DNA of 64,000 nucleotides from Haloplanus sp. XH21. Lineage in GTDB: Archaea > Halobacteriota > Halobacteria > Halobacteriales > Haloferacaceae. Location: contig NZ_JALLPL010000001.1 of assembly GCF_023276355.1 (NCBI RefSeq), forward strand, positions 310,001 through 374,000, read 5' to 3'. The first letter of the stretch is position 1, and each line of letters opens with the position of its first letter. The position numbers and the translations under genes are program-made. The notes below the pieces were generated by a model that saw only the letters and a list, made by a program, of their open reading frames with translations, was not told where the DNA came from and searched no databases. Shown one piece after another: positions 1 to 64,000 of the stretch.

Positions 1-144
1 GGAGGGGATCGTGGTGGCGTGATTTGAATGTGTCACTACCGGTGTCGCGTCTGCAAGTAGCACGCGATCAACGAAGATGGAAAACTCGACTTCGGAAATC
101 GGTGAAGTCACATGAAAACCCTACTTCAGGCAATGAGACGAGCT
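1..144. other. Left edge of window, no gene recognised
   Basis: This stretch lies downstream of the methyltransferase gene, which is read leftwards and stops at 145. Short open frames here are fragments without recognisable sequence. I see no RNA gene or clear terminator. Confidence 0.4.
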
Positions 145-1356
145 CTAATCCATCGAGTCCAGTGTCACCTGCTTCGTCGGCCCCCCGATATCTTCTCGCC
201 GCTCTTCAAATTGATTGATCGGGAGAGAACCAGATCGAAGCGTGCGTATTCGCTCCTGATCTCGCCCGGTCAGCTCCTCGTCATAGACAGCTTCCTTGAG
301 GTAGTATCCGATCACTTCACCGAGGTACGGAGGAACAGCGTTCCCGATCTGCCGCCGGATAGAGACTAGCCCACCGACGAACTGGTACCGATCCGGGAAC
401 GTCTGCAAACGCGCCCCCTCGCGTGGCGTGAGCCCGCGATCTTGGAACGGATGAATGCAACGTGCGCTTGAGGGCTTTGACATATTCGACGTGATCGCAA
501 CGGCGGGCTTCTCGGAGTCAAGCCGCGAGTACGAGTTATGGTATCCGGACGACGGCTGAAGCTCGTCGGGGATCTCCGTTCGATTCCCGCCGTCGGAGAT
601 ATGCGAAATCATCTCGACCATGTCGTCGTCGTGGTCAGCTGCTTGGTGGATCGTCAGTTCCTGATTGTCGCCGCGGAGATCTCGCTGTAAAACCGTCCGC
701 GGCGTCTGGTCGTACCTCGTGACTTCCTCTCCCGGTCCGACCTCCGGGAGATCGCCGATACCATCCATCACGCCCGGTGTCTCTATCGGATCGAGTTCGT
801 AGCCCTCGATCGAGTGAGCTGGCGGTTCGTCCCGAAACGCGAGGACGATGAGACGTCGTCGATGCTGTGGAACTCCAAAGTCCGAGGCAGTAACGACATT
901 CGGGACGACCTCGTACCCGATGTTGGCGAAAGACTCCTTCACTGCCTCGAAGAACTCGCCGTCGGCAGTGTTCTCCATGCCTCGGACGTTTTCGAACACC
1001 GCCGCTTTCGGTTGTAACTCGTCTACCCACTCGATGAAGTACGTGAAGAGATGGTTCCGCTCGTCGGACCCATCCGGACTCACCACCTCGGAGAACCCCT
1101 GACACGGAGGGCCTCCGGCGACGAGGTCGATGGACGCACCGCCGACTAACTCCGAGATCTCGCCCGAGTCGACCTCCCGGATATCGCCCGTTATCTCCTC
1201 AACTTCGAAGTCATCTCGGTTTTTCGCGAAAGACCTCTGAGCATCTTCATCAACTTCCACGGCGTGAACCGCCTCGAACCCGGCGTTTTCGAGCCCTAAA
1301 GAGAGGCCTCCGGCACCTGCGAATAGATCGACGTACCTCAGCGTCTGAGCACTCAT
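145..1356 (-). CDS. DNA (cytosine-5-)-methyltransferase, Dcm family
   Basis: The enzyme transfers a methyl group from S-adenosylmethionine to carbon 5 of cytosine in a specific DNA site. The protein of about 403 residues shows the ordered C5-methyltransferase motifs: the AdoMet loop DLFAGAGGLSLGLENAGF near residue 10, the catalytic PPCQGFS with its cysteine near residue 85, ENVRGM near 122, QHRRR near 164, and the C-terminal REGARLQTFP and QIGNAVPP near 313 and 336. The part between about 170 and 280 is the expected target-recognition region, so the recognition site cannot be read from motifs. I chose the ATG at 1356; a TTG one codon upstream is also open. It is divergent from two genes, the second a nuclease candidate, which suggests a restriction-modification pair. 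Confidence 0.95.
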   Translation of the reverse strand: MSAQTLRYVDLFAGAGGLSLGLENAGFEAVHAVEVDEDAQRSFAKNRDDFEVEEITGDIREVDSGEISELVGGASIDLVAGGPPCQGFSEVVSPDGSDERNHLFTYFIEWVDELQPKAAVFENVRGMENTADGEFFEAVKESFANIGYEVVPNVVTASDFGVPQHRRRLIVLAFRDEPPAHSIEGYELDPIETPGVMDGIGDLPEVGPGEEVTRYDQTPRTVLQRDLRGDNQELTIHQAADHDDDMVEMISHISDGGNRTEIPDELQPSSGYHNSYSRLDSEKPAVAITSNMSKPSSARCIHPFQDRGLTPREGARLQTFPDRYQFVGGLVSIRRQIGNAVPPYLGEVIGYYLKEAVYDEELTGRDQERIRTLRSGSLPINQFEERREDIGGPTKQVTLDSMD

Positions 1357-1447
1357 CAACTATGCCTACTTTCGTCTATATCGCATTTAACCATTCGCAC
1401 TCCTTGAACCCAGTATTCACAACTGAGCAACTGAAACAGACAGATCA

Positions 1448-1702
1448 ATGGTCGAGATTCCGATTACGGTCGAGGTCAAACAACGGAAGTACGGCACAGA
1501 ACGCTCAATCAATATTCTCGACCAAAACTCTCGGAAGAAGTTCATCGACACCCAGAACTGGCGACTCAAAAAGCTGGAAATCAGCGGTGATCTGCGCGAA
1601 GAATTAGATCTCGATTCAATACCGGAAGCGGAAATGATCGGACACATTGAGGTCGACCCTGAAACCTTCGAATGGGGGTTCATCGACGAGAGGAATCGAT
1701 AA
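1448..1702 (+). CDS. Hypothetical protein, 84 residues, within restriction-modification locus
   Basis: I do not recognise this small protein. It is charged, begins with a likely beta strand (VEIPITVEVKQRKYG) and has no cysteine pairs, helix-turn-helix or membrane segment that I can see. It starts 91 bases from the methyltransferase start, divergently, and precedes the nuclease candidate by about 150 bases on the same strand. It could be an accessory protein of the locus, but only its position suggests that. The gene is richer in A+T than the core genes further right. Confidence 0.55.
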   Translation: MVEIPITVEVKQRKYGTERSINILDQNSRKKFIDTQNWRLKKLEISGDLREELDLDSIPEAEMIGHIEVDPETFEWGFIDERNR

Positions 1703-1855
1703 TTCGGGGCACGCGTAGCCTCGGATTCAATCTCTCCCCAACATTCAATTCAGCACTCCGCTAGCGATGTTCTGTATGTACTATTTCGTAGACGCCGTCG
1801 CTGAATATCGACCCTCGACTGCACTCCTCTCTCTCTACTGGGGCGGATCTCAGTC

Positions 1856-3043
1856 ATGAGTTACGAGCGATCCACCCAGGAAAAACTAGCAATCGCCGAC
1901 TTTCTCTCCGACTACTTCCCCGAACGATACGACGAGGTACAGACACAGTTCGATCAAGCTGACGAGGACGGCGGGACGAGGAACTTCGATGAAGAGTTCT
2001 CTGGTCGGGAGCGAGACGAGATCGAATCGATGGTTGAGCGAGTCGGTGAGGCGTTTAGTACCTCGAAGGGGACGCTCGGCGTTGCGATCGACTTCCTCAT
2101 GGTGGCCGAGCAACTCTCTCGGGTTGACGATCGGCTTGATGGGTTTCAACAGGACATCGATCGGAACCACCTCTTCGAGTGGTACGAAAACGCCGCGAAA
2201 ACCTCACTCACGCTCAGGTACGGCGGAACACGCTACTCCATCCGAACAGTACACAATGACGTGATCGACCTCTTCCGGGAGGACCTCAAGCGGACGAATT
2301 TCCCGAGTTCACCGGGGCACCACACCGGAGAGTGGGAACGGTACGACGACCTCCTCGAGTCGGCATTTCGGCTGAGCAGCGCAGGACGGTACGAGGCCGC
2401 GCAGCAGATCATCGATCTCGGTCTGGACCGTCTCGCCGCCCGATCGTTCGAGACGCGGGACCCGCCGTTTCCGGAGCCGCTGAAGGAGATCCTCCTGAAC
2501 TACAAGCGGGGTCACAAGGGCGAAGAGGGAGGACTGACCTATCAGGCGCTCGCTTACGGCTACGTCCGCACGGAGTGGCCGCATCTCTCGTTCCGAGCGA
2601 GTAAGGTCCGAACAGGATCATCTCGCCAGCATCGGTACGGCGATGTCGATGGGTACTATGGCCCCGATTTGATGGTCTCGGTAGAGGTGAAGGATCTCAT
2701 CATCGACAGTTCGAATGTCCACAGCGAACTGGGTTCGATGATGGAACTGGCGCGGCGGACGAACGTGGTCGTCGTCGCTATGTGTAAGGAGGTTGGAGAC
2801 GGCGCAACCGAGACGCTTCGGGAGGCCGGCGTCGAAGTGATCGACGACGATGATCTCGAACAGGAGCTGGATCGCTGGGACTACCACAAACAGAATCGGG
2901 CCGTTCAGGGGATGATTCATTTCATGGGGAATATCGAGGAAGATCCGGCGGCAGTGCAGCGGTTGCTTCGGTTTATTGAGGGTGTCGATGCGGAGAATCC
3001 GGCGTTGGCGCACCTCACCGAGACGAGAGACAGACCATCTTAG
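1856..3043 (+). CDS. Probable type II restriction endonuclease, PD-(D/E)xK fold
   Basis: The protein is 395 residues. Its N-terminal two thirds are helical and match no family I know. Near residues 267-280 it has a candidate PD-(D/E)xK active site: Y-G-P-D followed after a short strand by V-E-V-K, giving Asp271, Glu277 and Lys279. A following strand of hydrophobic residues (NVVVVAM near 303) fits the core of that nuclease fold. The position next to a divergent C5-methyltransferase supports a role as the cutting partner, with the methyltransferase protecting the host. The fold assignment is inference from one motif. It could instead be another DNA-acting PD-(D/E)xK nuclease such as a Mrr- or McrBC-type protein. 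Confidence 0.6.
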   Translation: MSYERSTQEKLAIADFLSDYFPERYDEVQTQFDQADEDGGTRNFDEEFSGRERDEIESMVERVGEAFSTSKGTLGVAIDFLMVAEQLSRVDDRLDGFQQDIDRNHLFEWYENAAKTSLTLRYGGTRYSIRTVHNDVIDLFREDLKRTNFPSSPGHHTGEWERYDDLLESAFRLSSAGRYEAAQQIIDLGLDRLAARSFETRDPPFPEPLKEILLNYKRGHKGEEGGLTYQALAYGYVRTEWPHLSFRASKVRTGSSRQHRYGDVDGYYGPDLMVSVEVKDLIIDSSNVHSELGSMMELARRTNVVVVAMCKEVGDGATETLREAGVEVIDDDDLEQELDRWDYHKQNRAVQGMIHFMGNIEEDPAAVQRLLRFIEGVDAENPALAHLTETRDRPS

Positions 3044-3307
3044 GCAGGAACGGCTGAAAGGTCAGGCCTCCCTCAGCTAACATCCAGCATCGCCACTCGA
3101 TCCACGTCGTTTGTGCCACATCCCGACCTCAAGCGCAGTCTCCCACGTACTTGCCCTCGGCACATCGGGCAGATATTGGAAGACGGACTCATTTTCCATC
3201 CAATCCAAAGCCGACGACTGAGTAACACCCCTCCAGAACCGAGAACAGACCGACAATTTCCACAGTTAGCCGCCAGACGAATATACCGTCGGTGACAACC
3301 CGGACGC
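3044..3307. other. Intergenic region with a possible gene remnant and a promoter
   Basis: No intact gene is seen. On the minus strand an open frame of about 65 codons ends at 3077. It reads like coding sequence (for example WMENESVFQYLPDV) but has no convincing start and may be the tail of a lost gene. A TATA-like AATATACC at 3281-3288 lies about 24 bases before the ATG at 3308 and probably drives that gene. Confidence 0.35.
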
Positions 3308-3607
3308 ATGGACGTCCCTGACCTCCCGGATCGCGTCGTGTTGCTGTTGATCGGGATGCTGGTGTTGCTCTCGCCGGCGCTGTTGCTCGTCGTCACGTTC
3401 GTGTTCCTCGCGTATACGGGCGATGTGGTGTTGGGCCGGATGACGGTACTCGAACTAGCGGAGCTGTATCTCATCGACCTGCTCGTGCTCGCGGGATTCG
3501 GCTACGGCCTCTACCGGCTGGTGCGGCGACTCGTCGTCCACCGAATGCCCGAGCGGTCCGCCGCCCCCGAAGACGAATCGGTCACGGACGGGATCGATAG
3601 GGACTGA
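3308..3607 (+). CDS. Small two-helix membrane protein
   Basis: The 99-residue protein has two hydrophobic segments, about residues 11-36 and 48-68. A basic stretch (RLVRRLVVHR) and an acidic tail follow. This pattern predicts an integral membrane protein with a cytoplasmic C-terminus. No catalytic or binding motif is visible and I do not recognise a family. A TATA-like box sits about 24 bases upstream, consistent with a leaderless single gene. The next gene is convergent and 12 bases away. Confidence 0.6.
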   Translation: MDVPDLPDRVVLLLIGMLVLLSPALLLVVTFVFLAYTGDVVLGRMTVLELAELYLIDLLVLAGFGYGLYRLVRRLVVHRMPERSAAPEDESVTDGIDRD

Positions 3608-3619
3608 GAAGGCGGGGCG

Positions 3620-3844
3620 TCAGTCCAGAAACGCGAGTTCCTTCTCGGGATCGGTCGGCAGTCCGCTCAGAATCTCCTCGCGTTCGTCGTCGTCGAGCGG
3701 GATGTCGTCGAGGTTGCCGTCGCTCTGGTGGAGCGAGTAGACGAAGTTGATCATCGTCGCCTGAAAGTGCGGGCTCTCGTGATCGTCCTGCCGGATGTGC
3801 TTGATCAGTTTCGCCGTCGTCTCCGCGTCGATGATCTCGCTCAT
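3620..3844 (-). CDS. Conserved haloarchaeal hypothetical protein, 74 residues
   Basis: This small acidic protein (MSEIIDAETTAKLIKHIR onwards) has predicted helices and no cysteines or membrane segments. I do not recognise a function. Its amino-acid composition is typical of haloarchaeal cytoplasmic proteins, which supports it being real. It lies between two converging transcription units, 84 bases upstream of the symporter stop codon on the same strand. Confidence 0.6.
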   Translation of the reverse strand: MSEIIDAETTAKLIKHIRQDDHESPHFQATMINFVYSLHQSDGNLDDIPLDDDEREEILSGLPTDPEKELAFLD

Positions 3845-3928
3845 AATGGGCCATGGCCACTGCCCACAAGTAGGTGTTCCGACCGAGGCGAACAGGCGAG
3901 GAGCGCTCGACCGTTGTTGGACACCCGA

Positions 3929-5425
3929 TCAGTCGCCGTCGACGGCGAACCGAGCCGCGTCCTCGTCGACCGCGGGCGTCGAGCGCACCGAGACGCCGAC
4001 GGTGAGCGCAGTCCCGAGGAGCATGAACGCGAGCGCGACATCCCAGCCGCCGTACGTGCGGGCGAGGAGGTCGACGCTCGTCCCGGCGACTCGGACGGTC
4101 GTGGCGGGGACGAGGACGTGGAGCAGGTAGAGCACCTGCGGGACGGCGATGCCGGCGACCATGCCGTCGCGAGTGGTGGCGTCCCAGTAGAGCGCGATGA
4201 TGACCGGCGGGGCGAGCAGCGCGAACCCGGAGAAGGCGGTGTCGCCGACCTCGATGAGCGTGCCGGGGCGCGTGAGGCTGGCGAGGAAGGCCAGGCTGGC
4301 GAAGACGGCGACGCCGATGCGGGCGACCCACGCCTCGCGGCGGTCGCTCGCGCCGGGACGGACGAAGGGCCGGTAGAGGTCACGCGTGAAGTAGGACGAC
4401 CCCGAGAGGAGCATCGAGTCCGACGAGGACATCATCGCGGCCATCGCGCCGGCGACGACGAGGGCGGCGAACCAGGCCGGCGTGTACTCCGCCAACAGGA
4501 CCGAGAGGACGTTCGCACCCTCGGGCACCTCGATGGGGAGGCCAGTTGCCCACGCACCGAGCATGAACGCGGGGACGAACAGCAGGAGGACGAGCACGGG
4601 CCAGAGCGCGAAGGAACGTTTCAGGACGCGCGCCGACCGGGCGACGAAAAACCGCTGGTTGATCTGGGGGAACATGGTGACGCCGAAGGCGATGGTGACC
4701 GCCGAGGAGATGATGAACTGCGGCGTGTAGACGCCGCCCCCGAGCGCCGCGAAGTCGGGGTTGGCGGCGATCATGCTGCGGGTGGCCGCGCCGACACCCC
4801 CGATGGCACTGACGATCCAGACGACGGCGATCCAGAGCACGGAGAGCATGAACAGCCCCTGCAGCGTGTCGGTCCACGCGACCCCGCGCAGACCAGCGAC
4901 CATCACGTAGACGATCATGAAGACGGTGATGAGCGCGGCGCCACCCCAGTACGGGACGGCGCCGCCGGTCAGTCCGCGGAGCGCCTCACCTGCCCCCATC
5001 TGCTGGAGCATGACGTAGGGAAAGAGCCACAGGAGACTGACGACAGCGACGAGGCCGCGCAGTCCGGGTGAGCCGAAGCGGTCACCGAGCATCTCCCCGA
5101 GCGTGACGTAGTCGTGGCGCCGTCCGATGAGCCACTGTCGGTAGCCGATGAGATACCAGAGGATGGCAAAGAGCACGCCGTCCATCACACCCATGACGAG
5201 GATCCACTCGGGACCGGCCTGGTAGGCGAGGTTCGGCCCGCCGAAGAAGGTAAACGCCGACAGCAGGGTCGCGAAGGTCGTGAACAGCAAAACGAGTGTG
5301 CCGAGCGTGCGGCTGGCGAGATAGAAGTCCTCGGCGTGGTGGTCGCCGACGCGGTAGGCCAACAGGCCGACGCCGAGCGCGAAGAGGAGATAGCCGACGA
5401 CCACCGAGAGCGGTTGAAGCGTCAC
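3929..5425 (-). CDS. Sodium:solute symporter (SSS family)
   Basis: This is a 498-residue membrane protein with about twelve to thirteen hydrophobic segments spread along its length, as in the SSS family of sodium-coupled uptake carriers (proline, pantothenate and related substrates). The substrate cannot be read from sequence. The start is GTG at 5425. The upstream DUF3311 gene ends in TGA overlapping it (GTGA), so the two are translationally coupled. A small DUF3311 protein followed by an SSS permease is a pairing known from many prokaryotes, where the small protein is thought to be an accessory subunit. A long open frame on the opposite strand (3728-5071) is only a shadow of this gene. Confidence 0.88.
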   Translation of the reverse strand: MTLQPLSVVVGYLLFALGVGLLAYRVGDHHAEDFYLASRTLGTLVLLFTTFATLLSAFTFFGGPNLAYQAGPEWILVMGVMDGVLFAILWYLIGYRQWLIGRRHDYVTLGEMLGDRFGSPGLRGLVAVVSLLWLFPYVMLQQMGAGEALRGLTGGAVPYWGGAALITVFMIVYVMVAGLRGVAWTDTLQGLFMLSVLWIAVVWIVSAIGGVGAATRSMIAANPDFAALGGGVYTPQFIISSAVTIAFGVTMFPQINQRFFVARSARVLKRSFALWPVLVLLLFVPAFMLGAWATGLPIEVPEGANVLSVLLAEYTPAWFAALVVAGAMAAMMSSSDSMLLSGSSYFTRDLYRPFVRPGASDRREAWVARIGVAVFASLAFLASLTRPGTLIEVGDTAFSGFALLAPPVIIALYWDATTRDGMVAGIAVPQVLYLLHVLVPATTVRVAGTSVDLLARTYGGWDVALAFMLLGTALTVGVSVRSTPAVDEDAARFAVDGD

Positions 5426-5679
5426 GCGTTCTCACCGCCTCTCGGCTGACCGTCCTCGAGGCTGGCGTCGGGATCGACGCCCATCATCCGATCCCACGCG
5501 TACCGGGTGAACAGCGCGAAGACGACCGTCGCGACGCCCATCCAGCCGATGTGCCACCAGAGCCAGACCGGCAATCCGGCGACGACGGTGGTCGACCCCC
5601 AGAGGAACCAGGGAACCGAGAACGTGATCAGTATCGCAAACGCCGCAATCCACAGCCAATCGTGTGTCGATCGGGTCAT
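5422..5679 (-). CDS. DUF3311 family small membrane protein, symporter partner
   Basis: The protein is 85 residues when started at the ATG at 5679 (MTRSTHDWLWIAAF). A longer reading from 5730 adds 17 residues without hydrophobic or conserved character. Two hydrophobic segments, about residues 9-27 and 36-53, are joined by a tryptophan-rich turn (LPVWLWWHIGWMG), as in DUF3311. It ends in an overlap with the sodium:solute symporter gene, so both are made from one message. The likely role is assembly or stability of the symporter. Confidence 0.8.
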   Translation of the reverse strand: MTRSTHDWLWIAAFAILITFSVPWFLWGSTTVVAGLPVWLWWHIGWMGVATVVFALFTRYAWDRMMGVDPDASLEDGQPRGGENA

Positions 5680-5841
5680 TGGTGACGTATCACGAATCCA
5701 GGCACGTAAATGATGTGCAATATTCTTCATACCTCAGTTTGAAGAAGAATTTTCTTCGATATGGCGACATCGGGGCGAGACAGAGGCGGCGTCGGCGACA
5801 GCGGTAAGCCCCTGTCGGCCGAGCGTAGCGATGTGACCGCG

Positions 5842-6762
5842 ATGGACGACTCGCCCGTGGTCCCGCCGATCGTCGCCCTCGGCGTTGCGGTCCTGGCGAT
5901 CAGTACGAGCGCGATCCTGGTTCGATGGAGCGAGGCACCGAACGTCATCAAGGCGCTGTACCGCGTCTCGTTCACCGTAGTCGCGCTCCTCCCCCTGGTC
6001 AGACGGAGCGGCGGAGCGGCGATGCGTCGGATGAGCCACCGTGATGGCCTCGTCGCCGCCGCGGCGGGCGTCGCGCTCGCGCTTCACTTCGCCGCCTGGT
6101 TCGAGAGCCTCGATCACACCACCGTCGCCGCGAGTGTCACGCTCGTCCAGGCGCAACCGGTGTTCGTCGTCGCCGGCGCATGGCTACTGCTGGGAGAGCG
6201 AGCGACCCGCCGGGCCGTCCTCGGTATCGGTGTCGCACTGCTCGGCATGGCAGGGTTGTCGTTCGGAGCACCGCTGCTCGCGGCCATCGATCCGACGGCG
6301 ACGGCGGCGGGCGCCGACCCCGGCACACAGTACGGGAACGCGCTCGCCTTACTCGCCGCCGTCGCCGTCGCGGGCTACTATCTTGCGGGGCGGTCGCTTC
6401 GGCGCCGTCTCTCGGTTATTCCCTACGTGACCGTCGTCTACAGCGTCTGTGCGCTCACGTTGCTCGTCGTGGCTGTCGCCCAGGGGCACGCGCTCCTCGC
6501 GTACCCGCCCCACGAGTGGGTGCTGTTCGCCGCGATGGCGCTCGGTCCGGGCGTGATCGGCCACACCGTCGTGAACTGGGCGCTCGGCCACGTCGAGTCC
6601 CACGTCGTCAGCGTCTCGCTGCTCGGTGAACCCGTCGGCAGCACGGTGCTCGCCGTCCTGCTGCTGGCAGAGGTGCCGACCGCCGCGACGGTCGGTGGCG
6701 GGGTGATCGTCCTCGCGGGGATCTACATCACCGCGTCGGCCAGCCACGTCAGTGAAGTTTGA
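5842..6762 (+). CDS. EamA/DMT-superfamily transporter
   Basis: The 306-residue protein has ten predicted membrane segments arranged as two EamA repeats, about residues 10-140 and 170-300. This is the architecture of drug/metabolite exporters and related carriers, and the substrate is unknown. I prefer the ATG at 5842 because the first membrane segment follows directly (VPPIVALGVAVLAIS). An in-frame ATG at 5761 would add 27 hydrophilic residues. It is divergent from the DUF3311/symporter pair and overlaps the convergent VOC gene by 14 bases at its 3' end. Confidence 0.85.
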   Translation: MDDSPVVPPIVALGVAVLAISTSAILVRWSEAPNVIKALYRVSFTVVALLPLVRRSGGAAMRRMSHRDGLVAAAAGVALALHFAAWFESLDHTTVAASVTLVQAQPVFVVAGAWLLLGERATRRAVLGIGVALLGMAGLSFGAPLLAAIDPTATAAGADPGTQYGNALALLAAVAVAGYYLAGRSLRRRLSVIPYVTVVYSVCALTLLVVAVAQGHALLAYPPHEWVLFAAMALGPGVIGHTVVNWALGHVESHVVSVSLLGEPVGSTVLAVLLLAEVPTAATVGGGVIVLAGIYITASASHVSEV

Positions 6763-7147
6763 GTTCGACCCGCCGGCCGTCGGGGTCGCGGACGTACACC
6801 GCCCAGTCCCGACCATAGGCGCCGTAGCGCTGGTACGGCTCACCGGATTCGACCGTGACGCCCGCGTCCCGGAGGTCGTCGAGGAGAACATCCATCTCCG
6901 CGCGGGTGCCGGTGTCGTCGGAGCGGAGCAGGAGACAGACGTGTTCCCCGTCGACATCGACCGCCCCATCGGCGGGAACGAGATGGAGGTGTCGGCCGCC
7001 GGCGACGACGGCGACGTACGGTACCTCCCCCGCCTCGTACCGATCGCGGTCCCGAACCGGCATACCGAGCAGGCCGTGGTAGAAATCGAGCGCCTGCTCC
7101 AGATCGCTCACCCGGAGCGCGACGTGATCTAGGTCGACGACATCCAT
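6749..7147 (-). CDS. VOC-fold protein (glyoxalase/dioxygenase superfamily)
   Basis: The 132-residue protein opens with DLDHVALRVSDLEQALDFYHGLLGMPV and ends with VYVRDPDGRRVEL, the first and last blocks of the vicinal-oxygen-chelate fold. His8 and the late glutamate of RRVEL are the usual metal ligands. Members isomerise, cleave or bind small molecules, and the substrate here is unknown. I chose the ATG at 7147. Starting at 7174 would place the codon inside the repeat element upstream. With the 7147 start, an A+T-rich part of that element (near 7180) lies about 33 bases upstream and may act as the promoter. Confidence 0.85.
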   Translation of the reverse strand: MDVVDLDHVALRVSDLEQALDFYHGLLGMPVRDRDRYEAGEVPYVAVVAGGRHLHLVPADGAVDVDGEHVCLLLRSDDTGTRAEMDVLLDDLRDAGVTVESGEPYQRYGAYGRDWAVYVRDPDGRRVELKLH

Positions 7148-7172
7148 GGCCGACCGTTGGAGCGCCGCACTC

Positions 7173-7252
7173 ATACGAATTATTGTAACGGGCTACCGGT
7201 GGTTCGCCAAGATGGTCCGGCGAACCACCGGTACTGACGTACAATAAACCGT
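7173..7252. repeat. Palindromic element, family A, copy A1
   Basis: This is an imperfect palindrome of about 80 bases. The central arms are perfect: 15 bases at 7194-7208 (TACCGGTGGTTCGCC) pair with 7219-7233. The outer arms (ATACGAATTATTGTAACG against the complement of CGTACAATAAACCGTA) also pair. Other copies are at 18633, 38068 and 52685. It fills the gap between the start of the VOC gene and the end of the next minus-strand gene. Confidence 0.9.
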
Positions 7253-7256
7253 ACGG

Positions 7257-7736
7257 TCACTCGAGCAGTTCGCGCGTCCGCCGATGCCGGTAGCGGAACA
7301 TGGGGGCGAAGCCGACACGCGCGAGCGGAGCAATCGCGTCACCGACCGATCCGAACGGGAGGGCGTACTCGACCCGGTCGTCGACGACCGTATCGGCGCC
7401 GTCGGCGAAAAATCGATGTGTGTGTTCCCAGTGTCGGAACGGGCCGTCCGCCATCTCGTCGCGGAAATACGCCGCGCCGTCCGCGCGTTCGCGCGCAGTG
7501 ATGATCGATGTCCATCGCTGTCGCGGACCGACGCCGAACGGGCGGACGGACGCCCGAATCCGCGACCCGGCTTCGAGTATCTCGGGGTCGGGAGCCCCGC
7601 CGGGACCGCGAACGCTTTCGATTCGCAGACGTAGCCACCCGGGCGTGAGTGACTCCAGTCCGCGCACTCGCGAGTGGAAGTCCCACACGTCGTCGAGCGA
7701 CGCGGCGACACGGGTGCGTCGCTGGTAAACCGCCAT
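7257..7736 (-). CDS. SRPBCC-fold protein (polyketide cyclase/START-like)
   Basis: The protein is 159 residues. It begins with a strand rich in positive charge (VYQRRTRVAASLDDVWDFHS) followed by a short helix, the typical opening of SRPBCC ligand-binding proteins, and closes with the long C-terminal helix of that fold. The arrangement resembles cell-division-inhibitor-like or cyclase/dehydrase members that bind lipids or other hydrophobic ligands. No substrate can be assigned. A TATA-like sequence at 7759-7770 lies about 27 bases upstream of the ATG. Confidence 0.8.
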   Translation of the reverse strand: MAVYQRRTRVAASLDDVWDFHSRVRGLESLTPGWLRLRIESVRGPGGAPDPEILEAGSRIRASVRPFGVGPRQRWTSIITARERADGAAYFRDEMADGPFRHWEHTHRFFADGADTVVDDRVEYALPFGSVGDAIAPLARVGFAPMFRYRHRRTRELLE

Positions 7737-7758
7737 ACCGACGATACGGTCGATTCGG

Positions 7759-7770
7759 GTATAAGCCCGC
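7759..7770 (-). promoter_or_regulatory. TATA-like promoter for the SRPBCC gene
   Basis: On the minus strand GGCTTATACCC is centred about 27 bases before the ATG at 7736. That is the spacing expected for leaderless haloarchaeal transcription. Confidence 0.55.
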
Positions 7771-7913
7771 CGCCAAAATATAACATTTTCGACAGACGAG
7801 GCGACTCACAGAACCGCGAAAACTGCCGCTCTCACGCCGAAAATGTGTCAGGACGGCAGTAAGATGATTTTTTATCCGTTAGGTTGCATCGTGGTAGTTG
7901 TGGCTGGACTACC

Positions 7914-8975
7914 ATGAAGGAAAGTCGACGAACGTTTCTGAAGCGGACTGGACTAGCAACCGCAGCGATGACCACCCTCGCAGGCTGTTCGGGCGGCGGG
8001 GGCGGCGGCGGAGGCGGCGGTGGCAGTCAAGCAAGCTGGACGCTCGGCACCTCTTCTGAAGGGTCGTCGTCGTTCCGAATCGGATCGACGTGGACCGAGT
8101 ACGCGAAGCAGAACGATCTGTTGGACTCCGTATCCATCGACGCCGTCATCACCGAGGGGACGGGCGCGTCGTATCGCCGCTTCGACGCCGGCGAGTACGA
8201 GATGAGCGGAACGACGACGCAGCTGCTCGATGCCGCCCCCGACACGGGACCCTACTCGGAGCAGCCGCTGCAGGACTTCAGTAACCACCGGCAGGTCCGG
8301 GGCTACATGGGCTTCTACAACTTCGGTCTGTACAACGCCGACGCCGTGAGTGGCTGGGACGACCTCGAAGGGCGGCCTATCGCCATCTCGTCCGCCGGCT
8401 CCGGGACGCGACCGCCGGTCGAAGCCATCGTCGACGCGGAGGTCGGTCTCGACAACGTCGACAACCGATACATGGCCTTCGCGGACATTCCGAGCGCACT
8501 CCGCTCGGGACAGGTCGACGCGGCGTTCACCTGGACGGTCAACCAGACGACGCCCCAGGGCTGGTTCCAGGAGATCGACGCAACGGTCAACTGGGAGCCG
8601 CTCCCGCTCTCGGACTCGACCATCGAACTGCTCAACAACGAGATCGGCTACTCGACGTACGTCGAACTCGACGCCGACACGGTCTCGCAGTTCGCCGAGA
8701 ACTACCAGGGACCCCTCGACACGTTCACGCTGACCTACCTGTACGTCGTGAACGCCAACGCCGACGCGGACGTCGTCTACGACATCGCGAAGTACACCTA
8801 CGAGGAGGGCGAGGCGCTGCTCGAACAGGACGACGTCATGGCCTTCTTCCCGGACCCCGACCGGTTCCTGGGACAGCTCCATCCGGACGTTCCGCTCCAC
8901 GAGGGGGCCTACCGCTACTACGAGGAGCAGGGCTTACTCGAAGATTACGATCTGACCGCCCCTCCCGAGGCGTAA
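7914..8975 (+). CDS. TAXI-family TRAP transporter solute-binding lipoprotein
   Basis: This 353-residue protein captures the substrate for the TRAP permease encoded next. It starts with a twin-arginine signal (ESRRTFLKR) and a lipobox ending in L-A-G-C. Then comes an eleven-glycine linker that probably spaces the domain from the membrane anchor. The mature domain resembles TAXI binding proteins, with a repeated alpha/beta plan (SFRIGSTWTEYAKQ, and DAAFTWTVNQTTPQGW near residue 205). The ATG at 7914 is chosen because the signal begins there; 7884 is an upstream in-frame start without signal character. It is nine bases from the permease gene, forming an operon. The substrate is unproven; TAXI proteins of known function bind dicarboxylates or amino acids such as glutamate. 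Confidence 0.88.
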   Translation: MKESRRTFLKRTGLATAAMTTLAGCSGGGGGGGGGGGSQASWTLGTSSEGSSSFRIGSTWTEYAKQNDLLDSVSIDAVITEGTGASYRRFDAGEYEMSGTTTQLLDAAPDTGPYSEQPLQDFSNHRQVRGYMGFYNFGLYNADAVSGWDDLEGRPIAISSAGSGTRPPVEAIVDAEVGLDNVDNRYMAFADIPSALRSGQVDAAFTWTVNQTTPQGWFQEIDATVNWEPLPLSDSTIELLNNEIGYSTYVELDADTVSQFAENYQGPLDTFTLTYLYVVNANADADVVYDIAKYTYEEGEALLEQDDVMAFFPDPDRFLGQLHPDVPLHEGAYRYYEEQGLLEDYDLTAPPEA

Positions 8976-8984
8976 CTACCGACG

Positions 8985-11015
8985 ATGGCCACCGGCAACG
9001 ACTCCGATCGGGAGACCCGTTCGCTCGCGGATATAGAGCAAACTATCGACGAGAAGTTTCGGGATAGCTACTCGGAAAGGATCTGGGACAAGGGACCGAT
9101 CGAGTTGCTGGTGTACGCGATTACGGTTGTCTTCTTCCTCTATCACCTGTGGTACGCCCAGACCTTCCAGCTCCCCCGCGCACGCCACGGGATCATCCAC
9201 CTCGCGATGGTGCTCTCGCTGTGGGGCATCATTCAGATGCTCGGAACGGACTGGTCGACGATCAAGGGGAAAGCGCTGGGAGCCGGGTACGCGCTGTACA
9301 GCGTAATCTCGGTTATCCCGCTGTACTACATCCAGTCAAACTACGACCAGATCCGACTGACTGCGGGCGTCTACACCGACGCCGCGATGGCGTCGGGGGT
9401 GTTGGTGATCATCCTCGTGCTCATCGCGCTCGCGCACGTCTCCAAACTGATCACCGGCATCGCGCTGGTCGGCTTGGTGTACTCGTATTTCGGGCCGCTG
9501 ATGCCCGGACTGCTCGCCCACCGCGGGCTGTCGATCGAGCGGATCATCACGATGAACTCCGTCGAGATGGAGGGCTTGCTCGGGACGCTCCTGCAGATTT
9601 CGGCGACGTGGGTCGTCATCTTCCTCATCCTCGCCGGACTCATGGAGAAATACGGCGGGATGGCGACGTTCATCAAGGGGATGACCAGACTGGCTGCGCG
9701 CCGCAAGTACATCGAGATCGGCCAGGTCGCCGTCGCCGCGAGCATGTTCATGGGATCGATCAATGGGTCGACAGCCGCCAATACGGCGACGACCGGCGCG
9801 TTCACGATCCCGCTGATGAAAGAGAACGGCTACCGACCGAAGATCGCCGCAGCCATCGAGGCCGTTGCCTCCTGTGGGGGGCAGGTGCTCCCGCCGATCA
9901 TGGGGGCCGGCGCGTTCCTGATGGCCGAACTCATCGATCCGAACTACTCGGACATCGTCATCGGTGCGGTCGCACCGGCGATCCTGTTTTTCCTCACCGT
10001 CTCAGTCGCCATCTCGCTGAGCACGAGCGGGCAGGTCTCCACGCGGATCACGTCCGAACCCGACCCGCGGAGTATCGGCAAGCGCCTGTTCGATATCGTC
10101 CGTCACTTCGAGTACATCGGGATGTTCATCATCCTGTTGTGGTGGCTCATCGGGATCGGTGCGGACCCGATGGTCGCCGGATTCTACGCCATCGTCACGC
10201 TGATGGGGCTTCGAGTCGGCCGCGTGGTCTTTGAGGCCCTCACCGACGCCACGGACCAGGATCTCTGGCCCGCGATCAAGCTATTCCTCCGGGAATCGCT
10301 CGAAGGCATGCGTCGGGGCGCCGAGGCAACCCTCAACATCACGATCCTGCTCGCGAGCCTCGGCATCGTGATCCGGGCGCTCATCGTCACCGGCTTCGCC
10401 CAGCAACTCTCGTCGTATCTGGTCGTGCTCTCCGGCGGCACCGTCATCATCATGCTGTTCCTGGCGATGCTCGCCGCCATCGCGTTCGGGATGGGGATGT
10501 CGACGACCGCGGCGTACATGATCGTGGCCGTGCTGGTCGTGCCGTCGCTCGTCCAGATCGGCGTCCAGGAGTTCACGGCCCACATGTTCGTCTTCTACTT
10601 CGCCATCGTCTCGAACATCACGCCGCCGATCGCGCTCTCGGTCATCATCGGCCAGGGGATCGCCGGCTCCGACTTCTGGGAGACGGCCGTCGAATCCCTC
10701 CGGATCGGCTTCCCGATGTTCCTGCTGCCGTTTGCTTTCTTCTTCAACGAGCCGCTTCTCTACCCCAGTCCGATGACGCTCGTGTCGTTCGTCATCGTCT
10801 TCGCGGGGTTCGTCGCCGTGAGCGTCGGCCTCACCGGCCGCATCCGACAGAACATCCCGACGCTCCTGCGACCGGTCTTCCTGCTGTTGGGGCTCGGCGC
10901 GATCTTCGTTCCCACGACGATCGGTCAGCTCCTGCTCGTCGGCGCCATCGTGGCCGCCTGTGGCTACTTCCTCCGTCCGGGTGTCCTCGGAGTCACGCAG
11001 ACTGCTGAGGGGTAG
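8985..11015 (+). CDS. TRAP transporter fused permease (4TM-12TM type)
   Basis: The 676-residue protein is the membrane part of a secondary uptake system that uses an ion gradient together with the TAXI lipoprotein upstream. It has about fifteen or more hydrophobic segments. A DctQ-like N-terminal part (about residues 40-190) joins a DctM-like large part containing MFMGSINGSTAANTATTG near residue 255 and GMGMSTTAAYMIVAVLVVPS near 503. The paired G-S/T-A-A-rich re-entrant segments are typical of the ion- and substrate-binding centre of TRAP permeases. The fused form is the one normally found with TAXI binding proteins. The nine-base gap argues for co-transcription. Confidence 0.92.
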   Translation: MATGNDSDRETRSLADIEQTIDEKFRDSYSERIWDKGPIELLVYAITVVFFLYHLWYAQTFQLPRARHGIIHLAMVLSLWGIIQMLGTDWSTIKGKALGAGYALYSVISVIPLYYIQSNYDQIRLTAGVYTDAAMASGVLVIILVLIALAHVSKLITGIALVGLVYSYFGPLMPGLLAHRGLSIERIITMNSVEMEGLLGTLLQISATWVVIFLILAGLMEKYGGMATFIKGMTRLAARRKYIEIGQVAVAASMFMGSINGSTAANTATTGAFTIPLMKENGYRPKIAAAIEAVASCGGQVLPPIMGAGAFLMAELIDPNYSDIVIGAVAPAILFFLTVSVAISLSTSGQVSTRITSEPDPRSIGKRLFDIVRHFEYIGMFIILLWWLIGIGADPMVAGFYAIVTLMGLRVGRVVFEALTDATDQDLWPAIKLFLRESLEGMRRGAEATLNITILLASLGIVIRALIVTGFAQQLSSYLVVLSGGTVIIMLFLAMLAAIAFGMGMSTTAAYMIVAVLVVPSLVQIGVQEFTAHMFVFYFAIVSNITPPIALSVIIGQGIAGSDFWETAVESLRIGFPMFLLPFAFFFNEPLLYPSPMTLVSFVIVFAGFVAVSVGLTGRIRQNIPTLLRPVFLLLGLGAIFVPTTIGQLLLVGAIVAACGYFLRPGVLGVTQTAEG

Positions 11016-11029
11016 CCGCCGGCGAGGTC

Positions 11030-11036
11030 TTTATTA
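11030..11036 (+). promoter_or_regulatory. TATA-like promoter for the cupin gene
   Basis: TTTATTA is centred about 26 bases before the ATG at 11059. This gives the cupin its own leaderless promoter although it lies only 43 bases after the permease stop. Confidence 0.55.
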
Positions 11037-11058
11037 GCGCTCCGGCTGACCTGGACGT

Positions 11059-11469
11059 ATGTCAGAGGGCTGGCGCCGCGTTCGACCGACGGAGAGCGAC
11101 CCGAGAGACGACAAACCCGGACGACGCTGGGAGCTTTCTCCCGACCTCGATATCGACCAGTTCAATCTGAACGTCGCCGTCCTGAACCCCGGCGAGCGAC
11201 TCTCGCAGAGTCACTTCCATTACCACCCCGGTCAGGCCGAACTGATCCACGTCGCCGCCGGCCGGTGTCAGGTTGAGGTCGAGGACGACCGGTTCGTCGC
11301 CGAACAGGGAGATACCGTTCGATTCGACGCCGGTGCGGCTGGCGTCCACCTGGTCCACAACCCGTTCGACGAACCGTGTCGGATCGTCGCCATCGGGTGG
11401 CCACCCGAGGGACGACATCCGGTCGAAACCGTCAAGACCACCGCGGAACTGCTGGACGAACGCGAGTAG
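11059..11469 (+). CDS. Cupin-domain protein
   Basis: The 136-residue single-domain cupin carries both conserved motifs. The first is SHFHYHPGQAELIHVAAG, near residue 52, with two histidines and a glutamate as likely metal ligands. The second is VHLVHNPFDEPCR, near residue 97, with a further histidine. Cupins bind a metal and act on or sense small metabolites, and no substrate can be assigned. It follows the TRAP permease with its own probable promoter, so it may be linked to the imported compound only by position. Confidence 0.85.
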   Translation: MSEGWRRVRPTESDPRDDKPGRRWELSPDLDIDQFNLNVAVLNPGERLSQSHFHYHPGQAELIHVAAGRCQVEVEDDRFVAEQGDTVRFDAGAAGVHLVHNPFDEPCRIVAIGWPPEGRHPVETVKTTAELLDERE

Positions 11470-11490
11470 CGCGGCCGCCATGCGCTCAAT

Positions 11491-11567
11491 ATGCCGGCTG
11501 TAAGTCCGTGGAATGATTCGGCACCCGGTGATGCCAAATCATTCCGTACAGTTACAGCCGACAGTAT
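11491..11567. repeat. Palindromic element, family B, copy B1
   Basis: This is an imperfect palindrome of about 77 bases with outer arms ATGCCGGCTGTAAGT and ACAGTTACAGCCGACAGTAT. Inner arms around GGAATGATT and AATCATTCC can pair. Related copies are at 13082, 39743 and 61673, with single ends at 41401 and 51660. Its right end merges into the TATA-like sequence of the following universal stress protein gene. Confidence 0.88.
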
Positions 11568-11570
11568 AAG
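11557..11570 (+). promoter_or_regulatory. Promoter formed by right end of element B1
   Basis: The end of the element, AGCCGACAGTATAA, contains TATAA centred about 28 bases before the ATG at 11595. The same block precedes the genes starting at 13191, 41375 (minus strand) and 51705 at nearly the same distance. Confidence 0.6.
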
Positions 11571-11594
11571 TCAACAGCCCCCGTCTGGAGTGTC

Positions 11595-12026
11595 ATGCCG
11601 GAGCTCCTGGTTCCACTCAGCCAACGAGAAGAGCAGGTCGACCGGATCGTGGAGGGCATCAGCGACCTCCATTACGATCCCGCGGAGACGCACCTGACGC
11701 TTCTCAACGTCTTCGAGGAGTTCGAAGTCCACGGCGAGTGGTCCGACATCGACTCCGGGCAGTTCTACGACGCCGAGGAACTCCCCGAGGCGGTCACGGC
11801 GGCGGCCAGCCGGCTCTCCGAAAAGGGATTCACCGTTGATGTCTACCACCGCCACGGAGACCCGGCCGAATCGATCCTCAACGTGGCGTCGGAACTGGAA
11901 CCGGACGCCATCGTCATGGCCGGCCGGCAGCGAAGCCCGATCGGAAAGGTCCTCCTGGGCAGCGTCACACAGGGCGTCCTGCTGGGAACCGACCGCCCGG
12001 TCATCGTCATCCCGGACGGTGGCTAG
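11595..12026 (+). CDS. Universal stress protein (UspA family)
   Basis: The 143-residue protein has the UspA alpha/beta fold. An N-terminal strand (MPELLVPLSQ) is followed by ...VMAGRQRSPIGKVLLGSVTQGVLLGTDRPVIVIP. The GRQRSPIGKVLLGSVTQ part matches the G-2x-G-9x-G-(S/T) nucleotide-binding loop, so it probably binds ATP. Such proteins are common near transporters in haloarchaea, and their individual roles are mostly unknown. Transcription probably begins from the promoter in repeat B1. Confidence 0.9.
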   Translation: MPELLVPLSQREEQVDRIVEGISDLHYDPAETHLTLLNVFEEFEVHGEWSDIDSGQFYDAEELPEAVTAAASRLSEKGFTVDVYHRHGDPAESILNVASELEPDAIVMAGRQRSPIGKVLLGSVTQGVLLGTDRPVIVIPDGG

Positions 12027-12089
12027 GGGCGTGAGTCCCGACGACCAGCCGGGCGCACAGACGAGAGAATCCACAGCAACCACCCACCC

Positions 12090-13061
12090 ATGAAAGCGAT
12101 TCGATACCACGAACACGGAGACGCAGATGTACTGACGGTAGACGACGTGCCGACGCCCGAACCGGCGGCCGACGAGGTGCTCGTCCGGGTCCACGCCGCG
12201 AGCGTCAACCCCATCGACACCTACGTTCGCGACGGCGGCGTGAGCCCAGTCGGCGGGCTGCCACACGTCGGCGGCGCGGACGCCGCCGGCGTCGTCGACG
12301 CGGTGGGTGACGACATCACCGACTTCGTGGTCGGGGATCGCGTGTTCGCGACCGGCCTCGGCCTGTTCGAATCCGGTTCGTACGCGGAGTACGTCGCCGT
12401 CCCAGCCAACCGCCTCGCCACGCTCCCGGACGGCGTCTCGTTCGTCGACGGCGCGGCTGCCGCGATGGCCTTTGCGACGGCGTGGCGTGGCCTCGTCACC
12501 CGAGGCGACCTCTCCATCGGCGATGTCTGTCTGGTTCAGGGCGGTGCGGGCGGCGTCGGTCACGCCGCCGTCCAGGTCGCCGATCACGCGGGCGCGACGG
12601 TCATCGTGACCACCGGCGACGACGCGGCGTTCGTCCGCGACCTCGGCGCCGACGCCGCCGTCGACTACCACGGCGACGACGTGGCCGACCGCATTCGCGA
12701 GGCGGTCGGCGACGACGTTGACGTGGTGCTGGAGACCCACGCCGCCGCCAACGTCGAGACCGACCTCGAAGTCCTGGGCCGCGGCGGTCGGATCGTCGTC
12801 CTCGGCGAGGAGGGGCCGATCACGATCGATCCCGGCGCGTCCATGACCGGCAAAATCGCCGACGCCGACATCCGATTCATGTCGATCATGGCCTCCGGCG
12901 ACGACCAGGCGCCGATCCTCGAACGGGTCGGTCCCCTGCTCGCCGACGGCACCTTCGAGGTCGAAATCGAGGCGACGTACCCGCTGGAGTCGGCGGCCGA
13001 CGCCCAGCGACGCGTGATGTCCAGTGGCTCCCGCGGGAAGGTCGTCCTCGAAATCGAGTGA
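12090..13061 (+). CDS. NADPH:quinone reductase-like medium-chain dehydrogenase
   Basis: The 323-residue protein belongs to the zinc-independent branch of the MDR superfamily. The catalytic GroES-like domain covers about residues 1-120 and includes HAASVNPIDTYVR and GGADAAGVVDAVG. The Rossmann domain follows with LVQGGAGGVGHAAVQVA near residue 150. No structural zinc cysteines are present. Relatives reduce quinones or enones with NADPH, and the true substrate is unknown. The C-terminus (YPLESAADAQRRVMSSGSRGKVVLEIE) is the usual end of the family, so the gene is complete. Confidence 0.87.
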   Translation: MKAIRYHEHGDADVLTVDDVPTPEPAADEVLVRVHAASVNPIDTYVRDGGVSPVGGLPHVGGADAAGVVDAVGDDITDFVVGDRVFATGLGLFESGSYAEYVAVPANRLATLPDGVSFVDGAAAAMAFATAWRGLVTRGDLSIGDVCLVQGGAGGVGHAAVQVADHAGATVIVTTGDDAAFVRDLGADAAVDYHGDDVADRIREAVGDDVDVVLETHAAANVETDLEVLGRGGRIVVLGEEGPITIDPGASMTGKIADADIRFMSIMASGDDQAPILERVGPLLADGTFEVEIEATYPLESAADAQRRVMSSGSRGKVVLEIE

Positions 13062-13081
13062 CCCGTTCGAAGCGAGGGGGT

Positions 13082-13162
13082 ATACTACCGGCTGTAAGTC
13101 AATCAAGAGACCCGTCGCCACGGGCTGACAGATGTCTTGAAACAGTTACAGCCGGCAGTATT
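13082..13162. repeat. Palindromic element, family B, copy B2
   Basis: An imperfect palindrome of about 81 bases separates the quinone reductase gene from dgcN. Outer arms are TACTACCGGCTGTAAGTC and ACAGTTACAGCCGGCAGTA. Inner arms TCAAGAGAC and GTCTTGA pair in part. It shares CTGTAAGTCAATC and CTTGAAACAGTTACAG with copy B3 at 39743. Its right end leads into TATTAA, the likely promoter of dgcN. Confidence 0.9.
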
Positions 13163-13165
13163 AAT
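13152..13165 (+). promoter_or_regulatory. Promoter formed by right end of element B2
   Basis: GCCGGCAGTATTAA ends element B2. The TATTAA part is centred about 29 bases before the ATG at 13191, as expected of a leaderless promoter. Confidence 0.6.
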
Positions 13166-13190
13166 TCCGCCGACGCACCATTTTTGACCC

Positions 13191-14237
13191 ATGTCTATCC
13201 AACTCGGCCCGGACGATACGGTGGTCGTCCTCGCTCACGAACAGTTCCCCGACCGGGCGAAGACGGCCGTCGGCGTCCTCCGATACGCGGACTACGACGT
13301 GGCGGCGGTCCTCGACCGGGACCACGCCGGCGAGCGCGTCACCGACCACGTTCCCGACGTGAGCGACGCCCCCATCGTCGAGACCATGGCGGACGCCCTC
13401 GCTGTCGACGATATCGACGCGCTGTTGATCGGCATCGCGCCCATCGGCGGCGGATTCGAGGAGTCCTGGCGCCCGGACGTGCGCGCCGCCATCGAATCCG
13501 GCTGTACCGTCGTCTCCGGCCTGCATTACTTCCTCGCTGACGACGACGAGTTCGCCACACTCGCCGACGAACACGGCGTCGACCTGATCGACGTCCGCCA
13601 GCCGCCGGCCGACCTCACCGTGAGCGGCGGCGAGGCCGGCGACGTCGACTGCGAGGTGGTGTTGACCGTCGGCACCGACTGCTCGACCGGCAAGATGACG
13701 ACGACGCTCGAACTCGTCGAGGCGGCGCGAGCGCGCGGCGTCGACGCCGGGTTCGTCCCCACGGGCCAGACGGGGATCATGATCGCCGGGTGGGGGACGC
13801 CCGTCGACCGGGTGATCTCCGATTTCGCCGCCGGCGCCGTCGAGCGCATGGTCGTCGAGCAGGCGGCCGATCACGACGTGGTGTTCGTCGAGGGACAGGG
13901 CACCATCGTCCACCCCGCGTACTCCGGGGTGACCTGTAGCCTGCTCCACGGCGCGATGCCCGATTCGCTCGTCTTGACACACAGCGCCGGGCGCGAGGCC
14001 ATCCACGGCTACGAAGAGTTCTCGATTCCGCCCGTCGCCACCTACGTCGACCTGTACGAACGCCTCGCAGCTCCCGTCGCCGACACGTCGGTCGTGGCGG
14101 GCGCTCTCGACACCCGAGCAATCGACGACGACAGCGACGCCCACGTCGCCGTCGAGGAGTACGGCGTCGAACTCGACGCGCCGGCGACCGATCCCGTCCG
14201 GTTCGGCGTCGACGACATCCTCGACACGCTGCGATGA
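13191..14237 (+). CDS. dgcN: D-glutamate N-acetyltransferase DgcN (DUF1611)
   Basis: The 348-residue protein matches DUF1611. Published work on marine bacteria showed that DgcN acetylates D-glutamate, that DgcA then converts N-acetyl-D-glutamate to the L form, and that both occur in halophilic archaea. Seen here are an N-terminal Rossmann-like part (TVVVLAHEQF; DALLIGIAPIGGGF near 80), then VGTDCSTGKMTTTLELVEAARARG near 158, a P-loop-like nucleotide or acetyl-CoA binding segment. The stop overlaps the dgcA start by four bases (ATGA), so the pair is co-translated. Function is assigned by family and by this pairing. Confidence 0.85.
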   Translation: MSIQLGPDDTVVVLAHEQFPDRAKTAVGVLRYADYDVAAVLDRDHAGERVTDHVPDVSDAPIVETMADALAVDDIDALLIGIAPIGGGFEESWRPDVRAAIESGCTVVSGLHYFLADDDEFATLADEHGVDLIDVRQPPADLTVSGGEAGDVDCEVVLTVGTDCSTGKMTTTLELVEAARARGVDAGFVPTGQTGIMIAGWGTPVDRVISDFAAGAVERMVVEQAADHDVVFVEGQGTIVHPAYSGVTCSLLHGAMPDSLVLTHSAGREAIHGYEEFSIPPVATYVDLYERLAAPVADTSVVAGALDTRAIDDDSDAHVAVEEYGVELDAPATDPVRFGVDDILDTLR

Positions 14238-15262
14238 TCTCGACCAGCTTCGAACGCGTCAGCCTCCCCGTCGCCGGCGAGTTCACCATCTCGCGCGGGA
14301 CACAGACGGAGGTGGAGACGGTCGTCGTTCGGATCGAGTCGGACGGAATGCAGGGGATCGGCGCGGCCGCCCCCACCGCGCATTACGGCGAGACGGTCGA
14401 GACCGTAACCGCGGTGCTGCCGGACCTGCTCGCGGCCGTCGAACGGGTCGGGGACCCCCCGTCGCTCGACCGGATCGGCCGGGAACTCGAGGCGACCGTC
14501 CGCGACAACCCCGCGGCCCGCGCCGCCGTGAGCATCGCGTGTCACGACCTGGCGGCGACCCGACTGGACGTGCCCCTCTACCAGCAGTTGGGCCTCGACC
14601 ACGCGGACGCGCCGCCCACCTCTTACACCGTCGCCATCGACGATCCGGACGCCATGGCCGACGCCGCCGCCGCGGCCGTCGACGAGGGCTACACGGTCCT
14701 GAAGGTGAAACTCGGCACCGACGACGACCGGAAGCGCATCGCGGCGGTCCGTGACGCTGCCCCCGACACGGCGATCCGGGTCGACGCCAACGAGGCGTGG
14801 ACGCCGCACGAGGCGGTGCGGAAAAGTCAGTGGTTGGCCGACCAGGCTATCGAGTTCCTCGAACAACCCGTCCCGGCCGAACACCCCGACGGACTGCGGT
14901 ACGTCCACGAGCGCAGCGCCCTCCCCATCGCTGCCGACGAGTCCTGCCTAACGCTCACCGACGTGCCCGCCGTCGCCGACCGGGTCGACATCGTGAACCT
15001 GAAGCTGATGAAATGTGGGGGAATCAGGGAGGCGATTCGGATGATCCACGCCGCCCGCGCACACGGACTGGAGGTGATGCTCGGCTGTATGGTCGAATCC
15101 ACCGCGTCGCTGGCGGCCGCCTGCCATCTCGCACCACTCGTGGACTACGCCGACCTCGACGGCGCGCTCTTGCTCGCCGACGACGCCTTCGACGGGCCGA
15201 CCTACGCCGGCGGCACGGTGACGTTCCCCGACCGCCCGGGGACCGGCGTCCGGTCGAGGTAA
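14234..15262 (+). CDS. dgcA: N-acetyl-D-glutamate racemase DgcA (enolase superfamily, dipeptide-epimerase-like)
   Basis: The 342-residue protein has the muconate-lactonizing/dipeptide-epimerase plan. A capping domain of about residues 1-120 is followed by a barrel with the acid/base lysine in V-L-K-V-K-L-G near 160. The metal ligands are in IRVDANEAW (Asp near 182), IEFLEQPVP (Glu near 210) and IAADESC (Asp near 235), and a second lysine lies in NLKLMKCGG near 257. Database annotation of such proteins is often L-Ala-D/L-Glu epimerase. The four-base overlap with a DUF1611 gene instead points to the DgcN/DgcA route of D-glutamate use. The enzyme would racemise N-acetyl-D-glutamate to N-acetyl-L-glutamate in the cytoplasm. 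Confidence 0.83.
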   Translation: MISTSFERVSLPVAGEFTISRGTQTEVETVVVRIESDGMQGIGAAAPTAHYGETVETVTAVLPDLLAAVERVGDPPSLDRIGRELEATVRDNPAARAAVSIACHDLAATRLDVPLYQQLGLDHADAPPTSYTVAIDDPDAMADAAAAAVDEGYTVLKVKLGTDDDRKRIAAVRDAAPDTAIRVDANEAWTPHEAVRKSQWLADQAIEFLEQPVPAEHPDGLRYVHERSALPIAADESCLTLTDVPAVADRVDIVNLKLMKCGGIREAIRMIHAARAHGLEVMLGCMVESTASLAAACHLAPLVDYADLDGALLLADDAFDGPTYAGGTVTFPDRPGTGVRSR

Positions 15263-15265
15263 CAC

Positions 15266-16804
15266 CTACCAGTCGGCGACCACCGTCTCGCCGCCCGCCC
15301 GGTCGAGATACGCCTGTTGCATCCGTTCGATTGCCTCGGAGAGCGTCGCGCCGTCGTCGACCGCGTCCCGAACGCGGTCTTTCTTCCACGCGCTCGGCAC
15401 GCAGCCGTCACGCCGGCGTTCGATCGGAGCGAGGTAGCCGTCGATCGTCCCGTCGTCGAGACCGGCGTCCCGAAGCCCACGGCGCGCGTAGTCGAACAGT
15501 TCGTCGTAGATCGTCGCCGTCTCCGTCGTGCGATCACCGTCGGCGGTCACCCAGTGGAGGTCGGCGTCCGGGCCGTCGGCGACGGCGTTGTAGAAGCCGT
15601 CTCGTGCGTCCATCCAAGGGAGCGCCGTGATCGGATGCGCCGCGACCACGAGGCCACGGAGCAGGCCGACGACGAGCGCCTGCAGCGACACCGTATCCCG
15701 GACCGTCGGCTGGGTCGGCAGCGGGCGGTATTCGATCCGGATCGACGCTCCCTCGCGTTCCGTCCCGACGGGCTGTCCGCCAACGACGCCGCGCACCCAC
15801 CGCCAGTGGACGCCGCGTTTGTGATCGTACTCGCGGATCCGCGAGCGGTAGTCGTCAGATTCCGTCTCGTCGTCGGCGAGGACTGGCGCGTACGTCTCGT
15901 CGGCGACGACGCGGTCGGGGACATCGGTCGCCCGGTCGAGGTCCCGCGGGAAGCGCACCTTCCCCTCGCCGCGCGGTGCGCCAGCGTTGATGCTCTGTTC
16001 GAAGACGGGGATCCGGAGTTCGTGGGGCGTCGCGTCGACGATAGCCGAATCGTCGGCGTCGTCGTAGCAGTCCGCTGGGAGAAACGGCGAGTTGCTCGCA
16101 AGCGACAGCACGGGGCCCGTCGTCCGCAAGGCGGCGTTGAAATACTGCGGGAAGGCGTCGGCGTCCGGAATCTGGAGGTGGGGCTGGATCGACGTCGCCA
16201 GCGATTCGACGAGGATGGTCGGATAGGAGAGGGTGGCGCCGGGAACGTCGACCGTCACCTCCCCGCCGCTTCGCTCCAGGATCTCGTTGTCGAGGGCGAC
16301 GTAGCGGGGGTACTGACGCATGTTTGCCGCGACGACGACGCCGTCGCGGCGCTCGATCGCCCCGAGATACGCGTCGGTGCCCTCGGCCGGCGGAATCGTC
16401 CACATCGCGTCGAGGGCGGGCGCGAGGTCACGGTCGGCCATCGCATCCTCGACGGCCTCGACGTTCGCCCGGATGCGGTCGGCCTGGTCCGCGAGTCCGG
16501 CGGCGTCGAACACCGTCGCCGCGGAGTTCACCTCCAGGTTGTGCAGGCCGAGCTCCGTCGCACAGTCCGCGCGGTCGAAGACGGCGTCCGGGATGGGTGT
16601 GAGACGGTCGTCGGCGTCGACGGCGTAGGCCTCCAGTTCCATCCCGACGGCGAACTCGTCGGTGTCAAGACGCCCGGCGCGGATGTCCTCGCGGATGCGC
16701 TCGGCCTGGTCGCGCACCCGCCGGTCGAACGTCTCGCGTCTCTCGGGGTCAGTCGAGCGCTCGACCGCCGCGACGAGAGCCGCGTGGTCGGCGTCGTCGC
16801 CCAT
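15266..16804 (-). CDS. Glutamate-cysteine ligase (GCS2)-like protein
   Basis: This 512-residue protein resembles the GCS2/YbdK group of ATP-dependent carboxylate-amine ligases. The diagnostic opening G-M-E-L-E-A-Y-A is near residue 53. It is followed by LHNLEVNSAATVF near 90 and by the substrate-site-like segment TSIQPHLQIPDADAFPQYFN near 210. Haloarchaea use gamma-glutamylcysteine as a thiol buffer, but the usual ligase there is shorter, so this may be a relative with a different amine or acid substrate. Its ATG overlaps the stop of the PspA gene upstream (TGATG), so the two form an operon. It converges on dgcA with three bases between them. Confidence 0.72.
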   Translation of the reverse strand: MGDDADHAALVAAVERSTDPERRETFDRRVRDQAERIREDIRAGRLDTDEFAVGMELEAYAVDADDRLTPIPDAVFDRADCATELGLHNLEVNSAATVFDAAGLADQADRIRANVEAVEDAMADRDLAPALDAMWTIPPAEGTDAYLGAIERRDGVVVAANMRQYPRYVALDNEILERSGGEVTVDVPGATLSYPTILVESLATSIQPHLQIPDADAFPQYFNAALRTTGPVLSLASNSPFLPADCYDDADDSAIVDATPHELRIPVFEQSINAGAPRGEGKVRFPRDLDRATDVPDRVVADETYAPVLADDETESDDYRSRIREYDHKRGVHWRWVRGVVGGQPVGTEREGASIRIEYRPLPTQPTVRDTVSLQALVVGLLRGLVVAAHPITALPWMDARDGFYNAVADGPDADLHWVTADGDRTTETATIYDELFDYARRGLRDAGLDDGTIDGYLAPIERRRDGCVPSAWKKDRVRDAVDDGATLSEAIERMQQAYLDRAGGETVVADW

Positions 16805-17604
16805 CAGGCCGACTCCTCGTCGTCCTCGGACGCCGTGTCGGTCTCGCTCTCCTGCAGTTGTTCGAGTTCGGCCTCGATATCGTCATTCGCGGCCTCGCTC
16901 GCCTCGGACTCGCCGAGTTCGGCTCGGAGCGTCTCGAGTTCGGCGTCGACCTCCGTCTGGGTCCTGCCCGACTCCAGTTGACGGTCGATTTCGTCCTCGT
17001 CGGAGAGCGCGTCCTCGAAGGCGCCCGACTCCTGGAGTTCGTCCATCGCGGCGGAACGGGCCTCCATCTCGTCGGTCCGTTCCTCGGCGCGTTCGAGCGC
17101 TCGCCCCACGTCGCTCATCTCGTCGCCGACGCCGCTCATCGCCTCCGAAACGCGGGTCGACGCCTCCGCCGCCTCGTAGCGCGCCTTCATCGTCTCCTTT
17201 TTCGTCCGGAACTCCTCGATGCGGCGCTGTAATTCGTTTTTCTTCTCGACGAGGTCCTCTTGGGTGGACTGTAACTCCGCGATCTGCCCCTCGAGGTCCT
17301 CGATCTGGTTCATCTTCTGCTTTTTCTTCTCTAATGCCCGCCGCGCCAGGTCCTCGCGGTCCTGCCGGACGGCCTCACGGGCCTGTTCATTGTGTTTCTC
17401 GACGTTCTCTTCGAGGCGGCGTTTCTGTATCTCTAAGCGCTTTTTTTGGGTCGTCAGGTCGGCGATGCCCTGTTTGACCTCCTGGAGTTCGTCGCGCATC
17501 CGCTCGTAGGAGTAATCGAGCGTCTCGGTCGGGTCCTCGGCCCGGTTCAGGAGGGCGTTGAGCTTCGACCGGACGACGTAGGAGGCCCGCGAGAGTATTC
17601 CCAT
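16804..17604 (-). CDS. pspA: PspA/IM30 (Vipp1) family membrane-remodelling protein
   Basis: The 266-residue protein starts MGILSRASYVVRSKLNALLNRAEDPTETLDYSYERM, the conserved amphipathic first helix and adjoining segment of PspA/IM30. A long coiled coil of alternating Lys/Glu/Arg follows (about 40-190), then an acidic tail rich in Glu and Ser. Such proteins polymerise on damaged membranes and preserve the ion gradient. A strong Shine-Dalgarno sequence (AAAGGAGGGGT) immediately before the ATG at 17604 fixes the start; longer readings to 17847 are not supported. The downstream gene is overlapped by one base. Confidence 0.92.
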   Translation of the reverse strand: MGILSRASYVVRSKLNALLNRAEDPTETLDYSYERMRDELQEVKQGIADLTTQKKRLEIQKRRLEENVEKHNEQAREAVRQDREDLARRALEKKKQKMNQIEDLEGQIAELQSTQEDLVEKKNELQRRIEEFRTKKETMKARYEAAEASTRVSEAMSGVGDEMSDVGRALERAEERTDEMEARSAAMDELQESGAFEDALSDEDEIDRQLESGRTQTEVDAELETLRAELGESEASEAANDDIEAELEQLQESETDTASEDDEESA

Positions 17605-17684
17605 ACCCCTCCTTTGGGACGCGTGCCTTAAAATCTCACCCGCCGAGCGACAGGATTGTGCCGCTCCACGGCGTAGCGCCAGCG

Positions 17685-18284
17685 ATGCCCACCGAACGCG
17701 TCCGCCTGCCCGGTGGCCGGGACGTGCGGGCGAGTCTCGATCGCGACGGGGACAGCAACGCCGACGCCGTCGTCGTCGCCTGCCCGCCCCACCCCCAACA
17801 CGGCGGCACTCGCCACGACTCCCGCCTCGGCGCGGTGAGCGACGCACTGCCGCCCCGGATCGACTGCCTGCGGTTCGATTACGGTCCCTGGGACGAGGGC
17901 CGAGGCGAACGCGCCGACGCCCGCACCGCCTGTGCGTGGGCCGCGGACCGCTACGCCCGCGTCGGCCTGTGCGGCTACAGTTTCGGCGGCGGCGTCGCCA
18001 TCACGGCCGCCGCCGAGACGGAAAATCCGGCAGCGGTCGCCGCGCTCGCGCCCGTCTCGCGACTCCCGGACGGGAGCGACATCGCCAGCGCGGTCGCCCA
18101 CATCGACGCGCCGCTCTGGGTCGGCGTTGGGACGCGAGACGAGACGGTCGAAGCGGAGACTGTCGCCGCGGCGGCGCGCGAACGGGGTGGCAGCGTCGCG
18201 ACGTTCGAGGCGAGTCACGCGTTCGTCGGCCAGGAACGGGACATCGGCGAGCGCGTGGCGGCGTTTGTCACCGACGCGCTGTGA
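17685..18284 (+). CDS. Alpha/beta hydrolase, dienelactone-hydrolase-like
   Basis: The 199-residue protein has the order of a small alpha/beta hydrolase: ACPPHPQHGG near 30 (oxyanion region), the nucleophile elbow GLCGYSFGGG near 97 with Ser as nucleophile, a late Asp in GVGTRDETV near 150 and the catalytic His in EASHAFVGQE near 179. This is a complete triad. The substrate, probably an ester or lactone, is unknown. I prefer the ATG at 17685 over the upstream GTG at 17658. It diverges from the PspA operon with an 80-base gap. Confidence 0.8.
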   Translation: MPTERVRLPGGRDVRASLDRDGDSNADAVVVACPPHPQHGGTRHDSRLGAVSDALPPRIDCLRFDYGPWDEGRGERADARTACAWAADRYARVGLCGYSFGGGVAITAAAETENPAAVAALAPVSRLPDGSDIASAVAHIDAPLWVGVGTRDETVEAETVAAAARERGGSVATFEASHAFVGQERDIGERVAAFVTDAL

Positions 18285-18608
18285 TCAGTTGTAGCCGCGC
18301 CAGCGGTTGCCACACTCCTTGCATTTGAAGAATCGTGTCGGCGGTTCGTCGGCGGCGCCGGTCTGTTTGATCGTGTACCACGCCTCGCCGTGCCCGCACT
18401 CGTCGCAGGTCACGTCGGTCGCCGTGGGCTTCCCTTCGAAACTGTCACCCTCCGCCGTCTCGATCAACTCGTCCTCGCTCTGTGATTCCGTCGAGACGAA
18501 GTCGGCCGCGCGCTCCTCATCGCGGTCGGCGGTCATCCCACACTCGGTACAGACCATCTCGCCGTCGCGAGAGACCATCATCGAGCCGCAGTCGTCGCAA
18601 AACTGCAT
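18285..18608 (-). CDS. tfs: Transcription factor S (TFIIS-like RNA polymerase cleavage factor)
   Basis: The 107-residue protein has two zinc ribbons. The N-terminal one uses Cys4, Cys7, Cys20 and Cys23; the C-terminal one uses Cys68, Cys71, Cys96 and Cys99. The C-terminal ribbon holds the acidic hairpin G-A-A-D-E-P-P-T-R-F-F, whose Asp-Glu pair (87-88) is the catalytic pair that stimulates RNA cleavage by stalled archaeal RNA polymerase. The length fits archaeal TFS. The ATG at 18608 gives the correct N-terminal ribbon. Element A2 lies just upstream and may contain the promoter, since its A+T-rich end is about 30 bases before the start. Confidence 0.92.
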   Translation of the reverse strand: MQFCDDCGSMMVSRDGEMVCTECGMTADRDEERAADFVSTESQSEDELIETAEGDSFEGKPTATDVTCDECGHGEAWYTIKQTGAADEPPTRFFKCKECGNRWRGYN

Positions 18609-18632
18609 AGGATCCGTAGCGCGTCGACCCTC

Positions 18633-18709
18633 ATACGGTTTGTTGTCAGTCAGTACCGGTGCTGGACCATCCCATCGAACCACCGGTAAACAGGTACAAT
18701 ACTCCGTAT
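18633..18709. repeat. Palindromic element, family A, copy A2
   Basis: A more diverged copy of family A, about 77 bases. Ends are ATACGGTTTGTTGTCAGTCA and the complement of GTACAATACTCCGTAT. The central arms, TACCGGTGCTGG and the complementary part around GAACCACCGGTA, pair imperfectly. It separates the start of tfs from the stop of the next gene upstream on the minus strand. Confidence 0.85.
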
Positions 18710-18715
18710 CAAAGG

Positions 18716-19222
18716 TCACTCGACCTCTCGGTCGGTTGGCGACGCCCCAGGTTCCGCGTCGACGACGGGGCAGTTCCGGACGCGGAAATGCTCGTCGTCG
18801 ACCACCTCGACGATGGTCGTCCCCTCGTGGGTGCAGGCCGTCTCTGGCGGCTCGGTGAAATGCGGGCACTGCTGGCAGAACTCCCGCTTCGGGACGACGT
18901 GTTCGTCCGCCTCCTCGGCCTCCTGTACGTCCGCGCCGAGTCCGAGACGCTCCTCCGGGGCGGGGTCGTTCTCGATGAACGCCTCCCAGATCGCCTCGCT
19001 GTCGATGTCGGGCGTTTCGACCGACTCGAAGAGGTCGGTCCCGGGTTCGGGCCCCTCGCCGGCGCGGGCCTCGCGGCGCGCGCGCACTTCGCTCGCGAGG
19101 TCGCCGAGCGGTGAGTCGTCGGCCTCGGGCGCCGCGTCGCGGTCCGACTCGTCTGCGTCCGACGACGGCTCAACGTCGATGATATCTCGCTCGTCGGGGG
19201 AGTCGGCGTCCTCGTCACTCAT
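18716..19222 (-). CDS. Conserved haloarchaeal Cys4 protein
   Basis: The 168-residue protein has a long acidic, probably disordered N-terminal half (many Asp, Glu and Ser). Its C-terminal domain holds four cysteines in CQQCPHF, ETACTHEG and RNCPVV, which suggests a single zinc site. The family is conserved in haloarchaea as far as I can judge, but I know no function. Its start overlaps the stop of the coiled-coil gene upstream by eight bases, so it is the last gene of a two- or three-gene unit. Confidence 0.65.
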   Translation of the reverse strand: MSDEDADSPDERDIIDVEPSSDADESDRDAAPEADDSPLGDLASEVRARREARAGEGPEPGTDLFESVETPDIDSEAIWEAFIENDPAPEERLGLGADVQEAEEADEHVVPKREFCQQCPHFTEPPETACTHEGTTIVEVVDDEHFRVRNCPVVDAEPGASPTDREVE

Positions 19223-20060
19223 CGGGCGCCTCCCCGGCGTCGAACAGATCGGCCGGCGTCTCCGGGACGTCGGTCGGCGCGCCGCTACCCTCGGCTTCGG
19301 CGAGGGCCGGGCGGTCGCCCGTCGCGAGCGTCGCGCTGCTGAAAAACCCCGTCGCGGGTTCGAACTCGACGTACGTCGCCTCGCAGTGTGGGCACCGCGG
19401 GCGCGAGAGGAGGCCGAGGTCGACGGTGGCGTCGCAGTCGGCACACACGGCCGTCCGCGTGCCGTGGCGGTTCGCCGCCGTCCGCAGGTCATCGACGGCC
19501 TGGCGGTCGTGTTCGGCGGCGGCGATGCGCCGGAGTTCCGTCCGCACGTCGACGACGGCGCCCGCCAGCGTATCCACCTTCCGGTCGAGTTCGTCGGTCG
19601 CGTCGGTGAGATACTCCAGAATCTCTTCGTAGTTCTCGAAGCCCTGATCGAGGCGGTCGGCGATGTCGTCGACCCGGGCCTCGGCGTCCTCGGCGGTGCG
19701 AACGGCGTCGTCGACGCGGTTCGCGAGGTTGGGATGGGCGTGATCTTTCGGCGCCTTGGCGTCCGTCTCGCGTTTGATCTGGACCACACGCTCTCGGACG
19801 TCCTGGATCTTGCTGTCGAGGTCGTCCTCGACGGCGCCGACCCGGTCGGTGAGCGTCTCGAGTCGGTCGTCCACCTCGTCGAGACGCTCGGCGTCGGCAG
19901 CGGCCGGAAGGTCGCTGTCCGCAGCCGCGGCGTCGAGGGCGCGGTAGGCCGCGACGGCTCGGGCGAGGATGGTCTCCGGATCCGTCTCTCGTTCGGCCGC
20001 GCGCCGCTCGACCCAGTCCCGCAACTCGTCCGGGAAAGCCTCGGACTGCTCACCGTCCAT
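19215..20060 (-). CDS. Coiled-coil protein with C-terminal zinc ribbon
   Basis: The 281-residue protein has three parts. Residues 1-45 look like a short helical DNA-binding-type segment (FPDELRDWVERRAAERETDPETILARAVAAYR, resembling ribbon-helix-helix starts). Residues 60-180 form a long heptad-like coiled coil of Asp/Glu/Arg/Leu. Residues 200-235 hold a zinc ribbon, CADCDATVDLGLLSRPRCPHCEA. A low-complexity tail follows. It could be a structural or regulatory protein that oligomerises through the coil. No enzymatic motif is visible. It is translationally linked to the Cys4 gene downstream. Confidence 0.6.
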   Translation of the reverse strand: MDGEQSEAFPDELRDWVERRAAERETDPETILARAVAAYRALDAAAADSDLPAAADAERLDEVDDRLETLTDRVGAVEDDLDSKIQDVRERVVQIKRETDAKAPKDHAHPNLANRVDDAVRTAEDAEARVDDIADRLDQGFENYEEILEYLTDATDELDRKVDTLAGAVVDVRTELRRIAAAEHDRQAVDDLRTAANRHGTRTAVCADCDATVDLGLLSRPRCPHCEATYVEFEPATGFFSSATLATGDRPALAEAEGSGAPTDVPETPADLFDAGEAPDE

Positions 20061-20105
20061 TCTGTGCGTAGTTTCTTCGCGGCGGCTTAAGTATCGGACG
20101 GCGAG

Positions 20106-20942
20106 TTACCGAATCTTCCGGACGCCGCTCACGTCGAATCCGCCCTCGTGAACCTCCGTCTCGAAGCGGATGATGTTCTCCTCCTCGAGCCGGGCGAGGA
20201 CGCCGCGGAACGCCTTGACGAACATGGTCCGGGCGCGTTGCGAGCCGCCACTCTCCCACTCGAACTGGATCGTGCCGGAGGCAGCGTCCATCAGATGGCC
20301 CAGTTCCGTCGGGGCGAGCGTCTCGTGTTGGACCAGCAGGAGGATGAGTCCCCCCCAGTCGTAGGCCGCTCGCTGGATCCCTTTCATCACGAGGGCGATG
20401 TCGCTCCAGGCCATATCGTCGCTGATGGCCGCCACGAGGTCAGTGATGGAGTCGATGACGACGAGGTTGCCGGCCGCGTGGGTTCCCAGATACTCACCCA
20501 GTGCACTGAGGGCGGTGTCGTGTCGCTGCCGGCCCGCCAGGTCGCTGATCGTCTGTGACTTCCCGGCGTACCACTCGCGGGGGATGGGACTCAACTGGAA
20601 GTATTCGGGAGAGAAATCGCGGAACTGGACGTGGTCGACCGCGGAGTCGACGAGATCCTGATCCAGCGTGTAGGCCATCTCCTCCTCGATCTGGTCCTGG
20701 TCCGCGGTAAACGAGAGATAATGGATCTCGTCGGGCGGCGTCGCCGACGCCCCGACGTCGCCGTAGTGGAGTTCGAACGCATCACGGTCGCCGTGATACA
20801 GGCCGTTCATCGTGGCACTGGTGTGAATGAACTCCCGGGCGCCCGCTCCGGCCTCGCCAGTCAGGAGGACGACGCTTCCTGATGGAGCCCCGCCACCGAT
20901 GATCGAGTCGAGGCGGGCGATGCCGAAGGGAATGCGGGCCAT
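20106..20942 (-). CDS. RecA/KaiC-like (RAD55-type) ATPase homologue, HTR-like
   Basis: The 278-residue protein follows the KaiC/RAD55 plan: an N-terminal IPFGIARLDSIIGGGAPSGSVVLLTGEAGAG, a Walker-B-like strand LVVIDSITDL near 163 and a C-terminal strand-rich end. The Walker A loop reads GEAGAGAREF, with alanine and arginine where GK(T/S) is expected, so ATP hydrolysis is doubtful. Haloarchaeal members are often annotated as HTR-like proteins and may regulate by binding rather than catalysis. It is 45 bases upstream of the coiled-coil gene on the same strand, so it may belong to the same unit. Confidence 0.75.
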   Translation of the reverse strand: MARIPFGIARLDSIIGGGAPSGSVVLLTGEAGAGAREFIHTSATMNGLYHGDRDAFELHYGDVGASATPPDEIHYLSFTADQDQIEEEMAYTLDQDLVDSAVDHVQFRDFSPEYFQLSPIPREWYAGKSQTISDLAGRQRHDTALSALGEYLGTHAAGNLVVIDSITDLVAAISDDMAWSDIALVMKGIQRAAYDWGGLILLLVQHETLAPTELGHLMDAASGTIQFEWESGGSQRARTMFVKAFRGVLARLEEENIIRFETEVHEGGFDVSGVRKIR

Positions 20943-20966
20943 GCCCGGTGTATGGCGCTCCGGGAG

Positions 20967-21950
20967 TTATTCGTTGCGGCGTTCCTCGACCCGCGCCCCC
21001 CGATTTCGCCCCTCGGCGACGAAGACGCGCCCGTCGACCCCGGCGTCGTCGAGGGCATCGTGGCCCACGGCGCGGGCCTCGCTCGCGCGGTCGGCGTCGG
21101 TCACGCCGTACACCGTCGGTCCCCAGGAGGACTGTCCCGCGCCGTGGACCGCCGGGGCGTCGTCGAGCGTCGCCACGAGTTCGCCGGCCGGCGGCCGGTA
21201 GACGCCACCCTGTTCGTCCGCGTACCAGGTGCCGTTGAGGCGGCCGAGTTCCTCGACGGCGCTGGCGAACCGCTCGACCGACCCCTCGGCGATCGCCGGC
21301 AGTACGCGCCGCGTGATCACGCCCGCGAGACGATCGCTCGGCGACGCTGGCGCTGATTCGACCACCGAGCGCATGCTCCGGTCTTCGGCCGCGCCACTCG
21401 GCCCCACCGGCGCGTCGGGGACGACGATCAGGAACCGCCAGTCGTCCGGAATAGAGTGACTGGCGGTGACCGGCGGCACCGACCACTGCCCGACTGCGGG
21501 GCGGTCGGTGGTGAACCGCGCAGTCGGATGGCCGGCGTCGAGGACGAAGCCGCCGTCCTCGAAGGTGGCGACGCCGACGCCCGATCGCCCGCCACGGCCC
21601 AGGTCGGGCGCGAGCGCTCGAACGTCGACCGATCGGTCGTGTGCGCGAGCGACGGCTACGAGCGTCGCCAGCGCGAACTGCGTCCCGCTTCCCAGCCCCA
21701 CGTGACGGGGGAAGTCGCCCTCGACGCGCACGTCGGCGCCGTCGACGCCGAGCAGGTCGACCGCTCGCTCGGCGTACTCGTCGACCGGCGAGTGGTCACA
21801 GCGAACCCCGTCGTGGGGCGTGGCAGTGACGCGTATCTGTGGTCGGTCGAGACCGACACCCAGACTCCCGTAGAGGCGTTCGTGCGCCAGGCTCAGGTTA
21901 CAGAAGCCGAAATGGAGGCGCGCGTAGGTGGTGACGCTGGCGCGTGGCAT
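20967..21950 (-). CDS. Beta-ribofuranosylaminobenzene 5'-phosphate synthase-like protein (MptG family, GHMP fold)
   Basis: The 327-residue protein has the GHMP plan: the N-terminal strand TTYARLHFGFCNLS, the phosphate-binding loop RHVGLGSGTQFALA near 83, and GQSSWGPTVYGV near 285 as the late motif. MptG joins 4-aminobenzoate to phosphoribosyl pyrophosphate, the first committed step to the pterin part of methanopterin. Halophilic archaea do not make methane but carry such homologues, presumably for a folate- or methanopterin-like carrier. It lies 24 bases upstream of the KaiC-like gene. Confidence 0.78.
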   Translation of the reverse strand: MPRASVTTYARLHFGFCNLSLAHERLYGSLGVGLDRPQIRVTATPHDGVRCDHSPVDEYAERAVDLLGVDGADVRVEGDFPRHVGLGSGTQFALATLVAVARAHDRSVDVRALAPDLGRGGRSGVGVATFEDGGFVLDAGHPTARFTTDRPAVGQWSVPPVTASHSIPDDWRFLIVVPDAPVGPSGAAEDRSMRSVVESAPASPSDRLAGVITRRVLPAIAEGSVERFASAVEELGRLNGTWYADEQGGVYRPPAGELVATLDDAPAVHGAGQSSWGPTVYGVTDADRASEARAVGHDALDDAGVDGRVFVAEGRNRGARVEERRNE

Positions 21951-21962
21951 CGCGAGCGGGGC

Positions 21963-22286
21963 TTAGCCCGACCCCGGCATCGGGCAGAGACTCGCGGTGA
22001 ACACCGCAACGTCGTCGGTGTCGTTGCGGGCGCCGTGGGACACGCCGCGGTCGTGGTGGACGACGCCGGGGGCGTCGACCTCCTCGTCGGTGTCTCCCTG
22101 AATCACCGTCACCGTGCCCCGGAGGACGTGAAAGACGTTTGTGCTGTCGCCGTGTTCGTGCGGGCTCAGTTCGGCGCCCGGCCCGAGGGCGAAGGTCTTC
22201 ACCAGCACGTCGTCGCTGACGACGAGTTCGGCCGTCGACACTTCACCGTCGTCCGGCGAAAGCGCCTCCAGTCGATCGAGTGTCAT
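21963..22286 (-). CDS. Cupin-domain protein
   Basis: The 107-residue protein has one cupin barrel with metal-binding motifs LSPHEHGDSTNVFHVLRGT (two His and a later His in place of the usual Glu region) and GVVHHDRGVSHGARN. It is a single-domain metal-binding cupin of unknown substrate. It sits 12 bases upstream of the MptG-like gene on the same strand, so it may be in that operon. Confidence 0.78.
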   Translation of the reverse strand: MTLDRLEALSPDDGEVSTAELVVSDDVLVKTFALGPGAELSPHEHGDSTNVFHVLRGTVTVIQGDTDEEVDAPGVVHHDRGVSHGARNDTDDVAVFTASLCPMPGSG

Positions 22287-22423
22287 GGAGGAAAATCGGC
22301 CGCCTGCGTCTTAACGATGCGGGGAATGGGACGCAGCGTCCGGAAGCGCGGGCGTGACACCGACCGTCACGCAGCGAAATGAGGTGCTACCGTCTCGAAC
22401 GGGAGCCGTGGGATGGTCAAACC

Positions 22424-23050
22424 TTAGAGCGCCACGTGACCGAAGATCGAGCCGAGCAGTTCTCCGATATCCGGGACGGTCGCGGGGAGCGACGACGGCG
22501 GACCCTGTCGGTCAGCCGCGTCGTCGGCGTTCGCGTCAGCGTCGGCGTTCGCGTCAGCGTCAACGTCGGCGTTCACATCGTCGCTCTCGTCATCCGCGTC
22601 ATCGGCCGACTCGTCGGCGTCGTCGTTCGCCCGCTCGTCGTCCGATTCGTCCTCGCGTTCGTCATCTTCCCGCTCCTCATCCGATTCGTCGGCCTCGCGC
22701 TCGAACTCGCTCTCTTCGAGGACGAGCGAGCCGTTCCCGACGACGTACGTGCTCTCCAGTTCGGCGTGCGGCGTCTCGACGCTCACCTCGAACTCGTCGT
22801 CTTCGGGTCGCTCGAACGTCGCGGTGCCGTTGGCATCGGTTTCGCCCTCGTGGTCACCGACGGAGACGCTGGCGTTCTCGACGCCCGCGTCGCCGTTCGT
22901 CACGGTGACCGTCACGGTGCCGTCGTTCAACTGTGCGTCCATCGCGTACGCGTCTGTACCGGTGTCGTACGTGCTGCCGGCCGCCGCGCCGAGGCCGGTC
23001 GTGACCAGCAGCGCAGCGAGCAGTATCGCGAGCGGTTTCGTAGTGGACAT
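22424..23050 (-). CDS. Secreted protein with acidic repeat tail
   Basis: The 208-residue protein has a classical signal peptide (MSTTKPLAILLAALLVTTGLG). A domain of about 90 residues follows that reads like an immunoglobulin or carboxypeptidase-regulatory type fold (VTVTVTNGDAGVENASVSVGD; DANGTATFERPEDDEFEVSVET). The tail is an extremely acidic, low-complexity stretch of Asp, Glu and Ala with tandem D-A-N-A units. The start at 23050 places the Met directly before the signal. The role is probably at the cell surface; no enzyme motif is seen. The acidic tail contains short tandem DNA repeats at 22525-22560. Confidence 0.68.
   Translation of the reverse strand: MSTTKPLAILLAALLVTTGLGAAAGSTYDTGTDAYAMDAQLNDGTVTVTVTNGDAGVENASVSVGDHEGETDANGTATFERPEDDEFEVSVETPHAELESTYVVGNGSLVLEESEFEREADESDEEREDDEREDESDDERANDDADESADDADDESDDVNADVDADANADADANADDAADRQGPPSSLPATVPDIGELLGSIFGHVAL
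22525..22560. repeat. Two tandem 18-base units within the acidic tail
   Basis: The unit CGGCGTTCGCGTCAGCGT occurs twice in succession, at 22525-22542 and 22543-22560. Related half units follow to about 22580. They encode Asp-Ala-Asn-Ala repeats on the minus strand and could change copy number by slippage. Confidence 0.8.
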
Positions 23051-23147
23051 GGCACCCGTCACTGTGAGCGACACCTCCTTCAACCGCCCAGACGCTAAAA
23101 CCCAGATTGCGGCTGTTCTGGGCGCGTCAAGCCGATTTAAGCCGAAT

Positions 23148-23486
23148 TTAATCGTCGCCGTTGCCGCCGACCAGTTCCTCGGCCACCATCTCGACGCCGA
23201 ACAGGTCCGGATCCATCGCGAGGTCAGTCTGCCCGCTCACGAAGTCCGGCAGCGAATCGTGGCTGTAAACCACGACCCGAACGTCGGGGTTGCGGTCCTT
23301 GGCGACGGGGATCGCCGTCGCCTCGGCGAGGTCCGTGAGCAGGAAGATGTCGGCGTCGGCGATGCCGGCGTCGTCGAGGACCGGCCCGGTTGGGAGCCCC
23401 TCGATATGAGTCACGTCCGCCCCCTCGGCTTCGAGCGCCGCACCGAGGCCGTCCGGGTCCGGTCCCGCGAGGACGACTCGGGTCAC
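23148..23486 (-). CDS. Conserved haloarchaeal protein, Rossmann-like, last gene of the pyrG-guaAb operon
   Basis: The 112-residue protein starts with a strand and glycine turn ([22 protein letters not shown]) and alternates strands and helices like a small receiver or Rossmann domain ([37 protein letters not shown]). I know no function; it may be the family catalogued as DUF7126. It starts at a GTG that overlaps the guaAb stop (GTGA), so it is translated with the nucleotide synthesis genes and may modulate them. Confidence 0.62.
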
Positions 23487-24400
23487 TCGTACTCGATGGT
23501 CGCTGGCGGTTTGTGCGTCACGTCGTAGACCACGCGCGCGACGTTGTCGTTCTCGCCGGTGATGCGACTCTGGATGCGCTGGAGCGTCTCCCAGGGGAGG
23601 TCCTGGGCGCGCGCGGTCATGCCGTCACGGCTCTCGACCGAGCGGACGGAGACCACCCAGCCGTGGACGCGGTTGTCACCCTTGACACCCGTCGCCTTGC
23701 CGATGACGGCCGCGAAGGCCTGCCACGGGTCGTGTTCTTCGACCTCCTCCTCGACGACGTGGCACGACTCGCGGGCCACCTCGAGTTTCTCCTCGGTGAC
23801 TTCGCCGATGATGCGCACGGCGAGGCCGGGACCGGGGAACGGCATCCGTTCGGACACCACCTCTTCGAGGTCGAGGGCGCGCGCCACTTCCCGCACCTCG
23901 TCCTTGTAGAGGTCGCGCACGGGTTCGACGATGCCCTCGAAATCGATGACATCGGGCAGTCCGCCGACGTTGTGGTGGGATTTGATGTTTCCCTCGCTCT
24001 CGATGCGGTCGGGGTAGATGGTCCCCTGCACGAGGTAGTCGGCGTCGGCCTCGCGGGCTTCGCGTTCGAACTCCCGGATGAACCCCTCGCCGATGACGTG
24101 GCGTTTCTCCTCGGGGTCGGTGACGCCTTCCAGCGCGTCGAGGAAGCGGTCCTGCGCGTCGACGATGCGCAGACTGTCCATGAACGCGAACGTCTCGCGG
24201 ATCCCCTCAGTCTCGCCTTTCCGCATCAACCCGGTGTCGACGTAGACGGGGGTGAGGCGGTCGCCGATGGCACGGTACGCCAGGGCGGCCGCAACGGAGG
24301 AGTCGACGCCGCCCGAAAGCGCGATGATGGCGTTGGCGTCGCCGATCTCCTCGCTGATCTCCTCGGTGGCCTCCTCGATGAAGGAGTCAACGTCGACCAT
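23483..24400 (-). CDS. guaAb: GMP synthase, ATP-pyrophosphatase subunit (GuaAb)
   Basis: The enzyme adenylates XMP and aminates it to GMP. In many archaea the amidotransferase and synthetase are separate proteins, and this is the synthetase half (305 residues). The PP-loop [12 protein letters not shown] is at 29-40. The C-terminal dimerisation part includes [21 protein letters not shown] and ends KPPATIEYE, the standard GuaA end. The glutaminase subunit is not in this window. The start overlaps the pyrG stop (TGATG), so CTP and GMP synthesis are coupled at the message level. Confidence 0.95.
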
Positions 24401-26046
24401 CAGGCCTCCACCTCCTGTTCGGCGTCGACCTGTTCAAGCGTCGCCTCGACGAGGCCGACGAAGGGCGGACTCGCGCGGTCGGGGCGCGACCGGAACTCGG
24501 GGTGGAACTGCGTCCCGAGGAAGTAGGGGTGGTCGTCGAGTTCGACGATCTCCATCCGGTTTCCCGCGCGCCCTGAGAAAGTGAGGTCGCCCGCTTCCAG
24601 GTCGTCGATGTACTCGGGGGTGACCTCATAGCGGTGGCGGTGGCGCTCGGTGCAGGCGTCGTCGTCGTAGACGCGGTGGGCGAGCGTTCCCTCCTGAATG
24701 TCGGTGGTGTGAGCGCCGAGGCGCATCGTCCCGCCCAGGTCTTCAAGGTCGTACTGCTCGGGCAGGAGGTCGATGACGGGGTGGGGCGTGTCTTCATCGA
24801 TTTCGGCGGAGTGAGCGCCCTCGAGACCGAGGACGTTGCGCGCGTACTCCACGACGGCCATCTGGAAGCCGAGACAGAGGCCGAGGAAGGGCACGTCGTT
24901 CTCGCGGGCGTAGCGGATCGCCTCGATCTTGCCCTCGGCACCGCGGGAGCCGAAGCCGCCGGGGACGACGATGGCGTCGGCCTCCCGGAGGCGTTCGGTG
25001 TGTCGGTCGCGCATCTCGTCGGCGTCGACCCAGAGGACGTTCACGTCGACTTCCTGGTGGATGCCCGCGTGTTTCAGCGCCTCGTGGATGGACATGTAGG
25101 CGTCTTCGAGGGCGTATTTTCCCACGAGCGCCACGTCGATTTCGCCCGTCCGCTCCCGGGTGACGAGCTCGCGCCAGCGGCTGTCGCGTTCGTCTTCCGG
25201 CAACGCCTCGTCGGCGATGTTCAGCCGGTCCATGACGTACTCGTCGAGGCCTTCGTCCTCCACCATCAGCGGGACGTGGTAGATGTCCTCGACGTCGGGA
25301 TTCGAGAACACCGCCTCGGTCGGCACGTCGCCGAACAGCGCGATCTTCTCTTTGGTCTTCGGCTCCAGTCGGTCCTCACAGCGCCCGACCACGATGTCGG
25401 GCTGAAGACCGATCGAGCGCAGTTCCTTCACGCTGTGCTGGGTTGGCTTGGTCTTCTGTTCGCCGTTCTTGGAGTAGGGGACGAGCGTGACGTGGGCGAA
25501 GAGCACGTCGTCCTCGTCTTCCTCGTGGGCGAACTGTCGGAGCGCCTCGAGGTAGGGCATCCCCTCGATGTCGCCGACCGTGCCGCCGACTTCGATGAGA
25601 CAGATGTCGGTCCCCTCGGCGGCCTCGCGGATGCGCCGCTTGATGTCGTCGGTGATGTGGGGGATGATCTGGACGGTGTTGCCCAGGTAGTCGCCCGCCC
25701 GCTCCTTCTCGATGACGTGCTTGTAGGTCTTCCCGGTGGTGACGTTGTGGTCGAACGTCATGTCCGTCCCGAGGAAGCGCTCGTAGTTGCCGAGGTCGAG
25801 GTCGACCTCGCCCCCGTCTTTGAGCACGTACACCTCGCCGTGCTGGTAGGGGTTCATCGTTCCCGCGTCCACGTTCAGATACGGGTCGATCTTTACGGCA
25901 GTCACGTCGAAGCCCGCGTTCGACAGGAGACGGCCGGTGCTGGCGGCCGTGATTCCCTTACCGAGACCGGACATCACCCCGCCGGTCACGAAAACGAACT
26001 TCCGACCCAGTTCCGGGTCGTATCCGGTGTCGGGTTCCGTCGGCAT
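24400..26046 (-). CDS. pyrG: CTP synthase (glutamine-hydrolysing)
   Basis: The 548-residue enzyme converts UTP, ATP and glutamine to CTP. The synthetase domain starts [21 protein letters not shown] with the P-loop at about 22-31 and contains [20 protein letters not shown]. The class I glutaminase domain follows with the catalytic cysteine in [12 protein letters not shown] and the late [12 protein letters not shown]. The ATG at 26046 is supported by the conserved N-terminus; the open frame extends upstream without conservation. It is the first gene of the pyrG-guaAb-small protein operon. Confidence 0.97.
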
Positions 26047-26183
26047 AACGACCCTGCGCGAGCGCGGGTCAAAATCGTTTCGCTCGGCGGGGCGGCGTGG
26101 GGCACGCTCCCAGAGTGCTCGCTGGCGCCCTCGGCACACGCGGAGACCACAGGATTCGTGACCCGCGCGGCCGTCGCGTGCGT

Positions 26184-26984
26184 ATGGACCTGCCACGACT
26201 CGGTTTCGGCACGTACCAGTTGACCGACTCCGACCGGTGTCGGGCCGCCGTCGAGACGGCCCTCGAGGCGGGGTATCGCCACGTCGACACCGCGGAGTAC
26301 TACGACAACGAGACGTTCGTCGGCGAGGGCATCGCCGAGAGCGACGTGCCCCGGGAGGATATCTTCCTCGCGAGCAAAGTGTGGCGCGACCGCCTCGGCC
26401 ACGACGACTTCCTCGAGAGCGCCCGGGAGCGCGTCGACGCCCTCGGCGTGGAGACGCTCGACCTGCTGTACGTCCACTGGCCGCTAGAGACGTACGATCC
26501 CGACGAGACGCTTCGCGCGCTGGCCGAGGCTCGAGACCAGGGACTGACTCGGCACGTCGGCCTCAGCAACTTCACGCCCCACCAACTGGACGAGGCCATC
26601 GTCCGTCTCGGGGGAGCGCCGGCGGCCCATCAGGTCGAGATGCATCCCCTCCTCCAACAGGAGGGACTTCGCGCACACGCCCGGAAACACGACTACTGGC
26701 TGGTCGCGTACGCGCCCCTCGCGCGCAACGAAGTCGCGGACGTGCCCGAGATCCAGGCCGTCGCCGAGAAACACGACGCCACGCCGGCCCAGGTGTCGCT
26801 GGCGTGGGCGCTCTCGAAGGAGAACGTCGCCGTCATCCCGAAGGCCGGCACGCCCGCACACATCCGGGAGAACTACGCCGCCCGCGGGATCGCCCTCGAC
26901 GACGAGGACATCGCGCGCATCGACGGTATCGACCGGGAGAAGCGTCTGGTTGACTTCCCGAACGCACCCTGGAACCAGTCGTAA
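26184..26984 (+). CDS. Aldo/keto reductase
   Basis: The 266-residue protein has the AKR barrel signature. It includes [14 protein letters not shown] near 31 with catalytic Asp and Tyr, the lysine of FLASKVW near 66, and the histidine of LLYVHWP near 99. The cofactor end is [16 protein letters not shown] near 215, fitting NADPH binding. It probably reduces aldehydes or ketones; the substrate is unknown. The start at 26184 was chosen because the barrel begins there. It is divergent from pyrG across 137 bases. Confidence 0.9.
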
Positions 26985-27010
26985 CGACGTGACCCGAGGG
27001 TCAGTCGTTC

Positions 27011-27670
27011 CTACGCGCTACAGACCCGGTGGAGGTCGTCGAGCGACTCGATATCCCAGGTGGGCCACACGTTGAGGTCCCAGTCGCGGCGGTGGGGGCG
27101 GCGGATGAACGCCGAGTCGATGCCAGCGTTCTCGGCGGCCTTGATGTCGGATTCGTTGTCGCCGACGAAGAGCGCGGAGTCCGCGTCCAGATCCGAGAGC
27201 GCTCGCTCGATGTAGTGAGGATTCGGCTTGCGGAGGTCGAGGCTCTCGATGGTCGCCTCGCGACCGTAGGCAGTGTCGAATAGGTCGCCGAGTTCGAAAT
27301 GGTCGATGAGGAAATCCACCGTCTCCTGCTGGTTCGAACTGACGATGCCCTTCGAGATGTCGAGGTCGGCAAGCGTGTCGATGTCGTCGTAGGGCGTCTT
27401 TCGGCCGGCGCGGGCCTCCTCCTGTTGGGCGCCGGAGACGGTGCTGTCGCGCGTGCGCCAGAACCGGTCGGGATCGAAGTCGTACTCGTCACAGACGGCA
27501 GCGACCCGTCGGGGGGTCGCACCGATGGTCATCTCTTCGACGTGGTCGGGGTCCGGGTCGGTCACACCGAACTGCGCGAACGTCTCTGCAGTGGCCTCGC
27601 GAAGAACGTCGAAACGCGTTCGACCGACGAGGACACCGTCGTTGTCGAAGACGACGGTATCGTAAGTCAC
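27011..27670 (-). CDS. HAD-superfamily hydrolase (phosphatase-like)
   Basis: The 219-residue protein has the four HAD motifs: VVFDNDGVLV near 6 (nucleophile Asp), GIVSSNQQETVDF near 110, the lysine in LRKPNPHY near 148, and FVGDNESDIKAAENAG near 168. The cap domain lies between motifs I and II. It resembles phosphoglycolate-phosphatase-like enzymes, but the substrate is open. The start is GTG. It converges on the aldo/keto reductase and diverges from the Rieske gene. Confidence 0.88.
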   Translation of the reverse strand: MTYDTVVFDNDGVLVGRTRFDVLREATAETFAQFGVTDPDPDHVEEMTIGATPRRVAAVCDEYDFDPDRFWRTRDSTVSGAQQEEARAGRKTPYDDIDTLADLDISKGIVSSNQQETVDFLIDHFELGDLFDTAYGREATIESLDLRKPNPHYIERALSDLDADSALFVGDNESDIKAAENAGIDSAFIRRPHRRDWDLNVWPTWDIESLDDLHRVCSA

Positions 27671-27762
27671 GTTTTCTGTTGGGCGGTCGACGTAATAAGG
27701 GTTTCAATCGATGGTATCCAGCACTTCGTCATGCTTTTCACTGCCCACACCAAGGTCCGAGC

Positions 27763-28599
27763 ATGAGCGCGGACGACAAATATCCCGAAGAGAGCGGCCG
27801 ACGGCGGTTCGTCAAGGGCGTCGTCGGTGGGTCGGCGCTCGCTGGCGTCGGTGCCCTCGGGACGGTCACCGTCAACAGCGCAACGGCGTCGCCCGGGTCG
27901 GGCGGGGGGATGACCCAGGCGTGGGCCATCGAGAACACGGGCGGTCCGGCGCCCCGCGGGATGCCCCAGATTCCGCTGGAGATAGACTCCGAGGGGTACG
28001 TCAGGGGTATCTGGCCCGACGTCGAAACCGTCACGCAGGGCGGGCGGCAGATCCAGGTCGCCGAGATGGATCTCGGCGGGACGACGTACACCTCCGAGTG
28101 GTTCCAGTACTGCGGCGTCGAGGGGTATCAGGGCATCCAGCCCAGCTACGAGAGCGAGAACTACTTCCACTCGGGGTCGAGCCCCGCCTACGACTGGCAG
28201 TCCGCCGCGAAGGAGGCGGGCGACCGCTTCCACGTCGACGACTTCAGCGACTACACGGAATGGGGCAACGGAATCGGGACCGCGGGCGTCGGCAAGCCCG
28301 CGACCGGCACTTGGCGCTCACAGGACGCCGACGACGTGATTCCGATCCAGCTCCTCCGGAGCGAACGCATCGAAGAGGCGGCCCAGGACGACGAATGGCT
28401 GCAGGCGAGCACCGCCGAGGGGTTCATCGCGTGGCTCAACAAATGCACCCACTTCTGCTGTGTCCCGGGTTACAAACAGTCCGCCGACGCCGCCCGTTTC
28501 GGCGACCCGAACAACGTCTACTGCCAGTGTCACCAGTCGACGTACGATCCCTTCTCCGTCGTCCAGACGCTGTTCACCGCGCGCCCGCGCCCCGACTAG
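27763..28599 (+). CDS. Rieske [2Fe-2S] protein
   Basis: The 278-residue protein carries electrons in a membrane-bound quinol-oxidising complex. The N-terminus has a twin-arginine-type export and anchor segment (SGRRRFVKGVVGGSALAGVGALG). The cluster ligands are in C-T-H-F-C (near 229) and C-Q-C-H-Q (near 252); the extra cysteine of each box fits the structural disulfide. No cytochrome b gene is adjacent, so its redox partner is not visible here. The stop codon TAG is shared with the opposite-strand SAMP1 gene in a CTAG. Confidence 0.88.
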   Translation: MSADDKYPEESGRRRFVKGVVGGSALAGVGALGTVTVNSATASPGSGGGMTQAWAIENTGGPAPRGMPQIPLEIDSEGYVRGIWPDVETVTQGGRQIQVAEMDLGGTTYTSEWFQYCGVEGYQGIQPSYESENYFHSGSSPAYDWQSAAKEAGDRFHVDDFSDYTEWGNGIGTAGVGKPATGTWRSQDADDVIPIQLLRSERIEEAAQDDEWLQASTAEGFIAWLNKCTHFCCVPGYKQSADAARFGDPNNVYCQCHQSTYDPFSVVQTLFTARPRPD

Positions 28600-28886
28600 C
28601 GCGCCCGATCCGTTCCGCCGCTGACCGGCGGGAACAGCGCGAGTTCGTCGCCCGCAGCCAACGTCGTATCCAGGCCTTCGCCAGTCGCGACGTTCTCGCC
28701 GTTACGAAGGACGTTGACGTGGTCGGCGACATCGCCCGACTCGTCGAGCACCCGGTCGCGGAGCGCGGGGTGGGTCTCGAGCAGTTCGTCGAGCGCATCG
28801 CCGACCGTCGCACCGGGGTCGACATCGACACGGATCTCACGGTCGCCAGCGACCTCCGCGAGGTCGGCGAACAACTTCCACTGCAT
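28596..28886 (-). CDS. samp1: SAMP1-like ubiquitin-fold modifier (MoaD/ThiS family)
   Basis: The 96-residue protein begins MQWKLFADLAEVAGDREIRV and continues to ELALFPPVSGG, closely following SAMP1 of Haloferax volcanii as I remember it. SAMPs are joined to protein lysines through a C-terminal Gly-Gly and some also serve in sulfur transfer to molybdopterin. Here the Gly-Gly at 90-91 is followed by five more residues (Thr-Asp-Arg-Ala-Arg), so the C-terminus would need trimming before activation, or the protein is no longer used as a modifier. The ATG at 28886 gives the conserved start. It converges on the Rieske gene. Confidence 0.85.
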   Translation of the reverse strand: MQWKLFADLAEVAGDREIRVDVDPGATVGDALDELLETHPALRDRVLDESGDVADHVNVLRNGENVATGEGLDTTLAAGDELALFPPVSGGTDRAR

Positions 28887-28909
28887 GCCCGTTCCTCGCG
28901 CCCCGTCAG

Positions 28910-30079
28910 TCAAAGGGATTGCGTCTCCGACGACGGGCGGCTCCGGGCGTCGAGTCGCCGGTACGTTTCGGGACGACCGACGACATACACCTCGTCGCCC
29001 GCGACAAGCGTGCGGTCGTGCGGGAGCGTATCGACGCCGCCAGGGTCGCTTTCGACCGCGACGACGGTGGCGTCGAGACTGCTGACCGGCGCGTCCACGA
29101 GATCGCTCCCCTCGGCGACGGTGACGACGTACATCGTCTCCTCGGCGGCGCGCAGGAGCGACGCGAACTCGCGATCGGCCTGCGGTTCGGCCGGCAGCGT
29201 CACCAGCCGATAGGTTTCGCTCGACGAGAGCCGTGTCACCTCCTCCTCGTTGACCGCGAGCGTCGCCACGTCGTCGACGTGGGCGCGGAGTTCGGCCGTC
29301 AACAGGCGCTCCGGTGGATCCGTGCGCCACACCTGCACCCGATCACCGGGGCTGGCGGCGTTAGCGGGGTCGGCCCGAACCGCCACCGCGACGGTGCCGG
29401 GCGCGAGCGTCGGCCCGATACCGGTCGCGCGACTCCCCAGGGCGAGATAGTCGACGGTGCCGTCGTCGGTGAGCTCGACATCGACGTGCCCCACGCCGTA
29501 GTCGTCCTGCAGGCGGGAGACGAAGCGGTCCTCGAGTTCGGTCATCGTCAGACGGCGGGGGAAGATGAGCGTCTTGCCCGCGAGCGTCGTCTTGACGGCG
29601 GCGTCGACGGGGTCGTATCCCTCGATATCGGCGATGTCGTCGGGATCCTCGGGGAGCGTGACGTCGGTGATGCGGCCGACTGAGCGGACGAGCCGGCTCA
29701 CCTCCACGTCGAGTTCGCGCACGCCAGCGACGGCGAACACGTCGGTCGCGATGCGGTCGCCGACGACCCGCCCGACCGGCGCGGCCGCGGCACCGACGGC
29801 GAGCGACGACACGTTGAACACGACGGCGCCGGTGGAGAACACCCCCATCTCGCCGCTGAGGAGGTCAGAGAACGCGCCGACAGTGTTGAGATAGACCGAG
29901 ACGAGCGAGAGCCCGAGCAGGATCGACAGCCACAGCGGGAGCCGGGTCTTGGTGTACCAGCGGTAGACGAGTCCCGCGACGCCGCTGACGACGGCCGACC
30001 CCACGGCGAACGCGAGCAGGCGAGCGACGAGACGGAGCAGGGAGGGCTCGACGGCCGGGACCGACACCTGAAGGATCAC
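28910..30079 (-). CDS. Membrane protein with TrkA-C-type domains (potassium-channel-related)
   Basis: The 389-residue protein has three hydrophobic segments in its first 110 residues, then a soluble part that reads as tandem RCK/TrkA-C-like regulatory domains. The last part, SLLRAAEETMYVVTVAEGSDLVDAPVSSLDATVVAVES, then HDRTLVAGDEVYVVGRPETYRRL, is a clear TrkA-C match. The middle domain (EDPDDIADIEGYDPVDAAVKTTLAGK) has a parallel in the next gene. No selectivity-filter motif is present, so it is not itself a standard channel. Its GTG start overlaps the upstream gene (GTGA), so both are made together, probably as a complex. Confidence 0.72.
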   Translation of the reverse strand: MILQVSVPAVEPSLLRLVARLLAFAVGSAVVSGVAGLVYRWYTKTRLPLWLSILLGLSLVSVYLNTVGAFSDLLSGEMGVFSTGAVVFNVSSLAVGAAAAPVGRVVGDRIATDVFAVAGVRELDVEVSRLVRSVGRITDVTLPEDPDDIADIEGYDPVDAAVKTTLAGKTLIFPRRLTMTELEDRFVSRLQDDYGVGHVDVELTDDGTVDYLALGSRATGIGPTLAPGTVAVAVRADPANAASPGDRVQVWRTDPPERLLTAELRAHVDDVATLAVNEEEVTRLSSSETYRLVTLPAEPQADREFASLLRAAEETMYVVTVAEGSDLVDAPVSSLDATVVAVESDPGGVDTLPHDRTLVAGDEVYVVGRPETYRRLDARSRPSSETQSL

Positions 30080-31302
30080 GCGACTGCCTCCCGGAAGGTC
30101 GTGATGGCCGCACGCGAGCCGACGACGAACAGGTCGTCACCGGCGGACAGGGGCTGTGAGCCGCGGGGGGAGAACTGCCAGTCGCCGTCGTGTCGAACGG
30201 CGAGGACGGTCACGCCGTACGTGTCACGAACCGTGGCGTCACCGATCGTGGTGCCGGCGATCGGCGCGCTCTCGCGGATGGAGACCTTCTGAATGCGGTT
30301 GCCCGCTCGGCGAAGCAGGGAGACGAGCTGGTACTCCCGCCGCGTCCCCCGGGACTGGATCGTGAGACGATCGGCGGTCGAGCCGAGCAACGACTCCGCC
30401 TGGACGGTGTCGATGGCGACGGTCACGCGGCCGTCGCCGCCGTCCGCCACAGGAAGCGGCTGGGACGGCGCTGGCGTCGCCGCCTCCCCGCCGTCGGGGG
30501 CGGGTCGACCCTCCGTGATCGGCGTCTCACCCGCTCGATCACTGCGCAGGCTCACGACGGTGCCGCGGTAGGTGTCGCCGTCCGTCGACACCACCACGTC
30601 GTCGCCGCGGGCCGTGCCGGTGGGCAGGAGCGCCCGGAGGGAGACGCCGCGCTTGCCGGCAGGGATGCGCTTGGAGAGACCGCCGAGGGGCGGCGCGGCG
30701 CTCACCGTTGCCCGCGCGCGCTCGTCGAGTCGGACGGCCACGTCGGTCAGGTCGTATTCGGTTCGGAGGCGGTCGGCGACGCGGGACTCCAGTTCGTCCA
30801 TCGGAACGTCCGCGGGGAAGGTCCACGAGCCCTCCCGGATCTCGCGGCGAAGGTCGGCGGGGACGGGCGGGTATCCCTCCATGTCGGCGATGTCGCCGGA
30901 AACCGTCACCCGAACCTGGCCGCGGCCGCCGACGAGTTCGACCACGTCCGTCGAGAGGGTGCGGTTCGTGAGCTTGCGAAGCGAGAGCTTGCGGGGGAAC
31001 TCGGCGCCCATCTTGTCGCCGACGCTGTGGGCGTACAGCGAGAGCATCAACACGACGATCACCGCCACCGTCAGTCGCACCTGATTCGCCGACTGGGTGA
31101 ACGTCGGATCGTTCAGCGCCAGCAAGCCACCGTTGACGCCCGCGATCGCCACCGCGAGGACGACGACACCGAACGCGGGGACGGTGACACCCGTGACGTA
31201 TTTGAACAGGAATCCGAACGCCCACGAGACCAGCGCGGGGATGATGCCGGTCAGAATGCCGAGATAGATGCCGAACAGCACCTCGACCGGAAAGGAGGCC
31301 AT
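30076..31302 (-). CDS. Membrane protein with TrkA-C-type domains, paralogue of the neighbour
   Basis: The 408-residue protein starts MASFPVEVLFGIYLGILTGIIPALVSWAF and has three hydrophobic segments in the first 90 residues. The soluble part is similar in plan to the downstream protein: a shared segment (GDIADMEGYPPVPADLRREIREGSWTFP) and a final TrkA-C domain (KVSIRESAPIAGTTIGDATVRDTYGVTVLAVRHDGDWQFSP). The two probably arose by duplication and may form a hetero-oligomer that senses a nucleotide or ion. The ATG at 31302 is supported by the membrane segment that follows. It is divergent from the potassium channel gene. Confidence 0.72.
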   Translation of the reverse strand: MASFPVEVLFGIYLGILTGIIPALVSWAFGFLFKYVTGVTVPAFGVVVLAVAIAGVNGGLLALNDPTFTQSANQVRLTVAVIVVLMLSLYAHSVGDKMGAEFPRKLSLRKLTNRTLSTDVVELVGGRGQVRVTVSGDIADMEGYPPVPADLRREIREGSWTFPADVPMDELESRVADRLRTEYDLTDVAVRLDERARATVSAAPPLGGLSKRIPAGKRGVSLRALLPTGTARGDDVVVSTDGDTYRGTVVSLRSDRAGETPITEGRPAPDGGEAATPAPSQPLPVADGGDGRVTVAIDTVQAESLLGSTADRLTIQSRGTRREYQLVSLLRRAGNRIQKVSIRESAPIAGTTIGDATVRDTYGVTVLAVRHDGDWQFSPRGSQPLSAGDDLFVVGSRAAITTFREAVA

Positions 31303-31394
31303 AGTCGCGTCTCGGCGGGGACACGTATAGGGATTACCGTCGATCACGGGACGCCTGCGGGCCCTTTATCAGCCTCGTGGACGAGAGCGTAGGC

Positions 31395-32552
31395 ATGGCT
31401 GTGAGCCGAGGTGACCGGTTCATCGGCGTGCAGGCGGCCGTGGGGCTGACCCTCCTCGCGGGGGCGCTGTCGATGGTGACGGGCATCGTCCACATGAGCG
31501 CGCCCGTCGGCCGCCCGCTCGTCCCCTTCGTCCCGCCAGTAGCACGGGCGACTGCGGGCTTTACCGGCACGCTCACGGGGTTCCTGCTGCTGGGGAGCGC
31601 GCTCGGCCTCCGTCGCGGGCTCCGCGCCGCCTGGTACTCGACGCTCTGCCTGCTCGTCGTCTCGGCGGGCCAGGGACTCGTCCAGGCGAGCGAGACGTCG
31701 ATTCCGTTGGTCGTCATGTCCCTCCTGGCGCTGCCGGCCGTCGCGCTCAACCGCCGGCGGTTCGACCGCTCGATCGACCTCTCGGCGACCCAGCTCGCCG
31801 CCGTCCTCGCGCTCTCAGGGTCGCAGGTGTACATCGCGGCCGGAGCGTACGCGCTCCGCGAGGAGTTCAACGGCATCGAGACGCTCGTCGACGCGATCTA
31901 CTTCGCCATCGTCACCTCGAGCACCGTCGGCTACGGCGACATCACGCCCCAGACGGCGATGGCGCGGCTGTTCGGCGTCTCGGCGCTCGTCGTCGGCACC
32001 GCGAGCTTCGCCATCGCGCTCGGGGTGCTGTTGACGCCCGCCATCGAAGCACGACTCGTCAAGGCTCTCGGAAAGATGACACAATCAGAACTCGACCTGC
32101 TCGACGATCACATCCTCGTGCTGGGTCACGGCGACCTGACCGAATCGATCATGCAAGAACTGCAGGACAAGGCGTCGTTTCTCGTCGTCGTCCCGGACGG
32201 GGATCTGGCCCGCCGACTCGGCGAACGTGACATCAACACGCTGACCGGCGACACCAGCGACGAGGCGACGCTGCAGCGAGCACACATCGAAGACGCCCGC
32301 GCCGTCGTCGCCGCCACGAACGACGACGGAACCGACGCGCTCGCGGTGCTGACCGCGCGGCAACTCGCGCCCGACGTTCACATCGTCGCGGCGGCGACCC
32401 ACCGCGAGAACGTCGACAAGCTGCGGCGGGCGGGCGCGGATACGGTCATCAGTCCGGCGAGCATCGGCGGGCATCTGCTCGTCGAGTCGGCGCTCGGCGG
32501 GCGAGACGTGGATACGGAAGCGATCGCCGATCGCTTGCTCGACGAAATATAG
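31395..32552 (+). CDS. Potassium channel with RCK (TrkA-N) domain
   Basis: The 385-residue protein has about four N-terminal hydrophobic segments before a classic pore unit: one helix, then the selectivity filter T-V-G-Y-G-D at 177-182, then a second helix to about 212. The cytoplasmic part is a TrkA-N/RCK domain with DDHILVLGHGDLTESIM near 228, a Rossmann glycine turn, followed by RAHIEDARAVVAATNDDGTDALA. Such proteins let potassium through and are gated by nucleotide or ion binding. I use the ATG at 31395. It is divergent from the two TrkA-C membrane proteins, which suggests a shared role in potassium balance. Confidence 0.9.
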   Translation: MAVSRGDRFIGVQAAVGLTLLAGALSMVTGIVHMSAPVGRPLVPFVPPVARATAGFTGTLTGFLLLGSALGLRRGLRAAWYSTLCLLVVSAGQGLVQASETSIPLVVMSLLALPAVALNRRRFDRSIDLSATQLAAVLALSGSQVYIAAGAYALREEFNGIETLVDAIYFAIVTSSTVGYGDITPQTAMARLFGVSALVVGTASFAIALGVLLTPAIEARLVKALGKMTQSELDLLDDHILVLGHGDLTESIMQELQDKASFLVVVPDGDLARRLGERDINTLTGDTSDEATLQRAHIEDARAVVAATNDDGTDALAVLTARQLAPDVHIVAAATHRENVDKLRRAGADTVISPASIGGHLLVESALGGRDVDTEAIADRLLDEI

Positions 32553-32560
32553 AGTGAGAT

Positions 32561-33575
32561 TCAGACCCGTCTCCGGTCGACGACGGCCACGTCGCAGCCC
32601 ACCGCTCGCAGTCGCTCGAAGGTCGGCGGCGAGACGAGTCGGGAGGCACGCGACCGCTCACCGAACGACCCGATGATCAACAGGTTGTACGCACCGGCGT
32701 TGGCGCCGATGAAGTCGGTTATCTGACTCCGGGACACCCGCGTCTCGACGTCGACATCGACCGTTTCGGCGGTCCGCGAGGCGTTTCTCCGCGGGCCGAC
32801 GAGGCGGGCGGCGAACTCGACATCGCGTGGGCGGTGTTGCCCGGTCTGGCTACCGTCACGAGCACGCGACGCCAGCGCTGGCGACCCGTCGTCAGACGGA
32901 ACGCGATGGTGTCGTGGCGGCCGTCGAACAGCCCGCGAACGGAGGGCGAGAGGCGGCCGTACTCCTGTTCGGACGGCGTCACCACGAGGTCACAGTTCGT
33001 GTTTGCGGCGGCGGCGAGCGTCGCGGTCACCGCGCATGGGGACGCGGACGTGGTCGTCCGCTCCGGGCGGTGTCGTAGGGGCACGTACGCCTCGGGCGAG
33101 GCGTCGTCGGTGACCAGGACGCGCAGCGCCGTCGAGAAGGCCGCGGGTTCCTCAACGTCGAGCAGCCGGGTCGCGACGCCGGCCAGAAAGATGGAGAGCG
33201 CCGCGCTGGCAGGCGAAACGATGGTGGGTGTCGGGGGCGTCGCCGAGAGGCTGAGTGCGGCCCACCCACAGAGCGCGCCGCCGACGAGGCCGACGACGAA
33301 CCGTCGCGGGGAGGCATAGCGCCCTTCCGGGTCCGAAAAGAGGGTGTACGCGCCGGACGCCAGCGGCGGGAACAGCAGGAAGGAGAGTTCCGTGCGGGCG
33401 TTCGAGACGAACGTCACGACGGCGATGAGCGGGGGCACCGCGACCAGCACCGTCAGATGAAGCAAGTTGCTGGTGTCCTGCAACCACCGTCCGAACGCCG
33501 CGAGTTCGTGCCGCTCCAGCCGTCGAAGCCGACGGGCAGCGGCGACGACGCGCGCGCGAACACCCGGTCCAGCAT
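32561..33575 (-). pseudogene. HPP-family membrane protein fused to a universal stress domain, with two frameshifts
   Basis: The main frame (to 33483) encodes an HPP-type four-helix membrane domain, LLHLTVLVAVPPLIAVVTFVS onwards, and then a soluble domain starting VTDDASPEAY. At about 32820 the reading frame changes. The continuation DVEFAARLVGPRRN, ending QITDFIGANAGAYNLLIIGS...ERLRAVGCDVAVVDRRRV, is a Usp-like end and stops at 32561. Adding one base after the ATG near 32821 would give the natural HAMVEFAARL. The start also fails: the likely ATG at 33575, five bases after the uridine phosphorylase stop, is out of frame by one shift inside a CG run near 33550. Restoring it gives a natural RRLRRLERHELAAFGRWLQD segment. 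Either the gene is decaying or the assembly has errors. Confidence 0.72.
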
Positions 33576-33579
33576 CGGC

Positions 33580-34314
33580 CTAGTCGAGCGCGGTGGCGGC
33601 GTCGAGCGCCAAACCGATCATCCGCTCGACGTTGTTGTGGGCCTTCGGCGGGAGTTCCGCTTCGGTGGCGTCGCCGCTTCCCTTCTGGGTCCCTTCGACG
33701 AGGTTGCCGTCGACGGTGCAGATGGCGCCGGCGCGCAACCCTTTCCGGCGGGCGAGCGCGAACAGCGCGGCCGCCTCCATCTCCACCGCAAGCAGGCCGG
33801 CGGCCTCCCAGTCGTCGACATAGTCGTCCGTTTCCGCGTAGAAGGCGTCGTCGGTGACGACGGGGCCGACGTGGACCGCCTCGTCCTGTGCTTCGGCGGC
33901 GTCGGTCAGCGCCCGAACCACCTCGAAGTCGGGGACGGCGGGATACTCCACCCGCTCGTAGCGCTTGGTCGTCCCCTCCTCTTTGGCCGCGCCCGTCGCG
34001 ACGACCATGTCGCCGATTTCGACGTGAGACTGGAGCGCGCCGGTGGTGCCGGGGCGGATCACCGTCTCGACGCCGACGGCGGCGAGTTCTTCGAGGGCGA
34101 TGGCCGCCGAGGGCGACCCCACGCCCGTCGAACAGACGGTCAGCGGGACGCCATCGTATTCGGCGTTGACGAGGCGGTACTCGCGGTTGTGGGCGAGTTC
34201 CGTCACCGAGTCGCAGTGGGCGGCGATGCGTTCGACGCGGCCGGGATCGCCGGGGAGCAGCGCCACGTCGTGAACGTCTCCCTCGTCGACCCGCAGGTGT
34301 GGTTGGGTAGCCAT
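33580..34314 (-). CDS. udp: Uridine phosphorylase / nucleoside phosphorylase (PNP-UDP family)
   Basis: The 244-residue enzyme cleaves a nucleoside with phosphate to the base and ribose-1-phosphate. Motifs are ALLPGDPGRVERIAAHCD near 16 (phosphate site), VCSTGVGSPSAAIALEEL near 62, IRPGTTGALQ near 85, and GLLAVEMEAAALFALARRKG near 175 with the ribose-binding Glu-Met-Glu. This order fits uridine phosphorylase best. With deoC at 36261 it suggests a nucleoside salvage function in the neighbourhood. The ATG at 34314 gives the family start. The HPP gene follows four bases later. Confidence 0.87.
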   Translation of the reverse strand: MATQPHLRVDEGDVHDVALLPGDPGRVERIAAHCDSVTELAHNREYRLVNAEYDGVPLTVCSTGVGSPSAAIALEELAAVGVETVIRPGTTGALQSHVEIGDMVVATGAAKEEGTTKRYERVEYPAVPDFEVVRALTDAAEAQDEAVHVGPVVTDDAFYAETDDYVDDWEAAGLLAVEMEAAALFALARRKGLRAGAICTVDGNLVEGTQKGSGDATEAELPPKAHNNVERMIGLALDAATALD

Positions 34315-34426
34315 ACGGATGTCACGCCGCGCCGAGGGCAAAACACTCCCGGCTCTATCGCCGCGTTACTCAAGCGTCGGTTTGAGTCTCCCCAGAACGA
34401 ATACCCCCGGGGACTGTACGGCCCGT

Positions 34427-35383
34427 ATGAACCGACGGCAGTTTCTCGTAGCGGGCGCCGCCGTGGCCCTGGCGGGCTGTTCCGGCACCGACGGCAGTCG
34501 CGACGACGCGGAACGAACCCTCCACCTCACCCTCACTGACGAGTCGACGCCGCTCCGGTCGGCACACGTGGTCGACCTCGCCGAGACGCGGTCGGACCGA
34601 GACGAACAGGCCTTCCAGACCACGCTCGACGGCGACGACTACACGACCCAGCACCGCCGGCCGTTCGGCGCGAACCCCGATCCCGTCTACACGCGATACG
34701 AGGGGACGTACTACCGCCTCGATGCCATCGTCGTCGACGAAGTGACCGTCACTCATCCGGTGGTCCGCCTGTCGACGGTGGGCGACGCCGACTCGGCGGA
34801 GACGCCGGACGCCGTCGACGCGGATCGGCTGTCGGAGTTCGATCAGAACGTCGTCCACGTCGGCCACGTCGCCGCCAGGGCGCGGGGGAACGAGGGCGGC
34901 GTTCCCTGGGGCCTGGTTCAGCGCGGCGGGTACGTCTATCGGCGGTCCGAGGACGTAGCGCGGAGCAACTTACTCGGCGAGGGCGCTCCCGACCACGTGA
35001 CCTACCGCGACACGGTGTACGCCATCGAGCGCACCGACGAAGAGTTCCACGAAGCGATCTATCGCGCGACGGTCGATCCCGTGGCGGAGACGCCCGAACG
35101 AATGGAGGCGATCCTCCGCGCGAAGTTCGTCGACGCGCGCGTCGATCGGTCGGCGCTCTCGACCGACGCACGGTCGCTGCTTCGCGAAGCGCGCGGCGAC
35201 GGCTACGGCGAACCACACCCGTACTCGGCCGCCTACCGGGAGGTGTTGCGGGCGCTCCACGCGCGGGCGCTCCTCGACGGCAACATCGAAAGTGATGCGT
35301 ACACCGACGACCCTCGGCGTGGCATCGTGCAGTACGGCGGGACGTACTACACGTACCGCCTCCGGTTCCAGAACGTCGAGTGA
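34427..35383 (+). CDS. Lipoprotein of unknown function
   Basis: The 318-residue protein begins MNRRQFLVAGAAVALAGCSG, a twin-arginine signal with a lipobox cysteine at 18, so it is exported folded and lipid-anchored. The mature part has repeated short blocks of Tyr-rich strands (RYEGTYYRLDAIVVDE; QRGGYVYRRSEDVARS; VQYGGTYYTYRLRFQ), which suggests three copies of a small beta domain. I do not recognise a family or catalytic residues. The start at 34427 is fixed by the signal. Confidence 0.7.
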   Translation: MNRRQFLVAGAAVALAGCSGTDGSRDDAERTLHLTLTDESTPLRSAHVVDLAETRSDRDEQAFQTTLDGDDYTTQHRRPFGANPDPVYTRYEGTYYRLDAIVVDEVTVTHPVVRLSTVGDADSAETPDAVDADRLSEFDQNVVHVGHVAARARGNEGGVPWGLVQRGGYVYRRSEDVARSNLLGEGAPDHVTYRDTVYAIERTDEEFHEAIYRATVDPVAETPERMEAILRAKFVDARVDRSALSTDARSLLREARGDGYGEPHPYSAAYREVLRALHARALLDGNIESDAYTDDPRRGIVQYGGTYYTYRLRFQNVE

Positions 35384-35400
35384 GCCGTCAGCCGCGGGGG

Positions 35401-36201
35401 CTACCCGGCGACGGCGAAGAGGATGAGGTTGTGCGTTCCGGGGCCGAGGCCGACGGCGGTGACGAACCCGAGGAACAGTCGTCCCTCGGCGGGCGCCTCG
35501 CGCACCGTCTCGGCGAAGGCGGCCACGATGGCCGCGACGACGACGAGTTTCACGAGGACGAACAGCCACCCGCCGCCGATGAGGTCGGCGGTCGGGAGCG
35601 ACGCCGCGAACTCGATGATGTGCCGCGAGAGCGGGGTGCGCTCGCTGAAGCCGAGGAGGTCGATACCGACGGCGGTCGAGACGCCGTCGAGGGCGTGGGC
35701 GGCGACGGCGAGGAGGCCGACGCGACCGGTGACCGACACGCCGGGACGGAGACGTCGGAGGAGCGCCCAGGTGACGGCCGTCGCGACGGCGGCGCCGACC
35801 AGGATGGCGAGCAGGGGGACGATGCGGAGCACCTGCCCGGCGGCGGCGGCGAGGGCGACGGTGACGATGCTCGCGACGGCGCCGAGCGCGCCGAGAACGC
35901 GCGGCGGATCGCGAACCGCGGCGGCGGTCGCGATCCACGTCGCGCCGGCGACGACGGCGACGGTGAGATAGACCGCGGGCGTACCGGCGAGGGGACGAAC
36001 CAGATCCGGGAGTGCACCGAGGGCGTAGAGGACGTGTAGCGCGGAGCCGAGAACCATCCACGGCGCGAGCGCGAGGACGAGGCGCTCGGTGACGGGCGGG
36101 CGGCGACGGGAGAGCAGGAACGCGACGGCGCCGAGGCCAGCGAGAAGGGCGAGGAGGTAGGGGAGCGGCGGGAGCGCGAATCCCTCGGGGAGTACGGCCA
36201 T
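35401..36201 (-). CDS. DUF63 family membrane protein
   Basis: The 266-residue protein has about seven hydrophobic segments and the DUF63 pattern: an N-terminal PEGFALPPLPYLLALLAGLG, then LLAVAAHALDGVSTAVGIDLLGFSERTPLSRHIIEFAASLP near 155, and VTAVGLGPGTHNLILFAVAG at the end. The family is conserved in archaea and its function is unknown. The start at 36201 places the Met just before the first helix. It converges on the lipoprotein gene. Confidence 0.8.
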   Translation of the reverse strand: MAVLPEGFALPPLPYLLALLAGLGAVAFLLSRRRPPVTERLVLALAPWMVLGSALHVLYALGALPDLVRPLAGTPAVYLTVAVVAGATWIATAAAVRDPPRVLGALGAVASIVTVALAAAAGQVLRIVPLLAILVGAAVATAVTWALLRRLRPGVSVTGRVGLLAVAAHALDGVSTAVGIDLLGFSERTPLSRHIIEFAASLPTADLIGGGWLFVLVKLVVVAAIVAAFAETVREAPAEGRLFLGFVTAVGLGPGTHNLILFAVAG

Positions 36202-36260
36202 AGGGGCTAAGTGACGAGTCGCCGGGAAAGCCTTACGCTCCGGGGGCGAGACGCGCGAGT

Positions 36261-36887
36261 ATGAACCGAACCGACTTCGCCGCGCGCATCGACCACACCG
36301 TCCTCGGGCCGGAGACGACGCCGGTCGACGCTCGGCAGGTGGTCGCCGAGGCGGCCGACTACGGGATGAACGCCTGCGTGCCACCCTGCTACGTCGCGGA
36401 GGTGCGTGACGAGGACGTGACGCTCGCCACGGTGGTCGGATTTCCCCACGGCCAACACGCCCCCGCGGTGAAACGCGAGGAGGCGGTCACGGCCTGGCAG
36501 GATGGCGCCGACGAACTCGACGTGGTGATGAACGTCGGGCGACTGCGCGCGGGCGAGGACGACGCCGTCGTCGCGGAGCTGGCCGAACTCGTCGCGGCGG
36601 TGCCGACGCCGGTGAAGGTGATCGTGGAGGCGCCGCTGTTGACGGACGACGAACTGCGCCGCGCGGCCGAGGCGGCCGTCGACGCGGACGCGGATTACCT
36701 CAAGACGGGGACCGGGTTTTCAGGCCCGGCGACGACGGCCGACGTGGAACTGCTCGCGGCGTATCTCCCGGTGAAAGCGAGTGGTGGCATCGGCACCACC
36801 GCCGAGGCGCGGGCGATGCTGGACGCCGGCGCGGAGCGCATCGGTGCGTCGGCGGGCGTGGCGCTGGTGGAAGGGTTCGACGACTAG
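36261..36887 (+). CDS. deoC: Deoxyribose-phosphate aldolase
   Basis: The 208-residue enzyme splits 2-deoxyribose-5-phosphate into glyceraldehyde-3-phosphate and acetaldehyde. It shows [12 protein letters not shown] near 8, [11 protein letters not shown] near 56, [15 protein letters not shown] near 84, [13 protein letters not shown] near 113 and the Schiff-base lysine in [11 protein letters not shown] near 142, followed by [16 protein letters not shown]. All catalytic blocks are intact. Together with the phosphorylase at 33580 it would degrade deoxynucleosides. It is divergent from DUF63 and converges with a four-base overlap on the next gene. Confidence 0.95.
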
Positions 36888-38041
36888 CCGAGCGCGACGA
36901 ACGCCGCCTCCGCGTCCGAGTCGCCGCCGACCGGCACGAACACCGATCCGGCCGCGACGGCGAGGCCGCGAACGACCGGCCCACCCACCGCCGTTCGCCA
37001 GCGGCGCGCGCCGACCCGCCAGTCGTCGACGCCGACGCCGCCACCCATCCGATACGCCGAAACACCGTCTTCCTCGCCGATGTAGAGCGTCTCCCCGGCG
37101 CCGGCCATCCCCGCCGTGAACGACCCCTCGGTCGACCACTGTCGGTCGCCGCCGTGGCGACTCGTCGCCGTCAGTCCGCCGCCATCGGCGCCGTAGACGG
37201 TGTCGTCGGTGACGACCAGCGAATCCTTCGCCGTACCGTCCTCGTCGTGCCACCGCGTCGCGCCCGCGTGGAGGCCGTCGGCGAGTTCGAACGTCCCGCC
37301 ACCGAACGTCGTCGCGTACACGGGGCCGCCGTTGCCGAGAGCGAGGCCGACGACGCTCCCGGGGAGTTTCCGCCGCCACTGCCCCTGGCCGTCGAAGAGG
37401 GCGTACACCTCGCCCGCCTCGGTCCCGGCGTAGACCAGGTCGGCGCTCGTCGCGAGCGACGTGACCGCGCCGAACACCGACGCCGACCAGCGAACCGCGC
37501 CCGAGTCGGCGTCGACGCGGGCGACCGATCCGTCCCGTGTGCCGACGAACAGCGACCCCCAGTCGTGGTCGGGGACGGGAGCGACGGACACGTCACCGAC
37601 GTCGGTTCGCCAGATTTCGGTACCGTCGGCGGCGTCGACCGCGAGCAGACTCCGCGCGTCGTCGGTGCCGAGATACGCGACGCCGTCGTGGACGGCCGGG
37701 CTGGTCATCCACGCCGTCGAGCGGTCGGCGAGCGGCGAGAGCGACCAGCCCTCGTCGCCGTCGACGGCAAACGTCCGGACGCCGCCGAGCGTCGGGAGGA
37801 ACACGCGCCCGTCGGCGACGACGGGGCGGCCGGTCGGTTGGGGAACCTGCCGACGCCATCGCTCGTCGGCCCCCGAGCGTGGCCCGACGGGGTTCGGGTT
37901 GTAACTCGTCGCGCCGGCGTTGAAATCGGGGTGGGGCCAGTCGGTGCGACCGGCGGGGGGCGGGGACGGAGCGTCGTCGCCGAGACAGCCACTCGTCGCG
38001 AGCAGTCCGAGGCTGGCGAGCACGCGTCGTCTGGAGGGCAT
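36884..38041 (-). CDS. PQQ-like beta-propeller lipoprotein
   Basis: The 385-residue protein has a signal and lipobox start ([23 protein letters not shown]). It then has about seven repeats of the type [55 protein letters not shown] and [24 protein letters not shown]. These are WD/PQQ-like propeller blades with a recurring tryptophan. The family includes outer-surface scaffold proteins as well as dehydrogenases; no quinone-site residues can be identified, so I favour a structural or binding role at the cell surface. Element A3 is 27 bases upstream of its start and may provide the promoter. Confidence 0.82.
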
Positions 38042-38067
38042 CGATGGTGACTGCGGCCGGAAGCCTC

Positions 38068-38149
38068 ATACGGTTTATTGTACGTCAGTACCGGTGGTTC
38101 ACCGAAACGGTCCGACAAACCACCGGTGAACAGTTACAATAATCCGTAT
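38068..38149. repeat. Palindromic element, family A, copy A3
   Basis: A full-length family A copy of 82 bases lies between two divergent genes. Its outer end is ATACGGTTTATTGTACGTCA and the other end is the complement of GTTACAATAATCCGTAT. The central arms ACCGGTGGTT and AACCACCGGT pair. Over about 80 bases it differs at a single position from copy A4 at 52685 read on the other strand, so the two are nearly identical inverted repeats 14.5 kb apart. Confidence 0.92.
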
Positions 38150-38217
38150 CAAAGCGTCTGTGGTCGGCCCGGACCGTCGCGTTTTTCTCCGCGCACGCGC
38201 AATCATCGACAACCGAA

Positions 38218-39468
38218 ATGGCCCGCTATCACATCGAGACGTACGGGTGTACGGCCAATCGTGGCGAGAGCCGAGCCATCGAGCAACGGCTTCGGGACGG
38301 GGGGCACCGACCCGCTGACGGCCCCGACGACGCCGACGTGGCCATCCTCAACACCTGTACGGTCGTCGAGAAAACGGAGCAGAACATGCTCCGCCGGGCC
38401 GCGGAACTCGAATCCGAGACGGGTGACCTGGTGGTCACGGGCTGTATGGCGCTGGCCCAAGGCGAGGAGTTCGCGGAGGCCGGCGTCGACGCCGACGTGG
38501 TCCACTGGGACGAGGTGCCGGCGGCGGCGATGAACGGCGAGTGCCCGACGACGACGCCCGACGCCGACCCCATTCTGGACGGCGTCATCGGCATCCTCCC
38601 CATCGCCCGCGGGTGTATGAGCGACTGCTCGTACTGCATCACCAAGCGGGCGACGGGGAAGATCGACTCGCCGCCGGTCGAGGAGAACGTCGAGAAGGCG
38701 CGGGCGCTCGTCCACGCGGGCGCGAAAGAAATTCGCATCACCGGTCAAGACACCGGCGTCTACGGCTGGGACACGGGCGAGCGAACACTCCACGTCCTGC
38801 TCGACCGCATCTGTGACATCGACGGCGAGTTCCGGGTGCGGGTGGGGATGGCGAACCCGAAGGGGGTCCACGGCATCCGCGAGGAACTCGCCGACGTGTT
38901 CGCCGAAAACGAGGAACTCTACAACTTCCTGCACGCACCGGTCCAGTCGGGATCGAACGATGTCCTCGGCGACATGCGCCGCCAGCATCAGGTCGAGGAG
39001 TTCCGCGAGGTGGTTGAGACGTTCGACGACCGTCTCGACGAGTGGACGCTCGCGACGGACTTCATCGTCGGCTTCCCCACCGAGACGGACGCCGACCACG
39101 AGCAGAGCATGGATCTCCTGCGGGAGGTTCGCCCCGAGAAGATCAACGTCACGCGCTTCTCGAAACGGCCGGGGACCGACGCGGCCGACCTGAAGGGCCT
39201 CGGCGGGACGCTCAAAAAGGAGCGGTCGAAGGCGATGTCGGAACTGAAACGCGAGGTCGTCAGCGAGGTCCACGAGTCGATGGTCGGCGATCGCCGCGAG
39301 GTGCTCGCCGTCCGGCCGGGGACGGGCGACTCCGTGAAATGCCGCGACGGGGCCTATCGGCAAGTGATCGTCCAGCGCGCCGACGAGCGCGGCATCGAAC
39401 CCGGCGACACCTTCGAGGCGGAGATCACGGGCTACGAAGCGATGTACACGTTCGGACAGCCAGTATGA
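38218..39468 (+). CDS. tRNA t6A37 methylthiotransferase (MtaB/e-MtaB-like, radical SAM)
   Basis: The 416-residue protein converts N6-threonylcarbamoyladenosine at tRNA position 37 to its 2-methylthio form. An N-terminal UPF0004 domain starts YHIETYGCTANRGESRAIE with cysteines at about 11, 45 and 79. The radical SAM domain has C-M-S-D-C-S-Y-C at about 138-145, and later LHAPVQSGSNDVLGDMRR. A TRAM domain ends the protein (residues 350-416). All cluster cysteines are present. The stop overlaps the next gene by four bases (ATGA). Confidence 0.92.
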   Translation: MARYHIETYGCTANRGESRAIEQRLRDGGHRPADGPDDADVAILNTCTVVEKTEQNMLRRAAELESETGDLVVTGCMALAQGEEFAEAGVDADVVHWDEVPAAAMNGECPTTTPDADPILDGVIGILPIARGCMSDCSYCITKRATGKIDSPPVEENVEKARALVHAGAKEIRITGQDTGVYGWDTGERTLHVLLDRICDIDGEFRVRVGMANPKGVHGIREELADVFAENEELYNFLHAPVQSGSNDVLGDMRRQHQVEEFREVVETFDDRLDEWTLATDFIVGFPTETDADHEQSMDLLREVRPEKINVTRFSKRPGTDAADLKGLGGTLKKERSKAMSELKREVVSEVHESMVGDRREVLAVRPGTGDSVKCRDGAYRQVIVQRADERGIEPGDTFEAEITGYEAMYTFGQPV

Positions 39469-39743
39469 GCAAGTGGCTCCGCAGCGGCCTCCGGCGGGAC
39501 ATCTGCATCGTCGTCGCGAGCGAGGACGAACCGACGGCCCAGCACTGCAAGGCCACGCTCGAAGCGAAATACGACGCCCGGATCGAACCCAAGACATTCT
39601 ACAGTGCGCTGGAGGCGCTCACTGGCCAGGGGTATCTCACCTCGCACGTCGACGGCGTCGCTGATCGATACGAACTCACGGCGGCGGGCGAGCAGGCGCT
39701 TCGCGACCACTGCGAGTGGATGGGCCAAGCGCTGTCGGACTGA
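39465..39743 (+). CDS. PadR-like winged-helix regulator
   Basis: The 92-residue protein is helical and basic at the start (MSKWLRSGLRRDICIVVASE), with a winged-helix body: LEAKYDARIEPKTFYSALEALTGQGYLTSHVDGVADRYELTAAGEQALRDHCEWM. The wing and the final T-A-A-G-E-x-A-L-R are typical of PadR. It starts at an ATG overlapping the methylthiotransferase stop, so it is in the same operon; whether it controls that operon is unknown. The last base of its TGA stop is also the first base of repeat element B3. Confidence 0.78.
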   Translation: MSKWLRSGLRRDICIVVASEDEPTAQHCKATLEAKYDARIEPKTFYSALEALTGQGYLTSHVDGVADRYELTAAGEQALRDHCEWMGQALSD

Positions 39744-39823
39744 TACTGTCGGCTGTAAGTCAATCCAGCTATCCGTCACCCCGGGAGGTGCAGATAGCTT
39801 GAAACAGTTACAGCCGACAGTAT
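39743..39823. repeat. Palindromic element, family B, copy B3
   Basis: An 81-base palindrome exactly fills the gap between two converging genes. Outer arms are ATACTGTCGGCTGTAAGTC and ACAGTTACAGCCGACAGTAT. Inner arms AGCTATC and GATAGCT pair perfectly. The strong hairpin potential would suit a bidirectional terminator. It begins on the last base of the stop codon of the PadR-like gene and ends three bases before the stop of the opposite gene. Confidence 0.92.
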
Positions 39824-39826
39824 GAC

Positions 39827-40741
39827 CTACCGGGCCGTCGTCGACGCCGGGCGATCGGCGGCGTCTTTCCACTCGCCGAGGCCGGCGGGGTCGAGATGGA
39901 CGTGCACGTCGGAGACGGGTTCGATTTCGCGGACGCGCTCCCGGAGTTCCGTCTCGATGTCGTGGGCCTCGGCGAGGGAGTGGTCGGCGTCGATTTCGGC
40001 GTGGAACTCGACTTCGATGACGTGGCCGGAGTAGTAGGCGACGAAGTCGTGGACGCCGCGCACCTCGGGGTGAGAGCGGATGGCCGCCTCGATGCGCTCG
40101 CGTTCCTCGGCCGGGGGCGCGCCGTCGGAGAGATACCGGACGTTCTCGCGCGAGATGTCGATCCCCTGGTAGATGACGAGCAGACTCACGGCGCCCCCGG
40201 CGATGGGATCGAAGATGGGGTAGCCGAACGCCATGCCGACGACGCCGCCGAAGGCGGCGAGCGTGGTGTAGATGTCGTTTTTGCTGTCGGCCGCCAGCGC
40301 CCGGAGACTCGGTGAGCCGACCTCGCGGTTGACGCGCACGGTGTACCAGTAACAGGCGTAGCGAACGACCAGCGCGAACAGGAGGCCGGCGACGAGGATA
40401 TCACTGTATTCGGCGGCGGGGGCGGTGAGCAGGGCGTTGCCGGCGTCATAGAGGAGTTTCAGTCCGAGGAGGACGAGCACGCCGCCGACGAACAGCGCGG
40501 AGAGGGGTTCGAACCGCTCGTGACCGTGGGGGTGCGAGGCGTCGGGGTCGTCGTAGACGAACCGCCCCCAGATCAACACGACGGCGCTCGCGAGGAGGTC
40601 CGCGACGGAGTGGGCGGCGTCGGCCATGAGCGCGAGGCTGCCGAAGAGGAGTCCGAGCGTCCCCTCCGCGACGATTTTGAGGACGTTCGAGACGACGTTT
40701 ACCCACGACGCCTTGAGAAACGAAACGCGATCCTCAGCCAT
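39827..40741 (-). CDS. Cation diffusion facilitator (CDF) efflux protein
   Basis: The 304-residue protein exports divalent metal ions from the cytoplasm in exchange for protons. It has about six membrane segments; ALMADAAHSVADLLAS near 36 carries the H/D-x-x-x-D metal site of helix 2, and LRALAADSKNDIYTTLAAFGG near 147 carries the matching site in helix 5. A histidine-bearing loop (DPDASHPHGHERFEPLSALFVGG) follows the second helix. The C-terminal cytoplasmic domain (RSHPEVRGVHDFVAYYSGHVIEVEFHAEID) is intact. The metal is not certain; zinc, iron or manganese are possible. Confidence 0.93.
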   Translation of the reverse strand: MAEDRVSFLKASWVNVVSNVLKIVAEGTLGLLFGSLALMADAAHSVADLLASAVVLIWGRFVYDDPDASHPHGHERFEPLSALFVGGVLVLLGLKLLYDAGNALLTAPAAEYSDILVAGLLFALVVRYACYWYTVRVNREVGSPSLRALAADSKNDIYTTLAAFGGVVGMAFGYPIFDPIAGGAVSLLVIYQGIDISRENVRYLSDGAPPAEERERIEAAIRSHPEVRGVHDFVAYYSGHVIEVEFHAEIDADHSLAEAHDIETELRERVREIEPVSDVHVHLDPAGLGEWKDAADRPASTTAR

Positions 40742-40826
40742 GTGGCTTCACGAAGGAGCCATATCCACATAAACCGTGTCATTAGGCGCCTACAAGCCTT
40801 CTTTTGAGTCGGTCTAATCCAGACCG

Positions 40827-41375
40827 TCAGTGGTCCTCGAACGAGAGCGAGACCGCCTGATCGTCACCGGTCACCGTCGCCCCGGGTTGGGACGCGAAGG
40901 CGTCGCGGAGGTGATCGTAGGTGTCGTCGACGGCCTCGACGATGACTTTCGTGTCCGAGATGACGGGCATGAAGTTGGTGTCGCCCGACCAGCGTGGCAC
41001 GACGTGCGTGTGGAGGTGGTCGTCGATGGATCCGCCGGCGGCGGAGCCGCCGAGGTTGAGACCGGCGTTGATGCCGTCGGGGTCGAACGCCGTCGCCATC
41101 GCGTCGAAGGTTCGCTGTTTGAGCCGGGCGTGATCCAGTAGTTCCGCGTCGTCGAGCGCGCCGTAGTTCCCGTCGTGACGGTCGGGAATAACCATCGCGT
41201 GCCCCGGGTTGTAGGGGTAGTTGTTCAGGATGACGAAGGCGTGATCGCTCCGGGCGACGATCCGACTGTCCCGGTCGTCGTCGCGCTCGGGGAGGACACA
41301 GAACGGACAGCCGTCGACGCCGCCGTCGTCGCGCTCCACCCACTCGATGCGCCACGGGGCGAACAGTTGATCCAT
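40827..41375 (-). CDS. HIT-family hydrolase
   Basis: The 182-residue protein belongs to the HIT superfamily of nucleotide hydrolases and transferases. The zinc-type start has CPFCVLPERDDD near 22. The middle is NYPYNPGHAMVIPDRHDGNYGALDD, and the catalytic histidine triad reads D-D-H-L-H-T-H-V-V near 118, the usual H-x-H-x-H pattern. Members act on dinucleoside polyphosphates or adenylylated products. Its probable promoter, a TATAA about 28 bases upstream, lies in a single family-B element end. Confidence 0.88.
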   Translation of the reverse strand: MDQLFAPWRIEWVERDDGGVDGCPFCVLPERDDDRDSRIVARSDHAFVILNNYPYNPGHAMVIPDRHDGNYGALDDAELLDHARLKQRTFDAMATAFDPDGINAGLNLGGSAAGGSIDDHLHTHVVPRWSGDTNFMPVISDTKVIVEAVDDTYDHLRDAFASQPGATVTGDDQAVSLSFEDH

Positions 41376-41400
41376 GTCGTGTCGAGGGAGAGCCAGCGGC

Positions 41401-41414
41401 TTATACTGTCGGCT
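41401..41414 (-). promoter_or_regulatory. Solo family-B element end serving as promoter of the HIT gene
   Basis: On the minus strand AGCCGACAGTATAA has its TATAA centred about 28 bases before the ATG at 41375. It matches the right end of the full elements at 11491, 13082 and 39743, but no clear partner arm is present nearby. Confidence 0.6.
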
Positions 41415-41481
41415 CTCCGCGGGCGGATCGTCAGCCGGGCGTCAGACAACTGGCGTTATCAGTATTGAAAACAGTCAGACA

Positions 41482-41515
41482 CCGGATTAACCGGGTTTAA
41501 TCCGGGTTAATCGAC
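41482..41515. promoter_or_regulatory. Inverted repeat with three TTAA-centred half sites, possible operator
   Basis: CCGGATTAA at 41482-41490 is the exact complement of TTAATCCGG at 41497-41505. A third related half site, GGGTTAATC, follows at once. The block is upstream of the small zinc protein gene and between it and the divergent HIT gene. Its spacing next to a TATA-like GGCTTATGC near 41520 suits a repressor or activator binding site. Confidence 0.5.
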
Positions 41516-41553
41516 GGCGGGGCTTATGCAAACGGCCCCGGTACGGAACGGCG

Positions 41554-41754
41554 ATGAAGGCGAAGCGACCGAACCCGGACACCGACCGAGAACCGTGTCC
41601 CAACTGCGGCCGGGAAACCAGACACTCGGTCCGCGTGGAGATCCGAACCGAGAACCCCGCCTCGGCGAACGCCGCGTTCTCACGAGAACCCTATCGAGTC
41701 GCCGTGTGTACTGTCTGCGATGCGGAGTCGATCCAGCGGATGAACGACGCCTGA
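41554..41754 (+). CDS. Small zinc-finger-like protein
   Basis: The 66-residue protein has two CxxC pairs, C-P-N-C near 15 and C-T-V-C near 52, forming one likely zinc site. The rest is basic and hydrophilic (RETRHSVRVEIRTENP). Such small Cys4 proteins are frequent in haloarchaea and may bind nucleic acid or a protein partner; the role is unknown. A TATA-like box is about 30 bases upstream, next to a TTAA inverted repeat. Confidence 0.68.
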   Translation: MKAKRPNPDTDREPCPNCGRETRHSVRVEIRTENPASANAAFSREPYRVAVCTVCDAESIQRMNDA

Positions 41755-41784
41755 GAGGAGGTATCGTGACATCCGAGAACTCCG

Positions 41785-42675
41785 TCAAGCGGTCGTGACC
41801 TCACACCCGTCTTCGGTGACGATCAGGGTGTGTTCGGCCTGACTGACGAGGCGCCCCTCCTCTTCTTTCAACACGGGATACCCGTGGATGACATCCTGCT
41901 GTTTGAGCCGTCGGAGCGCCATCTCCGCGCGGTCGCCCTCGATCCACCGCGCCGCGAAGGGGAGCGTGCGGTACTCCTCGGTGATCTGTTCCAGCACGTT
42001 CCGGGCCTGCCGGTTGCGAACCGAGCGCTCGTGCTCCAGGCCGTAAATCTCCTCATCGCTCCCCTCGCTCACCTTCCCCCGGCCGTCGGTGGCGAAGGGT
42101 TCGATGGCCACGACATCGCCGACTTCGAGTTCGGCGGCGCGGTCGACGCCGCGGTTCGGGACCGTTGGCCCCGTGTGAGCGTCCCACTGTTCGACACCGT
42201 GCCCGGAGAGGTTGAGGACGGGCGTGTAGCCGTAGCCCCGGATGACATCCTCGATCTCCGCGCCGATGTGTCCGGTGTCGACGCCGGGCGCGACGGCATC
42301 GATGGCCACGTCGAGAGCCTCCTCGGCGGCCTCGACCAGTTCCGGGTTCTCCGAGAGGTCGACCGTCGTCGCCGCGTCGGCGATATAGCCGTCGACGTGG
42401 ACGCCGACATCGAGACAGACCATCTCCTCGCCGAACTCGGTGTCGTCGTCGCGGCCGGGTGTAGAGTGACTGGCTTCCTCGTCGACGCTGATATTGACGG
42501 GGAAAGCGGGGCCGTCAGCGAGTTCGTCGATACGCGCCTCGGCGTGTTCCGCGACCTCCAGGTGGGTCACGCCCGGTTCGATCATCTCGGCTGCCTCGTC
42601 GAGGACGGTCTGCAACGCCTCGCCAGCCTGGCGATACTTCTCGACCGTCTCCTCGTCGAGGGGTCCAACGCTCAT
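41785..42675 (-). CDS. map: Methionine aminopeptidase, type II
   Basis: The 296-residue enzyme removes the initiator methionine from new proteins. The creatinase/aminopeptidase fold has its metal ligands in VCLDVGVHVDGYIADAATTVDL near 100 (two Asp), SGHGVEQWDAHTG near 160 (His), VVAIEPFATDG near 194 (Glu) and the final glutamate in SQAEHTLIVTEDGCEV. The 60-residue insert of archaeal/eukaryotic type II enzymes is present. The ATG at 42675 gives the family N-terminus SVGPLDEETVEKYRQAGE. It is divergent from icd. Confidence 0.95.
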   Translation of the reverse strand: MSVGPLDEETVEKYRQAGEALQTVLDEAAEMIEPGVTHLEVAEHAEARIDELADGPAFPVNISVDEEASHSTPGRDDDTEFGEEMVCLDVGVHVDGYIADAATTVDLSENPELVEAAEEALDVAIDAVAPGVDTGHIGAEIEDVIRGYGYTPVLNLSGHGVEQWDAHTGPTVPNRGVDRAAELEVGDVVAIEPFATDGRGKVSEGSDEEIYGLEHERSVRNRQARNVLEQITEEYRTLPFAARWIEGDRAEMALRRLKQQDVIHGYPVLKEEEGRLVSQAEHTLIVTEDGCEVTTA

Positions 42676-42798
42676 GGGCGCTCTTGGCGTGAGTCGGGGA
42701 AAGAGGTTGCGGCACGGCGGCACCGGCGGGTCGGATCGATACCGTCGGAACCGGGAGAACGGCAGTTCTTTTACGCTGGTGGCTGAATCGCCGACGAT

Positions 42799-44058
42799 AT
42801 GAGCTACGAGCAAGTCGAGGTCCCCGCGGACGGCGAGCGCATCACCGCCGACGCGGAGACCGGCGAACTCGACGTACCGTCGAATCCCATCATTCCGATC
42901 ATCCACGGCGACGGCATCGGGACGGACGTCGGCCCGGCCGCCCAGAAAGTGCTCGACGCCGCCGCCGAAGCGACGGGGCGTTCGATCAGTTGGATGCGGC
43001 TCTACGCCGGCGAATCCGCCCGCGAGCGCTATGACGAGAACCTGCCCGACGACACCGTCGAGGCCATCCGCGAGTTCCGCGTCGCCATCAAGGGACCGCT
43101 CACGACGCCCGTCGGCTCCGGCTTCCGCTCGCTGAACGTCGCGCTGCGGAAGAAACTCGACCTCTACGCCAACGTCCGGCCGACCTACCACCTCGACGGC
43201 GTCCCCTCACCCGTCACGTCGCCGGAGAAGATGGATATGGTCAACTTCCGGGAGAACACCGAGGACGTGTACGCCGGCATCGAGTGGGAGGCCGGCACCG
43301 ACGAAGTCGAGAAGGTCCGCGAGTTCATCGAGGAGGAGATGGGCTTCGACGAGACGATTCACGACGGCCCCGTCGGCATCGGTATCAAGCCCATCTCGGA
43401 GTTCGGCACCAAGCGTCTGGTTCGGCGCGCCATCGACTACGCCATCGAGGACGGCCGCGACTCGGTGACGCTCGTCCACAAGGGCAACATCATGAAGTTC
43501 ACCGAGGCGGCCTTCCGTGACTGGGGCTACGAAGTCGCGACGGAGGAGTACGGGGACGAGGTCATCACCGAGGACGAACTCTGGGAGGAGTACGACGGCG
43601 ACGCGCCGGACGGCGTGGTGGTCATCAAGGACCGTATCGCCGACAACATGCTCCAGCAGCTTCTGACCCGCACCGAGCAGTACGACGTGCTGGCGATGCC
43701 CAACCTGAACGGCGACTACCTCTCGGACGCCGCGGGCGCACAGATCGGCGGTCTGGGTATCGCGCCGGGCGCCAACCTCGGCGACGGCCGCGTTCTCGCG
43801 GAACCCGTCCACGGGTCCGCACCGAAGTACGCCGGCGAGGACAAGGTCAACCCCACCGCGATGATCCTCTCCGGCCGCATCATGCTCGAACAGCTCGGCT
43901 GGGACGACGCGGCCGACCTCGTCCGCGACGCCGTCGAGGAGACCATCTCCGCGGGCACGGTCACCTACGACCTCCACCGGCAGATCGAAGGCGGCACCAA
44001 ACTCGCCACGAGCGAGTACGCCGACGCCGTGGTCGAGACCATCCACGACCTGTCGTAG
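42799..44058 (+). CDS. icd: Isocitrate dehydrogenase (NADP-dependent type)
   Basis: The 419-residue enzyme oxidises isocitrate to 2-oxoglutarate in the citric acid cycle. It contains IIHGDGIGTDVGPA near 35, GPLTTPVGSGFRSLNVALRKKLDLYANVRP near 99 (isocitrate-binding serine and arginines), MVNFRENTEDVYAGIE near 145, and the metal aspartates in LTRTEQYDVLAMPNLNGDYLSD near 290. The late HGSAPKYAGEDKVNP fits NADP-type prokaryotic enzymes. A TATA-like CTTTTA about 29 bases upstream indicates its own promoter. Confidence 0.95.
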   Translation: MSYEQVEVPADGERITADAETGELDVPSNPIIPIIHGDGIGTDVGPAAQKVLDAAAEATGRSISWMRLYAGESARERYDENLPDDTVEAIREFRVAIKGPLTTPVGSGFRSLNVALRKKLDLYANVRPTYHLDGVPSPVTSPEKMDMVNFRENTEDVYAGIEWEAGTDEVEKVREFIEEEMGFDETIHDGPVGIGIKPISEFGTKRLVRRAIDYAIEDGRDSVTLVHKGNIMKFTEAAFRDWGYEVATEEYGDEVITEDELWEEYDGDAPDGVVVIKDRIADNMLQQLLTRTEQYDVLAMPNLNGDYLSDAAGAQIGGLGIAPGANLGDGRVLAEPVHGSAPKYAGEDKVNPTAMILSGRIMLEQLGWDDAADLVRDAVEETISAGTVTYDLHRQIEGGTKLATSEYADAVVETIHDLS

Positions 44059-44096
44059 GTTCCGGTTCCGACAGTATCGCGCGGATTCTTCACTGA

Positions 44097-44102
44097 TTTA
44101 TA
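44097..44102 (+). promoter_or_regulatory. TATA-like promoter of adk
   Basis: TTTATA is centred about 26 bases before the adk ATG at 44125, fitting a leaderless haloarchaeal promoter. Confidence 0.6.
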
Positions 44103-44124
44103 CCCGGAGGCGGGAGATGGTGAC

Positions 44125-44775
44125 ATGAGCCAGCCACACGTGTTGTTGCTCGGTGCACCGGGAGCGGGCAAAGGAACCCAGAGCGAGCGGCTCGCCGAGG
44201 CGTTCGACATCGAACACGTCACCACCGGCGACGCGCTCCGCGCGAACAAGGACATGGACCTGAGCCACATGGACACGGAGTACGACACGCCGCGGGCGTA
44301 CATGGAAGCGGGCGAACTCGTCCCCGACGAAGTCGTCAACGAGATCGTGAAGACGGCGCTGGAGGAGGCCGACGGCTACGTCCTCGACGGCTACCCGCGC
44401 AACCTCGACCAGGCGGAGTATCTGTCCGACATCACCGACCTCGACGCCGTCATCTTCCTCGACGTGAGCGAGGACGAACTCGTCGACCGCCTCACCGGGC
44501 GGCGGGTGTGTGACGACTGTGGCGCCAACTACCACGTCGAGTTCAACCCGCCGGAGACGGAGGGCGTCTGCGACAAATGCGGCGGCGACCTGATCCAGCG
44601 CGACGACGACACCGAGGACACCGTCCGCGAGCGACTCCGCGTGTACGAGGAGAACACCGAGCCAGTCGTCGAGCATTACCGCGACGAGGGCGTCCTCGTC
44701 GAAATCGACGGCGAGGACACGCCGGACGACGTGTTCGACGCCGTCAAGTCGGCCGTCGAAGATGCGGCGAACTGA
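44125..44775 (+). CDS. adk: Adenylate kinase (long, zinc-lid form)
   Basis: The 216-residue enzyme interconverts AMP, ADP and ATP. It starts with [23 protein letters not shown] (P-loop at about 10-17) and has [13 protein letters not shown] near 90 with the AMP site. The lid has four cysteines, C-D-D-C near 129 and C-D-K-C near 149, the zinc-binding long form. This bacterial-type adenylate kinase is normal in haloarchaea. It heads the adk-DUF106-cmk-truB run commonly found next to the ribosomal protein cluster. Confidence 0.95.
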
Positions 44776-44885
44776 TTCTGCGGGCCGTCGAGAACGACGG
44801 ACGGGCCACACGACCGCCGGCCACCCTCCGCGGCCGACACACCGAGAGTAAAAGGTTCATAACCGCAGGGGGTTACTGAACGGGC

Positions 44886-45791
44886 ATGGCACGGATCGAG
44901 CAGAAGGTGCAGGACCTCGTCTCCGAAGACGCGGAGATGGAGGCCGTCATTCGGACGGTCCTCGACCGCGCGGACGACGGCGAGGTCAAGTGGGTCGACG
45001 TCCGCGACGACCTCTCCAGCGGACAGTGGGGCCGCCTCATCGAGAGCGGGGTGTTGGTCGACGGCGAGGCCGGCTTTCAGCTGGCCGACCCCGAGGCGAC
45101 CCGCGACGCCCTCAGCAACGGCACGTCGACGGGGACGACGACCACCACGTCGACCGACGGGGACGAGGAGTCCTCGTGGTCGAAATGGGACAAGGGCGCG
45201 GCCGTCGTCAGCGTCGCGCTCTTCGCCGGGTACTCGTGGCAACCGATGCGGGACGTCATCGGCACGTTCATGGACGTGTTCCTCGGTCCGTTGAACGCCG
45301 CACTGCCGTTCTACGCCGTCGTCATGGTCCTCGCCGTGGTGACGGGGCTGTACTCGACGATCCTGCAGGCGAACCTGATGGACACCGAGATGATGGGCGA
45401 GTATCAGGAGAAGATGCAGGAGATCCAGGAGAAACGGAAGAAAGCGAAAGAGGAGGGCGACGACGAGGCTCTCGACCGCATTCAGGACGAGCAGATGGAG
45501 GCCATGGGCGACCAGATGGGCATGTTCAAAGAGCAGTTCCGCCCGATGGTCTGGATCATGTTCCTCACCATCCCCGTCTTCCTGTGGATGTACTGGAAGG
45601 TCGGCATCGGCGACCCGAGCAGCGGCGAGTTCGGGCGGATGGTGCTCCCCTTCCGCGGGAGCGTCGCGTGGAAGGATCCGGTGCTCGGGCCGGTGCAAGT
45701 GTGGATCGTCTGGTATTTCCTCTGCTCGATGGGGTTCACCCAGATCATCCGCAAGGGGCTGAACATCGACATCAGTCCCACCGGGAACTGA
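44886..45791 (+). CDS. DUF106 (EMC3/TMCO1-like) membrane protein
   Basis: The 301-residue protein has a soluble N-terminal part, about residues 1-95, that looks like a winged-helix (DDGEVKWVDVRDDLSSGQWGRLIESGVLV). The DUF106 core follows with three hydrophobic segments and a charged coiled coil between the first and second (GEYQEKMQEIQEKRKKAKEEGDDEALDRIQDEQ). DUF106 proteins belong to the YidC/Oxa1/EMC3 superfamily and are thought to insert membrane proteins beside Sec. The location in the secY-linked adk-cmk-truB run supports that role. Confidence 0.85.
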   Translation: MARIEQKVQDLVSEDAEMEAVIRTVLDRADDGEVKWVDVRDDLSSGQWGRLIESGVLVDGEAGFQLADPEATRDALSNGTSTGTTTTTSTDGDEESSWSKWDKGAAVVSVALFAGYSWQPMRDVIGTFMDVFLGPLNAALPFYAVVMVLAVVTGLYSTILQANLMDTEMMGEYQEKMQEIQEKRKKAKEEGDDEALDRIQDEQMEAMGDQMGMFKEQFRPMVWIMFLTIPVFLWMYWKVGIGDPSSGEFGRMVLPFRGSVAWKDPVLGPVQVWIVWYFLCSMGFTQIIRKGLNIDISPTGN

Positions 45792-45843
45792 CGGCGCGTC
45801 CGAAGTGGACACGCTCTTTTAGGCGGCCCCTCTCACTAGCGGT

Positions 45844-46422
45844 ATGCTACTCACCGTCTCCGGACCGGCGGGCAGTGGAAAGAGCACCACTGCCGCCAGT
45901 CTTGCGGAAACTCTCGATCTAGATCACGTCAGCGGTGGCGACATCTTCCGCAATCTCGCGGCCGAGCGGGGGTATTCGCCGGTCGAATTCAACGAACTCG
46001 CCGAGGAGGACGAACAGATCGACCGCGACCTCGACCGGCGCCTGTACGAAATCGCGCGGGATCGCGACGGGGTCGTCCTCGAATCGCGTCTCGCGGGGTG
46101 GCTCGCGGGCGACCACGCCGACTTCCGCTTCTGGCTCGACGCGCCGATCGACGTCCGGGCCGCCCGCATCGCCGACCGCGAGGACAAATCCACAGCCCAG
46201 GCCCGCGAGGAGACGCTCCGCCGAGAGCGAAGCGAGCGGAAACGCTACGCCGAGTACTACAGCATCCCCATCGACGACCTCGCGATCTACGACCTCGTGA
46301 TGAACACGGCCAGGTGGACCGCCGCGGACGTCGAAACCATCCTCACGCTGGCGATCGAACGCTACGACGCCGGCACCGACGAGGGGCGCTACCCCGTCGA
46401 CAGCATCGACTTCGAACCGTGA
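45844..46422 (+). CDS. cmk: Cytidylate kinase (archaeal type)
   Basis: The 192-residue enzyme phosphorylates CMP and dCMP. The P-loop SGPAGSGKSTTAASLAETL is at about 5-23. The next block, LDHVSGGDIFRNLAAERGYS, is the short archaeal Cmk signature, and ESRLAGWLAGDHADFRFWLDAP near 80 carries the lid region. The length fits archaeal Cmk. A TATA-like CTTTTA about 27 bases upstream marks a promoter. The stop overlaps the truB start (GTGA), coupling the two. Confidence 0.93.
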   Translation: MLLTVSGPAGSGKSTTAASLAETLDLDHVSGGDIFRNLAAERGYSPVEFNELAEEDEQIDRDLDRRLYEIARDRDGVVLESRLAGWLAGDHADFRFWLDAPIDVRAARIADREDKSTAQAREETLRRERSERKRYAEYYSIPIDDLAIYDLVMNTARWTAADVETILTLAIERYDAGTDEGRYPVDSIDFEP

Positions 46423-47300
46423 CCCTCCGCGACCCGCCCGGAACGCGCGACCTCGACGGCCTGCTTCGGTTCGGCGTGCTCAACCTCGACAAACCGCCGG
46501 GACCCTCGGCCCACCAGGTCGCGGGCTGGATCCGCGACATGGCCGACCTCGACCGCGCCGCCCACGCCGGCACGCTCGACCCGAAGGTGACGGGCTGTCT
46601 CCCCGTCATGCTGGGCGACGCGACCCGCCTCGCGCCCGTCTTCCTCGAAGGACGGAAGGAGTACGTCGCCGTCCTCGAACTGCACGGCCGGGCGCCCGCC
46701 AACCTCGACGACGTGGTTGCGGAGTTCGAGGGCGAAATCTACCAGAAACCGCCGCGGAAAAGCGCCGTCGCCCGCCGTCTCCGCACCCGGACGATCCACG
46801 GGTTGGACGTCCTCGAACAGCGCGACCGACAGGTGTTGCTCCGCATCGAGTGTGCGAGCGGGACGTACGTCCGGAAGCTGTGTCACGACCTGGGTCTCGC
46901 GCTCGGGACCGGCGCCCACATGGGCGACCTCCGTCGGACGGCGACCGATCCCTTCGACGACCGCGACCTCGTGACCATGCAGGACTTCGCCGACGCCCTC
47001 GCGTTCGCGGCGGAGAGAGACGAGAAGCCGATTCGGGCGGTCGTCGACCCCGCCGAACGGATCCTCGACGGCATCCCGTCGGTCACGATCGCGCCGAGCG
47101 CCGCCGAGCAGGTGGCGACGGGCGCGCCCGTCTACGCGCCCGGCGTGATCGACAGCAAGGCTAGCCCCGTCGAGAACGGGGAAGCCCCGCTCGTCGCCTG
47201 CCACACGCCCGACGGATCGGCCGTCTGTCTGGGGCGTCTCGTCGGCGATCCGGAGGCCGACTCGGGTCTCGTCGTCGACCTCGAACGGGTGCTGGTCTGA
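46419..47300 (+). CDS. truB: tRNA pseudouridine synthase TruB/Cbf5 (with PUA domain)
   Basis: The 293-residue protein makes pseudouridine in tRNA and, in archaea, in rRNA as the catalytic part of H/ACA particles. It has LNLDKPPGPSAHQVAGWIRDM near 20, the catalytic aspartate in AHAGTLDPKVTGCLPVMLGDATR near 55, and RIECASGTYVRKLCHDLGLALG near 145. A C-terminal PUA domain covers about residues 220-293. The GTG at 46419 overlaps the cmk stop. The TGA stop shares its last base with a hybrid repeat element. Confidence 0.93.
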   Translation: MTLRDPPGTRDLDGLLRFGVLNLDKPPGPSAHQVAGWIRDMADLDRAAHAGTLDPKVTGCLPVMLGDATRLAPVFLEGRKEYVAVLELHGRAPANLDDVVAEFEGEIYQKPPRKSAVARRLRTRTIHGLDVLEQRDRQVLLRIECASGTYVRKLCHDLGLALGTGAHMGDLRRTATDPFDDRDLVTMQDFADALAFAAERDEKPIRAVVDPAERILDGIPSVTIAPSAAEQVATGAPVYAPGVIDSKASPVENGEAPLVACHTPDGSAVCLGRLVGDPEADSGLVVDLERVLV

Positions 47301-47341
47301 TACGGATTATTGTAACTGTACGGACTTACAGCCGTCAGTAC
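47300..47341. repeat. Hybrid short element: left end of family A joined to right end of family B
   Basis: The left 20 bases, ATACGGATTATTGTAACTGT, are the same as one end of family A (as at 52685). The right part, ACTTACAGCCGTCAGTA, is a family B end. The whole is only 42 bases and has no long central hairpin. It sits between truB and the tRNA-Pro gene. Confidence 0.75.
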
Positions 47342-47391
47342 GAAGACGGAAACGACACGCTTAACCCGAGAACTCTCCTTCCTGAAATCGT

Positions 47392-47462
47392 GGGACCGTG
47401 GGGTAGTGGTATCCTCTGCGCATGGGGTGCGTTGGACCCGTGTTCGAATCACGGCGGTCCCA
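47392..47462 (+). tRNA. tRNA-Pro (anticodon GGG)
   Basis: A complete 71-base cloverleaf is readable. The acceptor GGGACCG pairs with CGGTCCC and the discriminator is A. The T arm CCGTG/CACGG encloses TTCGAAT. The anticodon loop ATGGGGT gives GGG after the invariant T and before G37. There is no intron and no encoded CCA. It lies 92 bases after truB and immediately before the A+T-rich island, so it may have been an integration site; I found no second copy of its 3' end at the island's far side. Confidence 0.95.
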
Positions 47463-47560
47463 CTTTGCTTTCGAGGTGATCGATGTCTCTACTGTTGAGT
47501 GGGTAGCTTGGCGGTTTACTCCGCGAAATGGCCCACGATAATATCAAACGGTAGGTCACG
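47463..47560. other. Junction between tRNA-Pro and the accessory island
   Basis: I see no gene here. The stretch is the start of a region whose composition is unlike the flanking core genes. No duplicated tRNA end or integrase fragment could be recognised. Confidence 0.4.
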
Positions 47561-47713
47561 GTGACCGAGGAAGACCTACGTCCGGTGAGCGACACCGGCC
47601 TGCGGCACTGCGACCCAGCCGGCGCGAGCGTCCACGATTACTACGCTCCCGGGGCAGAAGCACGTCCGACCAGCGTGGCGCGTGTCGACGCCGAGCTCGA
47701 CCCGGAGGACTAA
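47561..47713 (+). CDS. Possible small protein, 50 residues
   Basis: A GTG-started frame reads VTEEDLRPVSDTGLRHC and ends RVDAELDPED, giving an acidic 50-residue protein with tyrosines (HDYYAPGAEARP) and third-position G+C bias like core genes. No start is supported by an obvious promoter and I do not recognise it. It may be a real small gene or the last part of one that lost its beginning when the island entered. Confidence 0.4.
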   Translation: MTEEDLRPVSDTGLRHCDPAGASVHDYYAPGAEARPTSVARVDAELDPED

Positions 47714-47724
47714 GCACCGACGAC

Positions 47725-48039
47725 GTGATTGGAAACATCGGTTCGTACGTCGCTGAATACATCGGTGTATACGGTGAGGATCTATTCGACCGGAGTGTCG
47801 AGGAACTCGCGGCTGATCCCGGCCGTTCGGTGTCTGAGGCGTGCCCCGAACAGGACGGTTGGGAACTTGACGGCATCGGCATCGTTGATCGAGACGGCGA
47901 ACCACGCCACGAGGTTGAGAATACAGGTGTTGAATATATTCAAATCGACGGCGCTGAACATCCCGATCCGCCGAAGAAGTTACCACCAGATCGTCCAACA
48001 CCAAATTCAACTGAATCCACGTTGCGAGCGGACGAATAA
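47725..48039 (+). CDS. Hypothetical protein, 104 residues, accessory island
   Basis: The reading begins at a GTG. The protein is acidic, with MIGNIGSYVAEYIGVYGEDLFDRSVEELAADPG, then a proline-rich end. I do not recognise a domain. An overlapping frame of similar length is basic and is rejected as a shadow. It has no visible partner apart from its position in the island. Confidence 0.45.
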   Translation: MIGNIGSYVAEYIGVYGEDLFDRSVEELAADPGRSVSEACPEQDGWELDGIGIVDRDGEPRHEVENTGVEYIQIDGAEHPDPPKKLPPDRPTPNSTESTLRADE

Positions 48040-48161
48040 ACGGTAGACATCACCGATGGTGTTAGAACGGAGTAGAGAAGTGAAAACGGCGTATGGGACT
48101 ATGACCGAACTAGGATTTCTGGTGGAAAGAATTAATCCATTTCCGGAAAGATTGGATACTA

Positions 48162-48356
48162 ATGAGTAACCCCTATCGCGAGGACATCTTGGTCGTGAAG
48201 ATCAGGGAGGGGTTGTATGAGGCGCTCTTAGAGTCATCAAGCGTTGATATGGAGAATATCGATTCGATCACCTTTCAGAAGCTTCTCCTGAAATCGATTG
48301 ATCACTTCAATCTTCGTGACGAAATCACTATTCAGTGGTATCTTGACGGGAAATAG
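48162..48356 (+). CDS. Hypothetical protein, 64 residues; probable N-terminal part of a frameshifted gene
   Basis: The 64-residue frame begins MSNPYREDILVVKIREGLYE and ends DEITIQWYLDGK. Directly at its stop a second frame (48347 on) continues with REIVGNTLARRGEFGKKDLLDQANEY, which has no proper start of its own. Inserting one base near 48347 would make a single protein of about 355 residues with the next gene. I do not recognise a family. The DNA is clearly richer in A+T than the chromosome around it. Confidence 0.6.
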   Translation: MSNPYREDILVVKIREGLYEALLESSSVDMENIDSITFQKLLLKSIDHFNLRDEITIQWYLDGK

Positions 48357-48400
48357 TAGGGAATACACTAGCTAGAAGGGGAGAATTCGGGAAAAAGGAC

Positions 48401-49228
48401 TTGTTAGATCAGGCTAACGAGTATCACCTGTCTAATACGCCGGATGTTGAGGATATCGCTGATTTCTATCTTGCAATGGAAGCCCCCTCATTCAGCGAAT
48501 TTGTCCGCAGATCGAGCATCCGGTATCTTCGGGAATACTACAGTGAGAGCGATCACATTCCGTACAGAGACCTATACCTGCACAATTTGGATATCCATGA
48601 AACCCTGACTGATGGTGCAGGTCAATTGAGCAACGGGGAACCCCCGGATGATTTTGAAGAAGATATTCGGAGAGATTGCCAACGTTTGAAATTAGATCTG
48701 CTAATGCATGAAGAATTCTCTCAGGTCATCCCTTACGAGAAGGTGTTTGAACAAGTCGCCACATCAATTTCGAATTGGGCAGTAGAGGATACTGAGACAG
48801 ACACCGATACCAAAACGTCGCTAATCGTCCATTGTGACGGGTTTTATTACGAAGGACTGTGGCGGGCTATCGCTTGTATCATTAGTCGAAACAATGTGCG
48901 TGGTCCATACGAGGATCAAGTTCAAAAACGACGGCTTGGAGAGTTGTCTGCGCACAGGGAGGAGTTCATTGATCGCTACCGATCACTCAAAGAAGAGGCA
49001 GAAGAGGCTGGTTTGGAGTTAGCCCGCCCACCACAAAATCTTCCCAACCTCGCTGAAGAGGAAAAGAAAGACCATCAGTGGTTGGATGACAACCGCAGTA
49101 ATCCGGACTACGAGACCCAAGATCTACCGATGAAGGAAGCAGCGGACAAGAGCATTAATGAGCTGGTATCAGACGATGATTCTGGCCAACCACTCGCAGA
49201 GATGATCGTAGAAGAGCGGAGACGATAG
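48401..49228 (+). CDS. Hypothetical protein, 275 residues; upstream partner of a PIN-domain nuclease
   Basis: The listed start is a TTG at 48401, but the frame stays open and reads naturally from 48347 (REIVGNTLARRGEFGKKD). It is therefore probably the C-terminal part of a gene beginning at 48162. The protein is helical and charged (FYLAMEAPSFSEFVRRSSIRYLREYYSES; RYRSLKEEAEEAGLELARPPQNLPNL), with no known motif. The last 30 residues, SINELVSDDDSGQPLAEMIVEERRR, resemble the flexible tails by which antitoxins bind PIN toxins, but this is inference. It ends six bases before the PIN gene, so the two are co-transcribed. Confidence 0.55.
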   Translation: MLDQANEYHLSNTPDVEDIADFYLAMEAPSFSEFVRRSSIRYLREYYSESDHIPYRDLYLHNLDIHETLTDGAGQLSNGEPPDDFEEDIRRDCQRLKLDLLMHEEFSQVIPYEKVFEQVATSISNWAVEDTETDTDTKTSLIVHCDGFYYEGLWRAIACIISRNNVRGPYEDQVQKRRLGELSAHREEFIDRYRSLKEEAEEAGLELARPPQNLPNLAEEEKKDHQWLDDNRSNPDYETQDLPMKEAADKSINELVSDDDSGQPLAEMIVEERRR

Positions 49229-49234
49229 GTTCTA

Positions 49235-49675
49235 ATGCCTGTCGTATATTTTGACACCTGCGCTCTTGCTAAACGCTACTACAGGGAACCGGGGCACAGG
49301 AAGGTGAAAGAGTTAGTTGGCAACCCCGCAAATACTATCGTTTTTAGCAATATCGGCGTTGTCGAAATGTCCTCTGTTATTCATAAAAAGATTCGTAATA
49401 ACAATCTCACCAGCCAAAATGGCCGACTGCGGCTGGCACGGTTTGTTTTTGAAACTAAACGAGACTATCTGACACTACCCGCCGATAATGATTTTTTAAA
49501 GAAATCACTCGGGTATGTAAACAAGCATGGTCTAACGACACTTGATTCCATCCACTTTGCTACGGCAAAGAAAGTTGAAAGCGAATGTTCAAATTTTGTG
49601 TTCATTAGCGCAGATTCAGCCCTAGTCGATGCGGCAAAAGCCGAAAATATGAATTATGTTAATCCGGATCCGTGA
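49235..49675 (+). CDS. PIN-domain ribonuclease (VapC-like)
   Basis: The 146-residue protein has the four acidic residues of the PIN active site: Asp7 in VVYFDTCALAKRYY, Glu44 in GVVEMSS, Asp104 in LTTLDSIHFATA and Asp127 in FISADSALVDAAKAE. Its length and order match VapC-type toxins, which cut RNA. The usual small AbrB, RHH or Phd antitoxin is absent. The gene directly upstream, six bases away, encodes the unrecognised 275-residue (or about 355) protein. The codon use and base composition are unlike the core genes, in keeping with recent transfer. Confidence 0.85.
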   Translation: MPVVYFDTCALAKRYYREPGHRKVKELVGNPANTIVFSNIGVVEMSSVIHKKIRNNNLTSQNGRLRLARFVFETKRDYLTLPADNDFLKKSLGYVNKHGLTTLDSIHFATAKKVESECSNFVFISADSALVDAAKAENMNYVNPDP

Positions 49676-49691
49676 GAGGGAACATCTGGAG

Positions 49692-49959
49692 CTAGCCGAT
49701 TAAGTACCGCGGTAGGTACTCTGCATCGAGATCGCCTCGAAGGTGTGCTTGCCCCAACCTCGTAATATCGAACATCTCTGCGTGAACCGGTGACCATCTC
49801 CCTCTCAACGAGTGTCCAACACCGTCCCCGAATCCTCGATGGGTTCGCTGTAAATCGGGCGGTGTGACCCGTCACGGTCGGCGTCGCCATCCCTGCGCCA
49901 GCGAGGTATTCTAAGATTCGGTCGTCTAACTGCGTCATCCAGTTCCCCCACGTTCGCAC
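49692..49959 (-). pseudogene. PhiH1-repressor-like winged-helix regulator, frameshifted
   Basis: The frame begins MRTWGNWMTQLDDRILEYLAGAGMATP, the start of the haloarchaeal winged-helix group that includes the repressor of phage PhiH. After LVEREMV near 49795 it leaves the expected sequence. A frame shifted by one base continues SPVHAEMFDITRLGQAHLRGDLDAEYLPRYLIG and stops at 49692, the normal end of this group. A single lost base explains the break. Such regulators control viruses and mobile elements, so the remnant supports a foreign origin of the island. Confidence 0.72.
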
Positions 49960-50034
49960 GACGTACGCCCCCTCGGCCCCTCCTGACCGGTATCCTGCTC
50001 GTCGTCAACTTCAGTCATCGATTGAACGTCAAGC

Positions 50035-50361
50035 TCACTCCTCCACGAACACGAACGCCTCCTCCTCACCATCGGACACCCACACCTCCCCCACCTCCGT
50101 CTTCTCCACCGGCACCTCCCGCCGCCGGCCCATCGCGCCAACCTCTTTGGTCGGGAACTCCTCGTCCGGTTCGGCGATTTCGATGGCGGAGTGCGCGAAC
50201 AGATACTGGGGCGTGATGCACATATCGCCGGAGATGTCGCCGCGGATGACGCCGTCGCCGGTGAACGTGATCGCCTGTCGATAGGGGCGCTTGCACGCCG
50301 GACACGTGCCGCCGTGGGGTTGCTCGTCGGGATCGCCGGTCATGATGCGCTCGTCGTCCAT
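50035..50361 (-). CDS. CxxC zinc-binding hypothetical protein
   Basis: The 108-residue protein starts MDDERIMTGDPDEQPHGGTCPACKRPYRQAITFTG and has one CxxC pair near 20, then strands typical of a small beta domain. The C-terminal part is charged. I see no second cysteine pair, so zinc would be bound by dimerisation or not at all. A possible role is as a regulatory or ribosome-associated small protein; I do not recognise the family. It diverges from the lipoprotein gene. Confidence 0.6.
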   Translation of the reverse strand: MDDERIMTGDPDEQPHGGTCPACKRPYRQAITFTGDGVIRGDISGDMCITPQYLFAHSAIEIAEPDEEFPTKEVGAMGRRREVPVEKTEVGEVWVSDGEEEAFVFVEE

Positions 50362-50455
50362 ACTGCACGGTCTACGGGCAGAGGCGCATAGCGTTTGCGC
50401 ACCGTCGCCGAGTGGGACCGAACGCCATTTACGTCGGTCGCGCAGAAAGAGAGGT

Positions 50456-51301
50456 ATGCGACGCCGCGCGTTTCTCGGTTCGGTCGGGCTTGCCGCGCTC
50501 GCCGGCTGTTCGACCGGCAACGACACGACTGCGACGCCAACGAGTACGCCGACGAGCACGCCGCCCGGCGGCGGGTCCCCCGCGTTCGAACTCATCGGCG
50601 TCCAGTCCCCGGAGTCCCTCGCGTTGAACGTGCCGGGGCAGTTCCGGATCGGCGTCAAGAACACCGGGTCGGGGAAAGGGACGTTCACCACCCCACTCGA
50701 ATCGAAATACGGTGAGGGAGAATGGAAGAAATCGGGAACAATCGAAATGCCGCTCTCACCGGGCGAGACCGGCGAATGGCGGAGTCCGAGTTTCACCGGA
50801 CAGTATCTGACTCCGTTCCATTTCCGACTTCCCGAGTTCGACCGGACGTGGACCGTCGAGGTGACCCCGAAGGAACTCGATTTCGGCAAGCAGTACGCGT
50901 CACCGAACGGCTTCATTCTCAACGTTCTCGGCGGATCGTTCGAGTCAACGTATCCGACGAGCGGGAACGAGACGGCGACGAACGAGACGACGCCAACACC
51001 CACGTCACCCGGCGACGGCGAAACGTGGGCGGTCATGCAACTCGAGGTCCGCAACCGACTGCAGGAGGCCCAGACAACCCCGGACCCCAGTACGTTCGTT
51101 CTGACGGTCAACGGCGAGCAACGACCCCAGCATCAGGAGGTCTCGGACGACCCGTACGACGGGAGCGAACTAGCGGGGCGGACGATCCGGCGCGATGATC
51201 TGGTGTATGCAGTGCCGGAAGGAACCCAGGCACGCGACCTCACCCTCACGTGGGAGGCGTCACTCTCGGGCGGCGACGTGAAGGCAATCTGGTCCAAATA
51301 A
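50456..51301 (+). CDS. Lipoprotein of unknown function
   Basis: The 281-residue protein starts MRRRAFLGSVGLAALAGCSTG, a twin-arginine signal with a lipobox cysteine at 18. A low-complexity threonine/proline linker (TTATPTSTPTSTPPGGG) leads to a beta-rich domain (FELIGVQSPESLALNVPGQFRIGVKNTGSGKGTFTTPL) typical of extracellular binding modules. A second T-rich stretch (ETATNETTPTPTSPGDG) separates a second beta domain. No function can be assigned. The start is fixed by the signal. Confidence 0.68.
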   Translation: MRRRAFLGSVGLAALAGCSTGNDTTATPTSTPTSTPPGGGSPAFELIGVQSPESLALNVPGQFRIGVKNTGSGKGTFTTPLESKYGEGEWKKSGTIEMPLSPGETGEWRSPSFTGQYLTPFHFRLPEFDRTWTVEVTPKELDFGKQYASPNGFILNVLGGSFESTYPTSGNETATNETTPTPTSPGDGETWAVMQLEVRNRLQEAQTTPDPSTFVLTVNGEQRPQHQEVSDDPYDGSELAGRTIRRDDLVYAVPEGTQARDLTLTWEASLSGGDVKAIWSK

Positions 51302-51384
51302 CGGGACAGCGGCAACACGGCTCTCATTTTGCAGACCGTAACGCGGCCGATAACGGCGTGACTGGGCGCATAGCAGTCAGAGAA

Positions 51385-51536
51385 TGCCCGGGGTGGGCTC
51401 CGAACCCACGATCTCCGCATGTCCCAGGTACGAGGCTCGGCGGGCCCCGAGGGAGGCGGAGGCTTCCAAGGCGTATCCGCACCGAATCTCGAATACCCTA
51501 TGAGTGCGGCGCTATGTCCAGCTAAGCCACCCGGGC
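51385..51536 (-). tRNA. tRNA-Met (elongator, anticodon CAT) with intron
   Basis: On the minus strand the acceptor GCCCGGG (51536-51530) pairs with CCCGGGC (51392-51386), and the discriminator is A at 51385. The T arm is GTGGG-TTCGGAG-CCCAC. The anticodon CAT is at 51502-51500 in loop C-T-CAT-A, and the stem CCGCA pairs with TGCGG. About 78 bases at 51421-51498 interrupt the loop after position 37, the usual archaeal intron place. The elongator tRNA-Met of Haloferax is known to have an intron of similar size at this position. The initiator tRNA is not in the window. Confidence 0.93.
51421..51498 (-). other. Archaeal intron in tRNA-Met
   Basis: The insert of about 78 bases is removed by the tRNA splicing endonuclease, which cuts a bulge-helix-bulge at the exon joints. 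It is rich in G+C with internal complementary runs (GCCTCCGCCTCC and GGGGCCCGCCG), so it probably folds on its own. Confidence 0.8.
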
Positions 51537-51659
51537 GCAGTAAACCGTTGGCCGATGGTACTCTTGAACCTTCTCATATCGGTCCACCCCACGACGGCGC
51601 TGTCGACGGTTTCTGGGCCACGATGCTCGTCGTCCCGGGCCAGCGAGCGTCGCGATCGT

Positions 51660-51679
51660 CTCACAGCCGGCAGAATTAT
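51660..51679 (+). promoter_or_regulatory. Solo family-B element end serving as promoter
   Basis: TCACAGCCGGCAGAATTAT matches the right end of family B. Its A+T-rich AATTAT is centred about 29 bases before the ATG at 51705. The left arm of an element is not recognisable nearby. Confidence 0.55.
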
Positions 51680-51704
51680 CATCCGCGGCGGGGACACTCC
51701 GCGC

Positions 51705-52685
51705 ATGAGTTTGCCCGAGCTCGTCCGGACGACCCTCGACGACGAGTCCGTGGCCGCCCGCGTGGATCTGGGCGGCGAGGATCTGCTCCTCGTGACGCCG
51801 ACGCGGACGCTCGTCTACCGGGCCGAGGGCCTCCTGTCGGACGAATCGATCGAGGAATACCCCCACGACGCCGAGTACGTCGGCGTCGAGGAGGGGCGGC
51901 GCAAGGCCACGATCACGCTCGACTACGGTCTCGACGGCGAACGCACGTTTACAGTGCCGACGGCCCGGCTCGACCAGGTGCTCCACCCCGTACTCGCCGG
52001 CGTGTTGAACGCCCGTGGGATCACCGACTCGGGCGAGACGATCAAGCGTACCTTCCGCTTCAGCGAGTTGACTATCGTCATCACGAGCGCGCGCCTCGTC
52101 CGCCACATCGGGTCGGCGGTCTGGGACGAGGAGTACGACGAGTACCACTACGACGACGTGACCGACCTCGACTTCGAGGAGGGAAGCGTCGCGACATCGG
52201 TCGTGCTCACCGTCGGCGATCGACAGGAACGGTTCAAGACGCCGAACGATCAGGCCCGGGCGCTCCGCGAGGCGCTCGTCGACGCGGTGTGTGCGTACCA
52301 CGGCGTCGACGACGTGGACGCGCTTCGCGCGGCCACGACCACCACGGCCGAGGACGACGTGGAGGAAGAGGACGCCGACACCGCGGAGGACACCGTGTCG
52401 TTCGGCGACGGACCGGAACCGCTGGGGACGAGCGTCCCCGACGCGGACGAGAGCGATTCGTCGCCGGCGAACGCCGACGCCGAATCCGAGACGACCGACG
52501 AACCCGCGCCGGACCGCGACGGGTTCGGTACCTCGGGGTTCGAGTCGGCGGGCGTCGTTGACGACCCGGCGGTCGCGGAGGAACTCGCCGCGCTCCGGAA
52601 GGCCGTCGAGGAGCAGAACGAGCAGCTCGAACGCCAGCAGCAGACGATCCAGCAACTGATCGAAGAGCTTCGGCGTCGCGGGTGA
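51705..52685 (+). CDS. DUF7115-like haloarchaeal protein with coiled-coil tail
   Basis: The 326-residue protein has a folded N-terminal two thirds (LPELVRTTLDDESVAARVDLGGEDLLLVTPTRTLVYRAEGLL, and two strand-rich repeats ending FKTPNDQARALREALVDAVCAYHG). An acidic disordered linker of about 90 residues follows, and then a coiled coil (EELAALRKAVEEQNEQLERQQQTIQQLIEELRRRG). The first part resembles PH-like or short-chain membrane-associated domains found in the haloarchaeal family I believe is DUF7115. No function is known. The TGA stop overlaps repeat A4 by one base. Confidence 0.65.
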   Translation: MSLPELVRTTLDDESVAARVDLGGEDLLLVTPTRTLVYRAEGLLSDESIEEYPHDAEYVGVEEGRRKATITLDYGLDGERTFTVPTARLDQVLHPVLAGVLNARGITDSGETIKRTFRFSELTIVITSARLVRHIGSAVWDEEYDEYHYDDVTDLDFEEGSVATSVVLTVGDRQERFKTPNDQARALREALVDAVCAYHGVDDVDALRAATTTTAEDDVEEEDADTAEDTVSFGDGPEPLGTSVPDADESDSSPANADAESETTDEPAPDRDGFGTSGFESAGVVDDPAVAEELAALRKAVEEQNEQLERQQQTIQQLIEELRRRG

Positions 52686-52764
52686 TACGGATTATTGTAA
52701 CTGTTCACCGGTGGTTTGTCGGACCGTTTCGGTGAATCACCGGTACTGACGTACAATAAACCGT
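52685..52764. repeat. Palindromic element, family A, copy A4
   Basis: The complete 80-base family A element starts ATACGGATTATTGTAACTGT and ends in the complement of TACGGTTTATTGTACGTCA apart from its last base. It is inverted relative to copy A3 and differs from it at one position over about 80 bases. It fills the gap between converging genes, beginning on the last base of a TGA stop and ending six bases before the next stop codon. Confidence 0.92.
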
Positions 52765-52769
52765 CTGAG

Positions 52770-53168
52770 CTAGGCGTCGTCCGTCCGTCCGAGCACTTTT
52801 CGCACACAGGAAGAGCCGAAGGGGCCGAGTTCGCCCGCCTCGAACCGAACGAAGTGGCCGATGGAGAGACTCGCCCCACAGCGTCGGCAGTCGAACTCGC
52901 CCTCGCGAGTCACCACCTGGCGCTCGAAGCTGACGAACCCGCCGCGCCGAACGCGGATGCGCCCGTTCTCGCGCTCGATGATGCCCCGTAGCTCCGCCTC
53001 GTCGAGGATGGTCCGCGTCAGCGTCGGATCAGTCGTCACCGTCTCGATGCGGTCGACGGCGGCCGACAGCGATAGCTCGTCGTGTTCGAGGTTCGCCAGC
53101 AGGTCGAGCGCGAGTTCGACGCGGGCGTCGTCTCGCGCTCGGTCGTCCGTCACGCCGTCGTCGGTCAC
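52770..53168 (-). CDS. DUF5830-like haloarchaeal protein
   Basis: The 132-residue protein has a helical N-terminal half that looks like a winged helix (LALDLLANLEHDELSLSAAVDRIETVTTDPTLTRTILDEAELRG), then a strand pair and a zinc knuckle (CRRCGASLSIGHF ... SSCVRKVL) with three cysteines in all. The family occurs only in haloarchaea as far as I know, and I believe it is DUF5830; a DNA-binding role is likely but untested. The start is GTG at 53168. Confidence 0.62.
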   Translation of the reverse strand: MTDDGVTDDRARDDARVELALDLLANLEHDELSLSAAVDRIETVTTDPTLTRTILDEAELRGIIERENGRIRVRRGGFVSFERQVVTREGEFDCRRCGASLSIGHFVRFEAGELGPFGSSCVRKVLGRTDDA

Positions 53169-53255
53169 AGCCGGCCGTTACACGTCGGCGCTCATGAACG
53201 TCCCGACACGGCGGGAAGCACAAACCGTTTGGTTCGTGACGGCGACCGGAGCGGT

Positions 53256-53897
53256 ATGGAGCGTCGTCTGCGACCGCTCGTGGGGGTCTGTCTCGTCGGA
53301 GCGGTGGCCCTCCTCGGCTGGCTGGTCGCCCCCGACGAGGCGCTCCGCCGGTTGGCCTGGCTGGCCGCCGACCCGCTTCGACTGACGGCCGCCCTCGTCG
53401 CCGTGGCCGTCGTCCGCCCGCTGTTCGCGTGGCCGACGACGCTGCTCGCCGTCGTGGCGGGCTACGGCCTGGGCGTCGCCGGCTTCCCGCTCGCGCTCGC
53501 GCTGGTCGTGCTGACGAGCGTGCCGCCCTACTGGCTCGCGGGGCGAAGCGCGGGCGGCGGGCGGGTCGCCCTGGCCGGCGAGCGATTGGTGGCGGAGACG
53601 GGCGACCTGCGGAGCGTCGTCGGGAGTCGTCTCCTTCCGCTCCCCTCGGACGTAGTGTCGGCGGGAGCGGGCGTCGCCGGCGTCTCGCTCCCAGCGTTCG
53701 CGCTCGGCACCGCCATCGGCGAAATACCGTGGGTCGCCGCGGGCGTCGTTGCCGGCGCGTCGTTGGGGTCGTTAGAGACCGTCTCGCTCTCGGCCGCGAT
53801 GCATCCCGGCGTCATCGTCGGCGCGGCCATCCTCGCGGCGCTGGCGTTCGTCGGCCCGTGTTACCGCCTCCTCGTGGGCGACCTACTCGAGGAGTGA
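53256..53897 (+). CDS. VTT-domain (TVP38/TMEM64, DedA-like) membrane protein
   Basis: The 213-residue protein has about five hydrophobic segments. The pattern LRLTAALVAVAVVRPLFAWPTTLLAVVAGYGLGVAGFPLALALVVLTSVPPYW, then SRLLPLPSDVVSAGAGVAGVSLPAFALGTAIGEIPW, is the VTT family signature, with the conserved R-x-x-P-x-P loop in SRLLPLPSD. Relatives are lipid scramblases or envelope-integrity proteins. The ATG at 53256 begins just before the first helix. Its end overlaps the convergent gpmI by 15 bases. Confidence 0.82.
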   Translation: MERRLRPLVGVCLVGAVALLGWLVAPDEALRRLAWLAADPLRLTAALVAVAVVRPLFAWPTTLLAVVAGYGLGVAGFPLALALVVLTSVPPYWLAGRSAGGGRVALAGERLVAETGDLRSVVGSRLLPLPSDVVSAGAGVAGVSLPAFALGTAIGEIPWVAAGVVAGASLGSLETVSLSAAMHPGVIVGAAILAALAFVGPCYRLLVGDLLEE

Positions 53898-55403
53898 CTC
53901 GCCGGTCATCGACGCCGGTTGTTCGATCCCGAGAATCGCCAACACCGTCGGCGCGACGTCACAGAGCGATCCGCCGGTCCTGACGCGCCGGCCGCCGGAC
54001 GGATCGTCGCCGGGCGCGAGATAGACGAAGGGGACGCGGTTGGCGGTGTGAGCGGTGTGCGGGTCGTCAGGGTCGCCCATCGACTCGGCGTTGCCGTGGT
54101 CCGCGGTGACGATAACGTCGCCGCCGGCGGCGTGGACCGCCTCGATGAGCCGTCCGAGTTGGGTGTCGACCACCTCGACCGCCTCGACCGCCGCATCGAA
54201 GTCGCCCGTATGCCCGACCATGTCGGGATTGGCGTAGTTCACCACCAGCACGTCGGGGTCGGATTCGGCGATGTGGTCGATGGCGGCGGCGGTGACTGCC
54301 GTGGCGCTCATTGCGGGGCGCTGATCGTAGGTGGGCACGTCGGGACTCTCGACGATGTGACGCCGTTCACCGTCGTACGCCACTTCGCGCCCGCCGTTGA
54401 GGAAGTAGGTGACGTGGGCGTACTTCTCGGACTCGGCGATCCGCAGTTGTGTCTTGCCCGCGCGGGCGAGCATCGCCCCGAGCGTGTCGTCGAGGTCCGC
54501 TGGCGGGAAGGCGACGGGGAAGTCGAACCGCTCGTCGTACGCGGTCATCGTGACGAGGTGGGTGGCCGGCGGATCGACCGCGGCGCCCCACTCGGGGTCG
54601 ATGTCGGCGAGCATCCGGACGAGTTGCCGGGCGCGGTCCGCGCGGAAGTTGGCGAAGACGATGGCGTCGCCGTCCTCGATGGCGACATCCCCGGCGCCAC
54701 TGACGACCGTGGGCTCGACGAACTCGTCGGTCTCGCCGCGATCGTAGGCGGCCTCGACGGCGTCGACGCCGGTCGGCGCGACGTGGTCGGCCTCGCGGTC
54801 GACGATGGCGTCGTAGGCACGTTTGGTCCGCTCCCAGTTCTCGTCGCGGTCCATCGCGTAGTAGCGACCGACGACGGTCGCCACGTCACCAGTGCCGTGT
54901 TCGGCGGCCGTGACATCCAGTTCGGCCAGCGAGTCCGCTCCGTCGGTCGGCGGCGTGTCGCGCCCATCGGTGAAGGCGTGGGTAACCGCCTCGACGTCGT
55001 TCCGAGCCGCGAGGTCGATGAGGGCGTCGAGGTGGCGCTGGTGGGAGTGAACCCCGCCGGTGCTGGCAAGGCCCATGATGTGCAGGCGGCCACCGGTCGA
55101 TTCGACGTGATCGATAGCGCCCAAGAGTGCGTCGTTCTCGAAGAAAGAGCCGTCGTCGATAGAATCGTTGATGCGCGCGAGGGGTTGGGTGACGACGCGG
55201 CCGGCGCCGATGTTGAGGTGGCCGACCTCGCTGTTACCCATCTGTCCCTCCGGGAGCCCGACGCGCCGCCCCGAGACGGCGAGCGTCCCGGAGGCCCCGG
55301 TCGCCAGGATGCGGTCGAACGTGGGCGTGTCGGCGGCCGAGACGGCGTTACGGCCGGTGCCGTCGAGTCCCCACCCGTCGAGGATGACCAGCGCGGCTTC
55401 CAT
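53883..55403 (-). CDS. gpmI: 2,3-bisphosphoglycerate-independent phosphoglycerate mutase
   Basis: The 506-residue enzyme interconverts 3- and 2-phosphoglycerate in glycolysis. It starts MEAALVILDGWGLDGTG with the first metal aspartate, and the phospho-enzyme serine is in PEGQMGNSEVGHLNIGAGRVV near 60. The second domain contains HAFTDGRDTPPTDG near 122 and FANFRADRARQLVRML near 250. The last metal ligands are in VVNYANPDMVGHTGDFDAAV near 400 and VIVTADHGNAESM near 440. All blocks are intact. The ATG at 55403 was chosen for the conserved start. Confidence 0.96.
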   Translation of the reverse strand: MEAALVILDGWGLDGTGRNAVSAADTPTFDRILATGASGTLAVSGRRVGLPEGQMGNSEVGHLNIGAGRVVTQPLARINDSIDDGSFFENDALLGAIDHVESTGGRLHIMGLASTGGVHSHQRHLDALIDLAARNDVEAVTHAFTDGRDTPPTDGADSLAELDVTAAEHGTGDVATVVGRYYAMDRDENWERTKRAYDAIVDREADHVAPTGVDAVEAAYDRGETDEFVEPTVVSGAGDVAIEDGDAIVFANFRADRARQLVRMLADIDPEWGAAVDPPATHLVTMTAYDERFDFPVAFPPADLDDTLGAMLARAGKTQLRIAESEKYAHVTYFLNGGREVAYDGERRHIVESPDVPTYDQRPAMSATAVTAAAIDHIAESDPDVLVVNYANPDMVGHTGDFDAAVEAVEVVDTQLGRLIEAVHAAGGDVIVTADHGNAESMGDPDDPHTAHTANRVPFVYLAPGDDPSGGRRVRTGGSLCDVAPTVLAILGIEQPASMTGESLLE

Positions 55404-55527
55404 ACCGGCGCGAAGTCGGGGCGCGTTAACTACCTGTTGGATCGGTGCGGTGATCGGCTCGCCGAAGAGGGCCAGGGCGGCGTCGGAGCCACAGCTACTT
55501 TCCCTCGCGTGCCGGTACGAGGGAACG

Positions 55528-56586
55528 ATGACACCGCTGGAACTCGCGCTCCGACTCCTCGCCGGGGTGTTGCTCATCCTGGCAAACGGCTTCTTCGTCG
55601 CCATCGAATTCGCGCTCACGCGGGTCCGACAGTACCCCGAATCGGAGTTCGACACGCCCGCCCTCCGTCGGGCGTGGGAGATGACACAGGACCTCGAAAT
55701 CTACCTCACGAGCTGTCAGGTCGGCATCACCGCCTCCAGCATCGCGGTCGGGATCGTCGCCGAACCCGCCCTGGCCGCACTCGTCGAACCCGTATTCGCC
55801 GGGAGCGCGCTGGCGTCGGTCGGCGCCGGCGCGCTCGTCGCCTACGCCATCATCAACCTCGTCCACCTGACCCACGGCGAGCAGACACCGACGTATCTCG
55901 GCGTCGAGCGCTCGAAGTTCGTCTGCCGGTACGGCGCGCGGCCGCTGTACTGGTTCGCGTGGCTGATCTCGCCGGTCATGCGCGTCGGCGACACCGTCGC
56001 GAAGGGGACGCTCAAACTGTTCGGCATCGAGATGACGGGCGCCTGGCTCGAAACCGAGGAAGAGGTCATCGAGACCCGCGCCCAGCTCCGCAACCGCATC
56101 GACAGCCTGCTCGAGGAGGGAGAGATCTCGGAGGAGCGCCAGGAGGAGGTGCTCAACGCGCTCGCGGTCGGGGACACACACGTCGAAGCGATCATGGTCG
56201 ACGCCGCGGACATCGTCGCGCTCTCGACGACGGCGTCGGTGTCGGAGAACCTAGAGACGATGCGGGCGGCGCCCCACACCCGCTTCCCGCTCGTCGGCGA
56301 GGGACTGGCCGACTTCCGGGGCATCGTCTACACGCCGTCGGTACTGACGCATTTCGAGGCGCTCGAGCGCGACGAGCGGACGTTCGAAGATATCGCCGTC
56401 CCGCCGATGACGCTCTCGCCGGAGACGACGATCAGCGACGCCTTCGATCGGTTTCAGGACGAAGATCAGGAACTCGCCCTAGTCGTCCAAGACGACGAGG
56501 TCGTCGGCCTCGTCACCGCGACGGACGCCCTCGAAGCCGTGCTGGGAGAACTCGAAGACCCGCTCGACCGCGCGGCCGGCACCTAA
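55528..56586 (+). CDS. DUF21/CBS-domain membrane protein (CorC/HlyC type)
   Basis: The 352-residue protein has a DUF21 membrane region with about four hydrophobic segments (MTPLELALRLLAGVLLILANGFFVAIEFALTRVRQYP; TSCQVGITASSIAVGIVAEPALAALVEPVF). A basic connector and two CBS domains follow from about 205 to 340 (EAIMVDAADIVALSTTASVSENLETM; DIAVPPMTLSPETTISDAFDRF). CBS domains bind adenine nucleotides and gate transport; relatives export magnesium or sodium. It is divergent from gpmI across 124 bases. Confidence 0.88.
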   Translation: MTPLELALRLLAGVLLILANGFFVAIEFALTRVRQYPESEFDTPALRRAWEMTQDLEIYLTSCQVGITASSIAVGIVAEPALAALVEPVFAGSALASVGAGALVAYAIINLVHLTHGEQTPTYLGVERSKFVCRYGARPLYWFAWLISPVMRVGDTVAKGTLKLFGIEMTGAWLETEEEVIETRAQLRNRIDSLLEEGEISEERQEEVLNALAVGDTHVEAIMVDAADIVALSTTASVSENLETMRAAPHTRFPLVGEGLADFRGIVYTPSVLTHFEALERDERTFEDIAVPPMTLSPETTISDAFDRFQDEDQELALVVQDDEVVGLVTATDALEAVLGELEDPLDRAAGT

Positions 56587-57158
56587 CTCTCGTACGCGTC
56601 CCAGACGTACAGGGTGCCGTAGGAGCGGTACGGCCGCCACGCGTCCGCGACGTCGCGCATCGCCGCGCGGTCGTCGACGCCGTAGAGCGTTTCCAGGCCG
56701 CGCCGGACGGCGAGGTCACCGAGCGGTAACACGTCCTCGCGGCCCAGAACGAAAATGAGGTACATCTCGGCGGTCCAACGACCGATCCCCGTGATCCGCG
56801 TGAGTTCCTCGACCACCGCTTCGTCGTCGTGATCCGCCAGGCCTGCGGGCGTGAGGTCGCGGTCGCGGAACGCCTCGGCGGCGTTGCGGAGATAGTCCAC
56901 CTTGGTGCGCGAGAGACCGGCGTCCCGGAGGCTGTCGCGGTCGGCCGCCAGCACCGACTCCGGCGTCACCTCACCGAGGGAGTCGAATGCGCGCTCGCGG
57001 ATGGCGGCGGCGCTCGCGGTCGACAGCTGCTGGTTGATGATGCTGACGGCGAGCCGTCGAAACGGACCCTCGGCCGGTGTGACGCGGTTATCGCCGTGGG
57101 TCTCGATCAGATCGGCCATCACCGGATCCGTTCGGAGGACGCGCTTCCAGTCGGTCAT
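56583..57158 (-). CDS. DNA-3-methyladenine glycosylase-like (AlkA/HhH-GPD)
   Basis: The 191-residue protein removes damaged bases from DNA. The HhH-GPD core is complete: FRRLAVSIINQQLSTASAAAIRERAFDSLG near 35, the helix-hairpin-helix VVEELTRITGIGRWTAEMYLIFVLGR near 113, and the catalytic aspartate in DVLPLGDLAVRRGLETLYG near 144. It has no iron-sulfur cysteines, and the length fits alkylpurine glycosylases. The start overlaps the DUF1405 stop by four bases, so they are co-translated. Confidence 0.87.
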   Translation of the reverse strand: MTDWKRVLRTDPVMADLIETHGDNRVTPAEGPFRRLAVSIINQQLSTASAAAIRERAFDSLGEVTPESVLAADRDSLRDAGLSRTKVDYLRNAAEAFRDRDLTPAGLADHDDEAVVEELTRITGIGRWTAEMYLIFVLGREDVLPLGDLAVRRGLETLYGVDDRAAMRDVADAWRPYRSYGTLYVWDAYES

Positions 57159-57838
57159 TCGCCACCTCCCGGCGCCAGCGGATCGAAGGTGTCGAGGCGG
57201 TCGAACATCCGGTCGGCGACGACGACGGCACCGACCGACAGCGCGAGCGTCGCGAGGATCAAGGGGAGGCCGGGGTCGTAGCGGAGCGGCGGGTGGTAGC
57301 CGAGCAGGTAGTCGAAGGCGTCGTTCAGGAGCAACGCCCCGAGGGCCGCCTTCAGCGCCCGGTCGGTCGTCACTCCGTAGTAGGGGATGGCGAACGCTTC
57401 AACGACGAAGAGGAGATGGGTGAGGATGATTCCCCAGTAGTCCCAAAGCGCGGCGCCGGCGAAGCCGACATAGAGGTCGGGACGGAGATTCAGCGCCACG
57501 ACCGTCCAGAGGCCGTACTTCAGGAGCCAGATGAACGCGAACGTATGGAGGTAGGCGAGCGGAACGTTCGTGGGTGCGGTACGGACCCGCCGGTCGAGCG
57601 TCGGCAGCAACGTCGCGAGCGAGAGCGTCACGAGGGCGAGCGCCGTCGGCGAGTCGGCGAACAGCGGATAGAGAACGGCCGGCAGGGACGCGAGCGAGGG
57701 CGAGGAGTGGACGTAGAAACTCACGCCGACGAGGAAGGCGACGCCGTTGGCGACTAGGAGCGTGGAGAGACTGGGCGCGTTGCCGAGATAATACTCCAGA
57801 CAGCGCTCGGCGTCGAACGGTAACTGAACCGTGACCAT
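57155..57838 (-). CDS. DUF1405 family membrane protein
   Basis: The 227-residue protein has about six hydrophobic segments. It reads LLVANGVAFLVGVSFYVHSSPSLASLPAVLYPLFADSPTALALVTLSL and then FAFIWLLKYGLWTVVALNL, then LTHLLFVVEAFAIPYY. This pattern is the DUF1405 family of unknown function, known in bacteria and archaea. I chose the ATG at 57838, just before the first conserved part. It is the first gene of a pair with the glycosylase. Confidence 0.8.
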   Translation of the reverse strand: MVTVQLPFDAERCLEYYLGNAPSLSTLLVANGVAFLVGVSFYVHSSPSLASLPAVLYPLFADSPTALALVTLSLATLLPTLDRRVRTAPTNVPLAYLHTFAFIWLLKYGLWTVVALNLRPDLYVGFAGAALWDYWGIILTHLLFVVEAFAIPYYGVTTDRALKAALGALLLNDAFDYLLGYHPPLRYDPGLPLILATLALSVGAVVVADRMFDRLDTFDPLAPGGGE

Positions 57839-58148
57839 CAGTAGGGCAGAGGTCCGGTCGGGGGTAAAACCTGTCGCGTCGGCCGCGGCTGGGCGAGCAC
57901 TGACTGGACGATGCGTATGAACGGTGAGACGGCAGGGTTTTCGGTGATCCAATGCCGAAAACGGCCGCCTCGACGGTACTTCGGGGCAAGTCGGGATAGA
58001 CCTTCCGGAGTGAGGGTGCGCGGTACATCGGTCGTCGACCCTCGTCGACCGCCGAAGGCGATGTCGATGGCTGTCGGGGGACATGTGTGGACACACACCG
58101 GGATGTACGTAACTTCTATACGACGCCGGTTCCCACTCCCGGTCGAGC
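57839..58148. other. Intergenic region upstream of the sdh operon
   Basis: No gene is seen in these 310 bases. TTCTATA at 58114-58120 is about 32 bases before the sdhC ATG and is the best promoter candidate. Near 58084-58097 a short inverted repeat (TGTGTGG with ACACACA) lies just upstream of it and could bind a regulator of the operon. Confidence 0.45.
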
Positions 58149-58577
58149 ATGAGTCAGTCCTATGATCGGGGCCTCATCGAGGACTTCGGCCGGTGGCGGG
58201 AGTTCTCGGCCGGCATGTGGGCCTGGATCTTTCACAAATTCACCGGGTGGGTGCTGATCGGCTACCTGTTCACCCACGTCGCCGTGCTGAGTACGGCACT
58301 CACGTCGGCGAGCGCCGACCCCGCGACCGTCGCGGCGAACCAGGACCTCTACACCCGGACGATCCAGACGCTGGAGAGTCTGCTGGTGGTCCGCATCCTC
58401 GAGGTCGGCCTGCTGGCGGTGGCCGTGTTTCACATCCTGAACGGGACGCGACTCCTCCTGGTCGACCTGGGCCTCGGCCTCGAAAGCCAGGACCAGAGCT
58501 TCTACGCGTCGCTGATCCTGACGGGCGCCATCGTGATCGCGAGCGTCCCCACGTTCCTCGCGGGGGTGTCGCTCTGA
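58149..58577 (+). CDS. sdhC: Succinate dehydrogenase, cytochrome b subunit (SdhC)
   Basis: The 142-residue membrane subunit helps anchor the complex and bind haem and quinone. It has three hydrophobic segments. The first begins after [30 protein letters not shown], with HKFTG the family signature for the quinone and haem site; [23 protein letters not shown] follows in the second half, with the histidine likely a haem ligand. It is the first gene of sdhCDBA. The stop overlaps the sdhD start (TGATG). Confidence 0.92.
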
Positions 58578-58957
58578 TGGCCGAGCGCTACTCCTCGTTC
58601 ACCGAGGGCGGCCGCCTGTGGCTCTGGCAGCGCATCACCGCTGCCTTCCTCATCGTCGTGCTCGCCTTCCATTTCTTCCTCCTGCATTTCGTCCACCACG
58701 CGAACGAGGTGACGTTCCAGATGAGTGCCGGTCGGATGGAGCAGTGGTCCTACTACTCGCTGATGATCCTCTTTCTGGTGACGGCGACGTTCCACGGCGT
58801 CAACGGCGTCTACAACGCCCTGATCAACGTGGGACTGACCGGCACCAAACGACAGGTCGTGAAAGTCGTCCTCGGCGTCGCGAGCCTCGTCCTGCTGGTA
58901 CAGGGGTTCCGAACCGCGAACGCGTGGGCCGGCATCGACCTCCTCCCGATACTATGA
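58577..58957 (+). CDS. sdhD: Succinate dehydrogenase, membrane anchor subunit (SdhD)
   Basis: The 126-residue subunit has three hydrophobic segments. WLWQRITAAFLIVVLAFHFFLLHFVHH contains the conserved Q-R and histidines, and the middle helix ends VTATFHGVNGVYNALIN with another histidine. Together with SdhC it forms the membrane part of complex II. Its stop overlaps the sdhB start by four bases, and its own start shares a base with the sdhC stop, so translation is coupled throughout. Confidence 0.92.
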   Translation: MAERYSSFTEGGRLWLWQRITAAFLIVVLAFHFFLLHFVHHANEVTFQMSAGRMEQWSYYSLMILFLVTATFHGVNGVYNALINVGLTGTKRQVVKVVLGVASLVLLVQGFRTANAWAGIDLLPIL

Positions 58958-59841
58958 GTACGCAACGACCCGAGACCGAGACCGAGGCGGACAGCGCGGA
59001 AACCGACGCCGAGGCCGAGACGCCCCGCGAGCGCCGCCAAGCCGAAAAACGCCGGCAGGCCGAACGGCGAGAGCGAGAACGCGTCGAAGAGACCGAACGC
59101 GCCGCCGCCGACGCGGAGCGCTACCATCTGAAGGTGTTCCGCTACGACCCCGAAGTCGAGGGGAAACAGGAGCCTCGCTTCGACGACTTCCACGTCCCCT
59201 ACGAGACGGGGATGACGGTGCTCGACGCCCTCATCTACGCCCGCGACGAGTTCGACGCCAGCCTCACCTTCCGACACTCCTGTCGGCAGGCCATCTGTGG
59301 CTCCGACGCCCTGTTCATCAACGGCTCGCAGCGCCTCGGCTGTCAGACGCAGTTGTCGGACCTCGAGCAACCGGTTCGCATCGAGCCCCTCCCGCACCAA
59401 GAGGTCATCAAGGACCTGGTCGTGGACATGGAGCATTTCTACGACCAGATGGAGGCGGTCGAACCCTACTTCCAGACGACCGAGCAGCCCGAGGGTGACC
59501 TAGAAGAACAGCGTCAGAGCCGGGAGAACCGCGAGAAGATCAAGACCTCGACCCGGTGTATCTGGTGTGGCGCGTGTATGTCCTCCTGTAACATCGCCGC
59601 GGGCGACAACGAGTATCTCGGTCCGGCGGCCATCAACAAGGCCTACCGCTTCGCGATGGACGAACGCGAGGGCGAGGAGATGAAACAGCGGCGCCTGGAG
59701 ATCATCGAACAGGAACACGGCGTCTGGCGGTGTCAGACCCAGTTCTCCTGTACCGAAGTGTGTCCGAAGGACATCCCCCTGACCGAACACATCCAGGAGC
59801 TGAAACGCGAGGCAGTCAAGAGCAACCTGAAATTCTGGTAA
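58954..59841 (+). CDS. sdhB: Succinate dehydrogenase, iron-sulfur subunit (SdhB)
   Basis: The 295-residue subunit passes electrons from FAD to quinone. The N-terminal 55 residues are an unusual, highly charged helix (ETPRERRQAEKRRQAERRERERVEETERAAADAERYHL). The [2Fe-2S] domain has C-R-Q-A-I-C-G-S near 109 and C-Q-T-Q later. The helical domain has C-I-W-C-G-A-C-M-S-S-C near 204, and C-Q-T-Q-F-S-C-T-E-V-C-P near 259 for the [4Fe-4S] and [3Fe-4S] centres. All expected cysteines are present. The start overlaps sdhD. Confidence 0.95.
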   Translation: MSTQRPETETEADSAETDAEAETPRERRQAEKRRQAERRERERVEETERAAADAERYHLKVFRYDPEVEGKQEPRFDDFHVPYETGMTVLDALIYARDEFDASLTFRHSCRQAICGSDALFINGSQRLGCQTQLSDLEQPVRIEPLPHQEVIKDLVVDMEHFYDQMEAVEPYFQTTEQPEGDLEEQRQSRENREKIKTSTRCIWCGACMSSCNIAAGDNEYLGPAAINKAYRFAMDEREGEEMKQRRLEIIEQEHGVWRCQTQFSCTEVCPKDIPLTEHIQELKREAVKSNLKFW

Positions 59842-59843
59842 CC

Positions 59844-61673
59844 ATGCACGAATACGACGTCATCGTGGTCGGTGCGGGCGGCGCCGGCCTGCGCGCGGCC
59901 ATCGCGGCACAGGAAGCGGGGGCCGACGTGGCCATCGTCACGAAACTCCATCCTGTCCGGAGTCACACCGGAGCGGCGGAGGGCGGCATCAACGCCGCGC
60001 TCCGCGAGGGCGACGACTGGGAGATGCACGCCTACGACACCATGAAGGGGTCGGACTATCTGGCCGACGCGCCGGCCGTCGAAGCCCTCTGTCAGGAGAG
60101 TCCGGAAGAGGCCATCCAGCTCGAACACTGGGGCATGGCCTTCTCCCGCGACGACGACGGCCGCGTCTCCCAGCGACCGTTCGGCGGTCTCTCGTTCCCC
60201 CGCACGACCTACGCGGGCGCCGAAACGGGTCATCACCTCCTGCACACGCTCTACGAGCAGGTGGTCAAACGAGGCATCGAGGTGTTCGACGAGTGGTACG
60301 TGCTGAACCTCGCGGTCACGGACGAGGACCAGCCCGCGGACCGAACCTGCCACGGCGTCGTCGCCTACGAGACGGCGACGGGGAACGTCGAGGCGTTCAC
60401 CGCCCGGGACGGCGTCGTCCTCGCCACGGGCGGTCTGGGGCAGGTGTACGACCACACCACCAACGCGGTGGCGAACACGGGCGACGGCGTGGCGATGGCC
60501 TACCGCGCGGGTGTCCCCGTCGAGGACATGGAGATGATCCAGTTCCACCCGACGACGCTCCCCTCCACGGGCGTCCTCATCTCGGAGGGCGTCCGCGGCG
60601 AGGGCGGCATCCTCTACAACGACGAGGGCGAGCGGCTCATGTTCGAGCGTGGCTACGCGAACAACGACGGAGAACTCGCCTCGCGCGACGTGGTGGCGCG
60701 CGCGGAGCTGACCGAAATCAACGCCGGTCGAGGGATCGAAGACGAGTACGTCCACCTCGATATGCGTCACCTCGGCGAGGAACGGGTGCTCGACCGCCTC
60801 GAAAATATCCTCCATCTCGCGGAGGACTTCGAGGGCGTCGACGGCCTCGAAGAGCCGATGCCGGTCAAGCCCGGCCAGCATTACGCGATGGGCGGCATCG
60901 AAACCGACGAGTTCGGCCAGACCTGCGTCGACGGCCTGTACGCCGTCGGCGAGTGTGCCTGCGCGAGCGTCCACGGCGCCAACCGCCTGGGTGGGAACGC
61001 CCTTCCCGAACTCACGGTCTTTGGCAAACGAACCGGGCGCCACGTCGCCGGCGAGGACCTGGGTGAGCCCCAGATTCCGGTCGGCAAGGGGCCGGACGCC
61101 GAACCGGGCGACATCGACACGTCCGTCGACCCGGGCGAACCGTGGAACGGCGACGGCACCGTCGCCGACGGCGGGGCCACCGAAGCGACCGAGGCCGTCG
61201 TCGAGCGGGCGCTCGAACGCGAACGCGAGCGCATCGATCGCCTGCTCGAACGCGACGAGGGGACCCGCCACGCCGACATCCGGGCGGCGGTCCAGCGCAC
61301 GATGACGGACAACGTCAACGTCTTCCGGGAGGAGAGCGCGCTGAAGGAGGCGCTGGCCGACATCCACGCCGCCCGGCAGCGGTACCGCGACGTCTACGTC
61401 GCCGACCCCTCCAGCACCTACAACACCGACCTGATCCAGACCATCGAAACGCGGAACCTGCTGGACATCGCGGAGATGATCACGCTCGGCGCGCTCGCCC
61501 GCGAGGAGTTCCGCGGCGCCCACTGGCGCAAGGAGTACCAGGAGCGCCGCGACGACGAGTGGATCAAACACACGATGGTCTCGTGGGACGACGGGTCTCC
61601 CGACCTCTGGTACAAGCCCGTCGTCCTCGAAGGCGAGGCGAAGACCTACGAGCCGAAAGAACGGAGTTACTGA
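59844..61673 (+). CDS. sdhA: Succinate dehydrogenase, flavoprotein subunit (SdhA)
   Basis: The 609-residue subunit oxidises succinate to fumarate. It starts MHEYDVIVVGAGGAGLRAAIAAQEAG, the FAD-binding Rossmann turn. The flavin-attaching histidine is in RSHTGAAEGGINAAL near 44. Catalytic blocks are FHPTTLPSTGVLISEGVRGEGGIL near 237, RGIEDEYVHLDMRHL near 300 and KPGQHYAMGGIETDEFGQT near 345. The C-terminal domain (INVFREESALKEALADI and HWRKEYQERRDDEWIKHTM) is complete. It starts two bases after the sdhB stop and closes the operon. The stop's last base is the first base of element B4. Confidence 0.96.
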   Translation: MHEYDVIVVGAGGAGLRAAIAAQEAGADVAIVTKLHPVRSHTGAAEGGINAALREGDDWEMHAYDTMKGSDYLADAPAVEALCQESPEEAIQLEHWGMAFSRDDDGRVSQRPFGGLSFPRTTYAGAETGHHLLHTLYEQVVKRGIEVFDEWYVLNLAVTDEDQPADRTCHGVVAYETATGNVEAFTARDGVVLATGGLGQVYDHTTNAVANTGDGVAMAYRAGVPVEDMEMIQFHPTTLPSTGVLISEGVRGEGGILYNDEGERLMFERGYANNDGELASRDVVARAELTEINAGRGIEDEYVHLDMRHLGEERVLDRLENILHLAEDFEGVDGLEEPMPVKPGQHYAMGGIETDEFGQTCVDGLYAVGECACASVHGANRLGGNALPELTVFGKRTGRHVAGEDLGEPQIPVGKGPDAEPGDIDTSVDPGEPWNGDGTVADGGATEATEAVVERALERERERIDRLLERDEGTRHADIRAAVQRTMTDNVNVFREESALKEALADIHAARQRYRDVYVADPSSTYNTDLIQTIETRNLLDIAEMITLGALAREEFRGAHWRKEYQERRDDEWIKHTMVSWDDGSPDLWYKPVVLEGEAKTYEPKERSY

Positions 61674-61745
61674 TACCGTCGGCTGTAGTTTCGAGAGTTC
61701 TCAACTCAAGGAGTGAATCTCGCCATCAACAACAGCCGGCAGCAT
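61673..61745. repeat. Palindromic element, family B, copy B4
   Basis: The most diverged family B copy, about 73 bases, follows sdhA. Outer arms are ATACCGTCGGCTGT and ACAGCCGGCAGCAT. The inner part has CGAGAGTT and GAATCTCG, which pair imperfectly. It begins on the last base of the sdhA stop codon and would suit a transcription terminator for the sdh operon. Confidence 0.8.
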
Positions 61746-61910
61746 GAGCGGCGTTTCCACGTCGTCACACGGTGTCTTTTCGTAAATTATCCCGCGTGAT
61801 ATTTAGCCACGTGATTTATAACCGGTCCCCTCATTCCTTGTAGGTAAGCACGCCGACGTTTGCCCGTGCGGGAGCGATTCCCCCTGGCTCCCGGCGTGCA
61901 CAGACAACCC
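61746..61910. other. Upstream region of the pilin gene
   Basis: No gene is seen. Two A+T-rich sites, around 61791-61805 and GATTTATAACC near 61812, are possible promoters and would give the pilin message a leader of about 70-80 bases, unlike most genes here. Confidence 0.4.
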
Positions 61911-62342
61911 ATGCAACTCAAAAATCTACTCACGGACGACCGGGCCGTCAGCCCGGTCATCGGTGTCATTCTGATGGTGGCGATTACCGTTATCCTCGCC
62001 GCCGTCATCGGCACCTTCGTCCTCGGACTCGGCGACCAGGTCAGTGAAAACGCACCGCAGGCGAGCTTCAGCTTCGAGTTCTCCATGGGCGATAATGCTA
62101 ACGCTAGCAGCGTCACCATCGCCCACGAAGGCGGCGCAACCATCGAGAACTCCACGCTCAGCGTGACCGGAGACGGCACAGACAACCTGACACTCGATAC
62201 ATCCAACTGGGGTGGGACGGTCCAAGCGGGTGACCAGATCACCTACAACAACGTTAACACCGGTGAGACCATCCGCGTCATCTGGACCAACCCCTCGGGC
62301 GGCAGCACCAACACCATCGCTCGCGCGACTGCTCCGGCATAA
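61911..62342 (+). CDS. Type IV pilin (archaeal class III-type signal, DUF1628-like)
   Basis: The 143-residue protein has the pilin-type signal: MQLKNLLTDDRAVSPVIGVILMVAITVILAAVIGTFVLGLGDQV. The charged leader is followed by the cleavage context D-R-A-V-S-P-V-I-G and a hydrophobic helix that would form the filament core. The mature domain is Thr/Asn/Ser-rich (GDNANASSVTIAHEGGATIENSTLSVTGDGTDN). PibD-type peptidase would process it. Such pilins mediate adhesion in haloarchaea. The ATG at 61911 was chosen because the leader begins there. Confidence 0.87.
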   Translation: MQLKNLLTDDRAVSPVIGVILMVAITVILAAVIGTFVLGLGDQVSENAPQASFSFEFSMGDNANASSVTIAHEGGATIENSTLSVTGDGTDNLTLDTSNWGGTVQAGDQITYNNVNTGETIRVIWTNPSGGSTNTIARATAPA

Positions 62343-62409
62343 CTGACCGCGCGGTTTCCGCTTTTTCGCGAACCGAGCCATTGACTAGCGACGGGTGTCT
62401 AGAGCAGCC

Positions 62410-62628
62410 ATGGACACCGACGCGTTTCTGACCCGCGATACGCTGCTCATCATCGCCCTGCTGGTGGTCGGCATCGGCGGATCGGGGATCGCACGGGGAC
62501 TGCTCGCCGAACAGGGCTACGACGCGCTCGGCTCCGTGGTCTTCGTCCTCGGCTACGGGACGATGGTCGTGCTGCTGTGGTATGGCTGGATCCGACCGCT
62601 CGATATCACGGGGCCGAGCGAGCGATAG
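62410..62628 (+). CDS. Small two-helix membrane protein
   Basis: The 72-residue protein has two hydrophobic segments, TLLIIALLVVGIGGSGIARGLLAEQ and GSVVFVLGYGTMVVLLWYGWI. The ends are charged. I do not recognise a family. It lies 67 bases after the pilin gene on the same strand and shares no overlap, so it may be a separate gene. Confidence 0.55.
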   Translation: MDTDAFLTRDTLLIIALLVVGIGGSGIARGLLAEQGYDALGSVVFVLGYGTMVVLLWYGWIRPLDITGPSER

Positions 62629-62686
62629 TCCGCGCCAGCGGTAAGCGGAACTTTAATGGCCGATTCCGGGCGAGTTGTGAATACGA

Positions 62687-62938
62687 ATGCTCCCGCTACA
62701 GGTCATCGACAGTTTCCTGCTCAACTACAACGTCGGGCAGGCGCTCCTGTTGGTCTTCGTTCTCGCGACGGTCGGGGCACTCCCACTGAAGTCCCGGCGG
62801 GTCATCGCCGCCAACGTGACGCTGTTCGGCCTCATCTTCATCCTGACGCCACAGGCGCTGGCGCCGGTCCACTACCTGTTTCTCGGCATCGTCATGCTGG
62901 TCGTCGGCCCGATCCTGTGGGTGACGGCCGAGGGATAG
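62687..62938 (+). CDS. Small three-helix membrane protein
   Basis: The 83-residue protein has three hydrophobic segments: NVGQALLLVFVLATVGALPL, RVIAANVTLFGLIFILTPQAL and HYLFLGIVMLVVGPILWVTA. The compact plan resembles DUF8131-like haloarchaeal proteins, but I cannot assign a function. A TATA-like CTTTAATGG lies about 34 bases upstream. It is followed 40 bases later by DUF5815. Confidence 0.55.
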   Translation: MLPLQVIDSFLLNYNVGQALLLVFVLATVGALPLKSRRVIAANVTLFGLIFILTPQALAPVHYLFLGIVMLVVGPILWVTAEG

Positions 62939-62949
62939 AGAACGCGGCC

Positions 62950-62956
62950 TTTAACC
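62950..62956 (+). promoter_or_regulatory. TATA-like promoter of the DUF5815 gene
   Basis: CTTTAAC is centred about 27 bases before the ATG at 62979, the usual spacing for leaderless haloarchaeal genes. Confidence 0.5.
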
Positions 62957-62978
62957 GACCGAGCGCGTAACCGCACGC

Positions 62979-63518
62979 ATGACGAAACCGGGCGTCCCCG
63001 GCGGCGAGACGCGGACGATCGACCTCCCCTGTGGGGAGGACGTCCGCGTCACGGAGTTCGACCTGGGGATGCGGGAGTTCGACTGTCCGTGTGGCGACCG
63101 GCACGCAGTCGTGATGGACGTCCACCCGCCCGAGCGATTCCTGCCGGAGTTCCTCGTCGAGATTCTCCAGGAAACCGTCGAAACCACGAGCGAGGAGATG
63201 CCGGAGTTCGACACGCCGCATCTCCTGGGAGTCGTGTTAGAGGAGTTCCCCGCACAGGTGGCGACGGCGGATCTGAGCGAGGACGGCGACGTCGGCTACG
63301 CGCTCCTGTGGGTGACGGACTTCGACGCCCGTCGCCTCCACGAGGTCATCGTCGAACTCGTCGTGGAGTTGATGGAACACGCCGTGAGCCACGCCGACGA
63401 CGACGCGGCGATCCAGGAGTTCGAACAGCGGATGCTCGATTTCGACGTGTCGGCGTTCGTCGAGCAGTACCGCGAGGAACGCAACCTCGAGGCCGACGAC
63501 GTCTACGGGAGCGTCTGA
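62979..63518 (+). CDS. DUF5815 family protein
   Basis: The 179-residue protein has a cysteine-rich N-terminal strand region with three cysteines (LPCGEDVRVTEFDLGMREFDCPCGDRHAVVMDVHPPERFLPEF). Two helical repeats follow (FLVEILQETVETTSEEMPEFDTPHLLGVVLEEF and HEVIVELVVELMEHAVSHADDDAAIQEFEQRMLDF). I place it in DUF5815, a haloarchaeal family without known function. The CPCG and similar pairs may bind zinc. Confidence 0.68.
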   Translation: MTKPGVPGGETRTIDLPCGEDVRVTEFDLGMREFDCPCGDRHAVVMDVHPPERFLPEFLVEILQETVETTSEEMPEFDTPHLLGVVLEEFPAQVATADLSEDGDVGYALLWVTDFDARRLHEVIVELVVELMEHAVSHADDDAAIQEFEQRMLDFDVSAFVEQYREERNLEADDVYGSV

Positions 63519-63630
63519 ACGCTCTGCGCGGCAGGTCGGGCAGGATCGGACCGTGAACCGCGTCTCGTCTGACAGTCGTCGGACGGTCGTCTCACTGAAC
63601 ACTAAGGCGTTCCCGGCCGTTGTGAGACGT

Positions 63631-63840
63631 ATGCGCCCCCAAACCAAGCACGAGCAACTCCGGGGCGTGCTCTCCGACGCCGACGAGCCACTGACCGCCC
63701 GGGAGATCCTGTCACTCCTCGACGAACAGGACGAGGTCGAAAGTGCCCACCGCGTCGCCACCATCCTCGGCCGGTGGGCGGACGAGGGCGACATCGAGGT
63801 ACTGCAGGGGAGCCCCTATCGATACCGGTTGAGCAACTGA
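63631..63840 (+). CDS. Small winged-helix DNA-binding protein
   Basis: The 69-residue protein is a winged helix: HEQLRGVLSDADEPLTAREILSLLDEQDEVESAHRVATILGRWADEGDIEVLQGSPYRYRLSN. The T-A-R-E-I-L helix, the recognition helix with A-H-R-V-A-T-I-L and the wing Y-R-Y-R-L are clear. The start at 63631 fits this domain, and a longer reading to 63553 adds no conserved residues. Its target is unknown. Confidence 0.72.
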   Translation: MRPQTKHEQLRGVLSDADEPLTAREILSLLDEQDEVESAHRVATILGRWADEGDIEVLQGSPYRYRLSN

Positions 63841-63967
63841 CGCCGCCGTCTGCCGGCGTCGCGCCGCCGCATACGGTGCGGGATACGGATTTCGAAATCC
63901 GTAATTTTGTTTCGCATCTCGTACTGTTTCGTCGGGCTTATTACGATGTGCAGACTCGGATCTGACG
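63841..63967. promoter_or_regulatory. Intergenic region with a perfect 20-base palindrome
   Basis: The segment 63884-63903 (TACGGATTTC followed by its exact complement) is a perfect palindrome upstream of the gene that starts at 63968. Such symmetry is typical of an operator for a dimeric regulator. An A+T-rich tract, AATTTTGTTTC and GGCTTATTACG near 63940, follows and may hold the promoter. Confidence 0.55.
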
Positions 63968-64000
63968 ATGACCGACGAGGCCACCGTGGCGGACACCGCC
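63968..64000 (+). CDS. Start of a gene cut by the window edge
   Basis: An ATG at 63968 opens a frame of 11 codons (MTDEATVADTA) that runs to the end of the window. The acidic start is typical of haloarchaeal proteins. No function can be inferred. A palindrome and A+T-rich tract lie just upstream. Confidence 0.5.
   Translation, partial: MTDEATVADTA

Follow-up and report, generated by a model that had tools for sequence, protein, structure and literature searches.

The window, by which we mean the whole 64-kb stretch of DNA analyzed here, belongs to a 2.94-Mb genome in three contigs. It contains, next to a tRNA-Pro(GGG) gene, a segment of low GC content in which a putative antitoxin gene, spread over two reading frames at 48162–49228, is followed by a gene for a VapC-type PIN protein (Table 1). 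The first-pass annotation of this DNA had described the upstream gene as split, one frame beginning at 48162 and ending at WYLD and another continuing from 48347, and had stated that a single base would unite them into a protein of about 355 residues. Both frames were found as described; the offset between them was -1 (or +2), and the joined product was approximately 356 aa long. Because the switch between the frames is flanked by the stop codons TGA at 48344 and TAG at 48354, it was confined to the interval 48347–48356. Given the local composition, the probability that the downstream frame is open by chance was approximately 6e-8. The first candidates for a start codon in this frame were TTG at 48401 and, as the first in-frame ATG, the codon at 48476.

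Table 1. Positions of the features of the predicted module and of one interrupted relative.
Feature	Position	Strand	Description
tRNA-Pro(GGG)	47392..47463	+	Borders, on the left, the AT-rich and genus-variable segment containing the module
Lower-GC segment	47466..50050	.	Between tRNA-Pro and the conserved gene 50035-50370
N-terminal part of the predicted antitoxin	48162..48356	+	64 aa; ends with WYLDGK and stops TAG TAG; from the ORF list and the family HMM
Frame-switch interval (net -1)	48347..48356	+	CGGGAAATAG; without a canonical X_XXY_YYZ heptamer
C-terminal part of the predicted antitoxin	48347..49228	+	293 codons open; helical domain and VapB-like tail PLAEMIVEERRR
VapC-type PIN nuclease, predicted toxin	49235..49675	+	146 aa; PF01850; D7, E44, D104, D127
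Stretch of L052 with an inserted transposase gene	L052:1100-3750	- (gene)	Transposase of 381 aa; its gene interrupts the linker of a relative of the predicted antitoxin

A family HMM was built from the relatives of the predicted antitoxin, with the window sequence left out. The 64-aa part matched this model at positions 4–63 with an E-value of 1.1e-16, and the 293-aa part matched it separately at positions 94–304 with an E-value of 3.9e-42. The N-termini of single-frame relatives resembled the 64-aa ORF of the window. Both halves were located in one frame in 69 of the 75 non-redundant members. The exceptions besides the window were two members with transposase insertions (L021 and L052), two truncated ORFs (L110 and L112), and L117, the match of which began at model position 23. 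These results indicated that 48162–49228 is one broken gene, not two. The single-frame homologues of the joined protein for which the annotation had proposed a search were thus present, and homologues carrying the two parts as separate genes, which it had named as speaking against the union, were absent apart from the two transposase insertions.

The protein encoded by the downstream gene matched PF01850 with an E-value of 2.9e-9 and a score of 38 bits (cut-off 23.6). All four catalytic acids were present, and they aligned with the acids of VapC relatives; the protein thus combined a PIN domain above the Pfam cut-off with the four acidic residues of VapC. The gap of 6 bp between the antitoxin stop and the start of the PIN ORF was also as first annotated, namely a four-acid PIN nuclease six bases after the upstream gene. 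Relatives of the window PIN protein, with 28–34% identity, were matched in 16 of the 391 genomes of the window's class, including the window's own. In other haloarchaea, these relatives were located directly behind mutually alignable, VapB-like ORFs of 62–67 aa. In the window, the gene preceding the PIN gene was not a short VapB but the broken member of the approximately 356-aa family. A sequence search of the PDB with the window PIN protein yielded no relative.

The upstream gene, which had been called unrecognized, was a member of a family without a Pfam, NCBIfam, or PADLOC model. None of the members scored above the cut-offs of Pfam or NCBIfam models, and the matches to the libraries, PADLOC included, were scattered single hits. 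With the C-terminal part as the query, matches were obtained in 39 of the 391 genomes of the class, nearly all of them in ORFs of 330–460 aa without internal stops; a 12-member profile gave matches in 70 of the same 391 genomes (approximately 18%). The named family members were haloarchaea, and a second search, which covered the phylum, added members from two more families (f15 and f20), both outside the class of the window. The window antitoxin shared 29% identity with its nearest relative. When genome contigs were searched with the window antitoxin protein, nothing was found, and a subfamily query found only four loci. Neither the antitoxin nor the PIN protein had a match on viral contigs, with none in phages, and no PDB relative was found by sequence for the antitoxin profile. 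A literature search limited to open-licence papers did not yield an earlier description of the archaeal family. From these comparisons, the predicted antitoxin of the window belongs to an unannotated archaeal family.

The proposal that the two genes form a candidate toxin-antitoxin module was well supported by the neighborhood of the family. Directly downstream of 71 of the 75 members lay an ORF of 60 aa or more on the same strand, and these toxin-like genes included bona fide MazF/PemK genes. The chosen start of the partner was no more than 20 bp from the antitoxin stop in 64 of the 75 members, an overlap of 4 bp was found in 27, and the order of antitoxin and then partner was kept in the f15 and f20 genomes. 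The family therefore showed the two-gene operon and the conserved adjacency to toxin families that characterize type II systems. When the partner ORFs were grouped by phmmer, the largest cluster consisted of 52 large proteins of approximately 215–270 aa with weak matches to PIN models, the cluster matching VapC26 with an E-value of 3.6e-4. The partners in f15 and f20 were again large PIN-like proteins with the sequence motif FVDTC/FLDTS. Nine partners were of the MazF/PemK type, and the two that were tested against PF02452 gave E-values of 3e-16 and 3e-13. The remaining partners were a 170–180-aa class (L053 and L061), which matched no Pfam family, four 150-aa proteins, and singletons. The VapC partner was found in the window only and stood alone among the phmmer groups. 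In the antitoxin tree, the window was sister to a clade with the 170–180-aa partner (SH-aLRT 100), and at least four changes on the tree were required to explain the partner labels. The simplest reading would be that the antitoxin lineage of the window captured VapC from a classical VapBC module.

The four 150-aa partners (L017, L024, L066, and L067) were related to one another, shared a QFRAGDxMRGYCVFAD... motif, and matched no Pfam or PDB family; they are possibly an unrecognized toxin family. An assignment as RelE-like, suggested by motifs seen by eye, was rejected, and because it had neither a Pfam nor a PDB RelE match behind it, this partner was left unclassified. Matches of the same cluster to Aurora kinase, with E-values of 0.05 and above, were taken as chance. 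At L005 / L062 (G124), the antitoxin was intact and the halves of the toxin gene were located in two frames; in L062, a frameshift appears to have broken the toxin and not the antitoxin.

The 64-aa part of the window antitoxin bore a Panacea-like core motif (QKLLL...ITIQWYLDG). In a profile-profile comparison by hhalign, the N-terminal segment aligned with haloarchaeal PF13274 proteins with a probability of 87%, an E-value of 3.6e-6, and a score of 36.2, whereas column-shuffled profiles scored 8.5 +/- 1.7 and at most 15; the aligned region comprised only 33–39 columns. The Panacea core motif K-L-L/F-Y/F-L ... Y-x-x-G(P) was recovered in this comparison. There was no PF13274 match above the Pfam cut-off in the window protein or in the 57 members scanned. 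AlphaFold models of a relative (mean pLDDT of 68) and, separately, of the N-terminal segment (mean pLDDT of 69) were of low confidence, yielded no usable fold, and had no PDB match. At the other end of the protein, the last residues PLAEMIVEERRR resembled the tails of VapB proteins, e.g. LSEMVDEGREERI. The window tail scored 11.7 against VapB tails, the best of the 75 family tails (runner-up 7.0; shuffle p 0.007), in a comparison over a short stretch that was picked after the likeness had been seen. Because the comparison was post hoc, the full VapB profile did not match the window antitoxin significantly (E-value of 0.09), and the DDDPLxE segment was common to the close relatives of the window antitoxin, the VapB-like tail was treated as a lead only.

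In L052 (Salinibaculum litoreum HD8-45) and L021, a transposase gene was located between the N- and C-terminal parts of the antitoxin, and both the C-terminal part and the PIN gene were intact despite the insertion. The frameshift of the window separates the two parts in the same manner. We infer that the C-terminal part may neutralize the toxin and that the N-terminal part may be dispensable for survival, although cases of a broken antitoxin beside an intact toxin gene number only three and the toxin could simply be inactive.

The segment that holds the module had a GC content down to approximately 0.45 versus 0.65. Four genomes of the same genus were collinear with the window up to the tRNA gene, the segment 47466–50050 was not conserved, and three of the four rejoined the window at the gene near 50050 after 2.2–6 kb of unrelated sequence. 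After tRNA-Pro, relatives held unrelated genes at the matching place (L148–L151). Within the window, the 3' end of the tRNA gene was not found repeated in direct orientation, as it would be for an integrated element. Just upstream of the module, at 47725–48036, there was a 104-aa ORF without a match in Pfam or NCBIfam.

The first-pass annotation had not decided whether the shift is a mutation, an error, or a programmed event. Because the family HMM matched both halves and the members were mostly single-frame (69/75), we consider a lesion (mutation) of the window copy or a sequencing error more likely than programmed frameshifting. With an error in sequencing or assembly, which is a tenable reading, the living strain would carry an intact, ordinary module of the family. 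All members that were neither cut by an insertion nor truncated were single-frame, the downstream frame continued across its 293 codons without a further stop, and the toxin gene was intact, all of which fits such an error. However, the switch interval contained only GGG and AAA runs and no long homopolymer, and approximately 7 kb of conserved neighbor genes, compared with the small sample of same-genus genomes, had no obvious frame break; these unbroken frames are weak evidence for a sound assembly. Programmed -1 slippage at 48347–48356, which would yield low amounts of full-length antitoxin, could draw on a frame overlap that is exactly the interval needed with both frames open, and on some RNA structure downstream of it. 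We nevertheless rejected it as the leading idea and regard it as very improbable, because a canonical slippery heptamer was absent from the ten-base interval, the downstream RNA fold was unremarkable with a z-score of only -1.3, and no single-frame relative had a frame break at this place.

If the lesion is real, it is quite conceivable that the two frames now give two functional proteins, with the C-terminal part, started from TTG 48401 or ATG 48476, alone neutralizing VapC and the N-terminal peptide being expendable. The two relatives cut by insertions at a comparable place, in which the C-terminal part and the PIN gene were kept, are consistent with this reading, whereas a clear ribosome-binding site or ATG was absent near the break, and the same limits of three cases and a possibly inactive toxin apply. 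Another alternative is that the pair is not a toxin-antitoxin module and forms a two-gene system for antiviral defense or RNA processing, in which the PIN protein would be the effector and the helical protein a regulator. The genus-variable spot beside tRNA-Pro and the difference of the large PIN proteins from classical VapC would suit such a system, but the partners of the family included the classical toxin families MazF/PemK and VapC, the PADLOC matches were scattered, single, and weak, and no link to other defense genes was found. We therefore consider this alternative improbable, and the defense role that had been proposed alongside the toxin-antitoxin role gained no specific support beyond the variable position next to a tRNA gene.

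The locus is thus probably a type II-like toxin-antitoxin module of two genes, with an antitoxin that comes from a partner-swapping family and is frameshifted in the window. In such a module, the second gene would encode a VapC-type PIN ribonuclease as the toxin, and the first gene, once in one frame, would encode a mostly helical antitoxin of approximately 356 aa from the unannotated archaeal family, which appears to have exchanged toxin partners several times. The C-terminal part of the antitoxin would bind and block the toxin, in this case possibly with the VapB-like tail reaching the PIN active site, and the N-terminal Panacea-like part may be regulatory or sensory. The net -1 shift, through mutation or sequencing error, would part the N-terminal from the C-terminal half, and, if the shift is real, the cell probably lives either with a re-initiated C-terminal antitoxin or with an inactive toxin. 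The sequence comparisons show a single broken gene, the family to which it belongs, the adjacency and diversity of the partners, and the intact acids of the PIN protein; from these we infer toxicity, binding, the neutralizing part, and sensing.

Antitoxins that swap partners have been described chiefly for bacterial Panacea and a small number of other domains. A family from archaea whose partners are large PIN proteins, MazF, and VapC would supply toxin-antitoxin annotation that archaeal genomes lack, and copies broken in nature beside an intact toxin gene suggest a direct way to tell the neutralizing part from the sensing part. The window resembled VapBC modules (a PF01850 PIN toxin with a short DNA-binding antitoxin) in its VapC-type PIN protein with four acids, in the PIN relatives of other haloarchaea noted above, and in the VapB-like tail of the antitoxin, and differed from them in that the antitoxin was a protein of another family and not a short DNA-binding VapB. 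Like MazEF/PemIK, the family had PF02452-type toxins directly behind nine of its members; however, the antitoxin was not MazE/PemI, and the PF02452-type toxin was not present in this window. The family also resembled Panacea (DUF4065, PF13274; PanA/PanT; Kurata et al. 2022, PMC8832971; Ernits et al. 2023, PMC10440598), with the antitoxin gene mostly upstream, many unrelated toxins including RNases, partner swapping, and a QKLLYLA ... Y-x-x-G core motif that aligned in the profile comparison. PanA antitoxins neutralize their toxins directly or via attached elements, for example Phd-C, and a sensor role has been proposed for Panacea (PMC8832971, PMC10440598). In contrast to Panacea, no member of the family passed the Pfam model, the proteins were approximately 330–400 aa long, their C-terminal region, which is large, helical, and conserved, is absent from standalone Panacea, and the commonest partner was a large PIN protein. 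We propose only tentatively, as a somewhat doubtful extension, that the family is an unrecognized archaeal counterpart of Panacea in which a removable, Panacea-like N-terminal sensor is joined to a helical C-terminal part that, with an exchangeable tail, neutralizes at least four kinds of toxin; the window would then represent a fresh capture of VapC together with its neutralizing tail, in a cell that survived without the sensor. Outside the window, at G000:C1:239176-239484 (L040, L172), the same genome also carried a true PF13274 (SocA_Panacea) ORF of approximately 200 aa.
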